DNA of 64,000 nt, from assembly GCA_022496805.1 (NCBI GenBank), contig CM040087.1:5778001-5842000 (forward strand), given 5' to 3'. The position numbers and the translations under genes are program-made. This DNA comes from Pohlia nutans (taxonomy: Eukaryota; Streptophyta; Bryopsida; Bryales; Mniaceae). Below are positions 1 to 64,000 of the stretch, one piece after another; position 1 is the first letter of the stretch; each line of letters begins with the position of its first letter. The notes below the pieces were generated by a model. That model saw nothing but the letters and a program-made list of their open reading frames with translations. It made no database searches and was not told where the DNA came from.

Positions 1-593
1 TAAGCTGGTATATAAAATCCATGACAACAAAGCATACTTATACACGCTTAAAACTTAAAACTCCACCATAAGTCATGGAAGAATCTATTGAACTTGTATG
101 ATGTTAGTATGGAATCCCGGCATGTTATATATTTGGTGAATTGTAGTCAGTGGCAAAAATTATTGGTATTCACTTGCAAATCTATGGAATATTGACGTGA
201 GGCATCCTAGTGTTCCACACAATATTTATCACAATATATGGTAGAAATACTCATTAAACTTGCAATTCGCTATTTATGCACTTGGCAAAGTGCGATCATT
301 TTATGAAAAAAATTTGCTTTAAAAAATTTGTGTTAGAAATTCTCTAAAAAACAACAATTATGTCATTCTACAATTACTTTCATTGGAAACAAACAATTCT
401 TTAATTAATTTATTCATTCTTATCTTTACCTTTTCTTTCATCTTTTCTTTCTCTTGTTTTATTTATCTTATTTCTGTTTTTGTCTTCATTTTCTTTTCCT
501 TTTTTTCTTCCTTTTTATCGTCTTTCTTGTCTTCTTGTCTTCTATTTTTTATTCATTCTTCTTACAATAGTCGCAAACCAAAGAAGGGGGCGA

Positions 594-623
594 TGTATAT
601 ATATACATATATATATATATATA
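594..623. repeat. TA/CATA microsatellite
   Basis: A short run of alternating TATATA with one CATA interruption, inside element A. It explains the tyrosine- and isoleucine-rich reading frame that crosses it. Confidence 0.7.
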
Positions 624-1117
624 TTCATCTTCTTTTTTGTTTAAAGCTTATAAACCGTGAAAATTAAAACAAATTTTAAAAAATTAGGATTTAGCAGCCG
701 GCGGCTAAACCCTAAATGGCGGAAGATGAAGAGAAAAAATATTAAATTAAAAAAATTAGATTAGTCAATTTTTAGTCTGTTGTGGACTAGTGGGTGCGTG
801 GCCGAGTGTGTGGCCGCGCATCCAATAGCCTACAACATACTAAAAATAGAAAAAAACTTTAATTTTTTTAAATTTAATTTTTTTGTATATGCTTTGCCGT
901 TTAACTCTAATTTAGCTGCAGGTCGTTGAATATATTCGGGTGATCGAAGTCGTGATGACCGAGTTCTTGGACCACGATGCAGTATGTGATGTCTTTTGAG
1001 AATTGTTGTTTTATCACATTCCTGTAAGGTAACTATAGATATTTGATGGATGAATGAATCCTCTAATCACATGTGGCAGTGTGTAAGAGGATGAGAGGCG
1101 ATGAAGACGGATGGCTT

Positions 1118-1372
1118 AGAGCTAAATAACTCCAAGTCAACAACATGTGCACTAGAGTTAGACAACTCCATATTTAGTGCACTGGAGTTAGAACACTTCA
1201 AATTGAGAACATGTGCACAAGAGTTAGACAACTCAAGATGAGATGCACTGGAGCTAGACCACTTCAAATTGAGAACATGTGCACAAGAGTTAGACTATTC
1301 AAGATGAAGTGCACTGGAGTTAGACTATTTTATATGAGGTGCATTGGAGTTAATGAGGTGCATTGGAATTAA
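1118..1372. repeat. Degenerate 32-bp minisatellite
   Basis: About eight imperfect units, each built round GTGCACTGGAGTTAGA followed by an AACTC or TATTC block. Alternate units resemble each other more than neighbours do (ACATGTGCACAAGAG versus GTGCACTGGAGTT), so the higher-order unit is about 65 bp. It lies inside fold-back element A. The short minus-strand frame across it (serine- and asparagine-rich) is a translation of the repeat and not a gene. Confidence 0.7.
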
Positions 1373-1623
1373 CGTATTTAGATGGTAAAGAGATAAGATT
1401 ACTCTAGATATAGGAGTAAAGAATAGAAAGATCCATGACTTCGATCTAAGATTGGAATAGAAAGTAAAAAAGATTAGAAGTAGACTCTAGTTCCTTTGGG
1501 AAAGAGATTAGTATGTAAGGCTCAGGGGTGAGAAGGTAGAGTCATTTCTTATGTGATTTCCTCTCTATGGTTGGGTGGCTGAGCTTTAGAGTATTTTATT
1601 AGTATTTGTGAGAGTTAGTGGCA

Positions 1624-1746
1624 AACCGTAGAAGGCATTGGAAGAAAATCCTACACGAATATCAGGATATGTTTAAATATCGCTCTGAGGTTGACCTAAA
1701 GGACAAATGGAGAAACCTATGTAGTAAGGATTCAGTTCACGGTTAA
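1624..1746 (+). pseudogene. Myb/SANT-like domain fragment (plus copy)
   Basis: The frame 1624-1746 reads RRRHWKKILHEYQ and then RSEVDLKDKWRNL. The HWKKIL helix and the VDLKDKWRNL recognition-helix pattern are typical of single-Myb proteins of the telomere-repeat-binding (TRB/TRFL) type. Only the C-terminal two thirds of the domain is present. It is the mirror image of the copy at 2183-2353, from which it differs by a few bases. No start codon or complete gene is visible, so this is a carried fragment inside element A. The Myb assignment is secure for the motif; the function is not. Confidence 0.6.
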
Positions 1747-2292
1747 TGGTAGAGTGTTGTCATCTATAAGCACTTTTGTTTTGGCTATAACTTCAAGTTT
1801 TGAGATTTTCTGGAGTTACACAGTTTGTAGGGTATTATGTATGGTTTATGAATACCAAGTGAAACTCCTCTTGCGGGTTGTACACCTTTTTGTTAATTTA
1901 ATTATAATGCTCTACGATTTTGTTCTATCTAAGTTTTATTTTTTAATTTGAGCTTTTTAATTAACATCTAATTAAAAAATAAAACTTAGATAGAATAAAA
2001 TCGCAGAGCATTATAATTAAATTAACAAAAAGGTGTACAACCCGCAAGAGGAGTTTCACTTGGTATTCATAAACCATACATAATACCCTACAAACTGTGT
2101 AACTCTAGAAAATCTCAAAACTTGAAGTTATAGCCAAAACAAAAATGCTTATAGATGACTGCACTCTACCGTTAACCGTGAATTAAATCTTTACTACATA
2201 TAGGTTTCTCCATTTGTCCTTTAGGTCAACCTCAGAGCGATATTTAAACACGTCCTGATATTCGTGTAGGATTTTCTTCCAATGCCTTCCAT
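1633..2292. repeat. Internal inverted repeat of element A, arms about 320 bp
   Basis: The stretch from about 1633 to 1951 returns as its reverse complement from about 1976 to 2292, with a short A/T-rich spacer (centre near 1963). Examples are CTTGCGGGTTGTACACC at 1870 against GGTGTACAACCCGCAAG at 2031. The arms differ at only a few positions by eye, so the duplication is recent or is kept alike by conversion. A transcript across it would fold into a long hairpin. Confidence 0.85.
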
Positions 2293-2667
2293 GTGTAGCA
2301 ACTCCCCGTGTCAAACATTCAACCTCTTTATCAGTGTACATTTTCTTTCCCATCTTTGCCCTGATCTAGGGACTGCTCCCGAACCAACAACAAGAGAATG
2401 AGATTGAGTAGGAATTACGTTAGTACGGACCTCGGGTTCATCAGGACTAGACGGAACACTCTCGACGTCATCATCGTAAAACTCGAGCGACCTCTTCTTA
2501 CTACCCTCATGCTGTGTTGATTCTATTTCTGATCTAGGCAAAACCCTAAACCCTTCAACAATTCGCTCGGGAGTGGTTCCATGTGGTTGTGGCACCCCCG
2601 AGCTAGATGGTAGAGGGTTCAAGAATTGATGTCCAAGACTAGACATGCGACTTTGACTCGGCAGCAC
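2183..2667 (-). pseudogene. Myb/SANT-like protein remnant (minus copy)
   Basis: Two overlapping reading frames. The first (2667-2311) gives 118 aa that are Ser/Pro rich. The second runs from an ATG at 2353 to a TAA at 2183 and gives 56 aa: MYTDKEVECLTRGVATHG, then RHWKKILHEY and RSEVDLKDKWRNL. The second is a full single Myb repeat of the VDLKDKWRNL class, although the usual first tryptophan is replaced (MYTDKE). The two frames differ by one base just where the domain starts (QRWERK versus GKKMYT), which suggests a frameshift. Carried inside element A; probably a captured host fragment, though a Myb-like second protein also accompanies PIF/Harbinger transposases. Not expected to be functional. 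Confidence 0.6.
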
Positions 2668-3172
2668 AAAGAAGATGAAAACCCAAAATAATAAATAAGT
2701 AAATAAACAAATAATAAAAAATATTTTTGTTTTTAATTTTTTCCTTAGTTTGCGGTTGTCACAAGAGGGTTTAGGATTTAGGTAAGAAGGACGACAAGAA
2801 GGAAAAGAAAATGAAGAGAAGAAAGAAAAAAAAAAAAAACAAGATAATGAAAAGATAAAAGAAAAGAAAAATATAAGAATAAAAATAAATTAAAGAATTG
2901 TTTTTTTACAATGAAAGTAATTGTGAAATGACAAAAATTGTTGTTTTTTGGACAATTTTTTTATACAATTTTTTTTAATGCTTTTGGGGGCCAAGTGCAT
3001 GATTATATGGCCAAGTGCGTTAATAGCGAATTGCATGTTCCATTATAATCCGGAGGCCACGCATCCCTTGAATTCCAAAAAAATCCTCATTAGAGACTGG
3101 AGTCTATTTTTGTGCGGTTGAATCCAAAGTAAGAACCTCTATTATTGATAAATGGATGTAGAAAATACGTTA

Positions 3173-3191
3173 GGGGGGGGGGGGGGGGGGG
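3173..3191 (+). repeat. Poly-G tract
   Basis: An unbroken run of 19 guanines in otherwise AT-rich DNA, just outside the right end of element A. Such runs can form quadruplexes and are error-prone in sequencing, so the exact length is doubtful. Confidence 0.9.
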
Positions 3192-3557
3192 TAGTGATAT
3201 GTTGGAGTAGCAATATACGTGCGAACAAATGATAGGGTATTTTAAAACATGAGAACAAAAAATTATAAATGGACTTAGAGGTAATATAGGGTATCTAAAA
3301 TGGCTCTGGACATCTTTAAAGTACTATAGGGTATGGAATAATAGGTAATTTGGAATTATAAGTAATGCAAGTCCCTTTTCTATTAACCCAAAGTAGAAAA
3401 TTACATAATGATAGCATGTGGAATAAAAAAAGAAAAAAGAAAAGTAATACCCCCCTATAAAATAGTGGTTGTTGGCACCTATTTCCTTAACTTTTTAACA
3501 CACTGACCCCCCCTCCCCGAGAGAAAATATAATACAACAAAAACTCCATGTTTATTA

Positions 3558-3956
3558 AGGTTGATTGTTCTAAAACTACCAACTTAAGCAATCTGGCCTA
3601 TTTTTGGCAGTGTTCAATTTGAATAAAATATATGACCGCATTCGAAAAAGGTTATGATGAGGATTGCAAAAATTTGCAACATCTAATTCGCATTTGTCAA
3701 TTTTATACAAAATTCCAAAGTGAAAAGTAACATGTGACCCAAATCAAACCTCTAGGTTTTTCCATGTTCACACCATGTGGTACTAACTTTCACTCATAAT
3801 GATACCCAAAACTACCAACTATTTCTTCGCAATGCTTGGCGTGCCATTGGTCTACTTGAATAGTGAAATTGGTGGTTTTGGGTCTCAACTCTGGTGGCCC
3901 CAAAAAAAATCTACATGTCATAATTGGAGGAGGTGGTGGTTTTAGAACATCCTACC
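3558..3956. mobile_element. MITE, GGTAGGATGTTC family (copy 1)
   Basis: The right end reads GGTTTTAGAACATCCTACC, and the left end is its diverged complement (GATTGTTCTAAAACTACCAA). The element is flanked by TTA on both sides. The body matches, in reverse orientation, the element at 20397-20817: both carry CAATGGCATGCCAAGC-type and CCAAAACTACCAACTA-type blocks. TTA flanks, about 400 bp length and GG-starting ends fit a Tourist-like (PIF/Harbinger) MITE; that classification is an inference. Confidence 0.7.
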
Positions 3957-4264
3957 TTAACCCCTAAACGTTCCAGCATCCGAAAAATGAATCACAAACA
4001 TATTCAAAGCCTTGTAACTTTCTCATACAATTTCGGATGACTTTCATCCAAGTCATTTTTGCAAGCCCATTAGGTTCTCAACCAATTAAAGTAAATCTCT
4101 TGTGATGAGATGTTGATAATATTGGAGAGGCCTCCAAATACAAGTACGTCAAATTTGTTGGGTAGATTTTATGCTTGCAATGGACCCGTCATGTACACCT
4201 TATGTACATTTGAGTCATGCTACATGTTTAAGGCTGATATCTAAAGGGTACGCTTAGGGGTTAA
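3957..4264. mobile_element. TTAA-ended element (copy 1, short)
   Basis: Starts TTAACCCCTAAACGTTCC and ends TACGCTTAGGGGTTAA, near-perfect inverted ends with TTAA at both extremities. The first 150 bases resemble the starts of the copies at 63632 and 39651-40188 (the latter reversed). It directly follows the preceding MITE, the two sharing the TTA. See the findings for the family as a whole. Confidence 0.7.
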
Positions 4265-6028
4265 AACAATGACATAATCTTGCAAAAGAATGGGTCATGA
4301 GGAGTTATTCACATCTGAATTCAGAAGGATGCTTAGCAGGTTGCTACGCAGTCACACCTTGGTGATGTCATCGCCACTCTGAATGTGAAAGGTTTACACA
4401 GTGTATTTAAACCTTTCTAACATAAGACCGGCAAACAGTATGGTGTATACACTCTGAAGTCTCCCGTATCACACCTTCGTGAGTTCAGAAATTGATATGT
4501 CGAAAATGTCCAGTCACGTGTAAACAATAGCAAATATATTGTGTAGATATTGGAGAGTCTGATAATAACAAGTTTAAAATGTACTTGCAGTTTACTCATC
4601 TTGGTCACTAAAAGGTATGCCTTACACACCTTGTTTCACTACAGTAGTTGGTCATGTAGAAATTACCATTCTATGGCGATCTTTTACATCTTAGTGAGCC
4701 AGAACATATGGCCTTTTCAATGTTGTCTGTACTGTACATAGATGGAGTACTTCATGAAACGTATAAAACCAAATGATAATAATTTACATTAAACTCTTAG
4801 TACTAAACTATCACACTATGTCTCACTAAGTTTTTGTACTACAAAAGAAGAGAGATGGCTCTCTTTTGCAAGCGGAGGACCACAAGTGGCTGGAATTTTA
4901 AGTTGCTTTGCACAACTCGATATGTCGTATACTGGGTCAATATAACCTCTTTCGAGTTAGGAGGTTTTCTTCTCCGAGACTGCAGCCATTACAAAAGAAC
5001 AGGAACATCAGCAAGCCATCAATTCACAGCAGCAGAATGCCCTTCGATCGAGAGAAGATTCAGTTTGAATATCAAGAATGAGAAAACCAAACACATTGCA
5101 TGACAGCAAAGAGAAAGAAGAAAGTCTCCAATTTTCTATCCCTAGAAAAGTTGATGGAAGAGAGAAAAAAAACGCAACCATACCTGGCAACTTCATGCAG
5201 CACATTGCATAAAAGATCCAGCAGGCATCTCTCGCTCATGTGCACCAGCAAACATTTAGACCTGCAAAGGAAATGCATCATCAACCTCACGCAATTGTAG
5301 AGAATAATTGTCAAAGGCCACGCATCTTTGGGTTGTCTACTAGTGGTTGACAACCTCACACCTTGAATGATTCATAAATAGTGATAAAAAGTTGAACTCG
5401 ACAGATTTGGCTCTTGTACCCAAAGTGATCTCTCCACATCTCAAGAATCACACTCCTACGCTTAAATTGGTGTAAATTTTTTCTGCCAGTAAAGAGATGA
5501 TGGGGGTGTAGATCCATACCAGTATAGGACAGACGTTTGTGGATGTGACTGGAATATTTCAGGGCTCATTGTTCTCCAGGTCATGTCCTGATATTTAGGC
5601 ATTAGTACCTGCTAAGAAGTACACATCATAGGTATCGAAAGATTACGAAATAATTACATCAGACTGGACTTCACGATGTACTAAAACTAGATACGAGGAA
5701 TGAAGTGAACTTGGTAGTTCTCGTACATGTAAAACGTTTCAACTTAAACAAAACAAGCACCGTACACCGGACACCAACCATATCATAAGTACTTGATTTG
5801 TCACTCACCACAATGCGATTCTGGCAATAATATAGGAGGTCTATGCAGAGTCATGTCCTCCTCAAGGTGGACATACCTAATTCCGCCCAAGACTAGATAA
5901 TAGATACTTCCACCTTGTAGATGGCAACATATATGGAAATATAAAGTTGTAAAGGCATAAATTACCTGGCCATTATGTATTCCGCGGCAGAATTTCAAAG
6001 CTTGAACAGGCTGTCCTCAATCACACCA
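4265..6028. other. Intergenic DNA and 3' UTR of the nucleotidyltransferase gene
   Basis: No gene is supported here. The part adjoining 6028 must include the 3' UTR of the minus-strand gene. A good minus-strand donor (CAG followed by GTAATTT, near 5967) suggests a 3' UTR intron, but I cannot fix its acceptor or the polyadenylation site. Short frames at 4417-5359 on both strands overlap one another and show no protein-like features. Confidence 0.4.
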
Positions 6029-9000
6029 TCACTTGCCAACGAAGCTGGGTATAATTTTCTGTAATAAATTAAAGCTGTCTTCCCCTTTGCTCACGTCTGT
6101 AGCAGATGCTTCAAATAGCTCTTTCTCTAAAATGGAGACTGCATCTGCAAAAGCCTGATTCAAGCAACATAAAACATATATAACTTGTTCAACATAAAAT
6201 ACTCACTCTTAGTTCTGCAGTTGCAATATATAAAAGGAAGCACCTGCACCATGTAAAGCTTCATGGAATACAAGTCTTAAACCCCAGTACATAAAGATTG
6301 ATCAATTTGTGGTCAATTCCGCACCATTACACTCTACTACCTCATGCTGCATGAAAATGAAACATGCCTGTTAATAAGTACACCACATGGCCTTAAGGCT
6401 ATTGCATAAAACTTCACATAATAGTAGGAAACCAAAGCATTGCCAAATAGCATCGAAGATATTCACTCTCGTAAAGAAGAAAACTGCAAGCAGATCTGAA
6501 ATGCTGGAGCAAATCCCTCAGTGTACCTTCACAATCTGCTGAATGCGGAAACAGGTGCTGCCAACATTATTCTCAAAATCGAATGGATCTTCAATATACA
6601 AAGGATCAATACTGCAACAAAACAACGGCCTCTGATTTTAATATACCCCGGTGATTGTGCACCACATATGTACATGCATCCCTCTTGTCACCATAGACTG
6701 TGACAATAAAATATCAAAAATTCAGGTGTAACAGCCAATTCTCTGCTTCATAAATGTGCGCAAGCTGTTAACAAGTGCAGACATAAGAAAAATTAAATTG
6801 GAATGTACTCTGCAGTTAGGTGTTAAAATGCACGGGTACAGTTACAAGGGGACCAAATACATACCTCGGGCCACGATCTCTGCTTACATACTTTCCTCCA
6901 CTCCGTATACGGACGCACATACTTCGAGGATCAAAAACGTATCTTCAAAAAGGAGTATCAAGCAAGTTATGCATGTTAAAATGCGTGCTATATAGTCAAG
7001 CTTTGATAGACATATATTCTGCTCTGACACCTGAAAATTCTGAACTCCTATTTGAAAGAACTAATAATAACTAATAATAACTAATAAAAATAAAAATAAT
7101 CAAAAATAGACTACGGAACGTGGTGAGCAGCAGGCTTACCCAAAGAATTGAAGAAAGTCCATAAACAAGCTTCCGAGATTCTGTGTCAGATACCACCAAG
7201 CAAGAGTTAGAACAGTTTGATTAAGTGAACTATATAGCCTTATCAGACCTTGTCCTGTTAAGTGATGATGAGTGAACCTTGAACAGAAAATGCTAGAGTA
7301 ACTAGAAAGAGTAGATAGGGACGGTGGCATCGAACGTTGAGGAAAAATGCAATACAAGCCTTTCGTCAAAAAAAAAGAGCCAACCTCGTTTGAAGAAGGT
7401 CGTCCAAGATGCTGTTGGTGCTGGAGGAAACGTGTAATCAATAAGACCTAAGGAAATGGTTGAACACCCCATGAGAGAGAGGGAATGAAAAATTGGATAA
7501 AAGAGGGCAAAATGCGAACCTTGACATCATTACGTACTCATGAGCTTTCAAGAGACTATCATCAGTATTCAAACTCATTAAGTAAACGCCAAGTGAGAAA
7601 TTAAAAGACATCTCTGACAAGCAAATGATAGAAACCGTCTTAATTCTACTTCGCAATGCACTTCGCATATATTGGCACTAGTTAGAGAGCTGAAAGCGGT
7701 CACAAAAGATCATATAATAGTGGCACCTACAAAAATAATTACAAAGAATAATAATCAATCAAAGAATTCGTAAAAACAGCTTATAAGATGCTTAGCCAGC
7801 GTCTGAAGGGGATTGATGTGACAGCTAACCTGGCAGTATGAACTGAGACCGCCCTTGTAGGCATGGTCAAGGCTCCGGTCTGCAAGGAACTGCTTCAGCA
7901 CTAACGCTAAGGGTGTCAAAGGAGGAAATTGCCCCATCAGCTCCCGAACCTGGTCATGGGGTTCACCGCATCAGATAGATTACATGGTACACAGTAACTG
8001 AAAACCTCAATCCTGCATGTGATGCGCCGTAAAACGAATCACAGATCAGAGGTATCAATACAGTTGCTAAATGTGATTGCATACAAACACCACACAGAAC
8101 ATCAACCATAAAATCAAGCAGTATAGGAAAAAATTACCAATTCAGAAGTACGAAGGCCTGTATTGGTCGGAGCTTCAAAACTGATATCAAGACGGACTAT
8201 TTGACGATCTTTCTCAGAACCCCACAAACCCTCCTTCCCTGCAGAATCTCCAGAGCCTTGACTAGTTGGTGAACCATCTAGTGCATCGCTGCTTGTACCC
8301 ATAGGACATGTCTCTTTCACGCTCAAAGAAATGTCACCCAACTGGCACTGATGCGGTAAAATGTGAGCCTTTAATCGTATGATTGGAACCTGAAAAAATT
8401 TCAGTTAACATATGAACACAAAAACCATACGTGCAATGAAAGGAACAAGAGGAATCAAGAGTCCACATAGCAAAAAAATAATACAAACCAGGAAGGGGAG
8501 AAACAGCCATGGAATCAGCAAGTGGTCGTATTATGTACCATCGTGTGCTCAATAACTTGCAGGGACTTAACCCAATCCTGATCTTCAAGGTTGCGTGCTG
8601 CATGCTGTGATCCAACAATCTCCACTGTGAGTATAAACAATCCCTGACTAGCATAAAGAGGTCATTTTTCAGAAAATAAGGTCACTCATTCTATCAAAAC
8701 TCCTTGGAAGATTAGTCCGCTTTTAGAGACGTCGTCAAAGCATACATAAAAGGATCAATTCACTGCCGAGGCACACTAACCAGCAAGCAAGTCTCCTTAA
8801 CCCCGTCAATTCGCCCTTCCAATATTCCAGCTTGTTTGATTGGTTCCCGCGCCTACATGAGACAATCATATGGCAGCAGTGAAGTTGCAATACAATGTAA
8901 AATGTCAATATCTGGTCCTATTTAATCATAAGAATCTTCAAACTAAATTACATTTGATCGTTGTAGGAAATTTCTACAGTTAAACTCAATAATCTGAAGC

Positions 9001-12000
9001 TTAAAGGCATCAGTGTTAAACGCACCTTTCTCACAGGGGGTAAGCTAACAACAAGATCAACGTCGCTAGTTGGAAGAGCCAAACCGGTAGCATTTGAACC
9101 AAATATCTTTGCCCGCGACCTTGGCCACAAGACTTGCAGGGAGTGTGCCACCTTCTTCACTGCCGTATTGATAAAGGGCATCCGCAATCTTTTCTCTGCA
9201 GCAACCTGTAGTGAAAATAGTATCTCTATCAGGCTGTGCTTACTCCATGATTAATGCTGAGGTCGCAAAATGATGGGTTGAATGAGCCGTTACAAACTAT
9301 TTGTATTTAGTAACTAGCTCTAGAAACACAACTAGACCTGTTGAAGTCCGACAGTCTATAATGAAATCAAGCTCAATATAAAAATTTAGCAAAGTCCCGA
9401 ATGAGTTGCAGACCTGTACGCAGAACGTTTCAATCTCCTTGTGAAGAGCTGTATAAAAAAGCGTGATAGCAAGATGAAGAGTAGGATTCTTGTTATATAA
9501 TACACTGCTTTGCATTATCAAGGCTTCGTCAGCCTGCACACCCATGAGAAATGTCGCATGATGATGAGCTCGAACTTAGACAACTGCCATTTTTCAACAG
9601 GCACATTGCATACTTTTCATGAAAGAAACCAACAGCAGCAGAACACCAAAAAGGCTGCGATCATTGAGGATTCTTCTCTTAAACACGCAGAGAGTAAGAA
9701 CGATCACATAGAGCGTAACATGACGCGGAAGTAGATGGAGGTCCAAATGAAAGATATGTACCATGTGCTCCTGATCCAAGGTCAATGGGGGCATGGCTAC
9801 CAAATGTTCCCTTCGCACAGCTCCAGAAATGGGGCGTATTGGCGGGGTGCTTGCTAAAACCCCCCTTCTTCTTCCGTTTCCCACAACATTATCCCTATTC
9901 ACTGCTTGAACGTCAAAGTTGTCCACGTCGTCCTTGTTCCACCAACTTGTAAGACCCCAGTGGCGCGGACTCGAGCTCCCGGACCTGGCAGACATCCACC
10001 CCTTTCTACGCTTTGGGCCAGCAACTGGCGAAGGTGGAGGGGGAGGTGGAGCATGACGAATGACAGGGGGAGAGGGCCGCCGCCGCCTGCCCCCTGAAAA
10101 GTCTTGAACTCCCCGTGAAATGATGTGAGGACTACGTGCTTCTCGTAGACGAACAGTTTCATTCTTCACCATGGACCTGGATAGGCCAGGATCTCTCACC
10201 ACCACAATAGGACGTAACCTCGGCATAAATCCATCACTCATGATGCCATCAACTACTGCCACTGTATTGCCCACATTTGGCCCAGCTGCTTGAGAATCAT
10301 CGGAAATAGACCCATAATTCACTGAAAAGTCGCTTCCTGTAGATCTGGTCAAACAGACACGTGGACCAACTTGGCTAGCCCCTAGCTGGTCAAAGGATAC
10401 TGGAAGAGAAGTGGAAGGTTGAGAAGGAGAGGTACTATTAAGATTGGAATTTGTTGACCCTTTGCCTCTGTATGAACCTTGGAGAGGATGAATACCGACT
10501 ATATCATCGAGAACAGCACCAAGATCTGCCTCCCTACGCGCCCATGAGCTATCATCTGAACTCATCGAACCAGGTCGAGAATAACCCATTCCTGTGTAGT
10601 CCGCTGAGTTCCAGTACATCACTCCACCACCAAAGAACTGATTGTAGTCTTCTGCTTTCATGTGCGCAGTGTCCTCTATTTGTCGTTCTCCTTCTTCTTC
10701 AGAAACCACATACCCATCGAAATCTTCAAAATCGCCTGCATAAGGTTCAAAGATTTCAAGGTCTGTGTCGTACAGGCGCTCTTCAACCTCAGAATCATCC
10801 CCTACTCTTGTTTTCCCGTTCGGAGGGGTCCTTGATGCATATGGAGAGGAGGTAAATGGAGAGAGAGTGACGACTTTAGGATCATTTGAGTCAGAGTACC
10901 CAACCACTGAAGTAAGACCGTACCCATTGGTAATAAATGGGGGCCAATCAAGGCTTCCAGGGGCGGGGGCAGTGTTGGAGATAGACACCGAAGAGGCACT
11001 CAAACGCTTGGGCCAGTCATGAACAACATCAAGGTGGAGTCGTTCTGAAGCTGTCGGACGCACAGTATTGCCTGATACCCGAACTTGCGAGTAGCCAGGC
11101 CATTCATGAGAATAAAACATAGCAAAGGCAGGAGGATTATGTTGGGATCGTAGTGACCCACCCTTATGAACTAGGACAGGTTCATGCGGAAAGAATGTTG
11201 GTGTAGGCCGTGACGTGAACAGCTTTCCTGCGCATCACAGGAACTGACAATCAGTGACAGGATATACTACGAGAAGACTATCCTTGTGATATTAATGGGT
11301 CAAATAGACGGTTTGAAGACACCTTAGTGAAACAAGCTTACAGCACTGAATAATTCCAGCAAACTAAGAGTCTGGTTATTGGTAACAAGAATGTTGACTA
11401 CCTGGGGTGCAAACCCCCGAGGGCAAGCTTTGTGACCGAAGCCCAGACCGCCTGGTACTGGAGTCATGTACTGGCTCTGATGTCGCTCCAATGTCAGCTG
11501 TGGCAATCCCGCCCTCCTTCTCTTCAATCCTCGGTGCACTCAAGCCGCTTGATTTATGGCCATTTTCTGAAGCTTCTCTTTTGGGCAGCTGCAGGTCTGG
11601 TACTGTCCGTTGAAGAGCCGAGGCATTCGGTGTGGTCGACGACTTCAGATTTACGGGAACCTGTACATCAGACGCAATGACATCTATCGTTCCAAAACGA
11701 AGCTGTAATGCCGTGTGTTCCATGCTTTGTACATCAAGACCACATTTTTCTACATTATCCGCTGGCTTGTCAAAGGGCTCTTCCAGGTTGTGTCCGCCAG
11801 TCGAAACTTCGAAGACCTCAGATCCAGCTAGACCGACGGTGGGCTCTTCCCCAACTGGTGACAATACGCGGGTCTTCACTTCATCAGACAGCCTCGAATG
11901 TCCATTTCGATCATGAAGCTTCGGTTTCTCCACAGCATCGAATGAGTCCAAAGTTTTGGAGACTGTTGATCCACGAAGCTCATCGTCAGCATCAGAAACA

Positions 12001-15000
12001 ACTCGATCTCCATTATCCCTAATCGGTTCTGGGGTACTATCACAGAGGCCACTGCAAACCTCAACAGGACTACAGAGAGGTAGAGTGGTACTATTACTAT
12101 CGACATCACCGTGACAGAAGTTTGTGACAGGCTTTGAATCAGAAATTTCATCATCCATTTTATGAGTACCGTTCATCTCAAACTTCTCAGACTGACATTT
12201 ATCCTCATACATGCCAGTAGTATCCACACTAGCTCCTCCCTGCGTGAGTTTTCCAAGCTTGTGTGTCTTTGACTTCCGAATTGGAGACTTTGAGCTCTGA
12301 ATGTTTCCCGCACGCAATTCGGGGCTTCCTACAATCTCGTTTGAGAGTTTCGCCCTTTGAGACTGCGGGACAGTCCTTTTCAAATCCTCCTTTTTTACTA
12401 GTTCACCCTCCTGTAAAGACATAACATGAAAATACTATCATTGCCGGTGCTTGGCTCTTGTAAGGTTACCTGATTAGATCAAAAGATCAAATAACCATAT
12501 GCTAAATATAATTACTTATCAACCGCAAGTGGGTGACTGCAAAACATTTACGTTTTCACAAACAATCCATAATCCTAACATCACAGTTGCACTAGATCAC
12601 GAGGCAGGAATGGAGGTCTTCGACAACACCATACTGGAAAACCTGCCCTACAACCAGCTCTTTTGTACATATTTGTGTGATCTCTCTACTTAACCATCGC
12701 TCCAAAAAGAAGTCCTCAAAGTTACCCTATCCAAGCAGACCTGGAAATTATTTTCTTGACATCATTGAGTTTTAAATGTTGCTCCCAATAATTAAGTCAA
12801 GTGTCACGGATTGAGAGAGGCATCTACCTCAGGGGATTTACACTCCAAGTCCGCCAAATCCTTTCCCTCTTGCGCAATCTTTTGCACTGAGCTCCTTTTT
12901 CGCCTCTTTTTCTTATCTTTGCTCCCTTTGTTCTCCCCAACTCTGGCACTTTCAGTAGTCATTGATTTCGCACCTACTTCTCCTTCAAGGAGTTCAAACT
13001 CCACAGCTTCGTTCATTACTCTTGACAATACATTTCTCGATCTCCTTGCAATTCGATCTGACAATGTGAGTACAGATTTCAAATTGCTAAAGAACAGATC
13101 ACTGCTGCTTGTAACTGGGGAGCTTGCACCACCTGATAAAACATGCAACTCAGCGACTTCCTTCAGTGCCGCCAAGCCGGCAAGCAGAGGTAACAGAGTT
13201 GGAGTGATTGAACTGTTTTGTGGATTTGATTTATATTGATCCGCCTCAGTGTCCGAGAGACTGGTCCACTTCAGGCTACTTCCTCTATGTTTTTTAAACC
13301 TTAACAACTCGAGAGGTCTCTTTGCAGGTTTGGCATTCCGAGCTGCACTTCTAGCTGATGAAACTGCGTTAATGACCTGCACAGCAAAAGTGAAAGCATG
13401 ACTAATGGGCATACAGGATCAAAGATAGCTCCAATTGAGGCCCTTCTCAGCTGCGCACTATCATGTTGAGCCAAGTGCAATGAAACTAATGAAGCTGGAT
13501 GCCCCAGGGATAATAAAAAACTTTGAGCATATTGAATTTCGCCCGCCAACCATAAGATGATCACATTTAGCACCATTTACCCACCTCCGATTTGGTTGCA
13601 GCTACCAGAGCAGCACGAACAGTTTTCTCTTTCACATCGCTACCCACCCTGTCCCACCAGTCGACGCAGCCTCGTTTCCTACCATGTAAACTCTGAGCAA
13701 CTGCTGCTGACTCAAGAACATCAATACATCTTCCCGGAATCCGATTTGGCCTCAATGATTCATTCGTCTTGCTGCTCCACGAGTTTTTGGAGGCCCGTTT
13801 ACTGCCCATCGAGAAGGTGTAAGATGACCAGATGGCTATCTCCAACTTGTTAGCAATAAAGGCTGCAATGCTGTAGTAACCCTGGACCTGCCAGACTCCA
13901 ATCTTGTGAGTTCTGGAAAATAAGACTTGAACACCCACGTCCAATAACGTGCACTCGTGTTTAGGGTATAATCAGTATACAGAGCTGGGTGTCTTCAGCA
14001 CTTAGGAATACATTTTTATTTCACAAAATAAGTACTCTTAGATGCCAAAATCAGACCACACACCGTCCAATTCAGTGAGATGCTTCAGAGTAATATGCAA
14101 CAAAGCACTGGAAATTTACAAATCGTGTTCAAGCAAGGCCTACATCATGGAAGAGGACCAAGCAATTAAGGCTTAGATAACAAAATAACAACCAGCCCGT
14201 GGACAATTTCGAGAAAGAGAGAAAAAAATCGGATGGAAAACCAAGAACATTCCGCTCAAATCAAGCCTTCCAAAGGACAGGGGAGGTACCTGTAACCACG
14301 GTGTCTCTTCCCAAGGTGATGTGACCAATCCCAAGGGATGCTCAAGAAATTCCCCATAAGATATTTCCTCCATGACTTCAAGAAAAACGTCCAAATTCTC
14401 AGCCAGTTCCCTTGATACCGTCAGGGAGTCAAGTGTAGGTTGAGATCCACAACCAATAAGACCTTTCTCCCCATCTTGTGAGCTGAATATTTGAACGCCT
14501 CTGAAAAGCTTCTCTTCAGCTGATAGCTGATTTTTCAGTCTTGCCAAGAGACCATTCGCTTTCCTGTAACATAATCCTGGAAGAATAATGCTGTCTGAAA
14601 GTGGGACACTTCCATTTGAAAGTTTCAATATTCCTGCAGATTCTGTGTCCATCTTCCGGTTGTCCTCCAGGTTATCCCCATTGTTCACCTTTGAGACTTT
14701 TGAGGCTCGAACACGCCTGGTATTGGAGTTGGCCCTCCCTTTCTTATCCTTCCCTTTCGGATGCTTTGAAGGATGGGATGAAACCGATTCCGTGTTAGAT
14801 GGTACTGAAATACTTGAAGCTGGCATGTCTGGAAGAATGATAAAGCTCCCAGGTCCGTTTTGATTCAGTTTCTGTTGCATTTGTAACAAAAGCATGACCC
14901 ACGGTCTATCAAAGATGGTTAGGGCAGCTTGCCTTTGAGATGTACTCAGTCCAGAGAGCCACTCTATCACTTTCTGCCTAACGGTGTTGCCGTTTTTAGC

Positions 15001-16134
15001 CCCTGTCTTGAAATTTGTTCTCATATCAACATCAGGAGGCTTCATTGCTTTCAGTCGCCCAGCCGACCGATGATAAATGGCCATGTGATCCGTGAGGGCA
15101 TCAAGTGCCTGTTGTGTATCCATGGTGGAGAGATCTGCGGTAAAAGATTTCAGGAAAAATCAATATGTTACAAAATCATGATATACCAGCTACCGGTAAT
15201 AATCAAACTTTCGTTAGGTCAACCTTGAACCCTCTTGGGCTGCAATCAAGTCTCTAAACTGAAACTATGACAATTTTCCAGCAGAACGTACCTCGAAGAG
15301 AGAACTCAGCCATCAGTAGATACACTTAGCACCAAGCTCCAATCACTTCCCCATGAACTTGCTTTTAGCCTCAACCCTAAGAATTTGGGCCAAGGGTTGA
15401 ATAATCACAAACGATATCGCCTTCGTGCCTGGCATAAGAACCACTGCAGCTAAGACGAGTAACTAATGTAGATGTTGCACTTTTCAGCCTCCAGAAAGAC
15501 CACCAGATTACATAAACTTCGCTCTTCTATATGATCTCCATCTTGTCACCAGCACTCTAGATCATGTCCTACGATCGAATCACTAGTAAATCCTTCTCCC
15601 ATGACCAGATACCGCCATTTCCATCGTAACGATCGACTGGTTCAATGAGTAGCTTCCCCCTAATCTACACAACACAGCCATCGGTGCATCCGAAAACCAA
15701 AATCAGTGGCTCATTTCTGCCAATTCTCACGTAGCGAAGATTGAATCAAACACCGAAACATCATAAGCCTACGATACTCGAATTGACGATCTGTAGTCAA
15801 TCCTAATTCTAAAATTCACGCCAGAAAGGAAGAGTAGAAGCGAAGAGGTAGTAAACCCTGGCAATTAAAACCCTAATAATGCGCATTTCGTCCTCGCTCC
15901 AATTCACTTTCCATCGCCAAAAATTCCGTGTTTTCGGGATACGACTGACAGCAAGAGGTTTCCCGAATTGGTGTGCGAGAAAAAGCAACTGAATTTTCTG
16001 AAATGGGAGTTCGAGCAAAGCAGAGCCCTAGAAAATCCAATCCGAGGCCATATTGCACCAATCTGCACCGAAGAGAGATCTCCAGAGAGCGGAAAACGCG
16101 GAGATTGCGGCGACGTACCGGGGAGGGTGGCCAT
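6029..16134 (-). CDS. Nucleotidyltransferase family protein (At3g61690-like), 17 coding exons
   Basis: Exons, high to low: 16134-16119, 15134-14290, 13887-13585, 13376-12828, 12410-11402, 11227-9762, 9533-9414, 9205-9026, 8852-8781, 8604-8539, 8389-8138, 7949-7830, 7447-7385, 7180-7140, 6942-6865, 6611-6527, 6154-6029. All joins are GT-AG and in phase, giving about 1796 aa. The N-terminal part has the family's DALTDHM..YHRS and GPGSFIILPDMPAS blocks. A long Ser/acidic low-complexity middle follows. The catalytic palm is near residues 1470-1486 (FGSNATGLALPTSDVDLVV, with the metal-binding DVD). Then comes a PAP/OAS1 substrate-binding region (LTPLALVLKQFLADRSLD, GGLSSYCQ, ITRFLQHQQ) and a C-terminal FRIQQIV..AFADAVSILE segment. 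The family resembles TRF4/terminal nucleotidyltransferases, so template-independent nucleotide addition to RNA is likely but unproven. The third catalytic carboxylate is probably in exon 10 (RLDISF). A second in-frame ATG at 15123 is an alternative start. Confidence 0.93.
15135..16118 (-). other. First intron of the nucleotidyltransferase gene (about 984 bp)
   Basis: The donor is GTACGT directly after ATGGCCACCCTCCCCG. The acceptor is TTTTACCGCAG directly before ATCTCTCCACC-ATG. It separates a 16-base coding start from the main first coding exon. Short open frames inside it on both strands have no protein-like content. Confidence 0.7.
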
Positions 16135-16339
16135 TGCTGTCGTGTGCCGTGATTTCGACCATAGCTTTGGGCGTTGCGAGGAACCTACTTACAAAAAGTT
16201 TTTGCCGCAGCTCGACCGATGTGCTTTAGAGGTTGACCCGTTGCCTTCCCCTGGCTGCTTCGGAGACTGCGACCTGCGACTTGCCACGTAATGAGCTGAG
16301 GTGGACGCTGACTCAGATTGTAACAAACTTGCCAAGACG
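16135..16339 (-). promoter_or_regulatory. Upstream region of the nucleotidyltransferase gene
   Basis: Only about 200 bp separate the proposed start codon from a tandem MITE pair, so the 5' UTR and any core promoter must lie here or inside the MITEs. I see no clear TATA box. The segment is GC-richer than the intergenic DNA, as is usual for broadly expressed plant genes. A placement inference, not a recognised motif. Confidence 0.35.
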
Positions 16340-17166
16340 TAAGAGCATCATCAACCCACCGCAGAAAAAGAAGCAGGACCGTGACTTCTTCTGCGGTGGG
16401 GCGTTCCGCAAGATTTTGAGCGTTCCAACGCAGGAACGGCACCGTGCTTGGCGGACCTGGCCACGCCAATTCTTCCCTCTCGCCCGTTACTTCTAGGATT
16501 TCTCATGCGCCCGCTACCTTGGCCCAGGAACGCGGCCACAAAGGGTCCGAGTTTCACGGCAGAGGAGGAGCGGCAGATGTGTCGTTCGTTTCTTGTCGTT
16601 TTGCATGCGGTGGCAGATTCGCAGTGTTGCTTTGGGACCGCGGGTTGGAGGGGAGGCATCCACATGCGGCACACCACACAGGCAGCCCCGCAGACCAATC
16701 TGAAAATTTGCGATACAGCGCCTTGATGCCGTTTCTGCATTGATGATGCTCTAAGAGCATCATCAACCCACCGCAGAAAAAGAAGCAGAACCGTGACTAC
16801 TTCTGCGGTGGGGCTCCCATCAAGATTTTGAGCGTTCCAACGCAGGAACGGCACCGTGCTTGGCGGACCTGGCCACGCCAATTCTTCCCTCTCGCCCGTT
16901 ACTTCCAGGATTTCTCATGCGCCCGCTACCTTGGCCCAAGAACGCGGCCACAAAGGGTCCGAGTTTCATGGCGGAGGAGGAGCGGCAGATGTGTCGTTCG
17001 TTTCTTGTCGTTTTGCATGCGGTGGCAGATTTGCAGTGTTGCTTTGCGACCGCGGGTTGGAGGGCAGGCATCCACATGCGGCACACCACACAGGCAGCCC
17101 CGCAGACCAATCTGAAAATCTGCGATACAGCGCCTTGATGCCGTTTCTGCATTGATGATGCTCTTA
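16340..17166. mobile_element. Tandem pair of GAGCATCATCAA MITEs sharing one border
   Basis: Two copies of a unit of about 410 bp (16343-16751 and 16755-17163), nearly identical by eye. Each starts GAGCATCATCAACCCACCGC and ends TGCATTGATGATGCTC. The borders read TAA, TAA (shared) and TTA, consistent with a TWA target as in PIF/Harbinger (Tourist) elements. Just inside the left end a CCACCGCAGAA / TTCTGCGGTGG stem adds a subterminal hairpin. The many short open frames on both strands here are translations of the repeat. It sits immediately upstream of the nucleotidyltransferase gene. Confidence 0.85.
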
Positions 17167-17336
17167 GACATGAATTGAAAACCCGAAATCATGGGAATTG
17201 AAAAATAAAATAAAACCATACAAAGCGTCTCAAAAGCCAAAAACTACCCATCCACAAGGACAGAAAAGGGGAAGAATAAAGCAAAATGAAAGCCCACAAG
17301 GGAAAAACCCTTCGCAAACTAAAACCAAACTTAATG

Positions 17337-18276
17337 CTAATCAGGTTCACGAGGAAAGTTCCTAGAAAAGTAACTGCTACTGGGAGCAAAAGGTGAAGGC
17401 TGAGAAGCCTGCACGTGCGACATGTGAGTCCGGTCAACGTCTTTGCTGAGTGTGCAAGGAGACCCTGTCTTGTGAAGGGCCGAAAGGTAGTGCGAAGGAG
17501 AAGTTTTGTCTCGATCGTTTGTTGTGAGGAGAGGAAGCCATTCGGCCGCGACTTAGATCGCTAGAGATTGTCGCAGAACGTCGAGGTTGAGCTCCTGCTG
17601 TTGCTGGAGAGAGACTTTGCCTTAGGTTGCGTGCATTGCGAGCTGGTTGAGAGGTGGAGAAGGAGTTCCCCTGCCTGAAAGCACGCCTGCCCAAAAAATT
17701 GTTTGCGCCTGCAGTTCCTGTGGGACTTGCAAATCATTAGGTAAAGCGTTTACATGTTTGTTAGTTTCTTCTTGTCGGTTTTGTGAGGCCAACTCTTGTT
17801 GTTGTCCCGCTTCTTCCGTGATGTCCATCATCTGATGAATAATACCCTGTAGGACTTGATCGGCCAGTTCTTGTGTATCAAGTTCTTTTGGCTGTGAATC
17901 GGGGGAGTAGAGAGGTTGAAGATCTTTGCTCTTGCGAGCCAAGACTGTTTGAGAGAGGGGTAGAAAGCAGGGGTTGTTGTGAGCTGCCCTAAGTGTTTAT
18001 TATTGGTAGTGGTTGTGTGAGGCCTGCCTTGAAACTCCTATATCTATTGGCGAGGTCCTGGATTAAGAAATCCCTGTGAGATACTAGTTGCCATTCTACC
18101 CCAATGGTGGTCTTACAAAAGAGTTGGTCATGGCTCCATGTCTTCAAAAATATGGCCTCCTTTTGTAATTGATTCTCTAATTTGTGGCTGGAGTTATAGT
18201 TGGTTAACTTGTACCAAACGTAAAACATGAGTTGGGTGGAGGCCACCAAAATTAGAAAGCCAACTAACTTATACAA
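17337..18276 (-). pseudogene. Decayed coding-like remnant, family not recognised
   Basis: The minus strand carries successive protein-like stretches in shifting frames. 18276-17989 reads through WYKLTNYNSS and SHRDFLIQDLANRYRSF. 17942-17622 gives a hydrophilic, Gln/Glu-rich segment (LDTQELADQVLQGIIHQMM). The last part ends SSYFSRNFPREPD followed by TAG at 17339-17337. Stops and frame changes separate them. The WY..L and Gln-rich character recalls a retroelement gag-like protein, but I recognise no zinc knuckle, protease or reverse transcriptase. It may equally be a dead host gene fragment. Confidence 0.3.
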
Positions 18277-19211
18277 AACTCTAAAAGCTCTTAATCCTTA
18301 AACATTAGCCCCATGGGCTTAGTTTTGAGGGAATAATAGAAAAAAAAATGAAATTTTGTAAGCCAATAAACAAAAAAATTGGAGCTTCTGGAAGCAGCCA
18401 AAAAAGGAAAGCTAAATTTTTCAATTACGTATGTTTTGGCAAATTGTGCAGATGTGTTTGATGGAAAAATGCATCGGGGAGGAGGGGATACTTTTAGGCA
18501 GTAAGTATGCGATCGAGGATAGGGTGAGGCATGGGTTGAAATAGTTTCAAAATTGACTTGGCCACTGCAAGCGATTTTTGCATTAGGCAAAAATAGAAGG
18601 ATGGGTGAGCACGGTAGCCTGGCACCTCTTGCGTTGATTGTTTGCTCACATCTTGGCATTGAAGCCCCAATTTTCAAAACTAACATTAGATAAATTCGCA
18701 AAGTCTTTGGATCACCCATCCATAGTTATTCCCCCATCCTCTATTTTTCAAATATCCGCAAGCCCATTGTCACAAGGTCGAGAGAGGTGTGTCATGCTAG
18801 GATTAGAAGCCTATGAGGCTCTTGAGTCCACGAGATCCAAGGTACAAACCTTGGCGGCAGGTGTATTCTGGTGATATGGTTTGATTACGAACGGGCCCTA
18901 GCGCCTTTCGTGGTGGCGCGCCTTGACACGGGACCAAACCTAGTCGCCCAAGTTTAATTTATGGAAATAACTCATTCAGTTTTTTTTTTTTTGAAAACCT
19001 AACACTCCTACTTTTATTGTCCTATGAGCCATAATCTTGACTGACACAGTACTAGAAGCCCAAGATTTCATGACTTTACAGATTTCTCTATTGATTTTGG
19101 CGTTCCATCCCTAGGCCCTGTTTTTCCATGTTGGACCCTACTGCCTTGATTAGAAATTGTAGGGATGATTCCTTTGGACTACCAACAATTCACCTCGATG
19201 ACATTTAAAAG

Positions 19212-19802
19212 TTAACCCGTAGAGGACAAAGTGTCCCTAGAATTGACAATTTGAGAAAAAAAAAACTATCATTAATTATTGTTTGGAGGAATATTTCGGA
19301 ATCGATATACTGATGAAAGTTGAAGATTTTGAATTTAGATTCCATCCATATGGTTAGATTCACCGATTCCATCACCAATATTTTATTATAATTTTTAAAA
19401 ATAAAAATAAAAATTTTCTTTCTAAATTTGATTACAAACAAAATATTAATATTTTTAATAAAAAATGTTGAATCGGATTTAAAATGGAATACTCTTGACA
19501 TGGTGATTTTTTGAAATTTTTGTGTTCCTTAAATCTATGACCTCATTTTTGCATGACCATTTTGGAACTAAAGTCAATGCAATTTTGGCTTGGTCAAAAT
19601 TTCACATACTTACACGTTTATAATTTTAGAGAAGACTTATGTACTTTAATAACACCAAATCCAACTGTTGAATAGGACGATGTTCAACTTGATGAAGTGT
19701 CTCTAAAAAATGTTTCACGATGAAGAGGTTCGTGAGGAAGGAGACGTGGATGAAAACAATCATCCATCAACTCCATAGGGTCGTTAGGCCTTTGAGGGTT
19801 AA
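19212..19802. mobile_element. TTAA-ended element (copy 2)
   Basis: Starts TTAACCCGTAGAGGAC and ends GGCCTTTGAGGGTTAA. Its body is the reverse of the copy entering the window's right edge at 63632: AAATCTATGACCTCATTTTTG here answers GAAAAATGAGGTCATAAATT there, followed in both by the CAATGCAATTTTGGCTTGG block or its complement. About 590 bp, AT-rich, no coding capacity. Confidence 0.7.
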
Positions 19803-20396
19803 ATCTTTAGTGCTCAAGTAACCACTTTGTGGTTTTTGAAATTTCAAAAACGTAAATAACAGAAAATCCACGAGGTATTAGATTTTGAATCATAAAGTTC
19901 AGATTTTGAGATTTATAATACACATCTTTTAGAAAAAGAATATTTCAATTTAGAGTTATGCAACTATCAAAACACCTATGGAAAAAATGCGAAAATACTA
20001 CCAATACTTTAAAATACAATAAATACTTACAAATACAACACATGTACTATGCGGTATTTCTTGTCTTTGGAAGTTTAATATCATATATTTTTTTAGTCGT
20101 GCTCTCTTGTTCATGTTCCATTAGTGAATGTATTCCGATCATGATCCATGTATCAACACCTCTCACATTTCAACATATAAATTTTTGTCCTAAACTGTAC
20201 ATAGATAAGTCATTGTTACTTATAAAATTATCAATAATTTTGTGTGAGTCCATTTTTAACATGAAAGATTGTAACGGAGAGGTGTTGACATAGTCATTGT
20301 TGAACATCTTCACTTTCACTTTAGAATTTTTTTCCTAAATTCTATTTAACTTTGAAGTCACAAACCCTCCAAATTCTCGTTTTGAGTATGTGTTAC

Positions 20397-20817
20397 GGTA
20401 GGATGTCCTAAATCCACCAACACCCCCCCCCCCCAATTATGACATGTAGACCTTTCTTGGGGCCACCACAATTGAGACTGAAAAACCACACTCAAAACCG
20501 CCAATTTCACTATTCAAGTAGACCAATGGCATGCCAAGCATCGCGAAGAAATAGTTGGTGGTTTTGGGTATCATTATGAGTGAAAATTAGTACCACATGG
20601 TGTGGTCATGCATGGAAGAACCTAGAGGTCTGATTTGGATGACAAAGTTCTTTTCACTTTGATTTTTTTTATCAATTTGATTATTGTGAATTAAATTGCA
20701 AAAAAATTTGCATTTTGTGAGAAATCTTCTTCCAAATGACTAAAAAATATTTCTCATAAATAACCTATAATAAATGAGGCCATATTTCTCAAGTTGGTGG
20801 TTTAAGGACATCCTACC
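20397..20817. mobile_element. MITE, GGTAGGATGTCC family (copy 2)
   Basis: Ends are GGTAGGATGTCCTAAATCCA and TGGTTTAAGGACATCCTACC. TTA flanks the right end, and TTAC precedes the left end. The body matches the element at 3558-3956 in reverse orientation, including CATGGTGTGGTCATGCATGG-like sequence. About 420 bp. Probably Tourist/Harbinger-like. Confidence 0.75.
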
Positions 20818-21012
20818 TTATATGGTTCAAAAACATACTATGATCTTCCAATCCAACCATCAAATGATTCTCTAAATCTCGAGCTCTAAATGTTTGCACT
20901 CTAGGTGAGAATACAATTGTACGATTTCTTTCTAATTTAATCCATTCTATTTTTGATAGTATCAATCATAGTAGGAAAACCCAATGAAATCCAATGACCC
21001 TAGCTATAGTAC

Positions 21013-21583
21013 TTAACCCCTAAAGGACTGGGGGGATTTTTAGCTTACCTCTTGTTTTCTTGACTAGCTCTTATAACAAGCTCAATTCCTCCTTGGTGTG
21101 GGTTAATTTCGACAATCGGCACCGTTGAAATCAAAGAAGACTTACATAGCTTTTGTATGAAAAAAGGATCAACAAAATTGCACTATTTTTGAGAAAATGC
21201 CACCGTTGAGAAGATTGATGGAACTTGTTCAGGGTGTTTTGTACATATGTTGAAATCGGATTGATCTAAAGTGCTCCAAAAAATCTGAAATTTCTACCAT
21301 ATATAATAATCATCATTTCAAACAAGTGCAAAAGATTTCAATTAATTTGGAGGTGTGAGGAGAAAGATATGAGGGTCTCAAGTGACGCCCAAATAACCTT
21401 CTTGCAACGCAAAAAAATCATCAAAAATCGCCTACTTCATGAAATTTCGATCAAGAAGTACTCACAGATTCAGCTCTCAAAAAGAACTAGGGTCTCTTTG
21501 TTGCTCACGGTCCAACAACTCGAAATTCCTCACTTTCTAGTTCCGGAAGCCACGTGATGACCTCGTGGTCCTTTAGGGGTTAA
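21013..21583. mobile_element. TTAA-ended element (copy 3)
   Basis: Ends are TTAACCCCTAAAGGACTGG and GTGGTCCTTTAGGGGTTAA, an 18-base nearly perfect inverted terminus including TTAA. About 571 bp. The interior shows little similarity to the other copies, so only the ends define the family here. The 62-aa frame at 21369-21557 lies inside and has no recognisable features. Confidence 0.65.
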
Positions 21584-22087
21584 AGCATTACAAGGTCAAA
21601 GGGCTTGAAGAAAGAAACTTGGGTTTCTCTTTTGGTCAAACCTAATTTTTAGAGTTTGGGTTATGTCAAGGTTTGTCTTTACAACATTACAATATGATTT
21701 CACCCTGTTAAAAAATGAACTTGACATAATAGCCTCAACTTCAATATGTAAAGGTCTTGCATGGGTTGATGTCGTGGGTTCAACCAATAAGTTACGTGGA
21801 TTCAAGCTTCTCAGACCACAAAATCAGCCCTCACTCTTCATATAAAGCCAGCCTTAGGGCCACTTTACAATTCTCATAGGGTTCAATAAACCCATCTTTT
21901 GGACTTGAGAAGTTGAATATTTATTGTATCATTTGACATGGTCTTTATCAAAAACAAAGAATATAATTTCAATCGACATTTTAGTGTCGTTGGCTTCATT
22001 TAGGCACTCAATAAAACTTAAATTCTATAGATAAACATATTGTGTAATAGTAAGAATTAAGATCCTCTGTTAAGACCAACAACACGC

Positions 22088-22445
22088 AATTCGCTATTTA
22101 TGCACTTGGCCAAGTGCGCTCATTTCATAAGTATATTTGACTTTAAAATAATTTGGTTAAATAGTTTTCTAAAAAAAATCAATGTTGTCTTTCTTCAATC
22201 CCTTACATTGTAAACAAATAATTATTTTAATTATTTTTTATTCTTATATTTATCTTTTCTTTTATCTTTTCTTTTTTGTCTTCTTTTTGTCATTCTTCTT
22301 GTCTTCCTTTTTGACTTCGTTGTCTTTTTCTTCTTCTACTTTTTCTTCAGTTGGGGGTGCTGAATCCTAAACAATGGAAGCAAGCCAAAAAAAAAAAACT
22401 TTTTTTTTGTCCGTGGGGTGCTGCTGAACTCTAATGGCAGCCGCC

Positions 22446-22476
<31 letters not shown>

Positions 22477-23140
22477 TGACTTTTTGACTTTTTCAAAAAA
22501 ATCTATTTTTAGGCGCTTGGGTGCGCGGCCGCGCACCCTAAAGCCCTCTCATCTCCCTCATTTCCATCTTCATCTCCCTCTCCTCATATAACTCATATAA
22601 GGGAGAGGAGAGGAGAAGGGATGGAGAGGGAAATGAAATTAGGAATGGAGAAGGGATGGAGAGAAGAAGGAGAAGGGATGGAGAGGGAGATCAAGATAGA
22701 AATGAGGGAGATGAGAGGGTTTTAGGGTGCGCGGCCACGCACCCCAGTGCCTTAAAATAGAAATTTTTGAAAAAGTAAAAAAAATCAAAAAAAAAGTTTT
22801 TTTTTGTTTTTTTTTGTTTTTTTTGGGCTTGCTTCCATTGTTTAGGGTTTAGCACACCCAACTGAAGAAAAAGTAGAAGAAGAAAAAGACAACGAAGACA
22901 AAAAGGAAGACAAGAAGGACACAAGAAAGAAGACAAGAAAGAAATCAAGATAAAAAAGAAAAGATAAAAGAAAAGATAAAGATAAGAATAAAAAATAATT
23001 AAAATAATTATTTGTTTACAATGTAACGGATCGAAGAAAGACAATAATTGTCGGTTTTAAAAAAAAAAAGTTACACAAAAAAATTATGAGCTCGGGGACC
23101 AAGTGCATGATTATATGGCCAAATGCGTAAATAGCGAATT
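22088..23140. mobile_element. Palindromic fold-back element B
   Basis: The whole element is close to one palindrome centred near 22600: AATTCGCTATTTATGCACTTGG at the left answers the AATTCGCTATTTACGCATTTGG complement at the right. Inside follow, in mirror order, a T-rich/A-rich tract with TCTTTTC rhythm, CTTGCTTCCATTGTTTAGG, a poly-T or poly-A run, GGGTGCGCGGCC.CGCACCC, and a CTCTCATCTCCCTCAT / ATGAGGGAGATGAGAG block, with GGGATGGAGAGG repeats at the centre. It shares ends and the GCGCGGCCGCGC patch with element A (261-3035). No coding capacity; a fold-back MITE-like derivative. Confidence 0.8.
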
Positions 23141-26100
23141 CTGTGTTCAACGTGAATAAAGTATATGTTCGACCCACCCATGATTTGGTATTTACAAGAC
23201 AAAAGACAAGTGGTGTAAGACTATCCTCCCTCCCCCTTCCATCTTGTAGACACTATAGTGGTTGGTGACCAACTAACCAAATATTAATGTAACTAAGTAA
23301 AATTAGGCTTAGGTTTTTAGGCATGGATAATTTTGTTTATAAAGATCAGAAGAGGATTGAACTCTAGAAAGGGGCTTTTTTGATGTTCATACAAGAATAT
23401 AAAATTTTATCGGAATTATTTTTTAAATAATTATTTTTTCAAAAATGAATACATTCATCAAATAAAATAAATTGGTATTAAAAAATGTTTTAAAAAAATT
23501 CAATAAATGTTTAAAAAAAATTCATATTAAAAATATATCTAAAACTTTAAAAACCTTTTAGAATTTTAATATCTAGTTTGATGTGTTCGAACTAATGCCA
23601 CGTCATATTTAGTAATTTAATCTTTTATAAAAATAAAAAAAAATAAAAAATACAATATAAAACTCAAAGCCTCTTAGAAGGCTCAAATTTCTTGTAATGA
23701 TAGCTATATCTCTTTTATTGGACACAAATCACGTTCCGTTGTGAATATGTGTTTATTTCATTAAAATGGTTTGCATTCAATTTTTGTTGAATTATTTTGA
23801 GAAACTACGAAGTATATATTGTTTCAGTTGCTAGTCGGCTATGGCGAGCTTGCAAGAAAGATTCAACAATCAATTGGCCATGTCCCCAAATTTGTGACAA
23901 ATGCTTAGTGTACCATAAAATAATAATCATCTTGTCCATTTTCAAAATAACGTTCTTCGTTATCATAGTGGGTCTAGGCTGAACTCCATGCATAGATGAA
24001 AGCATGATAAAATGGACCAACATTGATCCCTATATGGAAAAGCAACAATTCAAGCTCAAAAAATACATTAAAATTCATTTTTTTAAAAAGAAAATGCTAA
24101 TAAAATAAAAGACATGGTCTTTAACAAAGTCTCCCAAAGAAGATTGAAAAATTTTCATCTTCAATAAATATTTATGTATGTTTTACTGACGTTGGAGTAG
24201 TCAAAATTGAAAAGTTGATGTAAAACAAGTTGAAAATACATTAAATATTATTTTTTCAACATTATTTCTATGCAGCCCTCAGATGCACAATGAAATTAAT
24301 GAATATAAGACTTGTATACATATCAAATATGATTTAGATCATCAAAATTTCTTCCCAATTGGATTGAGACATCTATTTTCGAGCTTTACTTATAGTTTTT
24401 TGTTTGATGATTTTTATTCTGAAGCTTTGGATTTGAGTATTTATAAGTACAAACAAGGGTGTTGTGAAATTAGAACCCATAGAAAAAACAATTTGATACT
24501 CAACGTAGCCTTTGACCAAAAACATTGTAATTTCAACACAGCGGATCAACTTTTTGGTACACAATACCATGCTTTCATCCTAGTAGAGATTGGTTGATTC
24601 ATATTTTCCATTTATAAAAGCAGAGAGATATTAGCATGGTGTATGGCAATGGTATTAACCTCTTTGCATGTATTTCTAATGGATGTTTTGAGTATTTGGA
24701 ATTTTTCTTTAGAAATGTTCATTGAGGGAATGTTTGTGGCTGCTCTAGAACCCGTGGTGATTTTTGACATTTAGTGGTTTTGTCTTCCATCTTCTATGAG
24801 AGATGCTATTAATTCGTGATTGGTGATTTTTAATTTTAATATTTATTTTTTCATGAGAGAATCTATCATTGTAATACGTGAATTCCCTAAACACAATGGT
24901 AAAGTTTGGAACTGGATTTCATAATGGTGTATCTTTGTATTAGAATCCTTTGGAAATAGTAGATACTTTTGCCTATATTAAGGATTTATTGTAATGCAAA
25001 GGCTCCAAATTAGGACCCCAATAACTCATTAGGGTGTTTTTGTACTATGAATGTCATAGTTCTCAAGAAAAAAAAGTTTTTAATACTGTACGTGGAAAGT
25101 AGGGTCGGCACTTTAATGTCGAATAATTAACAAAGGTTAAAACAGTGGAGGTCAGCACTTGCAAAATTAATTATTAAGAAATAGACTATTAATAACTAAC
25201 ATTCATTTTTTTCCGGCGGCTTAACGTATTTTTTCTAGGATTTTTGTTGAATGTATTGCCTTTTTTTTCGGCTTTCTATTGACTTTATTTTTGTTGATTT
25301 CGACAAAATACTTAATAAATTGATTAATTTTTTTGGCGTTTTTTTGGGGAATTATATTTTGCCGACCTTGGCTTCCACGTACGGTATAACATTCAGTAGC
25401 ATGCGTTGTCTTTATTTTGGCTCTATAGTAGATGATGTGAAATATTCTACACCCAATAGTACTTCATTAGTAGTTAAGTGGACAAGGTAATGAGCAAAAT
25501 GCATGAAGGAAAGGCAATGGGCGTGAAGGCTACTAGAATGTTATGAATGTTGTAAAACAATTGAATTAATGATGTAATATAATAAATAGGGAAAATACTA
25601 AAAAAAATTATACAATAAAATGTTGTATTTTGAAACATGTTTCAAAAAACATGTTGTAATATTCTTATAATATATAGGATATTCTTGTTGATGTCATTTT
25701 ATTTGCTTACAATTCATATCAAATGCATAACCAACGACATCACATGCTCCGTTTTAATTAATCAACCCAACTTGCAAGATTTTTTTGGAAACTTATCATT
25801 TTAAAGGGCATTTAATGTAAAGGAACAAAAATTGCCTTCATAAACCTTTAATATCCATTATGTTGTAGGAATCAAGGAAAAATTATTGCAATCGTTAGAT
25901 CTTCAATGAAACGTATCAAGTAAGGCAATAAAGTATTTATTCTACAACGTCACCAAATTCAATGTATTACATTCTGGTCCAACTACTGTTTCAGATTATT
26001 TTTGAAATTAATATACATACAATCCTAGAACATGTTTTTATTGTGGTTAACTTTTTGCCAAAAAACTAATTTCAATGACCAATAGAAAAATGTTAATCGC

Positions 26101-26230
26101 CACATTTTGCTTCTTATGCTATGTCACACTACATATCTTCGATGCCCTACCATAAAAACACCCATTAGAACCATGACAACATGAATTTGAACTTCACTTT
26201 TGATTTTAGACAATTGGAAGTGAGAAACAT
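23141..26230. other. AT-rich intergenic DNA, no gene seen
   Basis: Very AT-rich with long A and T runs. Short frames such as 24283-24597 lack codon structure or motifs and I do not support them as genes. No RNA gene or clear repeat border was seen in this stretch. Confidence 0.5.
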
Positions 26231-26872
26231 CATCAGGAATTTCCGACCCCACTGATTCAGTGCGTTTATCGTTAAACACTGATTCCGCACGTCATACGTG
26301 CATTTAGAAGTGTCGTTACGGTACGGAAGTGACATGCATTACTAGAGTGTCGATGCAGTGTCTTTTCAATGATTATCAAAAAAGTGTTGTTTCCGCACGA
26401 AAGTCGTGCTTGACGGAATCCGTGCGTTAATCGTGTATTTACATCACATGGCTGGTAAGACACGGATAACGTGCGGTTTTAGTTAATGCGAATTCAGTAT
26501 CGTATACGTATCATATTAATGCCATTTATTATATTCGTGCGATTTCAATATCTATTATAATGCAAATTATTTTCGTACGACATCCGTGTACAATATTTTA
26601 ATATATATTTTGGAATCTTTTGGAATCTTTTTGGAATCTTTCAAAATATTTTATATTATTTTGGAATATTTTGGAATATTTTGGAATATTCCAAGAATCT
26701 TCTTTAAATTATACTTCCGGTTTAATTTCCCAAAACATTTTTAGATCTTCATTTATAGAGTTTAGAAGCAATATACATTAAACTTTCAAAGAAATAACAT
26801 TTTATATTTTTAGAATTCAAATTTGGAATTATTGGTTATCATTGTACTTTTCATCATAGGAGCAAAAAAAAA

Positions 26873-27222
26873 TAGCTCACAACCACCACGATTTTGGCAA
26901 AAAATAAATAAATTCAAAATATTATGAAAAAATCCTAGATATAGAAAACGCCCTGCATAATCTAGTGCAAAAAAAAGATTTTGCAAAAAAAGTTGTTTTC
27001 ACATAGTTAAAAACATTCAAAGTCCGCTGAAAAAAAAAAAAAACAGTTCACAGCCATGATCTGCCATCACGATTTTGGCAAAAAATTAAAAAATTAAAAA
27101 TATTATGAAAACAATCCTAGATATAGAAAAAGTCCTGCATAATCTAGTGCAAAAAAAAATTTGGAAAAAAAGTTTTTTTCACATAGTTAAAAACATTCAA
27201 AGTCCGCTGAAAAAAAAAGTTT
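26873..27222. repeat. Tandem duplication of about 170 bp
   Basis: Two adjacent copies run from CACGATTTTGGCAAAAAAT through CCTAGATATAGAAAA, CTGCATAATCTAGTGCAAAA and CATAGTTAAAAACATTC to GTCCGCTGAAAAA. The second copy carries a few extra bases at its start. They lie inside the element at 26231-27800. Confidence 0.8.
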
Positions 27223-27261
27223 GATAATTACCAAAAGAGTTCCATTCTATGCATGAAGAGT

Positions 27262-27470
27262 TTGAGGTGGTTTGGTGGTTTGGAACTTGATTAGCAACCG
27301 GGAGGTTGAGAGTTCAAATCCCACTATTGGCGATAGAGCTTGGGAAGCTATGGTGGGCCCCACCGCATGTGTGGGCAATTTTTGTGTAGTTGAAGTGGGT
27401 AGCGAGGAAAGTAATTATTTTATTTTTTTTATTTTTTTATTTTATTTTTTATTTTTTAATAATACTATTT
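27262..27470 (+). mobile_element. Probable tRNA-derived SINE
   Basis: TGGTTTGGTGG (27268-27278) fits a polymerase III A box, and GAGTTCAAATCC (27310-27321) fits a B box at tRNA-like spacing. The intervening GATTAGCAACCGGGAGGTTG resembles a tRNA anticodon/T-arm region. A unique GC-richer body follows (GTGGGCCCCACCGCATGTG), then a T-rich tail. This is the normal order of a plant tRNA-derived SINE. I do not see a cloverleaf good enough for a functional tRNA. Nested in the TIR element around it. Confidence 0.5.
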
Positions 27471-27881
27471 TGATCAAATTTAGATATAAAAAGAAAAGAA
27501 AATCTAGATATGGAAAAGATGATGTCACACGGAAAACGCACTGAATCAGTGTAGTTTTAAAGACGATTAAAACACGACATTTGACGACTATAAAGAGTGC
27601 TGAATTCATACGTTTTCAGTAGATGTATCAATCGTGTCGAATCAGTACTATATCCGCTTGTACGAACATCGTGTCATATCAGTGTAGTTGCGATGAATGA
27701 CGCAACGATGCGGAATTAGTGCGAAAATTGTACGAACCCTTGAAATATCGGAAATCGCACTGAATCAGTGCAGAATCAGTGGGGTCCGGAATTCCTGATG
27801 TAGGTTTTAGGTTGCAACGGCCGGCAGTCCTTCCAGAAGGAGTGTCACACGCTCGGGGTTAGTTGCAACAGGTGGTGTCGA

Positions 27882-28413
27882 TCATGGGGGTCTATTCATT
27901 TCAACAAACTCCCGAATAACTTGGTTCCACTCACGCAACTTCAGCAGCCAGTCGCGCAATGCCACGAGCCCGGGAAGTGACGACTCTGGTTCACCCGAGC
28001 GGTATGTAAATGGTGGATGGAGTTGCGAGGATTATTCATGCAACTTTTGTCGGGTGAGTCGATGAGGAGTGTGTTTGACTCGTTAGCCTTAGGGCAGTTT
28101 TTGAATAACATGGCAAGTGGCTTCAGGAAAATGGGCTTGTCCGGGTTGGAGGGATCCCTGTACTTGGAGACAACACACATTGCCTGGCCAAAAATCCGGT
28201 CTGACGTCATAATCACTCGGGTGATATCTTGAAGTCCATTCTTATAGCGGGCCAATTTCTTCGTACCACATGCAGACTAGAAAACCACCTCGAATTGGAC
28301 AAAGCAAAAATTCAGGAAACTTCGCAAGTTATTCCTCCACCGAATATCGCCAGCGCCACCAGAGTCAGAGTCACACTATAGTCCATTCACGTCGAGTACG
28401 AGAAAGAATGTTG
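27882..28413 (-). pseudogene. FCP1-like (HAD) phosphatase domain, broken
   Basis: Minus-strand order matches plant FCP1-homology proteins. The nucleophile-motif relative FFLVLDVNGL starts near 28413. It is followed by LRSFLNFCFVQFEVVF at about 28330, then a TAG where the family has tryptophan. SACGTKKLARYKN comes next, and an open part at 28255-27941 has PIFLKPLAMLFKN and SNTLLIDSPDKS (family: LLIDDSP). It closes with LPGLVALRDWLLKLREW in a second frame, ending TGA at 27884-27882. Breaks seen: a stop right after DVNGL, the Trp-to-TAG change, loss of one Asp from the DDSP motif, and one frameshift. Intact relatives are Ser/Thr phosphatases. This copy cannot be active. It sits at the left edge of the GC-rich palindrome-repeat island. 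Confidence 0.7.
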
Positions 28414-28687
28414 GCCACATGCCCGGAGACAAGGTCGGCTGTGCCAGCGAATCCACCCGCGGGAAATCTGCTATTTGCAGTGGAGGGAGAAGAGGGGACC
28501 GGTTTGCGCAGGATACAAACGATGAGCAGTTAGTACCACGTGCGTGGATTAGAACGACGAGTCATATCATGGATACTACACAATGGACGGGGAGGCCTCC
28601 CCATGAAGGCAGCGTCACTAATGAAATCCTAGGGTCTAAACATGCAGGAATGACATCGGGAGGGCTCCCTAAGGGCAAACTTTCGGA

Positions 28688-28949
28688 ATTTTTTATTTAT
28701 TTTCAATTATAAAAATATCAAGACCTACATTGCAAAAGCGGTCCATTACAGCTCCGAGGGCAGCCAACATATATACGAGCCGAGATTCTAAGAGGAGAGG
28801 CCTCCCTATCTACCTAGACATGTTTTTTAATTTTCAATTATCGAAATTTCAAGACCAACATTGCAAATGCGGTCCATTATTGTTCTGAGGGCACCCAAAA
28901 AAGATGCAGACCGAGATTCTAAGAGGAGAGGCCTCCCTATCTACCTGGA
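28688..28949. repeat. 131-bp direct duplication
   Basis: Two adjacent copies each run from a TTTTCAATTAT block through CAAGACC.ACATTGCAAA and GCGGTCCATTA to CCGAGATTCTAAGAGG and AGAGGCCTCCCTATCTACCT. Each unit ends in the AGGCCTCCCT palindrome typical of the island. CGAGATTCTA recurs at 28781 and 28912. Confidence 0.85.
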
Positions 28950-28983
28950 GACAGGTGAGTGTCGGGGGCCTCAGACATGCTCG

Positions 28984-30045
28984 TCAGCATTCCCTCTGCG
29001 CTGGGGTCAAAGGCCCCCTCTTTCTTGCCACCCTCGGAAGTGTGCGCCTTCGACCGGGGACGCCTTGCCGCCTTCTGAGAAAGCGACTGGGAGCCTCCAT
29101 CGCCAGTGGATTCGACCCGACAAAGGAGGGGGCACCCGATTCCAAAGGTGTGCTAACAGAGGCCCCACGAGCGTGTCTAGCATCCCGTCGGGCACTCCCG
29201 GCAGAGCCGCCGGGCTCAGTGGGGGAGAGAAAAGGAGAAGATGAACTCCCCTCAGTGTTGACAGAGGCCACACTTCCAGGTCCGCTACCATGGGCTCCCT
29301 TTGCACCCTGGCCCTTTCGCCGTGCAAGAGCAGCTCGACCTTGGGCCGAAGTGGTCATGTCCGGGAAAACGACTGGCTGCCGTTCCCGACTGGACCTACG
29401 AACGTTACTCGCTGCACCGTCCCCGAGGTCAGACCTCTAGCTGTCGGGGTCGAGTGGTTGGCGCTCGGAAGCCTTCCTCTTCCTCGCACCCTTCTGCAAA
29501 CCCTTCTGCGATAGGGAGGCCTCCGCCTCTCGGGGGTCCTGCGTTTCGCACTCTGGTACAGCAGGTGCGAAGGGCTGCCCAACCACCGATGACTCCCCAC
29601 CAACGCTGGATGCCTCTATTCCATGCAGGAGGGACTTGAGAGCTCTCCCGGTCTTCGACGGTGGGAAGGGCTCCCCATTTAGGCCTACCTACTCGGACAC
29701 CGCTTGGGCCGATGGGGCAGGCTCCCCATGAGGTTGAGCATGACCATGCGATAGAGAGGCCTCCTCCTCTACATACAGTTGACTGTGAGTGCTGCGCGGG
29801 GATAGGAAAGGCTCCTTCTCTTGGAAATGCTCAATACACGTGCTGGGTTGGGATCGCGAGGGATCCCGATTCAGGGCAGGAGGGATGTGTGCGGTGCGCG
29901 GGGACAAGGAGGGCTCCCTGTCAAGGCCAGGCACACGGTGCATGCTTCGCTGCGATAGAGAAGGCTCCCTATGCCGGCGACGTGGTGTGCGTGTCATGCT
30001 CAGATATAGAGGACTCATTGTCTCGGCCCGACACGTTGAGCGCAC
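28984..30045 (-). pseudogene. Repeat-encoded, Ser/Pro/Arg-rich reading frame with two TAG stops
   Basis: One minus-strand frame stays open for about 1060 bases except for TAG at 29689-29691 and at 29437-29439. The first part encodes 17-aa repeats (REPSLSQRSMHRVPGLD, then REPSLSPRTAHIPPALN, and so on). The repeats merge into a non-repetitive, basic, Ser/Ala/Gly-rich stretch (QKGARKRKASERQ, then GRAALARRKGQGAKGAHG). Its GC content is high. The KRK cluster looks like a nuclear localisation signal. It may be a damaged coding exon of a minus-strand gene running from the TATA box at 33.49 kb towards the FCP1-like remnant, or only a by-product of a 51-bp repeat with low stop content. I recognise no domain. 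Confidence 0.4.
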
Positions 30046-30260
30046 TGCGCTGTGATGGGGAGGGCTTCCGCTCTAGTCGGACTGAGTATGTTGGGCTGGG
30101 ATAGGAAGGGCTCCCCTCCGCGGCCCAGCTCCGTGTGAGTGCTGAGCTGAGATACGGATGCCTCCTCTCATTGCCCATGATCCTCAGTGTGCGTGTTGCG
30201 CTCTAATAGGCAGGGCTCCCTGCCGCTGCGAGGCTCTGTGTGCGTCTTATGCACCGACGC
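29640..30260. repeat. Degenerate 51-bp tandem array with GGGAGGGCTCCC core
   Basis: About eleven units near 51 bp, each carrying a variant of GATAGGGAGGGCTCCCTATC: for example GGGAAGGGCTCCCC (29668), GATAGAGAAGGCTCCCTATG (29955), GGGGAGGGCTTCC (30056) and AGGCAGGGCTCCCTGCC (30207). Units are strongly diverged, but spacing holds well enough for the encoded 17-residue rhythm on the minus strand to be visible. Confidence 0.7.
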
Positions 30261-30291
30261 ATCGGATGACAAGTTCACAGGGTTGTCCACG

Positions 30292-30582
30292 TCAAACGAG
30301 TCCAGGGCGCCATATGCTTGGGTTTACCGTGGGCTGATTGGAATCCTTGCACCAATGCGCTGGGGGGCCCTCTCTATCTTTGCGTTCCGCCAGCCATTCC
30401 TTTGTGGAACGGCAGGAGTTGACTGTGGTCGACGCCCCCCCACCCCCCACTCCCGCGACTTGGTCATTTGATACCGCTGGCACTTGACGATCTAGAGGAT
30501 CATTATGCAGTGGACGAATGTTGTCCCCGGTGTTCTCAGGCGGTGCGTCAGGCAGATCATTTACATTTAAAAAATCCTCCAC
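30292..30582 (-). CDS. Possible exon, unknown protein
   Basis: A 97-codon frame without repeats: acidic start (EDFLNVNDLPDAPPENTGD), a glycine run (VAGVGGGGAS), then STKEWLAERKDREG, ending TGA. It has no ATG; a CAG acceptor (AACTGACAG) lies just upstream, so it reads better as an internal exon than as a small gene. It lies between the 26-bp and 51-bp arrays on the strand of the TATA box at 33.49 kb. I do not recognise it. Confidence 0.35.
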   Translation of the reverse strand: MEDFLNVNDLPDAPPENTGDNIRPLHNDPLDRQVPAVSNDQVAGVGGGGASTTVNSCRSTKEWLAERKDREGPPAHWCKDSNQPTVNPSIWRPGLV

Positions 30583-30639
30583 GCTCTGTCAGTTCGGTCG
30601 AAACACCGACGACGCGTCCAAGGAGAACTCTCGACGCGC

Positions 30640-33290
30640 CCTAGGCAGAGCTTCCCACGCACGCTGCTAGAGAAAGCTCCCCACGCGCACAGCTCGGGAG
30701 AGCTCCCCACTCGCGCGCCTTGAGAGATCTCCCCATGGACGCTGCTCGGGAGAGCTCCCTACGCGCGCGCCTTGAGCGATCTCCCCACGGACGCTGCTCG
30801 GGAGATCTCCCCACGCGCGCTGCCCGGGAGAGCTCCCCACGCTCGCTGCTCGAGAGAGCTCTCTACGCGCGCGCCTAGGGAGACTCCCCATGGACGCTGC
30901 TGGGGAGAGCTCTCCACGCTCGCTCCTGGAGAGAGCTCCCCATGCACGCTGCCTGGGAGAGTTCCCCACGCACGTTGCTGGAGAGAGCTCCCCACGCGCG
31001 CTGCTTGAGAAAACTTCCTACGCATGCGCGCGTAAGGAGATCTCTCCAAGTACGCTGCTCAGGAGATCTCGCTATTAGCGCAGCTAGGGAGAGCTCCCCA
31101 CGCTCATGCTTAGGGAGAGCTCTCCACAGACATTGCTGGAGAGAGCTCCTCACGCGGGGTGCTGGGAAGAGCTCCCCACGCGCAGGCCTAGGCAGATCTC
31201 CCCACGGACGCTGCTTGGGAGATCTCCCCACTCGCGCGCCTAGGGAGAGCTCCCCATGCTCACGCCTAGGATGAGCTCCCTATGCATGCGGCTCGAGAGA
31301 ACTACCCACGCGCGCTTCTAGGAGAGCTCCCCACGCCCGCGCCTAGAGAGAGATCTCCGCACAAACCCTACTCAGGAGATCTTCCTACGCACGCGCCTAG
31401 AAAGAGCTCCCCATGCTCACGCTTAGAGAGAGCTCTCCACACACATTACTGGAGAGAGCTCCCCACGCGCGGGCCTAGGCAGATCTTTCCACGGACGTTG
31501 CTCGGGAGATCTCCCCACTCGCGCGCCTAGGGAGAGCTCCCCATGCATGCGGCTGGGAAGAGCTCCCTACGCACGCTGTTGGGAGAGCTCCCCACACCCG
31601 TGCCTACAGAGAGATCCCCATGTTCTCGCCTAGGGAGAGCTCCCCACGCTCTCGCCAAGGGAGAGCTCCCTACGCTCTCGCCTAGGAAGAGCTCCACACG
31701 CGCGCGCCTAGGGAGAGCTCCTCACGCGCGTGCCTAGGGAGAGCTCCCCAAACTCTCGCCTAGGGAGAACTCCCCACGCGCGTGCCTAGAAAGAACTCCC
31801 CACGCGCGTGCCTAGGGAGAGCTCCCCACGCTCTCGCCTAGGGAGAGCTCCCCACGCGCGTGCCTGGGGAGAGCTCCCCACACTCTCGCCTAGGGAGAGC
31901 TCCCCACGTGCGCGCCTAGGGAGAGCTCCCCATGCCCTCGCCTAGGGAGAGCTCCCCACGCCTGCGCCTCGGGAGATCCCCGCACGGACGCTGCTCACGA
32001 GATCTTCCTATGCACGCGCCTAGGGAGAGCTCCCCACGCTCTCGCCTAGGGAGACCTCTCCACACACATTGCTGGAGAGAGCTCCCCACGTGCGGGCCTA
32101 GGCAGATCTCCCCACGGACACTGCTCGGGAGATCTCCCCACTCGCGCGTCTAGAGAGAGCTCCCCATGCTCGCGCCTAGAGAGAGCTCCCGATGCATGCG
32201 ACTGGAGAGAGCTCCCCACGCGCGCTGCAAGGAGAGCTCCCCACGACCGCGCCTAGTGAGATCTCCGCATAGACGCTACTTAGGAGATCTTCCTACGCAC
32301 ACGCCTGGAGAGAGCTCCCCATGCTCTCATCTAGAGAGAGCTCCCCACGCTCTTGCTTGGGGAGAGCTCCTCACGCTCTCGCCTAGGGAGAGCTTCCCAC
32401 GCTCGCGCTTAGGGAGAGCTCTCCACGCACGTTGCTGGAGAGAGGTCCCCACGCGCGCGCCTAGGTAGATCTCCCCACGGACGCTGCTCGGGAGATCTCA
32501 CCACACCCGCGCCTAGGGAGAGCTCTCCACGCTCGTGCATAGGGAGAGCTCCCTACCCTCGCGCCTAGGGAGAGCTCCCCACGTTCTCGCCTACGGAGAG
32601 TTCCCCACGCTCTTGCCTAGAGAGAGCTCCCCACGCTCGCGCCTCGGGAGATCTCCCCACGCCTGCGCCTAGGGAGAGCTCTCCACGCTCTTTCGTAGGA
32701 AGAGCTCCCTACCCTCGCGCCTAGGGAGAGCTCCCCACGTTCTCGTCTACGGAGAGTTCCCCACGCTCTCGCCTAGGGAGAGCTCCCCACGCTCTCGCCT
32801 AGGGAGAGCTCCCAACGCTCTCGCATAGAGAGAGCTCCCCACGCTCTCGCCTAGGGAGAGCTCCCCACGCTCTCGCCTAGGGAGAACTCCCCACGCTCTC
32901 GCCTAGGGAGAGCTCCCTACGCTAGCGCCTCGGGAGAGCTCTCCACGGTCGCGCTTAGGAAGAGCTCTCCACGGAGGTTGCTGGAGAGAGCTCCCCACGC
33001 GCGTTTGTCTAGGGAGAGCTCCCCACGCTCTGGCCTAGGGAGAGTACCCCACGCTCTCGCCTAGAGAGAGCTCCCTACGCACGCTGCTGGAGAGAGCTCC
33101 CTACGCGCGTTGTCTGGGAAAGGCGGAAAGCTCCCCATACGTGCGCCTAGGGAGATCTCCCCACGTACGCTGCTCGGGAGATCTCCCTACGCGCGCGCCT
33201 AGGGAGAGCTCCCCACGCTCACGCTTAGGAAGATCTCCCGAGCAACGTACGTGGGGAGATCTCCCTAGGCGCGCGTGTGGGGAGTCCTCT
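30640..33290. repeat. 26-bp satellite with palindromic GGGAGAGCTCCCC core
   Basis: About one hundred units of roughly 26 bp. The commonest is CCTAGGGAGAGCTCCCCACG followed by a variable CTCTCG, CGCGCG or GACGCTG. The centre is GAGCTC in most units and GATCTC in a minority; minority units often sit next to a GACGCTGCTCGG variant, suggesting a higher-order arrangement. Units are best conserved at 31.7-32.0 and 32.75-32.95 kb and degrade outwards. Many open frames occur on both strands because the unit lacks stops in several frames; these are not genes. Confidence 0.92.
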
Positions 33291-33472
33291 CTACAAAATG
33301 GATGGGGAGATCCATGGTGAGCTCCCAAAGACAATATAAAATAGATAAAATGCACAATCGGGCAGGGTTGAGGAGCTTGCGCCATAGCCGTGGACGAAGA
33401 TATTTGAGTCGAGGACAACAAGACCGGAATTAGGCAGCGCTTCGCGGTGACAGGAAAAGCGAGTGAAGACAA
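33101..33472 (-). CDS. Possible first exon of a minus-strand island gene
   Basis: A frame opens 20-30 bases downstream of the TATA box at 33491-33498 (ATG at 33472, second ATG at 33385: MAQAPQPCPIVHFIYFIL). It runs into the satellite, where it becomes a translation of the 26-bp repeat, so a splice donor before about 33300 is expected; I found no strong GTAAGT. Unknown function. Confidence 0.35.
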   Translation of the reverse strand: MSSLAFPVTAKRCLIPVLLSSTQISSSTAMAQAPQPCPIVHFIYFILSLGAHHGSPHPFCREDSPHARLGRSPHVRCSGDLPKRERGELSLGARVGRSPEQRTWGDLPRRTYGELSAFPRQRA

Positions 33473-33490
33473 ATGAGGTCTGGGAAGACC

Positions 33491-33498
33491 TTATATAG
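33491..33498 (-). promoter_or_regulatory. TATA box, minus strand
   Basis: CACTATATAAGG on the minus strand, an excellent plant TATA context. Transcription would start near 33465 and run into the 26-bp satellite and the lower-coordinate half of the island. Confidence 0.55.
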
Positions 33499-33884
33499 TG
33501 CGGCGGAGCCGCTTGAGCTTGATCCGACGGTTTAGGGTGGCTGCCCTAGATCTGACGGTCGTCCGCGCGCCATTGCGACAGGCTAGAGTAGCCAGAGTTT
33601 CGGCCGTGTAAGGCCGGGTCTCGGCCGTGTATAAGGGATATTATATTTCTTCCCAAATAACAGGACATGTGGCGCCATCTGAGATGTCCATATGTGCAAT
33701 CCGACGGCTGCGCAGGCCCACCAATGGAAAGCTACGATGGAAGACTATTAGTTTGAAACCCTACAATAAATCCCCATTTCAATGCGGCCAACCATTTGGA
33801 GAGCCCGCTCATTTGACCCAAGCCTTGAATTCCGTGTACTTTCTGTATTAAATGTTGTGTCAACGTGGCGCATCCACCGCTTGA

Positions 33885-34064
33885 CACGTGTACTTTCTGA
33901 CGTCAGCCGCCTACGTGGCAGGTGGGTTTTTTGGCACCTACTGCTATGTTCATTTATGTTTTGTCCTTGTTTTTAGTTTTAATTATTGTAGGGTTTTATT
34001 TTTGTCATTTATCGTGTACAAAAATATTGTTTTGCCGGCGACACTCATCCCCGTCTGACACGTG
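33885..34064. promoter_or_regulatory. bZIP-type element cluster between two divergent start regions
   Basis: CACGTG (G-box) at 33885-33890, TGACGTCA at 33898-33905, TACGTGGCA ending 33920, and a second CACGTG within GACACGTGGAAG at 34059-34064. A further AACGTGGCG lies at 33862. Four or five ACGT-core sites in 200 bp, non-repetitive, between a minus-strand TATA box and the plus-strand gene look like a shared promoter. Plant bZIP and bHLH/PIF factors bind such cores. Confidence 0.5.
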
Positions 34065-34254
34065 GAAGGGAGATTTGCCTATTGGATTTGTCTTACCCAT
34101 AGGAAGGCCACCCTATATGTAAGCCCTAGGATGCCAGTGGAGAGGTCTCCCCACCAGACGAGGCCCGTAGGCAGGTCTCTCCTAGATAGGCCGGGACAAC
34201 CGCAGTCCTGCCATAGCCGACCTCCATTGCGGTGTTGGGAGTGCTCCTAGAGCT

Positions 34255-35050
34255 CGGATTGGGCAGCCAACCCCACCTCGGCCTCCGTATGGAATGCTAA
34301 ATGATGGGGAGGTCTCCTCACCCGGATGCCTGGGACAACCGCTTCGCGTCTACGGTCGCCCCCGTCACGCTTCACGGAGGCCTCCCGGAGCGCCAGGTGG
34401 GCAGCCAACCCCACCTCGGCCTCCGTGTGGAGCGCTAAATGATGGGGAGGTCTCCCCACCCGGATGCCCGAGACGACCGCTTCGCCTCTACGGTCGCCCC
34501 CATCACGCTTCACGGAGGCCTCCCGAAGCGCCAGGTGGGCAGCCAACCCCACCTCGGCCTCCGTGTGGAGCGCTAAATGATGGGGAGGTCTCCCCACCCG
34601 GATGCCCGGGACGACCGCTTAGCCTCTACGGTCGCCCCCGTCACGCTTCATGGAGGCCTCCTGGAGCGCCAGGTGGGCAGCCAACCCCACATCGGCCTTC
34701 GTATGAAGCGCTAAATGATGGGGAGGTCTCCCCACCCGGATGCCCGGGACGACCGCTTTGCCTCTACGGTCGCCCTAGTCACGCTTCACAGAGGCCTCCC
34801 GGAGTGCCAGGTGGACAGCCAACCCCACCTCGGCCTCCGTGTGAAGAGCTAAATGATGGGGAGGTCTCCCCACCCGGATGCCCGGGACGACCGCTTTGCC
34901 TCTACGGTCGCCCCAGTCACGCTTCACAGAGGCCTCCCGGAGCGCCAGGTGGACAGCCAACCCCACCTCGGCCTCCGTGTGAAGAGCTAAATGATGGGGA
35001 GGTCTCCCCACCCGGATGCCCGGGACGACCGCTTCGCCTCCACAGTCGCT
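34255..35050. repeat. 138-bp tandem repeat, about 5.7 units
   Basis: CTAAATGATGGGGAGG starts at 34297, 34435, 34573, 34711, 34849 and 34987: exactly 138 bases apart each time. Every unit contains GGGGAGGTCTCCCCACCC and CGGAGGCCTCCCGG-like palindromes. The period is 46 codons, and both strands stay open through all units (plus-strand frame 34294-35136, 280 codons). Copies differ at only a few positions, so this array is young. It immediately precedes the plus-strand gene and could be part of its leader or N-terminus. Confidence 0.95.
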
Positions 35051-38000
35051 CTCGTCACGATTCGGGCGCGGGACCTTCTTCGATTACAAGCAAAGATATC
35101 GGCAAGGGTTTTGTGGAGCACGTCATGGCGACTTAGGGCAATGTAAGCTTCGGCCGTCGACCGTACAGGCGGAAGGGACGGTACTGGCCATCGTCAATGA
35201 TACCTGCAACGTCATGCTCGCAACAACGAAGAAGGAGATTGGCAACGGTCGGCAGGACGTGCAGAAGTACCTGCCGGTTTTATTCACATGGCAAGTCGTC
35301 CGCAACAAAGTAAACAATGTAAGCAGACGCTGCACCCTCCTCTGTTTTAACTTCTCACCCTATTTTTTAACTGGTGTCCCACCAGCAACCTAATCCGGGT
35401 GCGCTCGGAGGTCGGGAGGTCCCCCCATCGTATGGGTGTAGGAGTATTGTAGGGGGGCCTCCCGGGAATTGGAGTAATTTTGAATCGGAATAATGCGCAG
35501 CGTTTTGGGAGGTGTCTCCAGAGTTTATCCGATGTGCGACTCGCGGGGAGGGCCCCTCTGCTTTGTAGATGTGGTGCCCATCTCTGGTCGCATGTACGGT
35601 GGGCTCTCCACTGTGGGAGTATCCTGAATGGATATGACGGTCGTCCTATGGGGAGGTCTCCCCACTGTCTATCCAACGGGCGGTAGCTGGGGAGGTCTCC
35701 CCATTCTTCGATGACGAGGGCATCGTTTCTCTCATCACTAGGGTGTCCTCTGCAGTCGCGGATAGGGAATTCTCCCCATGTCCGACGCCATGTCCCTGAC
35801 GGGTATGTGTTTTGGCAGGTGAACTCAAATGTTGGTATGGACGCTGTGTTGCAGTCTACGATCAGCCGCATGAAGAAGAGGGTGTTCAGGAACGTCGACG
35901 TCAAGAAAGCTGGCAACCCGTTTTCTAAGTGCTCTAAATGTAACGAACTAAAGGAGTTCATCGCGGCGGCGGGGAAGGGTAGCTCGGAGGCACTGTACCA
36001 CCAAAGGTTGTACGACGCTCATGTTGCTCACCAGCAGTCCTGTCGGCGCCTTTACTACAGCTGGAGGCTCAGTTTCCAAGAGGTGACCGACTTCAAGTCA
36101 TACATAAAGGGTTATGTCCGGCCTCTCGAGGGGATGAAAGAAATGCACATTTTTCGCTTCTTTGTGGACAGTGATGGGTGGCCGGTATTCCAATACAAGG
36201 CATTTGCGACGGACACGGCCTCGCTGCCCCGAACGGGCCCTCACAGGATGTGGAAGCAGGACCGCGATGGTCATCCATTGCTTCCTACAGGTACGCTTTC
36301 TACCATACCTGCTCATCATGTCCGATGGAGATACTTCCTTATCTCTCCACTTCTACAATTGAAGTACTCAGCTTCGGGACATCCTAAGCTCTCCGTCTTG
36401 GGCAGTCTTCCTGGAGAGGCCTCTCCACCCGTATTCGCGGTAGTGCAGGGGGAGTCTTCCAGAAGAGGCTTCTCCACCCGTATTCGCGGTACTGTAGGGG
36501 GAGTCTTCCTGGAGAGGCCTCCCACGTGTCGTCGAGGAAGTGTATGGGCAGTCTCTCTCGAGAGGCTTCTCCACCCGTATTCGCGGTAGTGTAGAGGGAG
36601 TCTTCCTGGAGAGGCCTCCCACATGTCGTCAAGGAAGTGTATGGGCAGTTTTCCTGGAGAGGCCTCCACACCTGTCGTCGAGGAATTGTATGGGCAGTCT
36701 TCTTAGAGAGGCCTCTCCACCGGTAGTCGCGGTAGTGTAGGGGAGTCTTCCTGGAGAGGCCTCCCCACCTGTCGTCAAAGAAGTGTACGGGCAGTCTTCC
36801 TGGAGAGGCTTCTCCACCCGTGTTCGCGGTAGTGTAGGGGGAGTCTTCCGGGAGAGGCTTCTCCACCCGTATTCGCGGTAGTGTAGAGGGAGTCTTCCTG
36901 GAGAGGCCTCCCACATGTCGTCGAGGAAGTGTATGGGCAGTTTTCCTGGAGAAGCCTCCCCACCTGTCGTCGAGGAATTGTATGGGCAGTCTTCCTAGAG
37001 AGGCCTCTCCACCCGTAGTCGCGGTAGTGTAGGGGAGTCTTCCTGGAGAGGCCTCCCCACCTGTCGTCGAGGAAGTGTACGGGCAGTCTTCCTGGAGAGG
37101 CTTCTCCACCCGTGTTCGCGGTAGTGTAGGGGGAGTCTTTGTGGAGAGGCCTCCCCACTTGTTGTCGAGGAAGTGTATGGGCAGTCTTCCTGGAAAGGCC
37201 TCTCCACCCGTCCTTGAAGTACCGTAGGGGCAGTCTTCGTGGGGAGGCCTTCCCAGTTCTTCAGAGTCTTGTAGCCGGAGGCCTACCATGTTAGAAGTGA
37301 CTGACTTGTATTCGCCGTGTGTCTTAGGTGACCCCGCCCTGGTGAAGATGAAGCCCGTCTGGGGATGCGAGCGTGGTGTCAACCCGAGCACGAACTCTGA
37401 GGTGACTGAAGAGGACACCGTGAGGTCACACGAGAAGAAGCATTTCATCCGAGCGGGGCTTCAGAAATACGTGGACATCTGGAGGGGAGGCTGCCACCGT
37501 AGCGAGGCGTACAGGGGCCGAATGGAGGCATACGTGCAGTACTCGGTGGACATTATCACGGAACTCCGCTCCGAGGATACGCCGCTGGCCCCGAGGACCC
37601 TTGTGTATGGATTCTGGCCGACCATAGATTGGACGACGGCTTACTCTCCTCCTCCGCCAGCACCAGATGAAGTGCGGAGGGAGAGGGACCCCGCCAACGC
37701 AACTCCGGAGGACGATGTGCCCGATCCTTGGTGCGGTCCATTACGTCGCCGACCAACACCAGCATTCAACCCGTATCGTGACGCCCTCATCGGGCACTTT
37801 TTCCTCGTGAGACCCAACGACCCCACAATCTATCCAGTGTGGATGGACAGGGTGCTTGCACCGGCCGTTCGTGACGCCCGCTCCGCACATCACGGTAAGT
37901 GCCAAATCCGAAATTAGAGGCCTGCCCGAGGAGGCCGTGAGCTCAGTGACGAGGAGCGGTATAGAGGTTGTTGGGATGTGAAGTGGGAGCGCGATGGCAG

Positions 38001-38166
38001 CGACAACGCCGTCTGTTGGGTGGATTGCACTGCCATCCTCTACGGAAGTACACCCAAAGTGAACTTCACCGAGAGCTCGCTTCGCAAGATTCCGAAGTTG
38101 GATGCAGACAACGCCAAGGCACTTCTGGCCGCCTCTCACGCCGCCTCCGAGGCCGGTGGTGACTAG
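35016..38166 (+). CDS. Unrecognised four-exon gene of the GC-rich island (transposon-like protein?)
   Basis: Exons 35016-35318, 35819-36290, 37328-37894 and 37931-38166 join in phase and give 525 aa if the ATG at 35016 is used; that start lies inside the last 138-bp repeat unit and is doubtful. Splice sites: AAT/GTAAGC to TTTTGGCAG, ACAG/GTACGC to GTGTCTTAG, CACG/GTAAGT to GCCCGAG. Exon 2 has a CxxC pair (NPFSKCSKCNELKEF) and a basic helix-like segment (HQQSCRRLYYSWRL). Exon 3 contains HFFLVRPNDPTIYPVWMDRV. Exon 4 contains SDEERYRGCWDVKWERDG. The FxKCxxCxxLK block with a following H..Q..RR.YY resembles DUF7869-type proteins linked to large eukaryotic transposons; I hold this weakly. Introns 1 and 2 carry the island palindrome, and intron 2 is the 49-bp array. 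Confidence 0.55.
36404..37265. repeat. 49-bp tandem array filling intron 2 of the island gene
   Basis: AGTCTTCCTGGAGAGGCC recurs at 36404, 36453, 36502, 36550, 36599, 36647, 36696 and on to about 37210, giving about 17 units of 48-49 bases. Two unit types alternate loosely: one ends CCACCCGTATTCGCGGTAGTG, the other CCACCTGTCGTCGAGGAAGTG (ends quoted approximately). Each has GGAGAGGCCTCTCC or GGAGAGGCCTCCCC. Because 49 is not a multiple of three, the minus strand shows the same motif in three frames in rotation (GEASPGRLP, WRGLSRKTA, GRPLQEDCP), so the 354-codon minus frame is an artefact. Confidence 0.92.
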
Positions 38167-38339
38167 CGGCATGTAGGATAGGCCGATCACAGTAGCCACC
38201 ATTGGACGTTGAATAGAGTTTGCACTCTGGCGGAAGAATGTCCCCATGTACTCGATTTGAATTGAAATACAGTTTTCTTTCATTTGATGCTTTGAGTGTA
38301 ATGACACCTATGGTTTTTACAGACTCTCTACTGCTCTTC

Positions 38340-38640
38340 TGGTACAGGAGGACAGGCGTCAGCAGAGAGACCTCCCCATCACAGCCAAGGACAGCATCCC
38401 GGGAACCATCAAACACCGATCGATGGGGACGGCTCCCCAGCATTTGAAACGACAATGGGGAGGCCTCCCTATCGCATGGAACCGGAATTGAAATAACTCC
38501 CTGTCGCAGAAATTATGACCGCAGATAACTCCCTGTCGCAGAAAATCACATTGTCGATTTCTCCATGTCAACAGAATTCAGGCATTCCTCCTTCTGAATA
38601 CGGCCTCTCTATTGATTTTTTGCGACCTCCCCTGGCTCAT
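38340..38640. repeat. Right fringe of the palindrome-repeat island
   Basis: Further spaced palindrome variants: AGAGACCTCCCC, GGGGACGGCTCCCC, GGGGAGGCCTCCC. Then come two copies of AACTCCCTGTCGCAGAAA, about 32 bases apart, before the sequence turns AT-rich near 38700. It marks the boundary of the island. No inverted terminal repeat matching the left edge was found. Confidence 0.55.
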
Positions 38641-38699
38641 CTCCCTATTTCTAAGCAACTCAAAAAGTCCGGGATTCGCGCGTAAATCCGGTTTTAACG

Positions 38700-39650
38700 A
38701 AATGCGTGTTCCTTATGTAAAATTAGATGATGATAAATTCAGGTGCAAGAAACTTGGCCTCTTTGTTTTACTTTATGTGCATGAAATTATATACACCTAT
38801 CAATAACCTCCATATTTTTAATTGTGATTTTATATCCTATTAGTGTACATTGTAGACGGAATGTGATAGGGTGGGTATAAATGTAAGTTTTGAATCAATT
38901 ACATATCAATTCTCTATGATTTTGTGAGAAAATGAAAATGGTACTCTAGGTGGAAGGCAAGGTGGTTTTAAAACTTCTAAAAATATATATAAACAATTGA
39001 ATATTCTACACAGTTAGTGGATCATAGTAATCGCAATAAAAACTGAAAGTTGATGACATCAAAATGAAAGTTGATGATATCAAAATGAAAGTTGATGGCA
39101 TATAAATGAAAGTTGTAGATGATGATTTTTTTATGATATTTATATTGTTGAATTAAGTAAGTGTTGAAATTTGTTTGAATTTAATTTAGAGTGAGATTAT
39201 CGATTTATTTGTATGAAAAATACAAAAATATACATTATCTTATGAATTTTGGAATGATTGGCCAAATATGTACAATACTAAAACATTTTTTTCATAATGA
39301 GAAATACTTCAATTTATAATCTTTTGATTGCTTACAAAGAGATCTAAAGACACTGTTATTATGTGAAAAACTTCACCACTGTTGAAAACAAATGATTTCA
39401 ACCAATTATAATGAATTACAATATTAAAGTATTAAAATTGTAGTTTTAGTGAATCTCATCAAAGTCCCTTATGGTTAATTCATTTGAAAAATATTTAGGC
39501 ATTTGATATCAAATTCAAGCGTACAGATGTCTTCTAATAAGGATGTTTCACATATTGTATGCTCTTTAGAGTTGAAGCTCAAAAAAGGTTACAGAAGCCT
39601 TATTTTATAATACATTTAGGTATTGATCAAACCTTCTAGGCACTTAGGAG
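38700..39650. other. AT-rich intergenic DNA, no gene seen
   Basis: Apart from a triple GAAAGTTGATG short repeat near 39045-39115, I see no gene or element border here. Confidence 0.45.
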
Positions 39651-40188
39651 TGAACCCGTTTATGCCCTCACCTCTCTTTAGATTTGGGGAATTTCAAAGA
39701 TGTTTTAGAAAATGTAACATATTTGAACTTGATATGTGAATAAAAGTTGTACATTATAAATTTTTGATTCTACTCATATGATTCAATTTATGATTGTTAC
39801 CACCAATATTTTGTATAAAATTTGAAACTTAAAATTCAAAATTCTATTATAATTTGAATACAAATAAGATATTGACAATTTGTTCATGAAATTAGTTGTG
39901 ATTGATTGAAATGTAATATTCTAAGTGTAATGATTTTTGGAGATTTTTTGGTTGCTTAATTCTATAAGTTGACTTTTTAAAAAGCATTTTTACATTGATG
40001 TCTTCAAATTTTTGAGTGAATTACTACAACACGATATGATCATCCCCTCACTAATTGGACACACATGCATAAAGCTAACTTCCTATAAAATATATAGTAA
40101 TAAATCTACACTGCAAATAGCCAATAATGGATGAGAAAGTTGTGTTTGATTATGTACATCGTCCACTTTTTCGACGTTTAGGGATTAA
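39651..40188. mobile_element. TTAA-ended element (copy 4)
   Basis: Right end CGACGTTTAGGGATTAA; left end TGAACCC, a one-base variant of TTAACCC. The body shares with copy 2 (19212) blocks such as the CACCAATATTTT context and ATTTGAATACAAA / ATTTGATTACAAA. It therefore belongs to the same subgroup and lies in the same orientation as copy 2. Confidence 0.6.
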
Positions 40189-40237
40189 GGGCCTCCCTCT
40201 ATGTTACGATGGATATCTAGAAGCTACTGATGCTCTA

Positions 40238-40451
40238 TACCAATAATTACCATAATTGCGAGACACAATAACTATTTACTCAAGGCTTTAACTTTTTACT
40301 GATTTTTTTTTACCAATGTCGAAGATATTGGAACTATCGATGTAGGAGAATGTCCATAAACATATTTTGTAAAGAGGTTGACAAGGCGTAAAAATATGTT
40401 GTCATCTTATAACAATTAGTGTGTCTCACAATAATGACAATAATCCGTGTA
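40238..40451. mobile_element. TA-bordered MITE, about 215 bp (copy 1)
   Basis: Ends TACCAATAATTACCATAATT and AATGACAATAATCCGTGTA. The body matches the copy at 44747-44961: ACTATTTACTCAAGGCT, AATGTCCATAAACATAT and ACAATTAGTGTGTCTCA. Length and TA borders suggest a mariner/Stowaway-like MITE, though the ends are not the classic Stowaway sequence. Confidence 0.7.
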
Positions 40452-40600
40452 CTGAAATGGGTGAACCTAAAAGTATGTTTAGGGTTTAGACAAACACCGG
40501 TGAACCATCGGTGATTCTTCTGACCTTAATTCTTGTCTTCTAACCGCTTTCACCAGTTCCATCCTCACACGGCAACCGACTTATCCTAAGACGGGATGAA

Positions 40601-41213
40601 CTACTGCGTGGTGCAGAATTGGAGGTGTAGATGCAATATATACCCATAATTTTGTTCAAAATATTCATTGAAGTCAACAAAATATTCCCTACATTCCAAA
40701 TTTTGAACCCTAAACTCCATATGCTAAACCCTAAAAACCCCATATGCTAAACTCTAATTTCCATATACTAAACCCTATATGGTAACCCTAAACCCTATAT
40801 GGTAACCCTAAACCTCAAACTCCATATGCTAACCCTAAGCCTCAAACTCCATATGCTAAACCCTAAAAACCCCATATGCTAAACTCTAATTTCCATATGC
40901 TAAACCCTAAACCCTATATGCTAACCCTAAACCTCAAACTCCATATGCTAACCCTAAGCCTCAAACTCCATATGCTAACCCTAAATCCCGAACTCCAAAT
41001 CCTAAATCCCGAACTCCAAACCCTAAATCCTAAAATCTCAAATCCTAAAACCCAAAACTCCATGTGCTAACCCTAAACGCCAAACCCCAAATCCTAAAAT
41101 CTCAAATCCTAAACCCTAACCATATACTGCCACATTGCATTGCTGACGGAATAATATATTCCAAGAATATTCCGCACCCACACCCCGTACTTCAATTCTG
41201 CACCACGCAGTAG
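40601..41213. mobile_element. TIR element carrying telomere-like repeats
   Basis: Ends CTACTGCGTGGTGCAGAATT and AATTCTGCACCACGCAGTAG are perfect over about 20 bases. The interior from about 40735 to 41120 is a degenerate CCCTAAA array. I see no target-site duplication and no coding capacity. Confidence 0.8.
40735..41120. repeat. Interstitial telomere-like (CCCTAAA) array
   Basis: CCCTAAA or CCCTAA recurs every 13-30 bases, spaced by CCATATGCTAA, CTCAAACTCC and similar phrases, with larger repeats (CTCAAACTCCATATGCTAAC at least four times). It is too degenerate and too well bounded by the TIRs at 40601 and 41213 to be a chromosome end. Confidence 0.85.
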
Positions 41214-41233
41214 CCGGCCTCCAAGAGGTATAA

Positions 41234-41639
41234 GGTGGTCACCCCATTCCCAACTGGCTCCTTTTCCCAACAGCTAGGGGCATTATCCACAATCAATGTT
41301 CCAACGGTGTTGGTTGTACAGTTGGTAATGGGTTCTCTCTTGTTGGTTTTAGTATGTGTAAGTGTGGTTATGGGTTCGTTGTTGTTGGTTCAAGCATCTT
41401 TAGTGTGTGCAATACAAATCTTCTTTAAACTGAAAGAGGTGTACCTATATGACGTGAATGGGATGTGTCATACTTCAACTTTGAAAATTTGTAACTAATT
41501 CATTCTTCATCCAAAAATTATGTTTCAACTTGTGTTGGAATCTAATTCTTCTTGCCTATCTCTAAAAAAATAATAACACTGAATAATTTCAATGCCTCAT
41601 ATCCGTATTTCTTATTCAGTTGGGAATGGGGTAACCACC
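41234..41639. mobile_element. MITE with GGTGGTTACCCCATTCC ends
   Basis: Ends GGTGGTCACCCCATTCCCAA and TTGGGAATGGGGTAACCACC match for 22-24 bases with one difference. Left border TAA, right border TTA. The interior has a GTTGGTTTTAGT / GTTGTTGGTTC repeat and no convincing gene. Probably Tourist/Harbinger-like. Confidence 0.8.
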
Positions 41640-42138
41640 TTAGATGTAATTTGGTCTTGCAAAAAGTTAAAGATGAGCCCAGAGTAATTGCATGATTTTG
41701 TGTGATGGATAACCGCACCAGTTACCAATCAGCCCTGACACCCCTTTTCCGTACCCATAGATTCCTAATTATTCCACAAATCAAGGGCCGGGAGTCCTGA
41801 CATATTCAATTTTTCTTTTTCCCATTTCTTCTCATGCACATGCCTTGTTGGCATGACTTGGGGATTGACAGCTGGTGCACATGGATAAACATCATGTCCA
41901 AATGTCAAAAATGCACATTAGCTCCACTCATTAATGTGAAATAAAATAAAATAAAATAAATTAGAAATCCACATTACACTTCCATAGCCACAGGCATATA
42001 TGTTTTTCTTTTTCCAAACCGTTCTTTGGAAAACAAGTGACACATGTCATTGTTTGATTGGTTGAAGCCCTTGTATAAGCATAAAATTAATGCTTTTGTT
42101 TTCAAAGGAAAAAACTTGCTACAGGTATGGTAGAGGAA

Positions 42139-42258
42139 CACTAGTAGAAAAGATGGCGTTTCTCGAAGAGATGCCTAGGCAGAATCACTGTGTATGCGTG
42201 GAATTGGGCACTACTTGCCTAGGCGTTTCTCTCGACAATGCCACTTTTTCTATTAGTG
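42139..42258. mobile_element. CACTA-type MITE (copy 1)
   Basis: Starts CACTAGTAGAAAAGATGGCG and ends TGCCACTTTTTCTATTAGTG. The 120-bp body is nearly self-complementary, with a TGCCTAGGC inner stem and a TGGGCACTACTTGCC loop side. It matches the copy at 43445. CACTAGTAGAAAA-like ends are typical of plant En/Spm (CACTA) elements. Confidence 0.8.
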
Positions 42259-43204
42259 AAACCTTAATATGTTCTCAACCCCAATTCAGTTCCCTTCAAA
42301 CCCTTTATTCAAGCTCCAAGTCCAAATGCATTGATCTATTAAATTTTGTTTTTTTGCGGATCTTGGACATTTGATTTTTTGGAAAGTCAATCATTTCAAA
42401 CTTCCTGCACTACTCAAAAAAAATAGATTTATTACATCAATTTCACGGTCAACAATCTTCACAGGGTCAGAATTAAACAATTTTCACAGGGTCAGAATTA
42501 AGGTACAGTATCAATTTCGTTGGCAGTGATAATAAACTTGAGATTGTTACTGTAAATCATTATCAAAACGTATAAACACTGGTAGGATCCAACAAAGAGT
42601 ACAGAATTGACCAGTGGTTCTCTTCAAAACTAATCCATGACCAACCACAAAAGCCGTTAGGTTGTAAGTTACACTTGAGCACTTGATTATCCACAATTTT
42701 CCGTAATTTCCTGAATTCGTGTGTTTGTAACAGTAGTCCCTAATACTAGAAACATGTAGACAGCGTATGCACGCACACAAAGACACTTCCACCCCCAAAA
42801 ATGTCGTGTTGAACTTCCCAAAAGGCAAACTAGCTTATTTTATAATACATATCATGTACACGCAAGGGTGGTTTTTGTTGACATCAACCCACATCAAAGA
42901 GGTTGAGATCAGGCTTTTTTTTTTGCATTTTTCATGAAGTGCCAAAGTGCCACTATAAAATATTATACAGTATCGGTGCTCCATATTTCAACATCCATCC
43001 ACATATCGAAAAGAAAATATCACATTAAAAGTTCACATATTCATAATTTTGTTTTCATCCAAAATTTGGTAATTTCATTTAAAAAATATTTTTTACTTTG
43101 AAGTTTAATGGCAAAAAAATTCATATTTTTTTTACCTTTTTTAAATTCAGATTGTTTCTTTTCTGGTGTAATCTGGCCATAACATTCTTTATCTAATATT
43201 GCAC

Positions 43205-43412
43205 ACCCTTTTGCTCGTGCAGAGAATCAACAAGGAATTGATGCTTGTACATATGAACATAGAATTGATGATGTGAAACATGCAGAGACCATTGAAAAAA
43301 ACAGAACTTGTCGAGTTGCCAAGCCATCTTTAACTATAGGTGGCTTTGATGTTCCAGAAGATTACATTTCTTGCAACAATTTTGCCTCAAATGTTGATTC
43401 CCAAGGCTGAAG
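43205..43412 (+). repeat. Dispersed coding-like sequence, copy 1
   Basis: A frame reads QQGIDACTYEHRIDDVKHAE and then AKPSLTIGGFDVPEDYISC before TGA. A related copy on the other strand at 61655-61835 reads GIDDVEHIEIIEIT and AKPSLTRDGFDPPEDFDSY, with stops. Both are preceded by CACACCCTTTTGCT.GTGCAG, which looks like a splice acceptor. It is likely the last exon of a repeated gene or element that I cannot name. Confidence 0.4.
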
Positions 43413-43444
43413 AGTGGGGCTGCTAAAAAATGTTGTAGGCACTA

Positions 43445-43565
43445 CACTAGTAGAAAAGGTGGCGCTCCGTAGGGAAATGCTTTAGGCAAAATCACTGTGC
43501 ATGCGTGAAATTGGGCACCACTTGCCTGGGCATCTCCCTCGGCAGCGCGACCTTTTCTAATAGTG
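43445..43565. mobile_element. CACTA-type MITE (copy 2) with target-site duplication
   Basis: Starts CACTAGTAGAAAAGGTGGCG and ends GCGACCTTTTCTAATAGTG. Flanked on both sides by CTA (43442-43444 and 43566-43568), the 3-bp duplication expected of CACTA elements. Body collinear with copy 1. Confidence 0.88.
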
Positions 43566-44746
43566 CTATTTCGCCCCAAAAAATGCCGTGGTTGAGATTC
43601 ATCAACAAGGGACTATCGTTTTCCCACTATTGTCACAAGTGAGAGCTTGCAGATGTAACAATGGGCTTTTAATTATTTTAGTTTGAGATGCACGCTGGCA
43701 AGTCGGTTCCTGGGCGGTGAAATGGTGGGGAGGAAATTAAAAGGGAGGTGGTAGGTGCTGATCAAGTGGGTGCATATATGCCAAGCTCTTGAGGTCTGGT
43801 CCACTTGTTTTCAACCGAAACCGAAAACAACATGATTCTCGCATCAATGATCAATGCCTATTCCACCAGACCTACCGTCCATTTTGGTTCAACCCACAAA
43901 GCGAGACCGGTGGACCAACACACAAACCAATTTGCGCCCTCATGCCTATTGCTCGAATCTCACAGATTACAGGTTTGCAAGCAGTTTCTCTTGTTCCAAG
44001 GTACTGTACGTGGAGGGCACGGTCAGCATTAAATATTTCTAAAAATCAATGTGTCAAGTTTTCAAAAAAGATATGGGCGATAAAGAGAATGCTGAATAAT
44101 ATTTTAGAATATTCTTATGTTTGAACCTTCTTTTTGAAAAAAGAAAAGAAAAGAGAGACAGGCATAAATGTGTAAACCCTGGTTTTGATATGTAAGGTTT
44201 GTGGCAAGAATGAAGTAAAAAGATAAGCTTCTAAGAATAGGTTTTTATGATTATTGATTTTGGGCAAATGCTACACTAAAATTGTGAATTTTGTGTCCGG
44301 GTCATTATTTCTCAACGTAGACACTATTCGACTTTTTGGAGATACACAATAGTGTCTATGTTAAAAACTTTGTACTGTAAAATTTAAAATGATAAAAAAG
44401 ATTCATGTAAACCTTGTTGATATCCCAGTAGTGTTCCGATGACGAATGACAACTTTATAATAAGTGTGGCATTCCAACTCACTCTCATCACCTCGAAGGG
44501 ACAAATAATTGTGATGTTTATAAGTTGATTAGATTTAACAAATAGATAAGCTCCTAGATTTCACATATAAAAGGAATTGCTCTTCAATTGTTGAGTGTGT
44601 TTTCTATTATTATTAGTAAATAAAAAATGATACATGTTGTTGCCATTCTAAAAAATAATTTGAAAGCATTAAAATATGTATTATATTTGGATACAATATG
44701 AATAACTTATAAAAATTTGAAAATTTACTCATAAATTTCTAAAAGC

Positions 44747-44961
44747 TACACCAATTATTGCCATTACTATAAAAACATACTAACTATTTACTCAAGGCTA
44801 CAGAAGGAAAATATTTATACCAACGTCAAAAATGTTGGTACTACTAATGTAGTAAAATGTCCATAAACATATATTTTTTTTTGAATGTTCACTTTGTGTA
44901 AAAGGATGTAGTTGTTTTAAAACAATTAGCGTGTCTCATAGTAATGGCAATAATTGATGTA
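44747..44961. mobile_element. TA-bordered MITE, about 215 bp (copy 2)
   Basis: Ends TACACCAATTATTGCCATTA and TAATGGCAATAATTGATGTA. Collinear with copy 1 (40238) and in reverse with copy 3 (59753). Confidence 0.8.
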
Positions 44962-45860
44962 ATAATTTTTTGATTCTTCAATTCATGTACATTTAGTCAC
45001 TATTTCAAATATATTTTTTAGCTTAAAGCAGCTCCACCGCAACCCTCCTAGAGTCCCTCCCACTCCAAAACTAGATGAAAAGTGCCAAGGGCCCTTCCAA
45101 AATGCCTCTTGACTCTAAATCCTAGCGTGTTAAGAAATGGCCCTCCAAATCACTATTTAGTTGACTATATCCCCACATTCTACTTGTGGTTGGTCCATTG
45201 ACTATTTAGTGTGCACTTTTGATGTGTGAGGGGCCTCCAAGGGTGGGAAAGTGTAAGTGCAAGTGCAAGTGCAAGGGCTCTCTAAATGCAAATGAATAAT
45301 TTTAGCGAGTCATCTCTAACGTGTAGGAGTGGGAAAGCCACGGGCATGGGGAAGCCACGGAAATGGGGGGAATTACCTTACCTTAGAAGGTCATGCAGAA
45401 AGCATGGGAATAAGGTAGAGGGTGGTGATACATACAAAGAAGTATATGTCGGACTGATGGAAGCCGGATGAGTGACACTTGGCAGGGCATGACATGCACA
45501 GAGTGTTTGGAGGTTTGGACTTATTTTCCTCTCCTACAGCCTAACTTTCAGACCTAAGTTACAGTATTGCAAATGGACTTCTTTTCCCCACCATAACTTC
45601 AATTGTCAGCACCACAACTTTGACATGCATAGGGCCGGGCGAGGTGTCCTCAGCCGCCGTAAATTGCGAATTAAACAAACCTTTCAACAGAGACATCAAA
45701 TTCTCGAGTTGTCCCTTTTGTACAGTCTATTCTAACGTAGAAATCGACACCCAATGTAGACTTACTTGCTCTGAAATTGTCTCACAAAGTGCTTTTGGAA
45801 ACATCGTCTTTCTTACATCTCATTCGTTGCCTTCAAATTTTAATAAGGATTGTTTTTCTG

Positions 45861-46225
45861 AGGGCCGCTTCACACTATGGCCAAAGGTCAAGAGGCCGTT
45901 GATTTCCACCAATCAAATTGCAAGAAACCATGGTTTCGGCCTCTCGACCCTTCACACCAGAGGCCAAAGTACAAAGGCCGTGGACCTTCAAAATGCTTAC
46001 ATGGCAACACTTTTTGACCAAGGTGACGGCCTCTCGAGAGGAAGTTTGGGTCCTACATTTTGCAAGACCCGTTACTATGGTCGAGAGGCCGACGATTTCT
46101 TTTCATAAAAAATGAAAACTATATTTCATGCCTATTTTTAGTAGATTTCTTTGGACTCTCAACAAAGTTTGGACTCTCAATCCCACGGCCTCTCGACTTG
46201 GACGGCCATAGTGTGAAGCGGCCCT
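45861..46225. mobile_element. TIR element with GGCCTCTCGA repeats
   Basis: Ends AGGGCCGCTTCACACTATGG and CCATAGTGTGAAGCGGCCCT are perfect over 22 bases. The motif GGCCTCTCGA (or TCGAGAGGCC) occurs at least four times inside in both orientations, with weaker variants. The ends recall hAT elements, but no 8-bp duplication is visible. The 162-codon frame starting at 45620 runs through it and is not supported as a gene. Confidence 0.8.
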
Positions 46226-46244
46226 AATATGTCTATGGGACGGT

Positions 46245-46813
46245 TTAACCCTTTGACGTCCCAGTTCTACGTTGTTTTCAAAGATTTGTTTTTAAAGATT
46301 TATAATTTTCAAAAATTATAAAATGTTTGATGAAAACCAAAAATGGAGTTGATGTACAAGACAAAGTTGTAAATGTCAATGTGAAGATCACATTTGTACG
46401 GTTGGATTTATCATATATTTCTTCAATATTTTTTAATTTATTTTGCAAGATTTCCTCTTGAAGTTCAATTAAAAAAACCTAAATAAACAAATAAAAAAAA
46501 TTGTAATGAAATTGTAATAACCTGCACTACGAGACAACATGGTTTCCATTATTTGATTCTCCTTATTTTGGAAAATCATCTTTATGGTCTTACTTTTTGA
46601 ACTAAGAATGAAACTTGACATAAACCACTTGTGTTGTTTTTCAAAAAATCATAATAACCTATTTTGAAGATCCAAACCGTACGAAGGATAGTGAACTTGC
46701 ACAAGAACCATGAGAGATTTTGGTGGATGAAAACTGTCCAATTCAGATGGAATTCAATCAATTTGAATTTGTTCGTTGTCTACTATGTAGACGCAGGCGC
46801 CTCAAAGGGTCCA
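46245..46813. mobile_element. TTAA-ended element, subgroup 2 (copy 1)
   Basis: Starts TTAACCCTTTGACGTCCCAG and ends GCCTCAAAGGGTCCA (right TTAA mutated). Collinear along its whole length with the copy at 62632-63179: shared blocks include AAATGTCAATGTGAAGATCAC, TTTTTGAACTAAGAATGAAAC, ACCTATTTTGAAGATCCAAA and TAGTGAACTTGCACAAGAAC. It begins 19 bases after the preceding element's end. Confidence 0.75.
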
Positions 46814-47622
46814 CTAGTCTAGACAACTTTCACTTTGATCATTCATAGCCATTACATGATTTATTCAAAATTTATATACTTATTCTTGAAAAAACATCAT
46901 TATCAATTGCTAATCGTACAAAAATATCCTACCTCCAAAATTGTCCCTCCGCAACTTTGTCGGAATTGCTTAAAAGCACAAATTTAGGTATTTTTACCTC
47001 ATACAAGAATAATAGGTGTTGAGTGCTATTGTAGAGACATTGTTCCTTGTTGTTGAGGACCAACCCATGTAGTTTAAGAATGTTATGAGGTGAGTGGGAT
47101 AGAAAGTGATTTCAATTCAATTTCTTTACACCCATTTGGACCCTCCCTACGTAAGCAATTGAGTTGAATAATGGGCTTACGTTTTGGTTTGGATTTTTAT
47201 ATCGAGTCTCCACACTAATTATTGAAAAGAACAACAATATAAGTATGAGGCTTTGTTCTAATCTTCTTTATATTTATTGTACATATATGATTTGATGAGA
47301 GGATTATTCAACAACAACTTTTAAGAATTTGTAGAAGAGGAAGAATATGAGATTGCGATCATTTGGTCACTCTTCTAATCCCGTCTCTCAATCTCTGAAG
47401 AACCTATTCAAAGGTGAAACCCCAATACCACATAATCGTGATACAACGCTCTTTCACCAACCAACCAAAGAACTCATGATTTGGTGATAAAACTTAACAC
47501 TAAACATACCTTTATACAAACTAACACTCACCCACCACTACTAACTTCGCTTCTTTTTGTTACTCTTACTGTTACTTTGTTTTGGTTACTATAGTGTCCA
47601 TCCTCGAAAGGGGAGAGTAGTA

Positions 47623-47735
47623 TTGTTCCAATGTCCCTTTGTCCGTTGGGCATCGGGTCATTGACATTACGAACGGACACTTTATTCACGCCGGCCCATT
47701 CCTTTGGGCTGGTGTTTCTATCTATCTGAAACCCC
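47623..47735. repeat. 110-bp dispersed sequence (copy 1)
   Basis: Shares with 58925-59037 the run CATTGACATTACGAACGGAC (one base different) followed by ACTTTATTCACGCCGGCCC, then a GGG.CTGG.GTTTCTAT block and a TATCTATC tail. GC-richer than its surroundings. Type unknown: possibly a short SINE or MITE end. Confidence 0.7.
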
Positions 47736-47739
47736 AATT

Positions 47740-50650
47740 TCTTTGTAGATGGAGAGTATTGTCTAGTCTCTACACTCGTCTCCACATTAGGGCATTGAGA
47801 GGTATTCTAAAACTACATGTACATGTTGTTTTTGTTATAGATATTTAACAAGCAATTTAATTCTCACGATTTTTTTACGAGAGTTGACCTATGCAGCCAC
47901 ACCAATCACATTGGCTATTAATTCATCAATTATGATATAACCACACAATCAAATTAAAATTGGACTTTTTAAATTCAATTTAAAACTTTAACTTTCGCAC
48001 TGTAGGTCCCAACGCACCCGTGCATCCTTTCTCGTTGAGACCTTTCCAATGGTACCAAAAATGTGATTAAGGGGGTGCACGGTTGGAGAGATCTTAACGT
48101 AACAAACAAAACAAACAAACATCCTATCTCAATGTGTAGATAGTTTTAGGGAAACACGAGTGAAATGACCAAGTTAGTGAGGTTTATTCTTGGTGCTTTT
48201 TTTTCCACGTATTTTCCGACGATGAAGGTGCTATACTTGGCCATCAAGGTCGGCATCTCATGCTGAATAATAATTATTTTTGCATAAATGTTGTAAAAAT
48301 ACTATTTTAAAACCATAAAATTATATTATTTTTGCTAAAAAAATCCTACAGATATGGGCTTTTGTTTTTATAATTATTTGTTGTTGACAACGACAATCGG
48401 GTACGTTTGTAGTTTGATTAGAATTGGGTGCATGTTGCAAAGGTTACATAACCAAAATACCAAAATTTTGAATGAAAATCATTCCAATGCCATTTTGCAT
48501 AAAATTTAGGGTAGAGGTCGTTGTTCTTGACAAGGATTAAGCTCGGGTGGGTCACTCTTCATATATTTTGGGTACCACGTGCGGCGAGGGGGTGTTTTTT
48601 AGGGGGCTATTTACCTCCTAGCTGAAATTAAAAGGACCCCTATGATTACTTAATGGGAAAAAATGGCCTATATTATGGACTCTATCATTTTTTTATAAAA
48701 CGGCGACCAATGCAATTTTTTATATGCTATCTTCTTTGTAAAGGCTTAAATATAATCTAAAAGTAACATGACTTTCAAAATTTGAGAAAAATGGCCTCAA
48801 AAAAATGACCTGAACTTAACCTTCTTTCATACATTTTGGAAAATGTACACAAAATCCTTCAAAGTTGTTCCAATTTCAGAATCAGTGCTATCGATGTTCA
48901 CTTTGATTTTCTTTTGAAGCATTACCTTACAGTTGAGTAGAAAAACAATAGGCAAACAATAGAACTACATGAGTCAACCACCAAGCAAATAACCTCATAC
49001 CATGCAAGAATTGAGCTTTCATCCACTTCTAAATCTATTTTTCGTCCACCGCGCAGCTGACCGCCTTTTCCTACCAACTGTGCTCCGGCTGTTTTTCCCC
49101 CCAAAACAGGCTGTACTCAATTTAATACCTTGGATCCCAATATCCCATTAGCAATTCCCTAAATTACATGTACTAAAATCATAATGGACCAGAATTGTGG
49201 TGTACCTAAATTATTTATAATGGCCTATACTATTTCATTGCATTCTATCTTATTTGTAATTTTTTTTATAAATTCTTATAAATTTTACCTATGATGAATA
49301 AAACCCATACTATTTTCTGCCGTACGTTGTTTGTAAAATGCAGTAAGTGACCCACCCGAGGGATTAAGTAGAAGTACATGGTTAGTTCAACATACATGAA
49401 TGTCCGAATAATTTTGCCGGTGAAAGAGTGAGAATTATTGTTCACCACAACCTTAAATGTGCTTACTTTCAATGGTATAAATCATCTACCTTATTCATAA
49501 ATCATAAATAATAAGATATCACTAATACAACAGTGACTATTATATATATTTTTTATTGGCTTCTATCTATGGCATTGAAAATTTAAAGAAGGATGTACTT
49601 GAATCTACACTATTTTATCCTACTAGCTAGGGTGAAAATTAAAGTCCCTTTAAAGTTATGAACAATGTACATCATATACTAATTATTTGCTTTTGCTAAT
49701 TTGAATGTATTATAAATAGTGTGGGTTAGGTAAATTAGTGTCATATGCACTATTTGGATAATTTAGTGTTGCTTCACTTGCCATTGGTGGCTACACAATT
49801 AAATATGTTAACTTGCATATTTAAAAAAAAGAACAATTTTTAAACTTTGGATCAACATTGTAACCATATTTGGGCTTTTATACACTCATTTCTAATATAA
49901 AAGCTTGTTTTTTTTCATGTTAGCTTCATTTTGTACACTTCATTTTTGACATAGTTAAAGTGGAACATGATTGGATTCATATATAGGGTGCTGAATATTT
50001 AATTAATTTCTTAAAAATAAATTTCAGCACTTTTACTTAAAAAAGAGCTCTTCTTTAAATTTGAAAAAACAATGAAAAAACAATCTTGAAAATTCAACAT
50101 GTATTAAAATAAAAGAATTAGTGCAAAGGCCAATCATGTACTACGATGCTAAAGTTATAGGTGTTCAAGTCACAATTTTTTTTCTATGTCACATGTTGCT
50201 TGCACTTCCTCCTCAAATTTTTTATTTTTTTATTTTTTTTAGTATAATGGCGAGAATTCCATTGCAAGAAAAAGAATACACACCGTTGCAAAACCGAGCA
50301 AGGCAAACCTGACTGGCGAGATTTAAAATTTTTTACCACCTGATATGCGCTACCTAACTACCAACCAATCTACCTAAAGATACCTCTACCCGGACGGGTA
50401 TGAGTCCATTGAACCTGATCTCCCTGAACAATACATCACTTCCTCCTCAATTTCACTTCCTTGCTTCACTTCTGGCATGCATATTGTTATTCTTGGGTGT
50501 GTTCATTCAAACCTATATTGTTATGTATTTTTGATATCATATTCAATTACTTTTAATGACGATAATTGCGCAACTTACTTTGTAATTCTTTTTATAAAAA
50601 ATAAAATAAAATTTGGTTTTTAAAATTTCCTTTAATTTCCTTATGGAATA
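47740..50650. other. AT-rich intergenic DNA, no gene seen
   Basis: Only short frames without features. The frame at 49104-48922 (minus) and others lack codon structure. No element with clear ends was found. Confidence 0.45.
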
Positions 50651-50679
50651 GGTTTACTCTTTGGAAAAAATCAAGGTGC

Positions 50680-50910
50680 ATGGACAGAAAGGAGATGGAA
50701 GATTGGAAGGTCATCAATAGGGATCACAAGGAAGTCTTGGCAAGCAACAACCCACTTTACCTGGCTGACAATCTGCTGCAAGGCAGTGCAAATCATACAG
50801 TATCATCAAAAAGGACACCTTCAGGATATCCTATGGAAGACTGGCTCAAAAAAATCTCTAAAGTGGAGCAGTTTTACAGTAAACTATTCTCTGACTCTGC
50901 CTGTATTTAG
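50680..50910 (+). CDS. Small open frame of unknown standing
   Basis: A 76-codon frame from ATG to TAG with balanced, hydrophilic composition (MDRKEMEDWKVINRDHKEV, then YPMEDWLKKISKVEQFYSKL) that looks more protein-like than its AT-rich surroundings. It has no visible promoter, introns or relatives. It may be an isolated exon, a pseudogene fragment or chance. Confidence 0.25.
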   Translation: MDRKEMEDWKVINRDHKEVLASNNPLYLADNLLQGSANHTVSSKRTPSGYPMEDWLKKISKVEQFYSKLFSDSACI

Positions 50911-52500
50911 ACATAGTTAGGTACCTCTTTCTTCTATTTAGTGAGATGTTTTAAATAATGTTGTCTTTATATTAACAAAACCAATAGAGTTAACCGAAAA
51001 GAGTTTTTTAAAGTAGAAACTCACCTCATACTCACTTAAGACTCTTTTTGAGTTCAAAAAAACTGCAAAACTAATCTTTGGTGAGTTTGACAACAATATA
51101 AAGCAAAGCCCTGCACCACCATAACTTGTGACCTACCCAATGCTGAAGGAGTGTTTTCATAAGTTCCTTCTAATTAGACGTACTATTCATGAACGGACCA
51201 ATGGACTATTCATGAACAATGAGTGTCAAATTTTCCTTTCATTGGCATGCAAACTCAACTTAGAAGCTACATAAAACTTGTCTTGTTTTCGGATAACTAT
51301 AATGTACAAAATATTCTTTAGCAACTGGGGATCACACCTTGGAAATCAACAACATCTATCAAGAAATCACATAGATTGTTTTCTAACTTCAACTAATTCA
51401 AGCGAAGAGGGTTGGAGAGTTGAATCATTTTATTAGTAGTTTCTCTATAGCGTTGATACAATGTAAAGGGCGTGATTCAACAAGTTATTAAGATCCTTAT
51501 GTAAGCTAGAAATTTTGCAACTTTTGAAGAGACCACAACAATTCCTAACATGCCATTACAATCGTCACAAGTGATTAGTCCAAATACCATAAACTAGGTA
51601 GCAGTTCCGACACTTGATTGCTGAATAATTATTAAAATCACAAATTTTTTATCGACACTTTGCTATAAATAGCGACTATTCACATTTTTTTTCTCTTGTA
51701 TTTTTTGGAAAAATATATCCATAAATTACGGATACCTATTTTTAGAATTATTTTGGTAACGAAACTGCTACCTAGTTACAGTACTGTAGTTGTCATAATC
51801 ACAAAAGCCTGAAAAGCATTTCAGTCTTTTCACTGCCAATTTTTTAAAACTTTTTTTTGGGCACAAATGTACTCAAATGAGAATAACAGTTCTTCAAAAG
51901 GACTTTCTTCTAAATTGTCTCCGCGTAAAACATCATACTGTTGCAGTCAAAAGGTGGGTAAACGGATGAAAACCAAAATGGATGAAAACACGGTTTCCAA
52001 TGGTCAAATCATGAACTGTAGCAACCATGGAAAATAGTGTAGCCAGGCAAAAAACGCTGGCAGTTTTCCGCCCCAAAGAGAAAAGAGCCATACACGGTCT
52101 GAGAGGTGTGAAGTGTAAAATGGCGGACGAATGGGAGCCCGCCAGGTCAAGAGCGCGGGCGCGGTCAACGGGGTCCGTTGCCCCACGCCCGCCCGCCGGT
52201 CAGTCGTGGATGGTAGGCATGGATGGTGATGACTCATGGCCCATGGATGGATCCTCATGGCATGGCATGGCCATGGCCATGGGTCTATCCGTCGGGCTTG
52301 CGTGGGAACCAGGGGAGAGAGACGACGGACTTGCAATGACCGGGCGGGTGGGGGCAATTGCTCACGCAGATTCGATGAGCAGATGCGCAAGCGCGTGAGC
52401 AGGCGATGCCGTAACGACGAGGGCACATCTCCAGTTCCCGATCGGTTCCGGTCTCGTGCCAATTGGTGACCTGTGCAGGAAGCGGTGCTCTGTTTTGTGC
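50911..52500. other. Intergenic DNA and upstream region of the MED26-like gene
   Basis: AT-rich up to about 52090, then GC-rich with many CATGG repeats (52195-52290), which fits the proximal upstream region of the gene starting near 52.5 kb. No TATA box was recognised. The 200-codon minus frame 52606-52004 overlaps this GC-rich part and lacks domains. Confidence 0.4.
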
Positions 52501-52549
52501 AGGCTCTGCGCTGGTGGCGTTTCACTAGCTTTTCCATGCCGCCTTGCTT

Positions 52550-54189
52550 GTGCTGCTGCCTCGACTCCCTCGCCTCCTCGAGCACCGCTCTTCCACGCTC
52601 TTTCATCCTCTGACGCGGTCGTTTTGGCGGAGCTTTGTCGTCACCTTTGGCGGTTGTCGTCGTCGCCGTTCTTTAGGTCTTAGGGTAAGTACGAGCCACG
52701 TCGGAGTTTCCTTCTCTTTTGTCTGTGAATGTCTAAGTACGTCGGTCTTGTTGCCTTTTGGAATACGAGGTTGTGCGCTCTGGTCGTGTTTTGGCTAATT
52801 TTGAATGTTTTCGGTTTGTGTGAATTCGCGTTTCGGTGTATGAGCTGAAGTTTTGATGATTGCGTGGTTTGTGAAAGGCGGATGTGAGTGTTTGGAATCG
52901 CAGGTGTACCTATGACCGTTTTGGTTGGATTCGCAGATGATGCGGAGTTGACGTTCCAGCTTCGTGTGCCAGAGCACTGTTTCCATTGAAGTGGAAGTTG
53001 AATGCGCGGACAACAGGGGAAAGTGTAAAGCTTCGGTGACTTTCAAATCTGGACCAGGTTGGTAGCAGATAACCTTCACAGGCGAGGATTGTGCAGCGAA
53101 TCTATGATTCGTGGAGCATTGAGAATATTAGGGTTCAGAAGTCGTTTTTTGAATGCGCGATTGGTGTATGATGCGTGTTAGGGCTTGCGTTTCTATTGAA
53201 GGCATCTGCGATGATGACTGAAGGCAAAGGAATTTAAGGTGGCTGCAACTATATCATTTGATAGGTCGGAGTGACTTTTAGTGACTACGTGGTACGGTAC
53301 TCGACAGAGTTTCTATGGCTTTGTTTAGAAGGAATGTGCAGTTGTGCACGTTTGACAATGTGGTGATGACCAATTGCTGTCCAAGTATGGGGTGAGAGAA
53401 TCGCCAGGGTTACGACTTGTTATCGCTTTCCAAGTGATTTATTCTTTGGAGGAGGATGATCTGAGTCCGTACAATGGTCTAGGTGGGCCCTTTCTGCTCA
53501 TAACAGTGAATGGTTCGTGTAACTTTCACTGAATGACAGTTTTTGCGCCTTCCGTATTGTTGGATTACGGTACTTCAAGATGTGGGTACTTATGGTGTAT
53601 AGGGTGTGACATCCTATGATCACCAACACACTATTGAAGGTACATACTGGGACGAAGCGTGCTCCAACTCGAAGTCTCTATCACTCACTTCGAACTCTTT
53701 CACCGTGTACGTGTCTGCAGCGTAATGTGGCATGCTGTAGGCAAGGACACAAGAGTTTGTACTATCACGTGAGATCAGAAGTGCACATTCCTCGAGTATT
53801 GAAAGTATCTTGGGCTGAGTGGACGTAAATGTGCACATTCATGCCTGTCAAGTTTGGTTGAGGATTGAGAGGGGGTGTTGTTCTGTTTACTGTGCGTAGA
53901 GATAGTTGGAGACTGAGGGCACTGAATAATTACTACGGACTTTGACAGAACTGGCCACTTTAGGGCGGAAAACTCGGAGAGCCCCTTCAACTGCTGGTGG
54001 GTTGGCATTAACGATTCTTGATTGGAGTTGCGCTCCGATCCGGGATGGTGATGGGGGCAATCAACTCGGCGTTGCGAATTGAAACAGAATGGTAAAAGGA
54101 GCGAAGGGTGAAGACGAGGTGTTGGCTGTGGGCCCCTTGTGTCCTCAGGTCAACTGTAGTCAGGGAAGCGGTAGGCAAAGTAGGACAAA
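52550..54189 (+). other. 5' UTR and leader intron of the MED26-like gene
   Basis: A strong donor (TTAGG/GTAAGT, GT at 52685) and a strong acceptor (TGTGTCCTCAG ending 54148) frame an intron of about 1.46 kb, leaving a 41-base second leader piece before the ATG at 54190. The pyrimidine-rich start (TTTCATCCTCTGACGC near 52600) suits a plant transcription start. Long leader introns often raise expression in plants. The transcription start is not fixed. Confidence 0.55.
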
Positions 54190-57068
54190 ATGGATACGAG
54201 GTGGCGCAAGTTTTTTGATGGAGCTGGAGCGGACATATGGACAGTGATAGAATTTGCATTGGACATCGCTGCCACAGATTTCCCCCATGAGCTTCGAATG
54301 AGACGAGATGCTTTTGTGGAGAAGCTCTTCGCTCACCCTTCTCTGCTTTCAAAATCTAATGGATGCGTGCCAGTTGTTGCCTGCCACGACGTCGAGGAGG
54401 CTCAAGATGACAAGAGTACAGATCCTCCCGAGTACGATTATGACCATGTTAGAAACGACCTTAGTGATGATGACGATAGGCTGGTAGACGCAAATGAGGA
54501 ATACGACGAAGCGGAAGCTTTGAATGACGCTATGGAGGAAGAGAATCGGCAAATGAAAGAGGTGTTGAGGTTGAAGAGAACCCTTGCGGGTGTACCTGAG
54601 GTATTCAACTGTTTAGTATGTCGCCTTCTCTGAATGTGTTGTATTTAGAGAGAAAGGCTCTTTCGTTTTGGTTGTGTGAAGGTTGATAGATGATCTCATA
54701 CTTCTAGTACGCTTAGTTATATTATATATCTTTAAAGTGATCGAACCAGCGAGCATGTCATCAGTGTTGCTTCAGCTATAGACGTTGATCTTTTGTAGCA
54801 TTTGATCCTCAGTGGGTATGAGCATAAATAGTTTTCATATGACTGCCCGCATATACAAGGATGGATCTCAGATACGTGGCTTCGCTATGCAGGACGAGAA
54901 TGATGTGCTGACAGCATTGTGCCGATTGGAGGAAATGCATATATCTGTGGAGGCACTGAAGGTAGGACTTTTCAGGCATTTGATTTCCCACCTCCATTTG
55001 CACTTAATGAAATATTTCTGAGCTTTAAGGGCTCCCCAGCGTGATGCTGCTGTTCACTGGTAGTTTTGTGTATTAATATAGGAAATGTGATACTGCAGGC
55101 TACTGAAATAGGCAAGGAAGTGAACGCATTGCGCAAGCATCCGTCCAAGCGGGTCCGGTCCATTGCAAAGGGCTTAGTGAGGTAAAATTCAGAGAACGCA
55201 ATTAAGTTTGTGGTTTCTTGATGTTTGCAGTCTCAATTGTTTTCAGTATCACTGTGGAGTTCAGCACTTAAAATTTGGCGCACATTTTGTGTGCCTTAAA
55301 ATCTTGTTGAAGTGTCTTACTGAAGTTATCATGGAGTGGGTTGGTACATGTGGGCTTACACTTGCACTTATATGTGTGCTTACACTTATATGTGTGCTTT
55401 GGTAAACACTCCAGAGGCTGGAAGGATCTTGTGGATGAATGGGTAAAGAGTGCAGGGGATGTTGCTGCAGCAGCAATGGCAGGTAAACTGAAACGTCTTC
55501 TAGTGCCTCTCTTGACTTGTATTCTACTTGCTCAATGATCAGATTTAGATTTTCTTTTTTACTTTACCTCTTATCTCCTGTTTGTTGAAGGGGTTCGTTT
55601 TTTGTGCAGGATCAGACTCAACCGGTGTAGACAATGGAGACGAGGGTTTACCTTCTCCCCCTCTAGATCCTGGTGCTCTCTTAGCTTCTACACGAACAAA
55701 TTCTATTGAAATGTCTCACTTTTTTGACGACTTCTTGGATGATTTGTGTAAGTGATTTTCAAGAGCTAATCTACCGTCTTATCTCTTTGACTGCGGCATT
55801 TGTAATAATGTGAACAAACTAGCACGTGGTTCTAGGGGTACAAAGTGTTTCATTTCTGAGATACCTAGCGAATCAAAATTTTGAATTGTATAGGGCTACA
55901 GCAATACTAGATGCGAAGTCCATGGGATGGACTTACGTCTCATACATGGAGGACTGAGATGTCGTTCTGTCTGCACAGCTGCAGGCTCAGGTCCCAGCCC
56001 ACCCTCTTCCAATGGAGTATGTGACGATTTAGTGGCTCCTTTGAGCAAGCGGCAACAACAAAGTAGGGGGCCAACAGCTAGTCCTGAATCCCAGGCTCCA
56101 AAGGCTAAGGGAAGGGTTAACACATCAAACAGTCACCTTGAGATTCGAAATGGTGATGGTAGGCCTATCCAGTCCAATGGGCGGAGAGCCTTCGATATCC
56201 CTAATGGTACCGATAGATCAGCAAATGGTATTAGCAGAGGTAATTCTGGCCCCGGACGACCGGTTGAGAGGTCTGGAGCTCCTAAGTCAAATGGCAATGG
56301 TTTGGTGCGGAAATTTGAGACAAAGCCTCCTGTTCCAAAAGAGCACAAGCCAAAACCTGAGCAGAAGGTATGATTCTTCTCAAAGTCTTTCTTGTTACAT
56401 GTAACCGAATGACACGAGGATTGGTCTGCAAACATACTGGTAAAATGTGGAGACTTTATTAGAACGGGTTTGAGTATTTGGGTAGTTTTCTGACTGCTTC
56501 ACGGCACAGTTCTTTGTACCTCCTTGCCCTGATTGTAGGTAATGTTTTTGCAAAGGTTAAATAATTACATTTTTCCTCTTTTTTATGTGAAGCGTAGATT
56601 GCACTCTTGCAATGTAACTATGAAATGTTCGTAAGCCAAACACTGGTTTCAATATTTCATCAATATTTGGACTCCCAATTCTCATGACGAGCTGATTCGC
56701 ATGTCGCAGAAACCTCAAGAACCAGAAGAGAATATGAGTGTCGCAGCCAGACTTGAAGCTGCCAAGAGAAGGTTGCATGAAAGATATGAGCAAGAAAAGA
56801 GCGGTAAGTCACCTGTCATTGACAAGGAAATCATTATATGCATTGAATGATGTTGAGCTTGACTTCTTCGGTCATATTATTGCTTTGCTGGCCACTTACG
56901 CCCGAAGGTTGGTGTGGTGTTCCAGCTAAAAGGCAGCGGGTGGTGCAAGTCATGGAATTGACAGAACTCCCTAAAGGAGGGCCCAACCGAGCAAAGGTGG
57001 GTCAGAACCACCTATCCGCAAAGCCAGCTCTTCCAAATCGGTTTAGGCAACAGCAAATACGGAAGTGA
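54190..57068 (+). CDS. MED26: Mediator subunit 26-like protein, 8 coding exons, 464 aa
   Basis: Exons 54190-54600, 54893-54961, 55099-55181, 55415-55482, 55610-55747, 55979-56367, 56710-56803 and 56926-57068; all introns GT-AG, all phases agree, ending AAG-TGA. The start WRKFFDGAGADIWTVIEFAL and the DAEALNDAMEEENRQMKEVL segment match plant MED26 proteins. Residues about 110-205 form the TFIIS N-terminal (LW) helical bundle: ATEIGKEVNALRKHPSKRVR, then GWKDLVDEWVKS. A long Ser/Pro/Asn-rich linker follows (exon 6). The C-terminus has ARLEAAKRRLHERYEQ and AKRQRVVQVMELTELP, the conserved plant MED26 tail. The protein is nuclear. In animals MED26 recruits elongation factors to Mediator; plant copies are annotated by homology. 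The exon 6 acceptor could be 55978 or a nearby AG (55985), which changes only its first residues. Paralogue (26a, b or c) undetermined. Confidence 0.93.
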
Positions 57069-58880
57069 GTTCAAGCATGTGAACTGAAACCTGATTGGGA
57101 TTCCGACACTTTCACCAAGAGCTGTCATTCTACCGGTGGGTAGAATGTCCGCCAGAACCTGTGCGATGGCAAATCTCGAAATTAAGAGAGGTCGGTGGAT
57201 TTGAGAAACTAGCACAGCCAAGATGGGCAAGTACATAACATTTTTGGACAAGACCTTCGGCCAATATTACGACTTTGCGTGTAGTAGGTTGTTGACGAAG
57301 AGACTTGTCTGGATAGATATATGTGTTCTGGCATCAGTTGCCTGTGTTGCTTGCCATTCGTCACCTGCCCGCACTTAGGTTTTTCTTGAAATAAGTTCCA
57401 GTTCATTGGTCTCTTACACGGTGTTACAGCGTTCAGGACAAATATCTGGATGTCTGACCTCACTGGTAGCTGGACTAACATTGAAACCACTTCTCACAAA
57501 CTGAATGGGATGTGCTTTCGTGATTTTTGCGAAGTTGTGATTCAACCACATCTCCGCAGCAGAAGGTACCTTTTTCTATTGCCCTTGAGTTCTCTAACGT
57601 TTCCGTGATCCCATCCTGCAAGGGTAAGCCTCTCGATGGGTATCTAATAAAATTCTGGGCTTAGACTGACCACATGGCCTGAGTGATATCAATTCCTAGG
57701 GCAATTCCAGTTTTGAACTTATGAATTGCCCAATAACTTAGTACCCGTAGTAGTGGGGGGTTCTGGGTGGGATTATTGTAGCCAGTTCAAGTAGCATATT
57801 ATTTTTTAATGATTTGTACCCTAATACGCATATGTAGGGATGGACCGTTGGATTATTCTATGAGAACAGTTATCATTTTTGCGTGACCTGACTGAACTGC
57901 CTGATTGGTGGGATTCTTAGAATTGGCCGTGTAGTATCTACTTGATGGGGGTACTGTAATTGATTCTCACACGAGTGGGAATCATACTGGAAATGAGGGT
58001 AGTGGTACATTTTGTGCCGCTTAAGAATTTTCTAACTTAAACCAGAAAGTGCAGACGTACTGCATGTCTACATCCCAGGGACGTTACATTTAGACTGATT
58101 TTATAAAATATGTAATTCAAAAATGTTTCTGGTGTAATCTTTGGTGACTCCTAAATTCTGGTGTGCTCTCTGAATTTCACACCGCAGGACCTAACGAATG
58201 TTCTAGAGTAGGAGTACAATAGGAAATAAAATCTAACTAAATTAGTGAATGATAATCACTACGGTTAGTACGGTAACTTAGCAGTTCCATCAGAAGATCA
58301 GAACTCCTGCCTCGTGATATTTTGATGCACTGGGTGTCTGAGAAATCATAGGGAGGAAGGTTGAAGTGATTGCAATTATTGAGGTCATTTAGATAATCAC
58401 TTGGAGTCTTGGACGCTCCATTTTGGTAGTGACCTTTGACTAAAATAAATATGTATCATGAATGCAAGAATTTACTTCAATTACGGGTTTCAAATCCATG
58501 TTTGAGAAGGTAACGTAGTTTTGAAATTCTTTTCATTTGAGTGATCTTTAACTCCGAATGTTCTCTCATTAATTTTGAGCATAGAATATATGTTGAAAAC
58601 AAGGTGAATTGAGTGAATTTGGATTATTGTTGGGAGCTTTTATCGATAGGACCATAATTTATAGGCATATTTCTTTACCAGTTTTTAGAACTTACTCAAT
58701 GTTCATCACTTTTGAACTTATTGTTTGTTCAAAGAATGTGTTTGTCCCTTCATTTTTAGTGGTGCTCACAATTATCACATCAAGTGCAGTGTATCTTTAA
58801 CAATCTCATGTAATAATTGGTAAGAATTAATGGTGGCGAACTTTTAAAATTTGATTGCGGAAATATTTAAGAAACATGTG
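57069..58880. other. 3' UTR of the MED26-like gene and intergenic DNA
   Basis: Sequence downstream of the stop at 57066-57068 stays moderately GC-rich to about 57600, consistent with a 3' UTR; the end is not fixed. Minus-strand frames 57251-57012 and 57490-57209 overlap this region and have no domains. Confidence 0.4.
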
Positions 58881-58881
58881 T

Positions 58882-58915
58882 GCACACACACACACACACA
58901 GATATATATATATAC
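58882..58915. repeat. (CA)n(TA)n microsatellite
   Basis: About nine CA dinucleotides followed by GATATATATATATA. Confidence 0.9.
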
Positions 58916-58924
58916 CAAAATGAA

Positions 58925-59037
58925 GTATTGTCCCAATGTCCCCTTGTTCGGTGGGCACCAAGCATTGACATTACGAATGGACACTTTATTCACGCCGGCC
59001 CCTTACTCAAAAGGGACTGGAGTTTCTATTTATCTAT
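58925..59037. repeat. 110-bp dispersed sequence (copy 2)
   Basis: Matches 47623-47735 in the same orientation, with the conserved ACTTTATTCACGCCGGCCC and a TATTTATCTATC tail. Here it follows the microsatellite directly. Confidence 0.7.
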
Positions 59038-59471
59038 CTATTTACCAAAATGAAGCTAAAGTATTTTATTCTTTTTATCTTAATTGATCAAATTTGCAGT
59101 TTTTTTAATTGCTATAAAGGATGTTATAAAAATTGCTCTTGAGACCATTATTTGATTTCTCCTCAATTTGAATGACAAGATGAACCTAAGTAAACTTAGA
59201 AATTTGATAGACCAAAATAGAGAAATAGTAAAACATACTTCGAAAACAATAAATAACACGTTTGAATAAAACCTCATGGAATTGTGCATGGTAAAAGTTT
59301 AGATGTCTTTTCTCTTAATATCGATTGTTTCAAGGAATAAAAAATTCCAATCCTAGGTGATTTGGGAAGTTTTGGAGGATGATTTTCTAAAAAATAATCT
59401 TAAAAATATAAGTTTGGAGCTCAAAATACCAATTTTTTGACATGGAAGTCATTTCAAGGCCTCCCTAACCT

Positions 59472-59693
59472 TTAATTCTTAAACATCCCATGGGGAAAGT
59501 ACATACATTCATGTATAATTGGCATTTGCTACCAACGAGAAGTTTTAAATTGGGATCTCAAAAACTCACTAGAACCGCATTGATCTAAATTCCAACTTCA
59601 CTTTTGAACTCGAAATTCTTGAAAGTGTGGATACAACCAAAATTCATCATATTCTACCTGCTGCAAAGGCATGTTTTGACGTTTAGGGGTTAA
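59472..59693. mobile_element. TTAA-ended element (short copy)
   Basis: Starts TTAATTCTTAAACATCC, a variant of TTAACCCCTAAACGTCC, and ends TTTGACGTTTAGGGGTTAA. About 220 bp. Confidence 0.55.
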
Positions 59694-59752
59694 AGGTTAA
59701 GCAAATCATGTATTGTTCTAAGTTTTGATTTAAGGATGTTTTGTAATCGTGA

Positions 59753-59971
59753 TACACCGATTACTGCCATTACTGTAAAGCACACTAATTGTTTTAAAAC
59801 GGCTACATCTTTTTTTGCAAGTTGAACTGTTTTACAAAATATGTTTATAGACACTCTACTACATTAGTAGTACCAATTTGTATGACATTGATAGAAATAT
59901 TCGCCTTTTGTAAAAAGTTATAGCTTTGAGTAAATTGTTAGTGTCTTACAATAATGGCAATAGTTTGTGTA
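59753..59971. mobile_element. TA-bordered MITE, about 215 bp (copy 3)
   Basis: Ends TACACCGATTACTGCCATTA and AATGGCAATAGTTTGTGTA. It is in reverse orientation to the copy at 44747: CTACTACATTAGTAGTACCA here is the complement of its TGGTACTACTAATGTAGTA. Confidence 0.8.
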
Positions 59972-60860
59972 TTTGTTTTTGTATGTATATGATATATTTA
60001 CTTATTGCATTTGTATTGAACAATGAATATTTTTTCTAATTTTCTTGCAACACATTAATCGATGATTAAGCTAGAAGGATGTCTTCAATTTATGTAATTA
60101 AATTTTATAAATAATACTATTTGAGATTTGCAAATGGATCATGGAGAGCACTTTTCCTTTAAAATAAGTTTAAAAAACTATATAGAACAACGGCGTACCT
60201 ATTAGAAACACTTCCAATTAGCCACTTGTTATAGTAAACAATAGTTTTTAGGGCCATTTAATTTCTCACATCTATGTGTGGGCTCCAATCTTTGAAGGTT
60301 GCTACATTTCATTTAAAACAAAAGCAAATTCTAATCTACGTGAGGTCATTGCCTTCTAACTAATTTTAAAATCTAGATTAAAGTAATTATAACTAATTGC
60401 AATTGTCTTGCAAAACCAGCCTTTAATAAATTCTTTTCCAAAATATATGCCTTTTGAATATAAAAGCCTTTAATTGATTCTTCTCACACTTGTAATTAAC
60501 ACTTTAAAATTTCATGGTTTATTCATACGATGTTCAAAACGTTAAGGCTAAGAGAATTTGAGATCTTCTTTCAACAATCAACAAAGCCCAACAAAACTAA
60601 GACAATTTAATAAGTACCATACTTAAATACTTCTCAGTTATGTGCTTTCGTATGCGATTATAAGAAAAAGTTGTGAAGTGGAAGGACCTCATTTCAAGTC
60701 TTTAAGGATTTTCAACCATCAAAACTAATATAATAAATTTGAAAATCCTGGGCATTGCAAGAAGTTAGAAATCTCCAATTTTCACAAAAAATAAAAAAAT
60801 CATTACTTGTTTAATAAATATGTGTCTGTGCAAACAAGAAAATTTGAGGTTACTACCTAA

Positions 60861-61079
60861 GGTCGAGCCACCTAAAACCGACCGGGTACCCAAAGCCGAT
60901 AATTTCTACACATGGCTTTCATTTTAGAACGCACATCTAGGTAAACCATAGATGGCTTATCGTTTTGGTCAACAAACCATAAAGGCTCTATGACATATTT
61001 AGATTTGCGTTCTAAAATGAAAGCCATGTGTAGAAATTATCGACATTAGGTACTTGGTTGGTTTTAGGTGGCTCGACCT
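60861..61079. mobile_element. Hairpin MITE, arms about 85 bp
   Basis: Starts GGTCGAGCCACCTAAAACCG and ends TTTTAGGTGGCTCGACC. Arms continue through AATTTCTACACATGGCTTTC and ATTTTAGAACGC against GCGTTCTAAAATGAAAGCCA. Loop of about 45 bases. Bordered by TAA and TTA. No coding capacity. Confidence 0.85.
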
Positions 61080-61654
61080 TACATCCAACCCTCTAAAGGT
61101 CTTGTAATTGTAATAATAGAGAGTACTCAAATAATTAGGAACAAGAACTTGATTATGCATGTGTTTTTACAACCTTGAAGGACTGACAATATTACTTGTT
61201 ATGAAACAAAATTGAGGATGGGAACGGAATTAGATTCTTCTGCATTGGAGAGCCAATGTTGCATCAAATACCATAAGTGGAAGGTTGGGTTAGTGGAAAA
61301 GAATCCTAAAAGAAATGCTGAAAGTTTTGGACTATGTTTTCAAAAAAAATTGTATGATGAGAAAGAAATTCTTAAAGAATATTCTTGAATCTTTCAAGAT
61401 GTGCCAAACCTTATTTTTTGAATATTTGGGTTGACTTGGTGAACCTTCCTCACTTCACTGACATGATTGGGCGGTTGGTGTGAGCAGTGCAAGGTAAAAT
61501 ATCTCTCCAGTCTTCAGGGGGTTTAAGTAAATGTTTACTGTAACATTTCCAGATTTTCTGCCTTTGCAAAGAAAGAGTTGATATGACTTGGTACCTAAGG
61601 TAACTGAACTGCCTAACCGACATAACATTCTTTAGCAGCCTCATTTTTCATCCT

Positions 61655-61835
61655 TGGGCATCAACATCGCATGCCAGAATCATTGTAAGAATCAAAATCT
61701 TCTGGAGGATCAAAGCCATCTCTAGTTAATGATGGCTTGGCAGTTCAACTAATTTATGTAATTTCAATAATTTCTATATGTTCCACATCATCGATTCCTT
61801 ATTCATATGTCGATCCTCTGCACAAGCAAAAGGGT
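61655..61835 (-). pseudogene. Dispersed coding-like sequence, copy 2
   Basis: Minus-strand counterpart of 43205-43412: GIDDVEHIEIIEIT, stops, then AKPSLTRDGFDPPEDFDSYN and TGA. Preceded on that strand by CACACCCTTTTGCTTGTGCAG. Here the frame is broken. Confidence 0.4.
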
Positions 61836-62524
61836 GTGTTATAGCACTAGCTAAAGAATGCTATGGACCATATTTGGTCGATTCAAATATTAAGGGTTAC
61901 CAAAATTTTAGGAAACTCGACATAAGGTTCTTTAGCCCTCGTAAGTTGTACCTAGGAATCACAATTGTTGCATGAGAGTCATTGTAGCGAATTTTGGAAT
62001 ATTAAACATGCCACGTAATTCTTTCTCTAAAGAATGATGGTGTAAAGTTGGAAGTCCACAATAGCCCTACCTCAAGAATCACATGTTTTGAATATTTTAT
62101 CTTTCGTGTAGTGAGAGCAAATGGGTGAACCTTTGCAAGGCCTAAAGAGCCTTATGGAAGTGATAGTATCTCAAATTGTCACAATTTTGATAATCTGCCC
62201 AAAATGGAATCTTTAGATTTGTTATCAAATAAGATTAGTTCTAACATGAGCAACATAACCACCATGTAAAATCAAGGTTTTTGACCTATTGCAATTGATT
62301 CCAATTCAAAATGATTGAACACGTGTTTTACATGAACTTTCAAAGAGAATTCTTATAAATTGATTATTAAAAAATTCATAGCATTTTTTCAAATTTTAAC
62401 CATATGGATGTTGTCTTATTGCTGTGTTCTACATATGTGTTTAAGGATTGTAACTCATAAAAGTTGTGTAAAATGAACATTAAAACACATCTAGTTTTTA
62501 AGAAAACCCTTGGGCACTTAGAAG

Positions 62525-62631
62525 TTAACCCTTAAACGTTCATACTATAATTGCGTGGTCAAACCTCATCAATTCTTTACAATTTAAAATCTATTATATA
62601 TTTTTTGGTATTATTCTCATATAAGGTATTG
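62525..62631. mobile_element. TTAA-ended element end (fragment)
   Basis: TTAACCCTTAAACGTTCATA is a clear left end of the family, but a matching right end is missing. The next family member begins at 62632, so this copy is probably truncated. Confidence 0.4.
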
Positions 62632-63179
62632 TTAACCGTTTAAGGTCCCAATTCAACTTTGTTTTCAAAGATGCACTATAAAATGTTTGATAAAACCCTA
62701 AAATGGAGTAGATGTACAAAGAAAACTTGTAAATGTCAATGTAAAGATCACATCTGTACGGTTAGATGCATCATATTTTTTATTAAAAGTTTTTATTTAA
62801 TTTTGAAATGTTTTCTTTTGAAATTCAATTAAAAATCCCAAATCAACACAAAAAAAATTCCAAAAATTGTGATGAAATTGGAATAACATGCCCTACGAGA
62901 TGGTATGGTTTCCATTAATTGATTCTAACTATTTTGAAAAATCATGTTTGAGGTCTCACTTTTTGAACTAAGAATGAAACTTGACATAAATCGATTGTGC
63001 TATTTTTACAAAAATAATAATAACCTATTTTGAAGATCCAAACCGTTCAAAGAATAGTGAACTTGCACAAGAACCAAGATTAATTTTGGTGAATGAAGAT
63101 TCTCAAATCTGGATGAGATCCGAACAGGTTGAATATGTTCGTCGTCCAGTATATGGACGACAGCGCGTTCAAGGGTTAA
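62632..63179. mobile_element. TTAA-ended element, subgroup 2 (copy 2)
   Basis: Starts TTAACCGTTTAAGGTCCCAA and ends GCGCGTTCAAGGGTTAA. Collinear with 46245-46813. Just inside the right end is the hairpin CGTCGTCCAG..ATGGACGACAG. Confidence 0.75.
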
Positions 63180-63294
63180 ACCAATTAATCTTGATTTTTT
63201 CATAATTATTTAAATATTAAGAATAAATTCTATAAGATTTTTCAAAAAAAAATTCTTGTAAAAATCATAGTAATTACAAAAATGCGTAGAATAG

Positions 63295-63537
63295 TACACC
63301 CTCCTTCCCAAAGTTATTGTCATGTTTGAAAGGCATATTTGAAAGTGCTTTTTAAGCAGGTAAAAAAAAAACTTCCTTGTGGCTAATTTTATTTAGGTTG
63401 CAATGAACACATGCAATGTTCTTCAATCATTCTAGTGACATAATTTGGAACCTTTTTTAATCATATTCCTTTCAATATGATCAATGAAATTGGCTCAAGC
63501 AAACTAGTTGGACAATGACTTTGGGACGGAGGGAGTA
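63295..63537. mobile_element. Stowaway MITE
   Basis: Starts TACACCCTCCTTCCCAAAGT and ends ACTTTGGGACGGAGGGAGTA, the hallmark Stowaway (Tc1/mariner) termini with TA borders. 243 bp. Confidence 0.88.
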
Positions 63538-63631
63538 TCAATTCTTTTGGGAAAATGTAAATAATAGTGATGAACAACCTCGGGGGATGCACTACAATAT
63601 CTTGTATGAAATTACGTGTACAAAAGTGGTA

Positions 63632-64000
63632 TTAACTCCTAAACGTCTCAGCGTCCAGAAACTGGACGACGAATGATTTCAAAGCATTCTCACGTTCTCA
63701 TCAACGCTTGGATGATACTCATCCAATTTTTTGGAGATTCTTCACTAAGTTGTTGTCCTATCTAATGGCTGGATTTAGTCATAATAGAGTACATATTTTT
63801 CTAAAATTGCAAATGTAGAAGTATGTCAAGTCGTTGACCAAGCCAAAATTGCATTGACTCTAGTTCAAAGTGGAATCGTGAAAAATGAGGTCATAAATTT
63901 AAGAAACACAAAAATTTCAAAGTATCACCACACTTAAGAGTATCTCATTTCAAACTCATTCCAAAAAAATTTACTCAAAAAATATTGAAATTTAGTTTGT
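63632..64000. mobile_element. TTAA-ended element entering the right edge (copy 5)
   Basis: Starts TTAACTCCTAAACGTCTCAG and carries the subterminal hairpin CGTCCAGAAACTGGACG. Reverse orientation of copy 2 (19212-19802), with the AGCCAAAATTGCATTGACTC block matching. Its right end lies outside the window. Confidence 0.65.

Follow-up and report, generated by a model that had tools for sequence, protein, structure and literature searches.

A multicopy TIR DNA transposon family in Pohlia nutans with lineage-specific palindromic sites, and a possible parallel to the VANDAL elements

A broken transposon copy

The window, i.e., the whole stretch of 64,000 nucleotides of Pohlia nutans DNA analysed here (C3:5778001-5842000 in a 698-Mb genome of 332 contigs), contains a 5'-truncated transposon copy in which the remains of a transposase gene are accompanied by tandem arrays and solitary sites with a shared palindromic core (Table 1). 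This copy lacks the left ~870 bp of the element, the left TIR included, and matches its TIR-to-TIR sibling (L075) at 85.6% across the first 5.4 kb, with 138-bp arrays that differ in copy number between the two (5.8 units in the window and 3.8 in the sibling). The element reaches a little beyond the limits of 28.5-38.6 kb that the initial annotation had given to the island of palindromes.

The splice sites of the window gene were read by eye. The exon 1 remnant starts directly after the 138-bp array, and the parts of L039 and L036 that it matches lie inside exon 1 of these loci. In exon 2, ~660 bp of L036 are missing from the window between 36067 and 36075, and only the tail of DUF7869 is seen by Pfam, with an E of 8e-4 that falls below the Pfam cut-off; the structure model of exon 3 is of low confidence (mean pLDDT 40.9). 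The transposase gene of the window looks dead, and its product is unlikely to be a working binder, because most of exon 1 and the DUF7869 core are missing and a TAG codon lies in exon 3; its relatives elsewhere would be working binders.

A search of the genome with the exon-2 protein of the window gave many matches, with 150 of 1788 candidates scored. Three other places found in this search also span the core deletion, so the deletion form itself has probably multiplied. The idea that the shortened protein is a selected repressor was discarded, given that each of these three places has an internal stop.

Other repeats of the window include a 412-bp unit with a tandem duplicate at 96% (16340-17168) and degenerate telomere-like CCCTAAA repeats ~2 kb downstream of the element (40687-41119). 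The 138-bp array (46 codons per unit) stays open as a frame of 316 aa (34186-35136, + strand), possibly as a mere effect of its period.

Table 1. Features of the transposon copy in the window (window coordinates).
Feature	Position	Strand	Basis or remark
5'-truncated transposon copy	27796-38710	+	Colinearity with L075 (C2:45632194-45643692), a sibling complete from TIR to TIR
Scattered solitary core sites, including a loose run with ~51-bp spacing	28590-30250	.	Core matches, site spacings
131-bp duplication	28692-28946	.	TRF; one core site in each unit
26-bp tandem array	30635-33265	.	~95 + 5 copies, single core per unit
138-bp tandem array	34260-35063	.	5.8 copies, each with two core-like sites in the TRF consensus
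Transposase exon 1 remnant (most of exon 1 absent)	35064-35318	+	Matches L039 3916-4200 and L036 from 7939
Intron 1	35319-35821	.	7 solitary core sites (<=2 mismatches)
Transposase exon 2	35822-36291	+	Internal deletion, most of the DUF7869 core gone
49-bp tandem array within intron 2	36400-37255	.	TRF
Transposase exon 3	37329-38166	+	TAG codon inside, 37915-37917
Subterminal half-site TAGGGAG	38641-38647	-	Starts 64 bp inward of the terminus
Right 18-bp TIR AACACGCATTTCGTTAAA	38693-38710	-	Match to the family terminus

Palindromic core and tandem arrays

The exact core, GGGAG-NN-CTCCC, occurs 46 times in 27.8-38.66 kb and 0 times in the remaining window, and the counts rise to 109 vs 1 when one mismatch is allowed and to 172 vs 10 with up to two. 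When the island was shuffled ten times with its dinucleotides preserved, the averages were 0.0 exact matches, 1.2 with up to one mismatch and 16.8 with up to two. The earlier remark that the core is confined to the island holds, and the density of the core exceeds what base composition would produce. Over the whole genome, the exact core was found at 6687 places, compared with 649 for the reversed pattern.

Four arrays of different period had been described at this locus. TRF recovers those of 26, 138 and 49 bp, the first as two stretches (30635-33106 and 33143-33265), and also the 131-bp duplication that had been reported with them. The supposed 51-bp array at 29.6-30.3 kb, on the other hand, is absent from the TRF output and dissolves into a run of imperfect sites spaced by 26, 51, 39, 102, 51, 51, 100, 46 and 105 bp. 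A comparison of consensus spacers, which covered the arrays of 26, 49 and 138 bp, found no more resemblance between them than between shuffled sequences, the observed scores being reached by 141, 79 and 195 of 200 shuffles. A derivation of these three arrays from one ancestral repeat is therefore rejected, in keeping with the initial annotation, which had treated the satellites as unrelated. Related arrays are found in other copies, i.e., those of 26 bp in L039, in L075 and in a complete element on contig C1, that of 138 bp in the same C1 element, where it reaches 29.8 copies, and those of 49 bp in L036, L037 and L039.

Ends, target duplications and MITEs

The right ends of the five copies compared (the window, L036, L037, L039 and the C1 element) have a common terminus, AACACRCATTTCGTTAAA, and the 18-bp TIR is paired at both ends of the element, with termini of the form AACAC...GTGTT. 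This TIR has 576 exact matches in the genome (273 + 303), and its control has 0. In the first 100 places of the list, paired TIRs enclose long elements, 8.7 to 40.8 kb in length, and, in many cases, MITEs of 255 bp. These MITEs form a family of very similar copies with the same TIR (e.g., C1:17638247-17638501).

A 4-bp target duplication (TSD) flanks 22 of 30 copies, namely 18 of 24 MITEs, three of five long pairs and the C1 element, and an exact TSD is absent in the other two long pairs examined. When other lengths (2, 3, 5, 6 and 8 bp) were tried on the MITEs, only 2 bp matched, and this only once. The duplicated sequences are variable, TTGT, ATTG, CCAA and TAGT being found among others. The complete C1 element (C1:2098262-2131442) contains 27-bp arrays with the same core beside its 26- and 138-bp arrays, as well as three inserted Copia-type elements that were recognised by eye.

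The island is thus one broken copy of a multicopy TIR DNA transposon with 4-bp target duplications, and the earlier proposal of a large element carrying the core sites holds. A viral origin was rejected: a scan of viral contigs with the L036 exon gave 4 pattern matches, none of them confirmed as a relative, and the presence of TIR and TSD favours a transposon.

Transposase and its lineages

In L036, a relative of the window copy, the frames of three exons are open, and the DUF7869 domain is recognised by Pfam with an E of 7e-47 (3e-44 in L038). The motifs IIHDGMD, QLDN and VGHTHEDID, present in exon 2 of L036 and of other copies, suggest that DUF7869 may be an RNase H-like transposase core.

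A second lineage of the transposase is 45-48% identical to lineage 1, that of the window, across the initial portion of exon 2. It is split into branch 2a, with 36 of the 114 scored matches (94-98% to L038, L038 included), and branch 2b, with the other 78 (73-76%), and one locus was examined per branch, L038 for 2a and L040 for 2b. The exons of these two loci align at 68-69%; outside the exons, they match each other at core sites and in a telomere-like repeat, apart from a few short hits. Substitutions between 2a and 2b show an excess at the third position (68/43/182), which suggests that the copies moved while coding.

In the ORFs scanned, no Pfam family besides DUF7869 passed the cut-off. 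The C1 element has a second gene, whose ORF (L003:8792-9982, - strand) has a stretch that looks ParB-like by eye. This likeness is at most tentative: Pfam yields nothing for the stretch at E values up to 10, and the best solved structure, with an E of 0.7, is not significant. No relative of this ORF occurs in the window or in L036-L040.

The telomere-like repeat (CTAAACC) lies upstream of the element in both lineage-2 loci (L038:1361-1421 and, in reverse, L040 77-146). Lineage 2 also seems over-represented near contig ends, with 20 of 75 places within 1.5 Mb vs 7.3 expected (the count covers the 75 of the 114 matches on contigs of known length, C2, C7, C9, C11, C15 and C17 among them), and lineage 1 has 5 of 50 places there, drawn from the exon-2 search, vs 4.2 expected.

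Geometry and placement of the sites

The TGGGGAGNNCTCCCCA palindrome alone is conserved in 35 sites of the window outside the arrays, and likewise only the palindrome is conserved in 430 pooled sites, arrays included, from 27 non-overlapping loci of lineage 1. When pairs of the form GGGAG-N(0-12)-CTCCC are counted, a spacer of precisely 2 bp separates the halves in 46 of the 48 window pairs, in all 123 of the C1 element and in 202 of 204 in the 27 loci. Within the 26-bp array of the window, the ten core positions have a mean of 1.52 bits vs 1.04 for the spacer, and 2 of 25 shifted masks outscore the core, which is therefore not uniquely the most conserved part; in the 26-bp array of the C1 element, the core ranks first of 26 masks.

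Mirrored positions of the core show neither covariation nor an excess of compensatory changes in these two 26-bp arrays. Two of 32 tests of mirrored pairs gave p <0.02 in the direction expected for pairing, both among the 16 tests outside the 26-bp arrays: pair 1 of the 49-bp array (p 0.009; 8 double changes are compensatory), where two alternating unit types could be the source of the signal, and pair -2 of the C1 138-bp array (p 0.013). Given the rigidity of the two half-sites and the lack of covariation in the two 26-bp arrays, binding of DNA by a dimer fits the core better than RNA hairpins do. The initial annotation had left the choice between these two kinds of functional site; the core behaves like a putative DNA-binding site, dense in non-coding DNA and with a half-site near both termini, and the hairpin is disfavoured.

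Exons are depleted of sites: with exon limits that are approximate in the five loci compared, the density inside vs outside the exons is 0 vs 11.7 core sites per kb in the window, 0.6 vs 6.3 in L036, 0.3 vs 15.5 in L039 and 0 vs 4.6 in L038, and one of the 17 sites of L040 is exonic. The same intron of lineage 1 that has scattered sites in the window (Table 1) has 6 in L036 and a 26-bp array of 21 copies in L039, i.e., within this lineage the site persists through changes of spacing.

Near the termini, the half-site T[AG]GGGAG is located 64-66 bp from the end in 15 of the 16 ends examined, even where bases 19-63 differ between subfamilies; the exception is the left end of the C1 element, with the half-site at 80. 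Of 48 MITE ends, 28 have GGGGAG without mismatch at position 67, and the MITEs keep only an imperfect core. From this arrangement, the half-site probably helps transposition; as the MITEs keep so little of the core, the arrays look dispensable for movement and would not be needed in cis.

Lineage-specific letters

The letters of the site change with the lineage on one scaffold: TGGGGAG-NN-CTCCCCA, ATCGGGAG-AT-CTCCCGAT and ATCGGGSG-AT-CSCCCGAT. The exact TGGGGAGNNCTCCCCA is found 8 times in the window island, 45 times in the C1 element and 77 times in the 27 loci of lineage 1, and 0 times in L038 and L040, which bear variants of ATCGGGAGATCTCCCGAT (L038, 2a) and ATCGGGSGATCSCCCGAT (L040, 2b).

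The lineage-2 pattern ATCGGGNGATCNCCCGAT occurs at 909 places in the genome, compared with 0 for its control. Fifty of these places were listed, all on contigs C1 and C2. Among them, the 9 sites lying within 5 kb of a 2a gene all have A or T at position 7 on one side or both (both in 7 of them), and the 10 sites near 2b genes all have C or G there on both sides; when the distance is widened to 20 kb, one exception turns up, an S/S site near a 2a gene. These associations of site and lineage count related copies and not independent events.

Alternative explanations

The strongest competing explanation, which we consider unlikely, is that the palindromes serve transposition only, docking the transposase for synapsis or excision and being amplified to raise its local concentration, without a role in chromatin. 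The fixed half-site of 15 of the 16 ends is in line with it, as are the many MITEs with one imperfect core per end and the repeated subterminal sites of the CACTA elements, which according to the part of PMC2613891 used here are bound by TNPA. Most sites of the window, however, are in introns and flanks, far from an end, and a single imperfect site per end, or none, was enough for the MITEs to move.

A less probable explanation would see in the palindrome the site of a host transcription factor or chromatin protein, which is either exploited by the element or silences it. The geometry is that of a dimeric factor, and the sites are upstream of the gene and in its introns, as this explanation would have it; a fixed host factor, though, would favour one form of the site, and here the letters change with the lineage of the transposase and a half-site is kept at a fixed distance from the termini.

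Palindromes, like short repeats, tend to be unstable, and the core might by its own nature provoke slippage or unequal exchange and let the arrays grow without a function, in the same sense in which the core had been proposed earlier to drive local duplication. The different copy numbers of the 138-bp array in the window and its sibling agree with such an origin, which we nevertheless hold to be quite improbable, since many sites are solitary, the spacing of two bp is kept, the exons are depleted, the letters follow the lineage of the transposase, and one intron is dotted with 7 solitary sites in the window but holds an array of 21 copies in L039.

RNA hairpins in the transcripts of the element are very improbable: perfect palindromes can fold, many sites are intronic and two of the 32 tests went their way, but as a main reading they were rejected on the covariation tests of the two 26-bp arrays, the home of most window sites tested, and a loop of two bases leaves a hairpin little room.

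Comparison with known systems

In described features the element resembles the known Sola elements, for which the part of PMC10741241 used here gives a TSD of 4 bp, TIRs, a DDD transposase, a size above 15 kb in some cases, and a report in Physcomitrella. The variable 4-bp TSD and the paired TIRs are shared, and by these features the element is a candidate Sola-like one; arrays of palindromic sites are not mentioned for Sola in that part of the source. Among the top-ranked papers of the literature searches, judged by title and opening abstract lines and mostly outside the subscription journals, none describes the element or reports arrays of palindromic sites for Sola elements or for DUF7869, and none on DUF7869 itself was found.

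Other superfamilies do not accommodate it. CACTA and Kolobok are excluded because of the TSD and the termini, and MULE because of the TSD: there are no CACTA termini and a 3-bp TSD matched in 0 of 24 MITEs; the Kolobok TSD is specific for TTAA (PMC9587614, in part), and those found here vary; and the MULE TSD measures 7-12 bp (PMC10741241, in part), whereas 8 bp matched in 0 of the 24 MITEs, which also counts against membership in VANDAL. The CACTA elements (En/Spm, Tgmt*) do share with this family an element-specific repeated motif that varies between subfamilies (PMC2613891, in part), and TnpA activates Spm in correlation with demethylation (PMC10398659, in part); the sites of the present family, however, fill the body of the element as well as its subterminal zone.

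The layout is reminiscent of the VANDAL elements of Arabidopsis, in which, according to the portions of PMC5735166 and PMC10398659 used here, VANC21 and VANC6 each recognise a short motif of their own, repeated in tandem upstream and within introns, and cause methylation to be lost. Both systems repeat a short motif in tandem within introns and other non-coding DNA; in VANDAL, again from these portions, related elements have related proteins and different motifs, and the arrays turn over fast. Motif-bearing tandem repeats in non-coding DNA that differ between related elements are found here too, which makes the family VANDAL-like as a working likeness only. It differs in its unrelated DUF7869 transposase, 4-bp TSD, 18-bp TIR and palindromic site, and Pfam found no VANC domain (DUF1985 or DUF287) in the ORFs scanned, among which the second gene was only partly recovered.

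A proposed self-recognition system

The reading that we favour, with a probability of roughly 0.6, is that of a transposon family with a DUF7869 transposase in which a protein of the element would bind the palindrome as a dimer, the sites serving both transposition and anti-silencing or self-activation. The binding of the site by an element-encoded protein is highly probable from the sequences; the anti-silencing role, drawn by analogy with VANDAL, falls somewhat short of an even chance.

According to this proposal, the TIR transposon would insert with 4-bp target duplications by means of its DUF7869 (DDE/DDD-like) transposase, and a DNA-binding protein of the element, either the transposase or a partner, would recognise the palindrome as a dimer. 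The single half-site ~65 bp from each end would probably aid transposition, and the palindromes in the introns and flanks would recruit the protein to the body of the element, where it would most likely keep the element's own chromatin active through anti-silencing or self-activation, as VANC does for the VANDALs. Tandem duplication would multiply and renew the sites, with periods and spacers turning over and the site staying, and the letters of the site would shift along with the lineage of the protein.

Tentatively, and with slightly less than even odds, this may be a second, independently evolved VANC-like system, i.e., a Sola-like plant transposon whose body is tagged by the element itself with palindromic sites for a dimer, in which protein and site code co-diverge by lineage and each lineage resists silencing without waking the others. 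Sequence-specific anti-silencing through repeated motifs is already documented for the VANDALs, and an equal layout in a transposon of other kinship, whose palindromic code varies from lineage to lineage, would indicate that private self-recognition may evolve repeatedly. The lineages would then constitute a natural series of protein-site pairs for studying the evolution of specificity.
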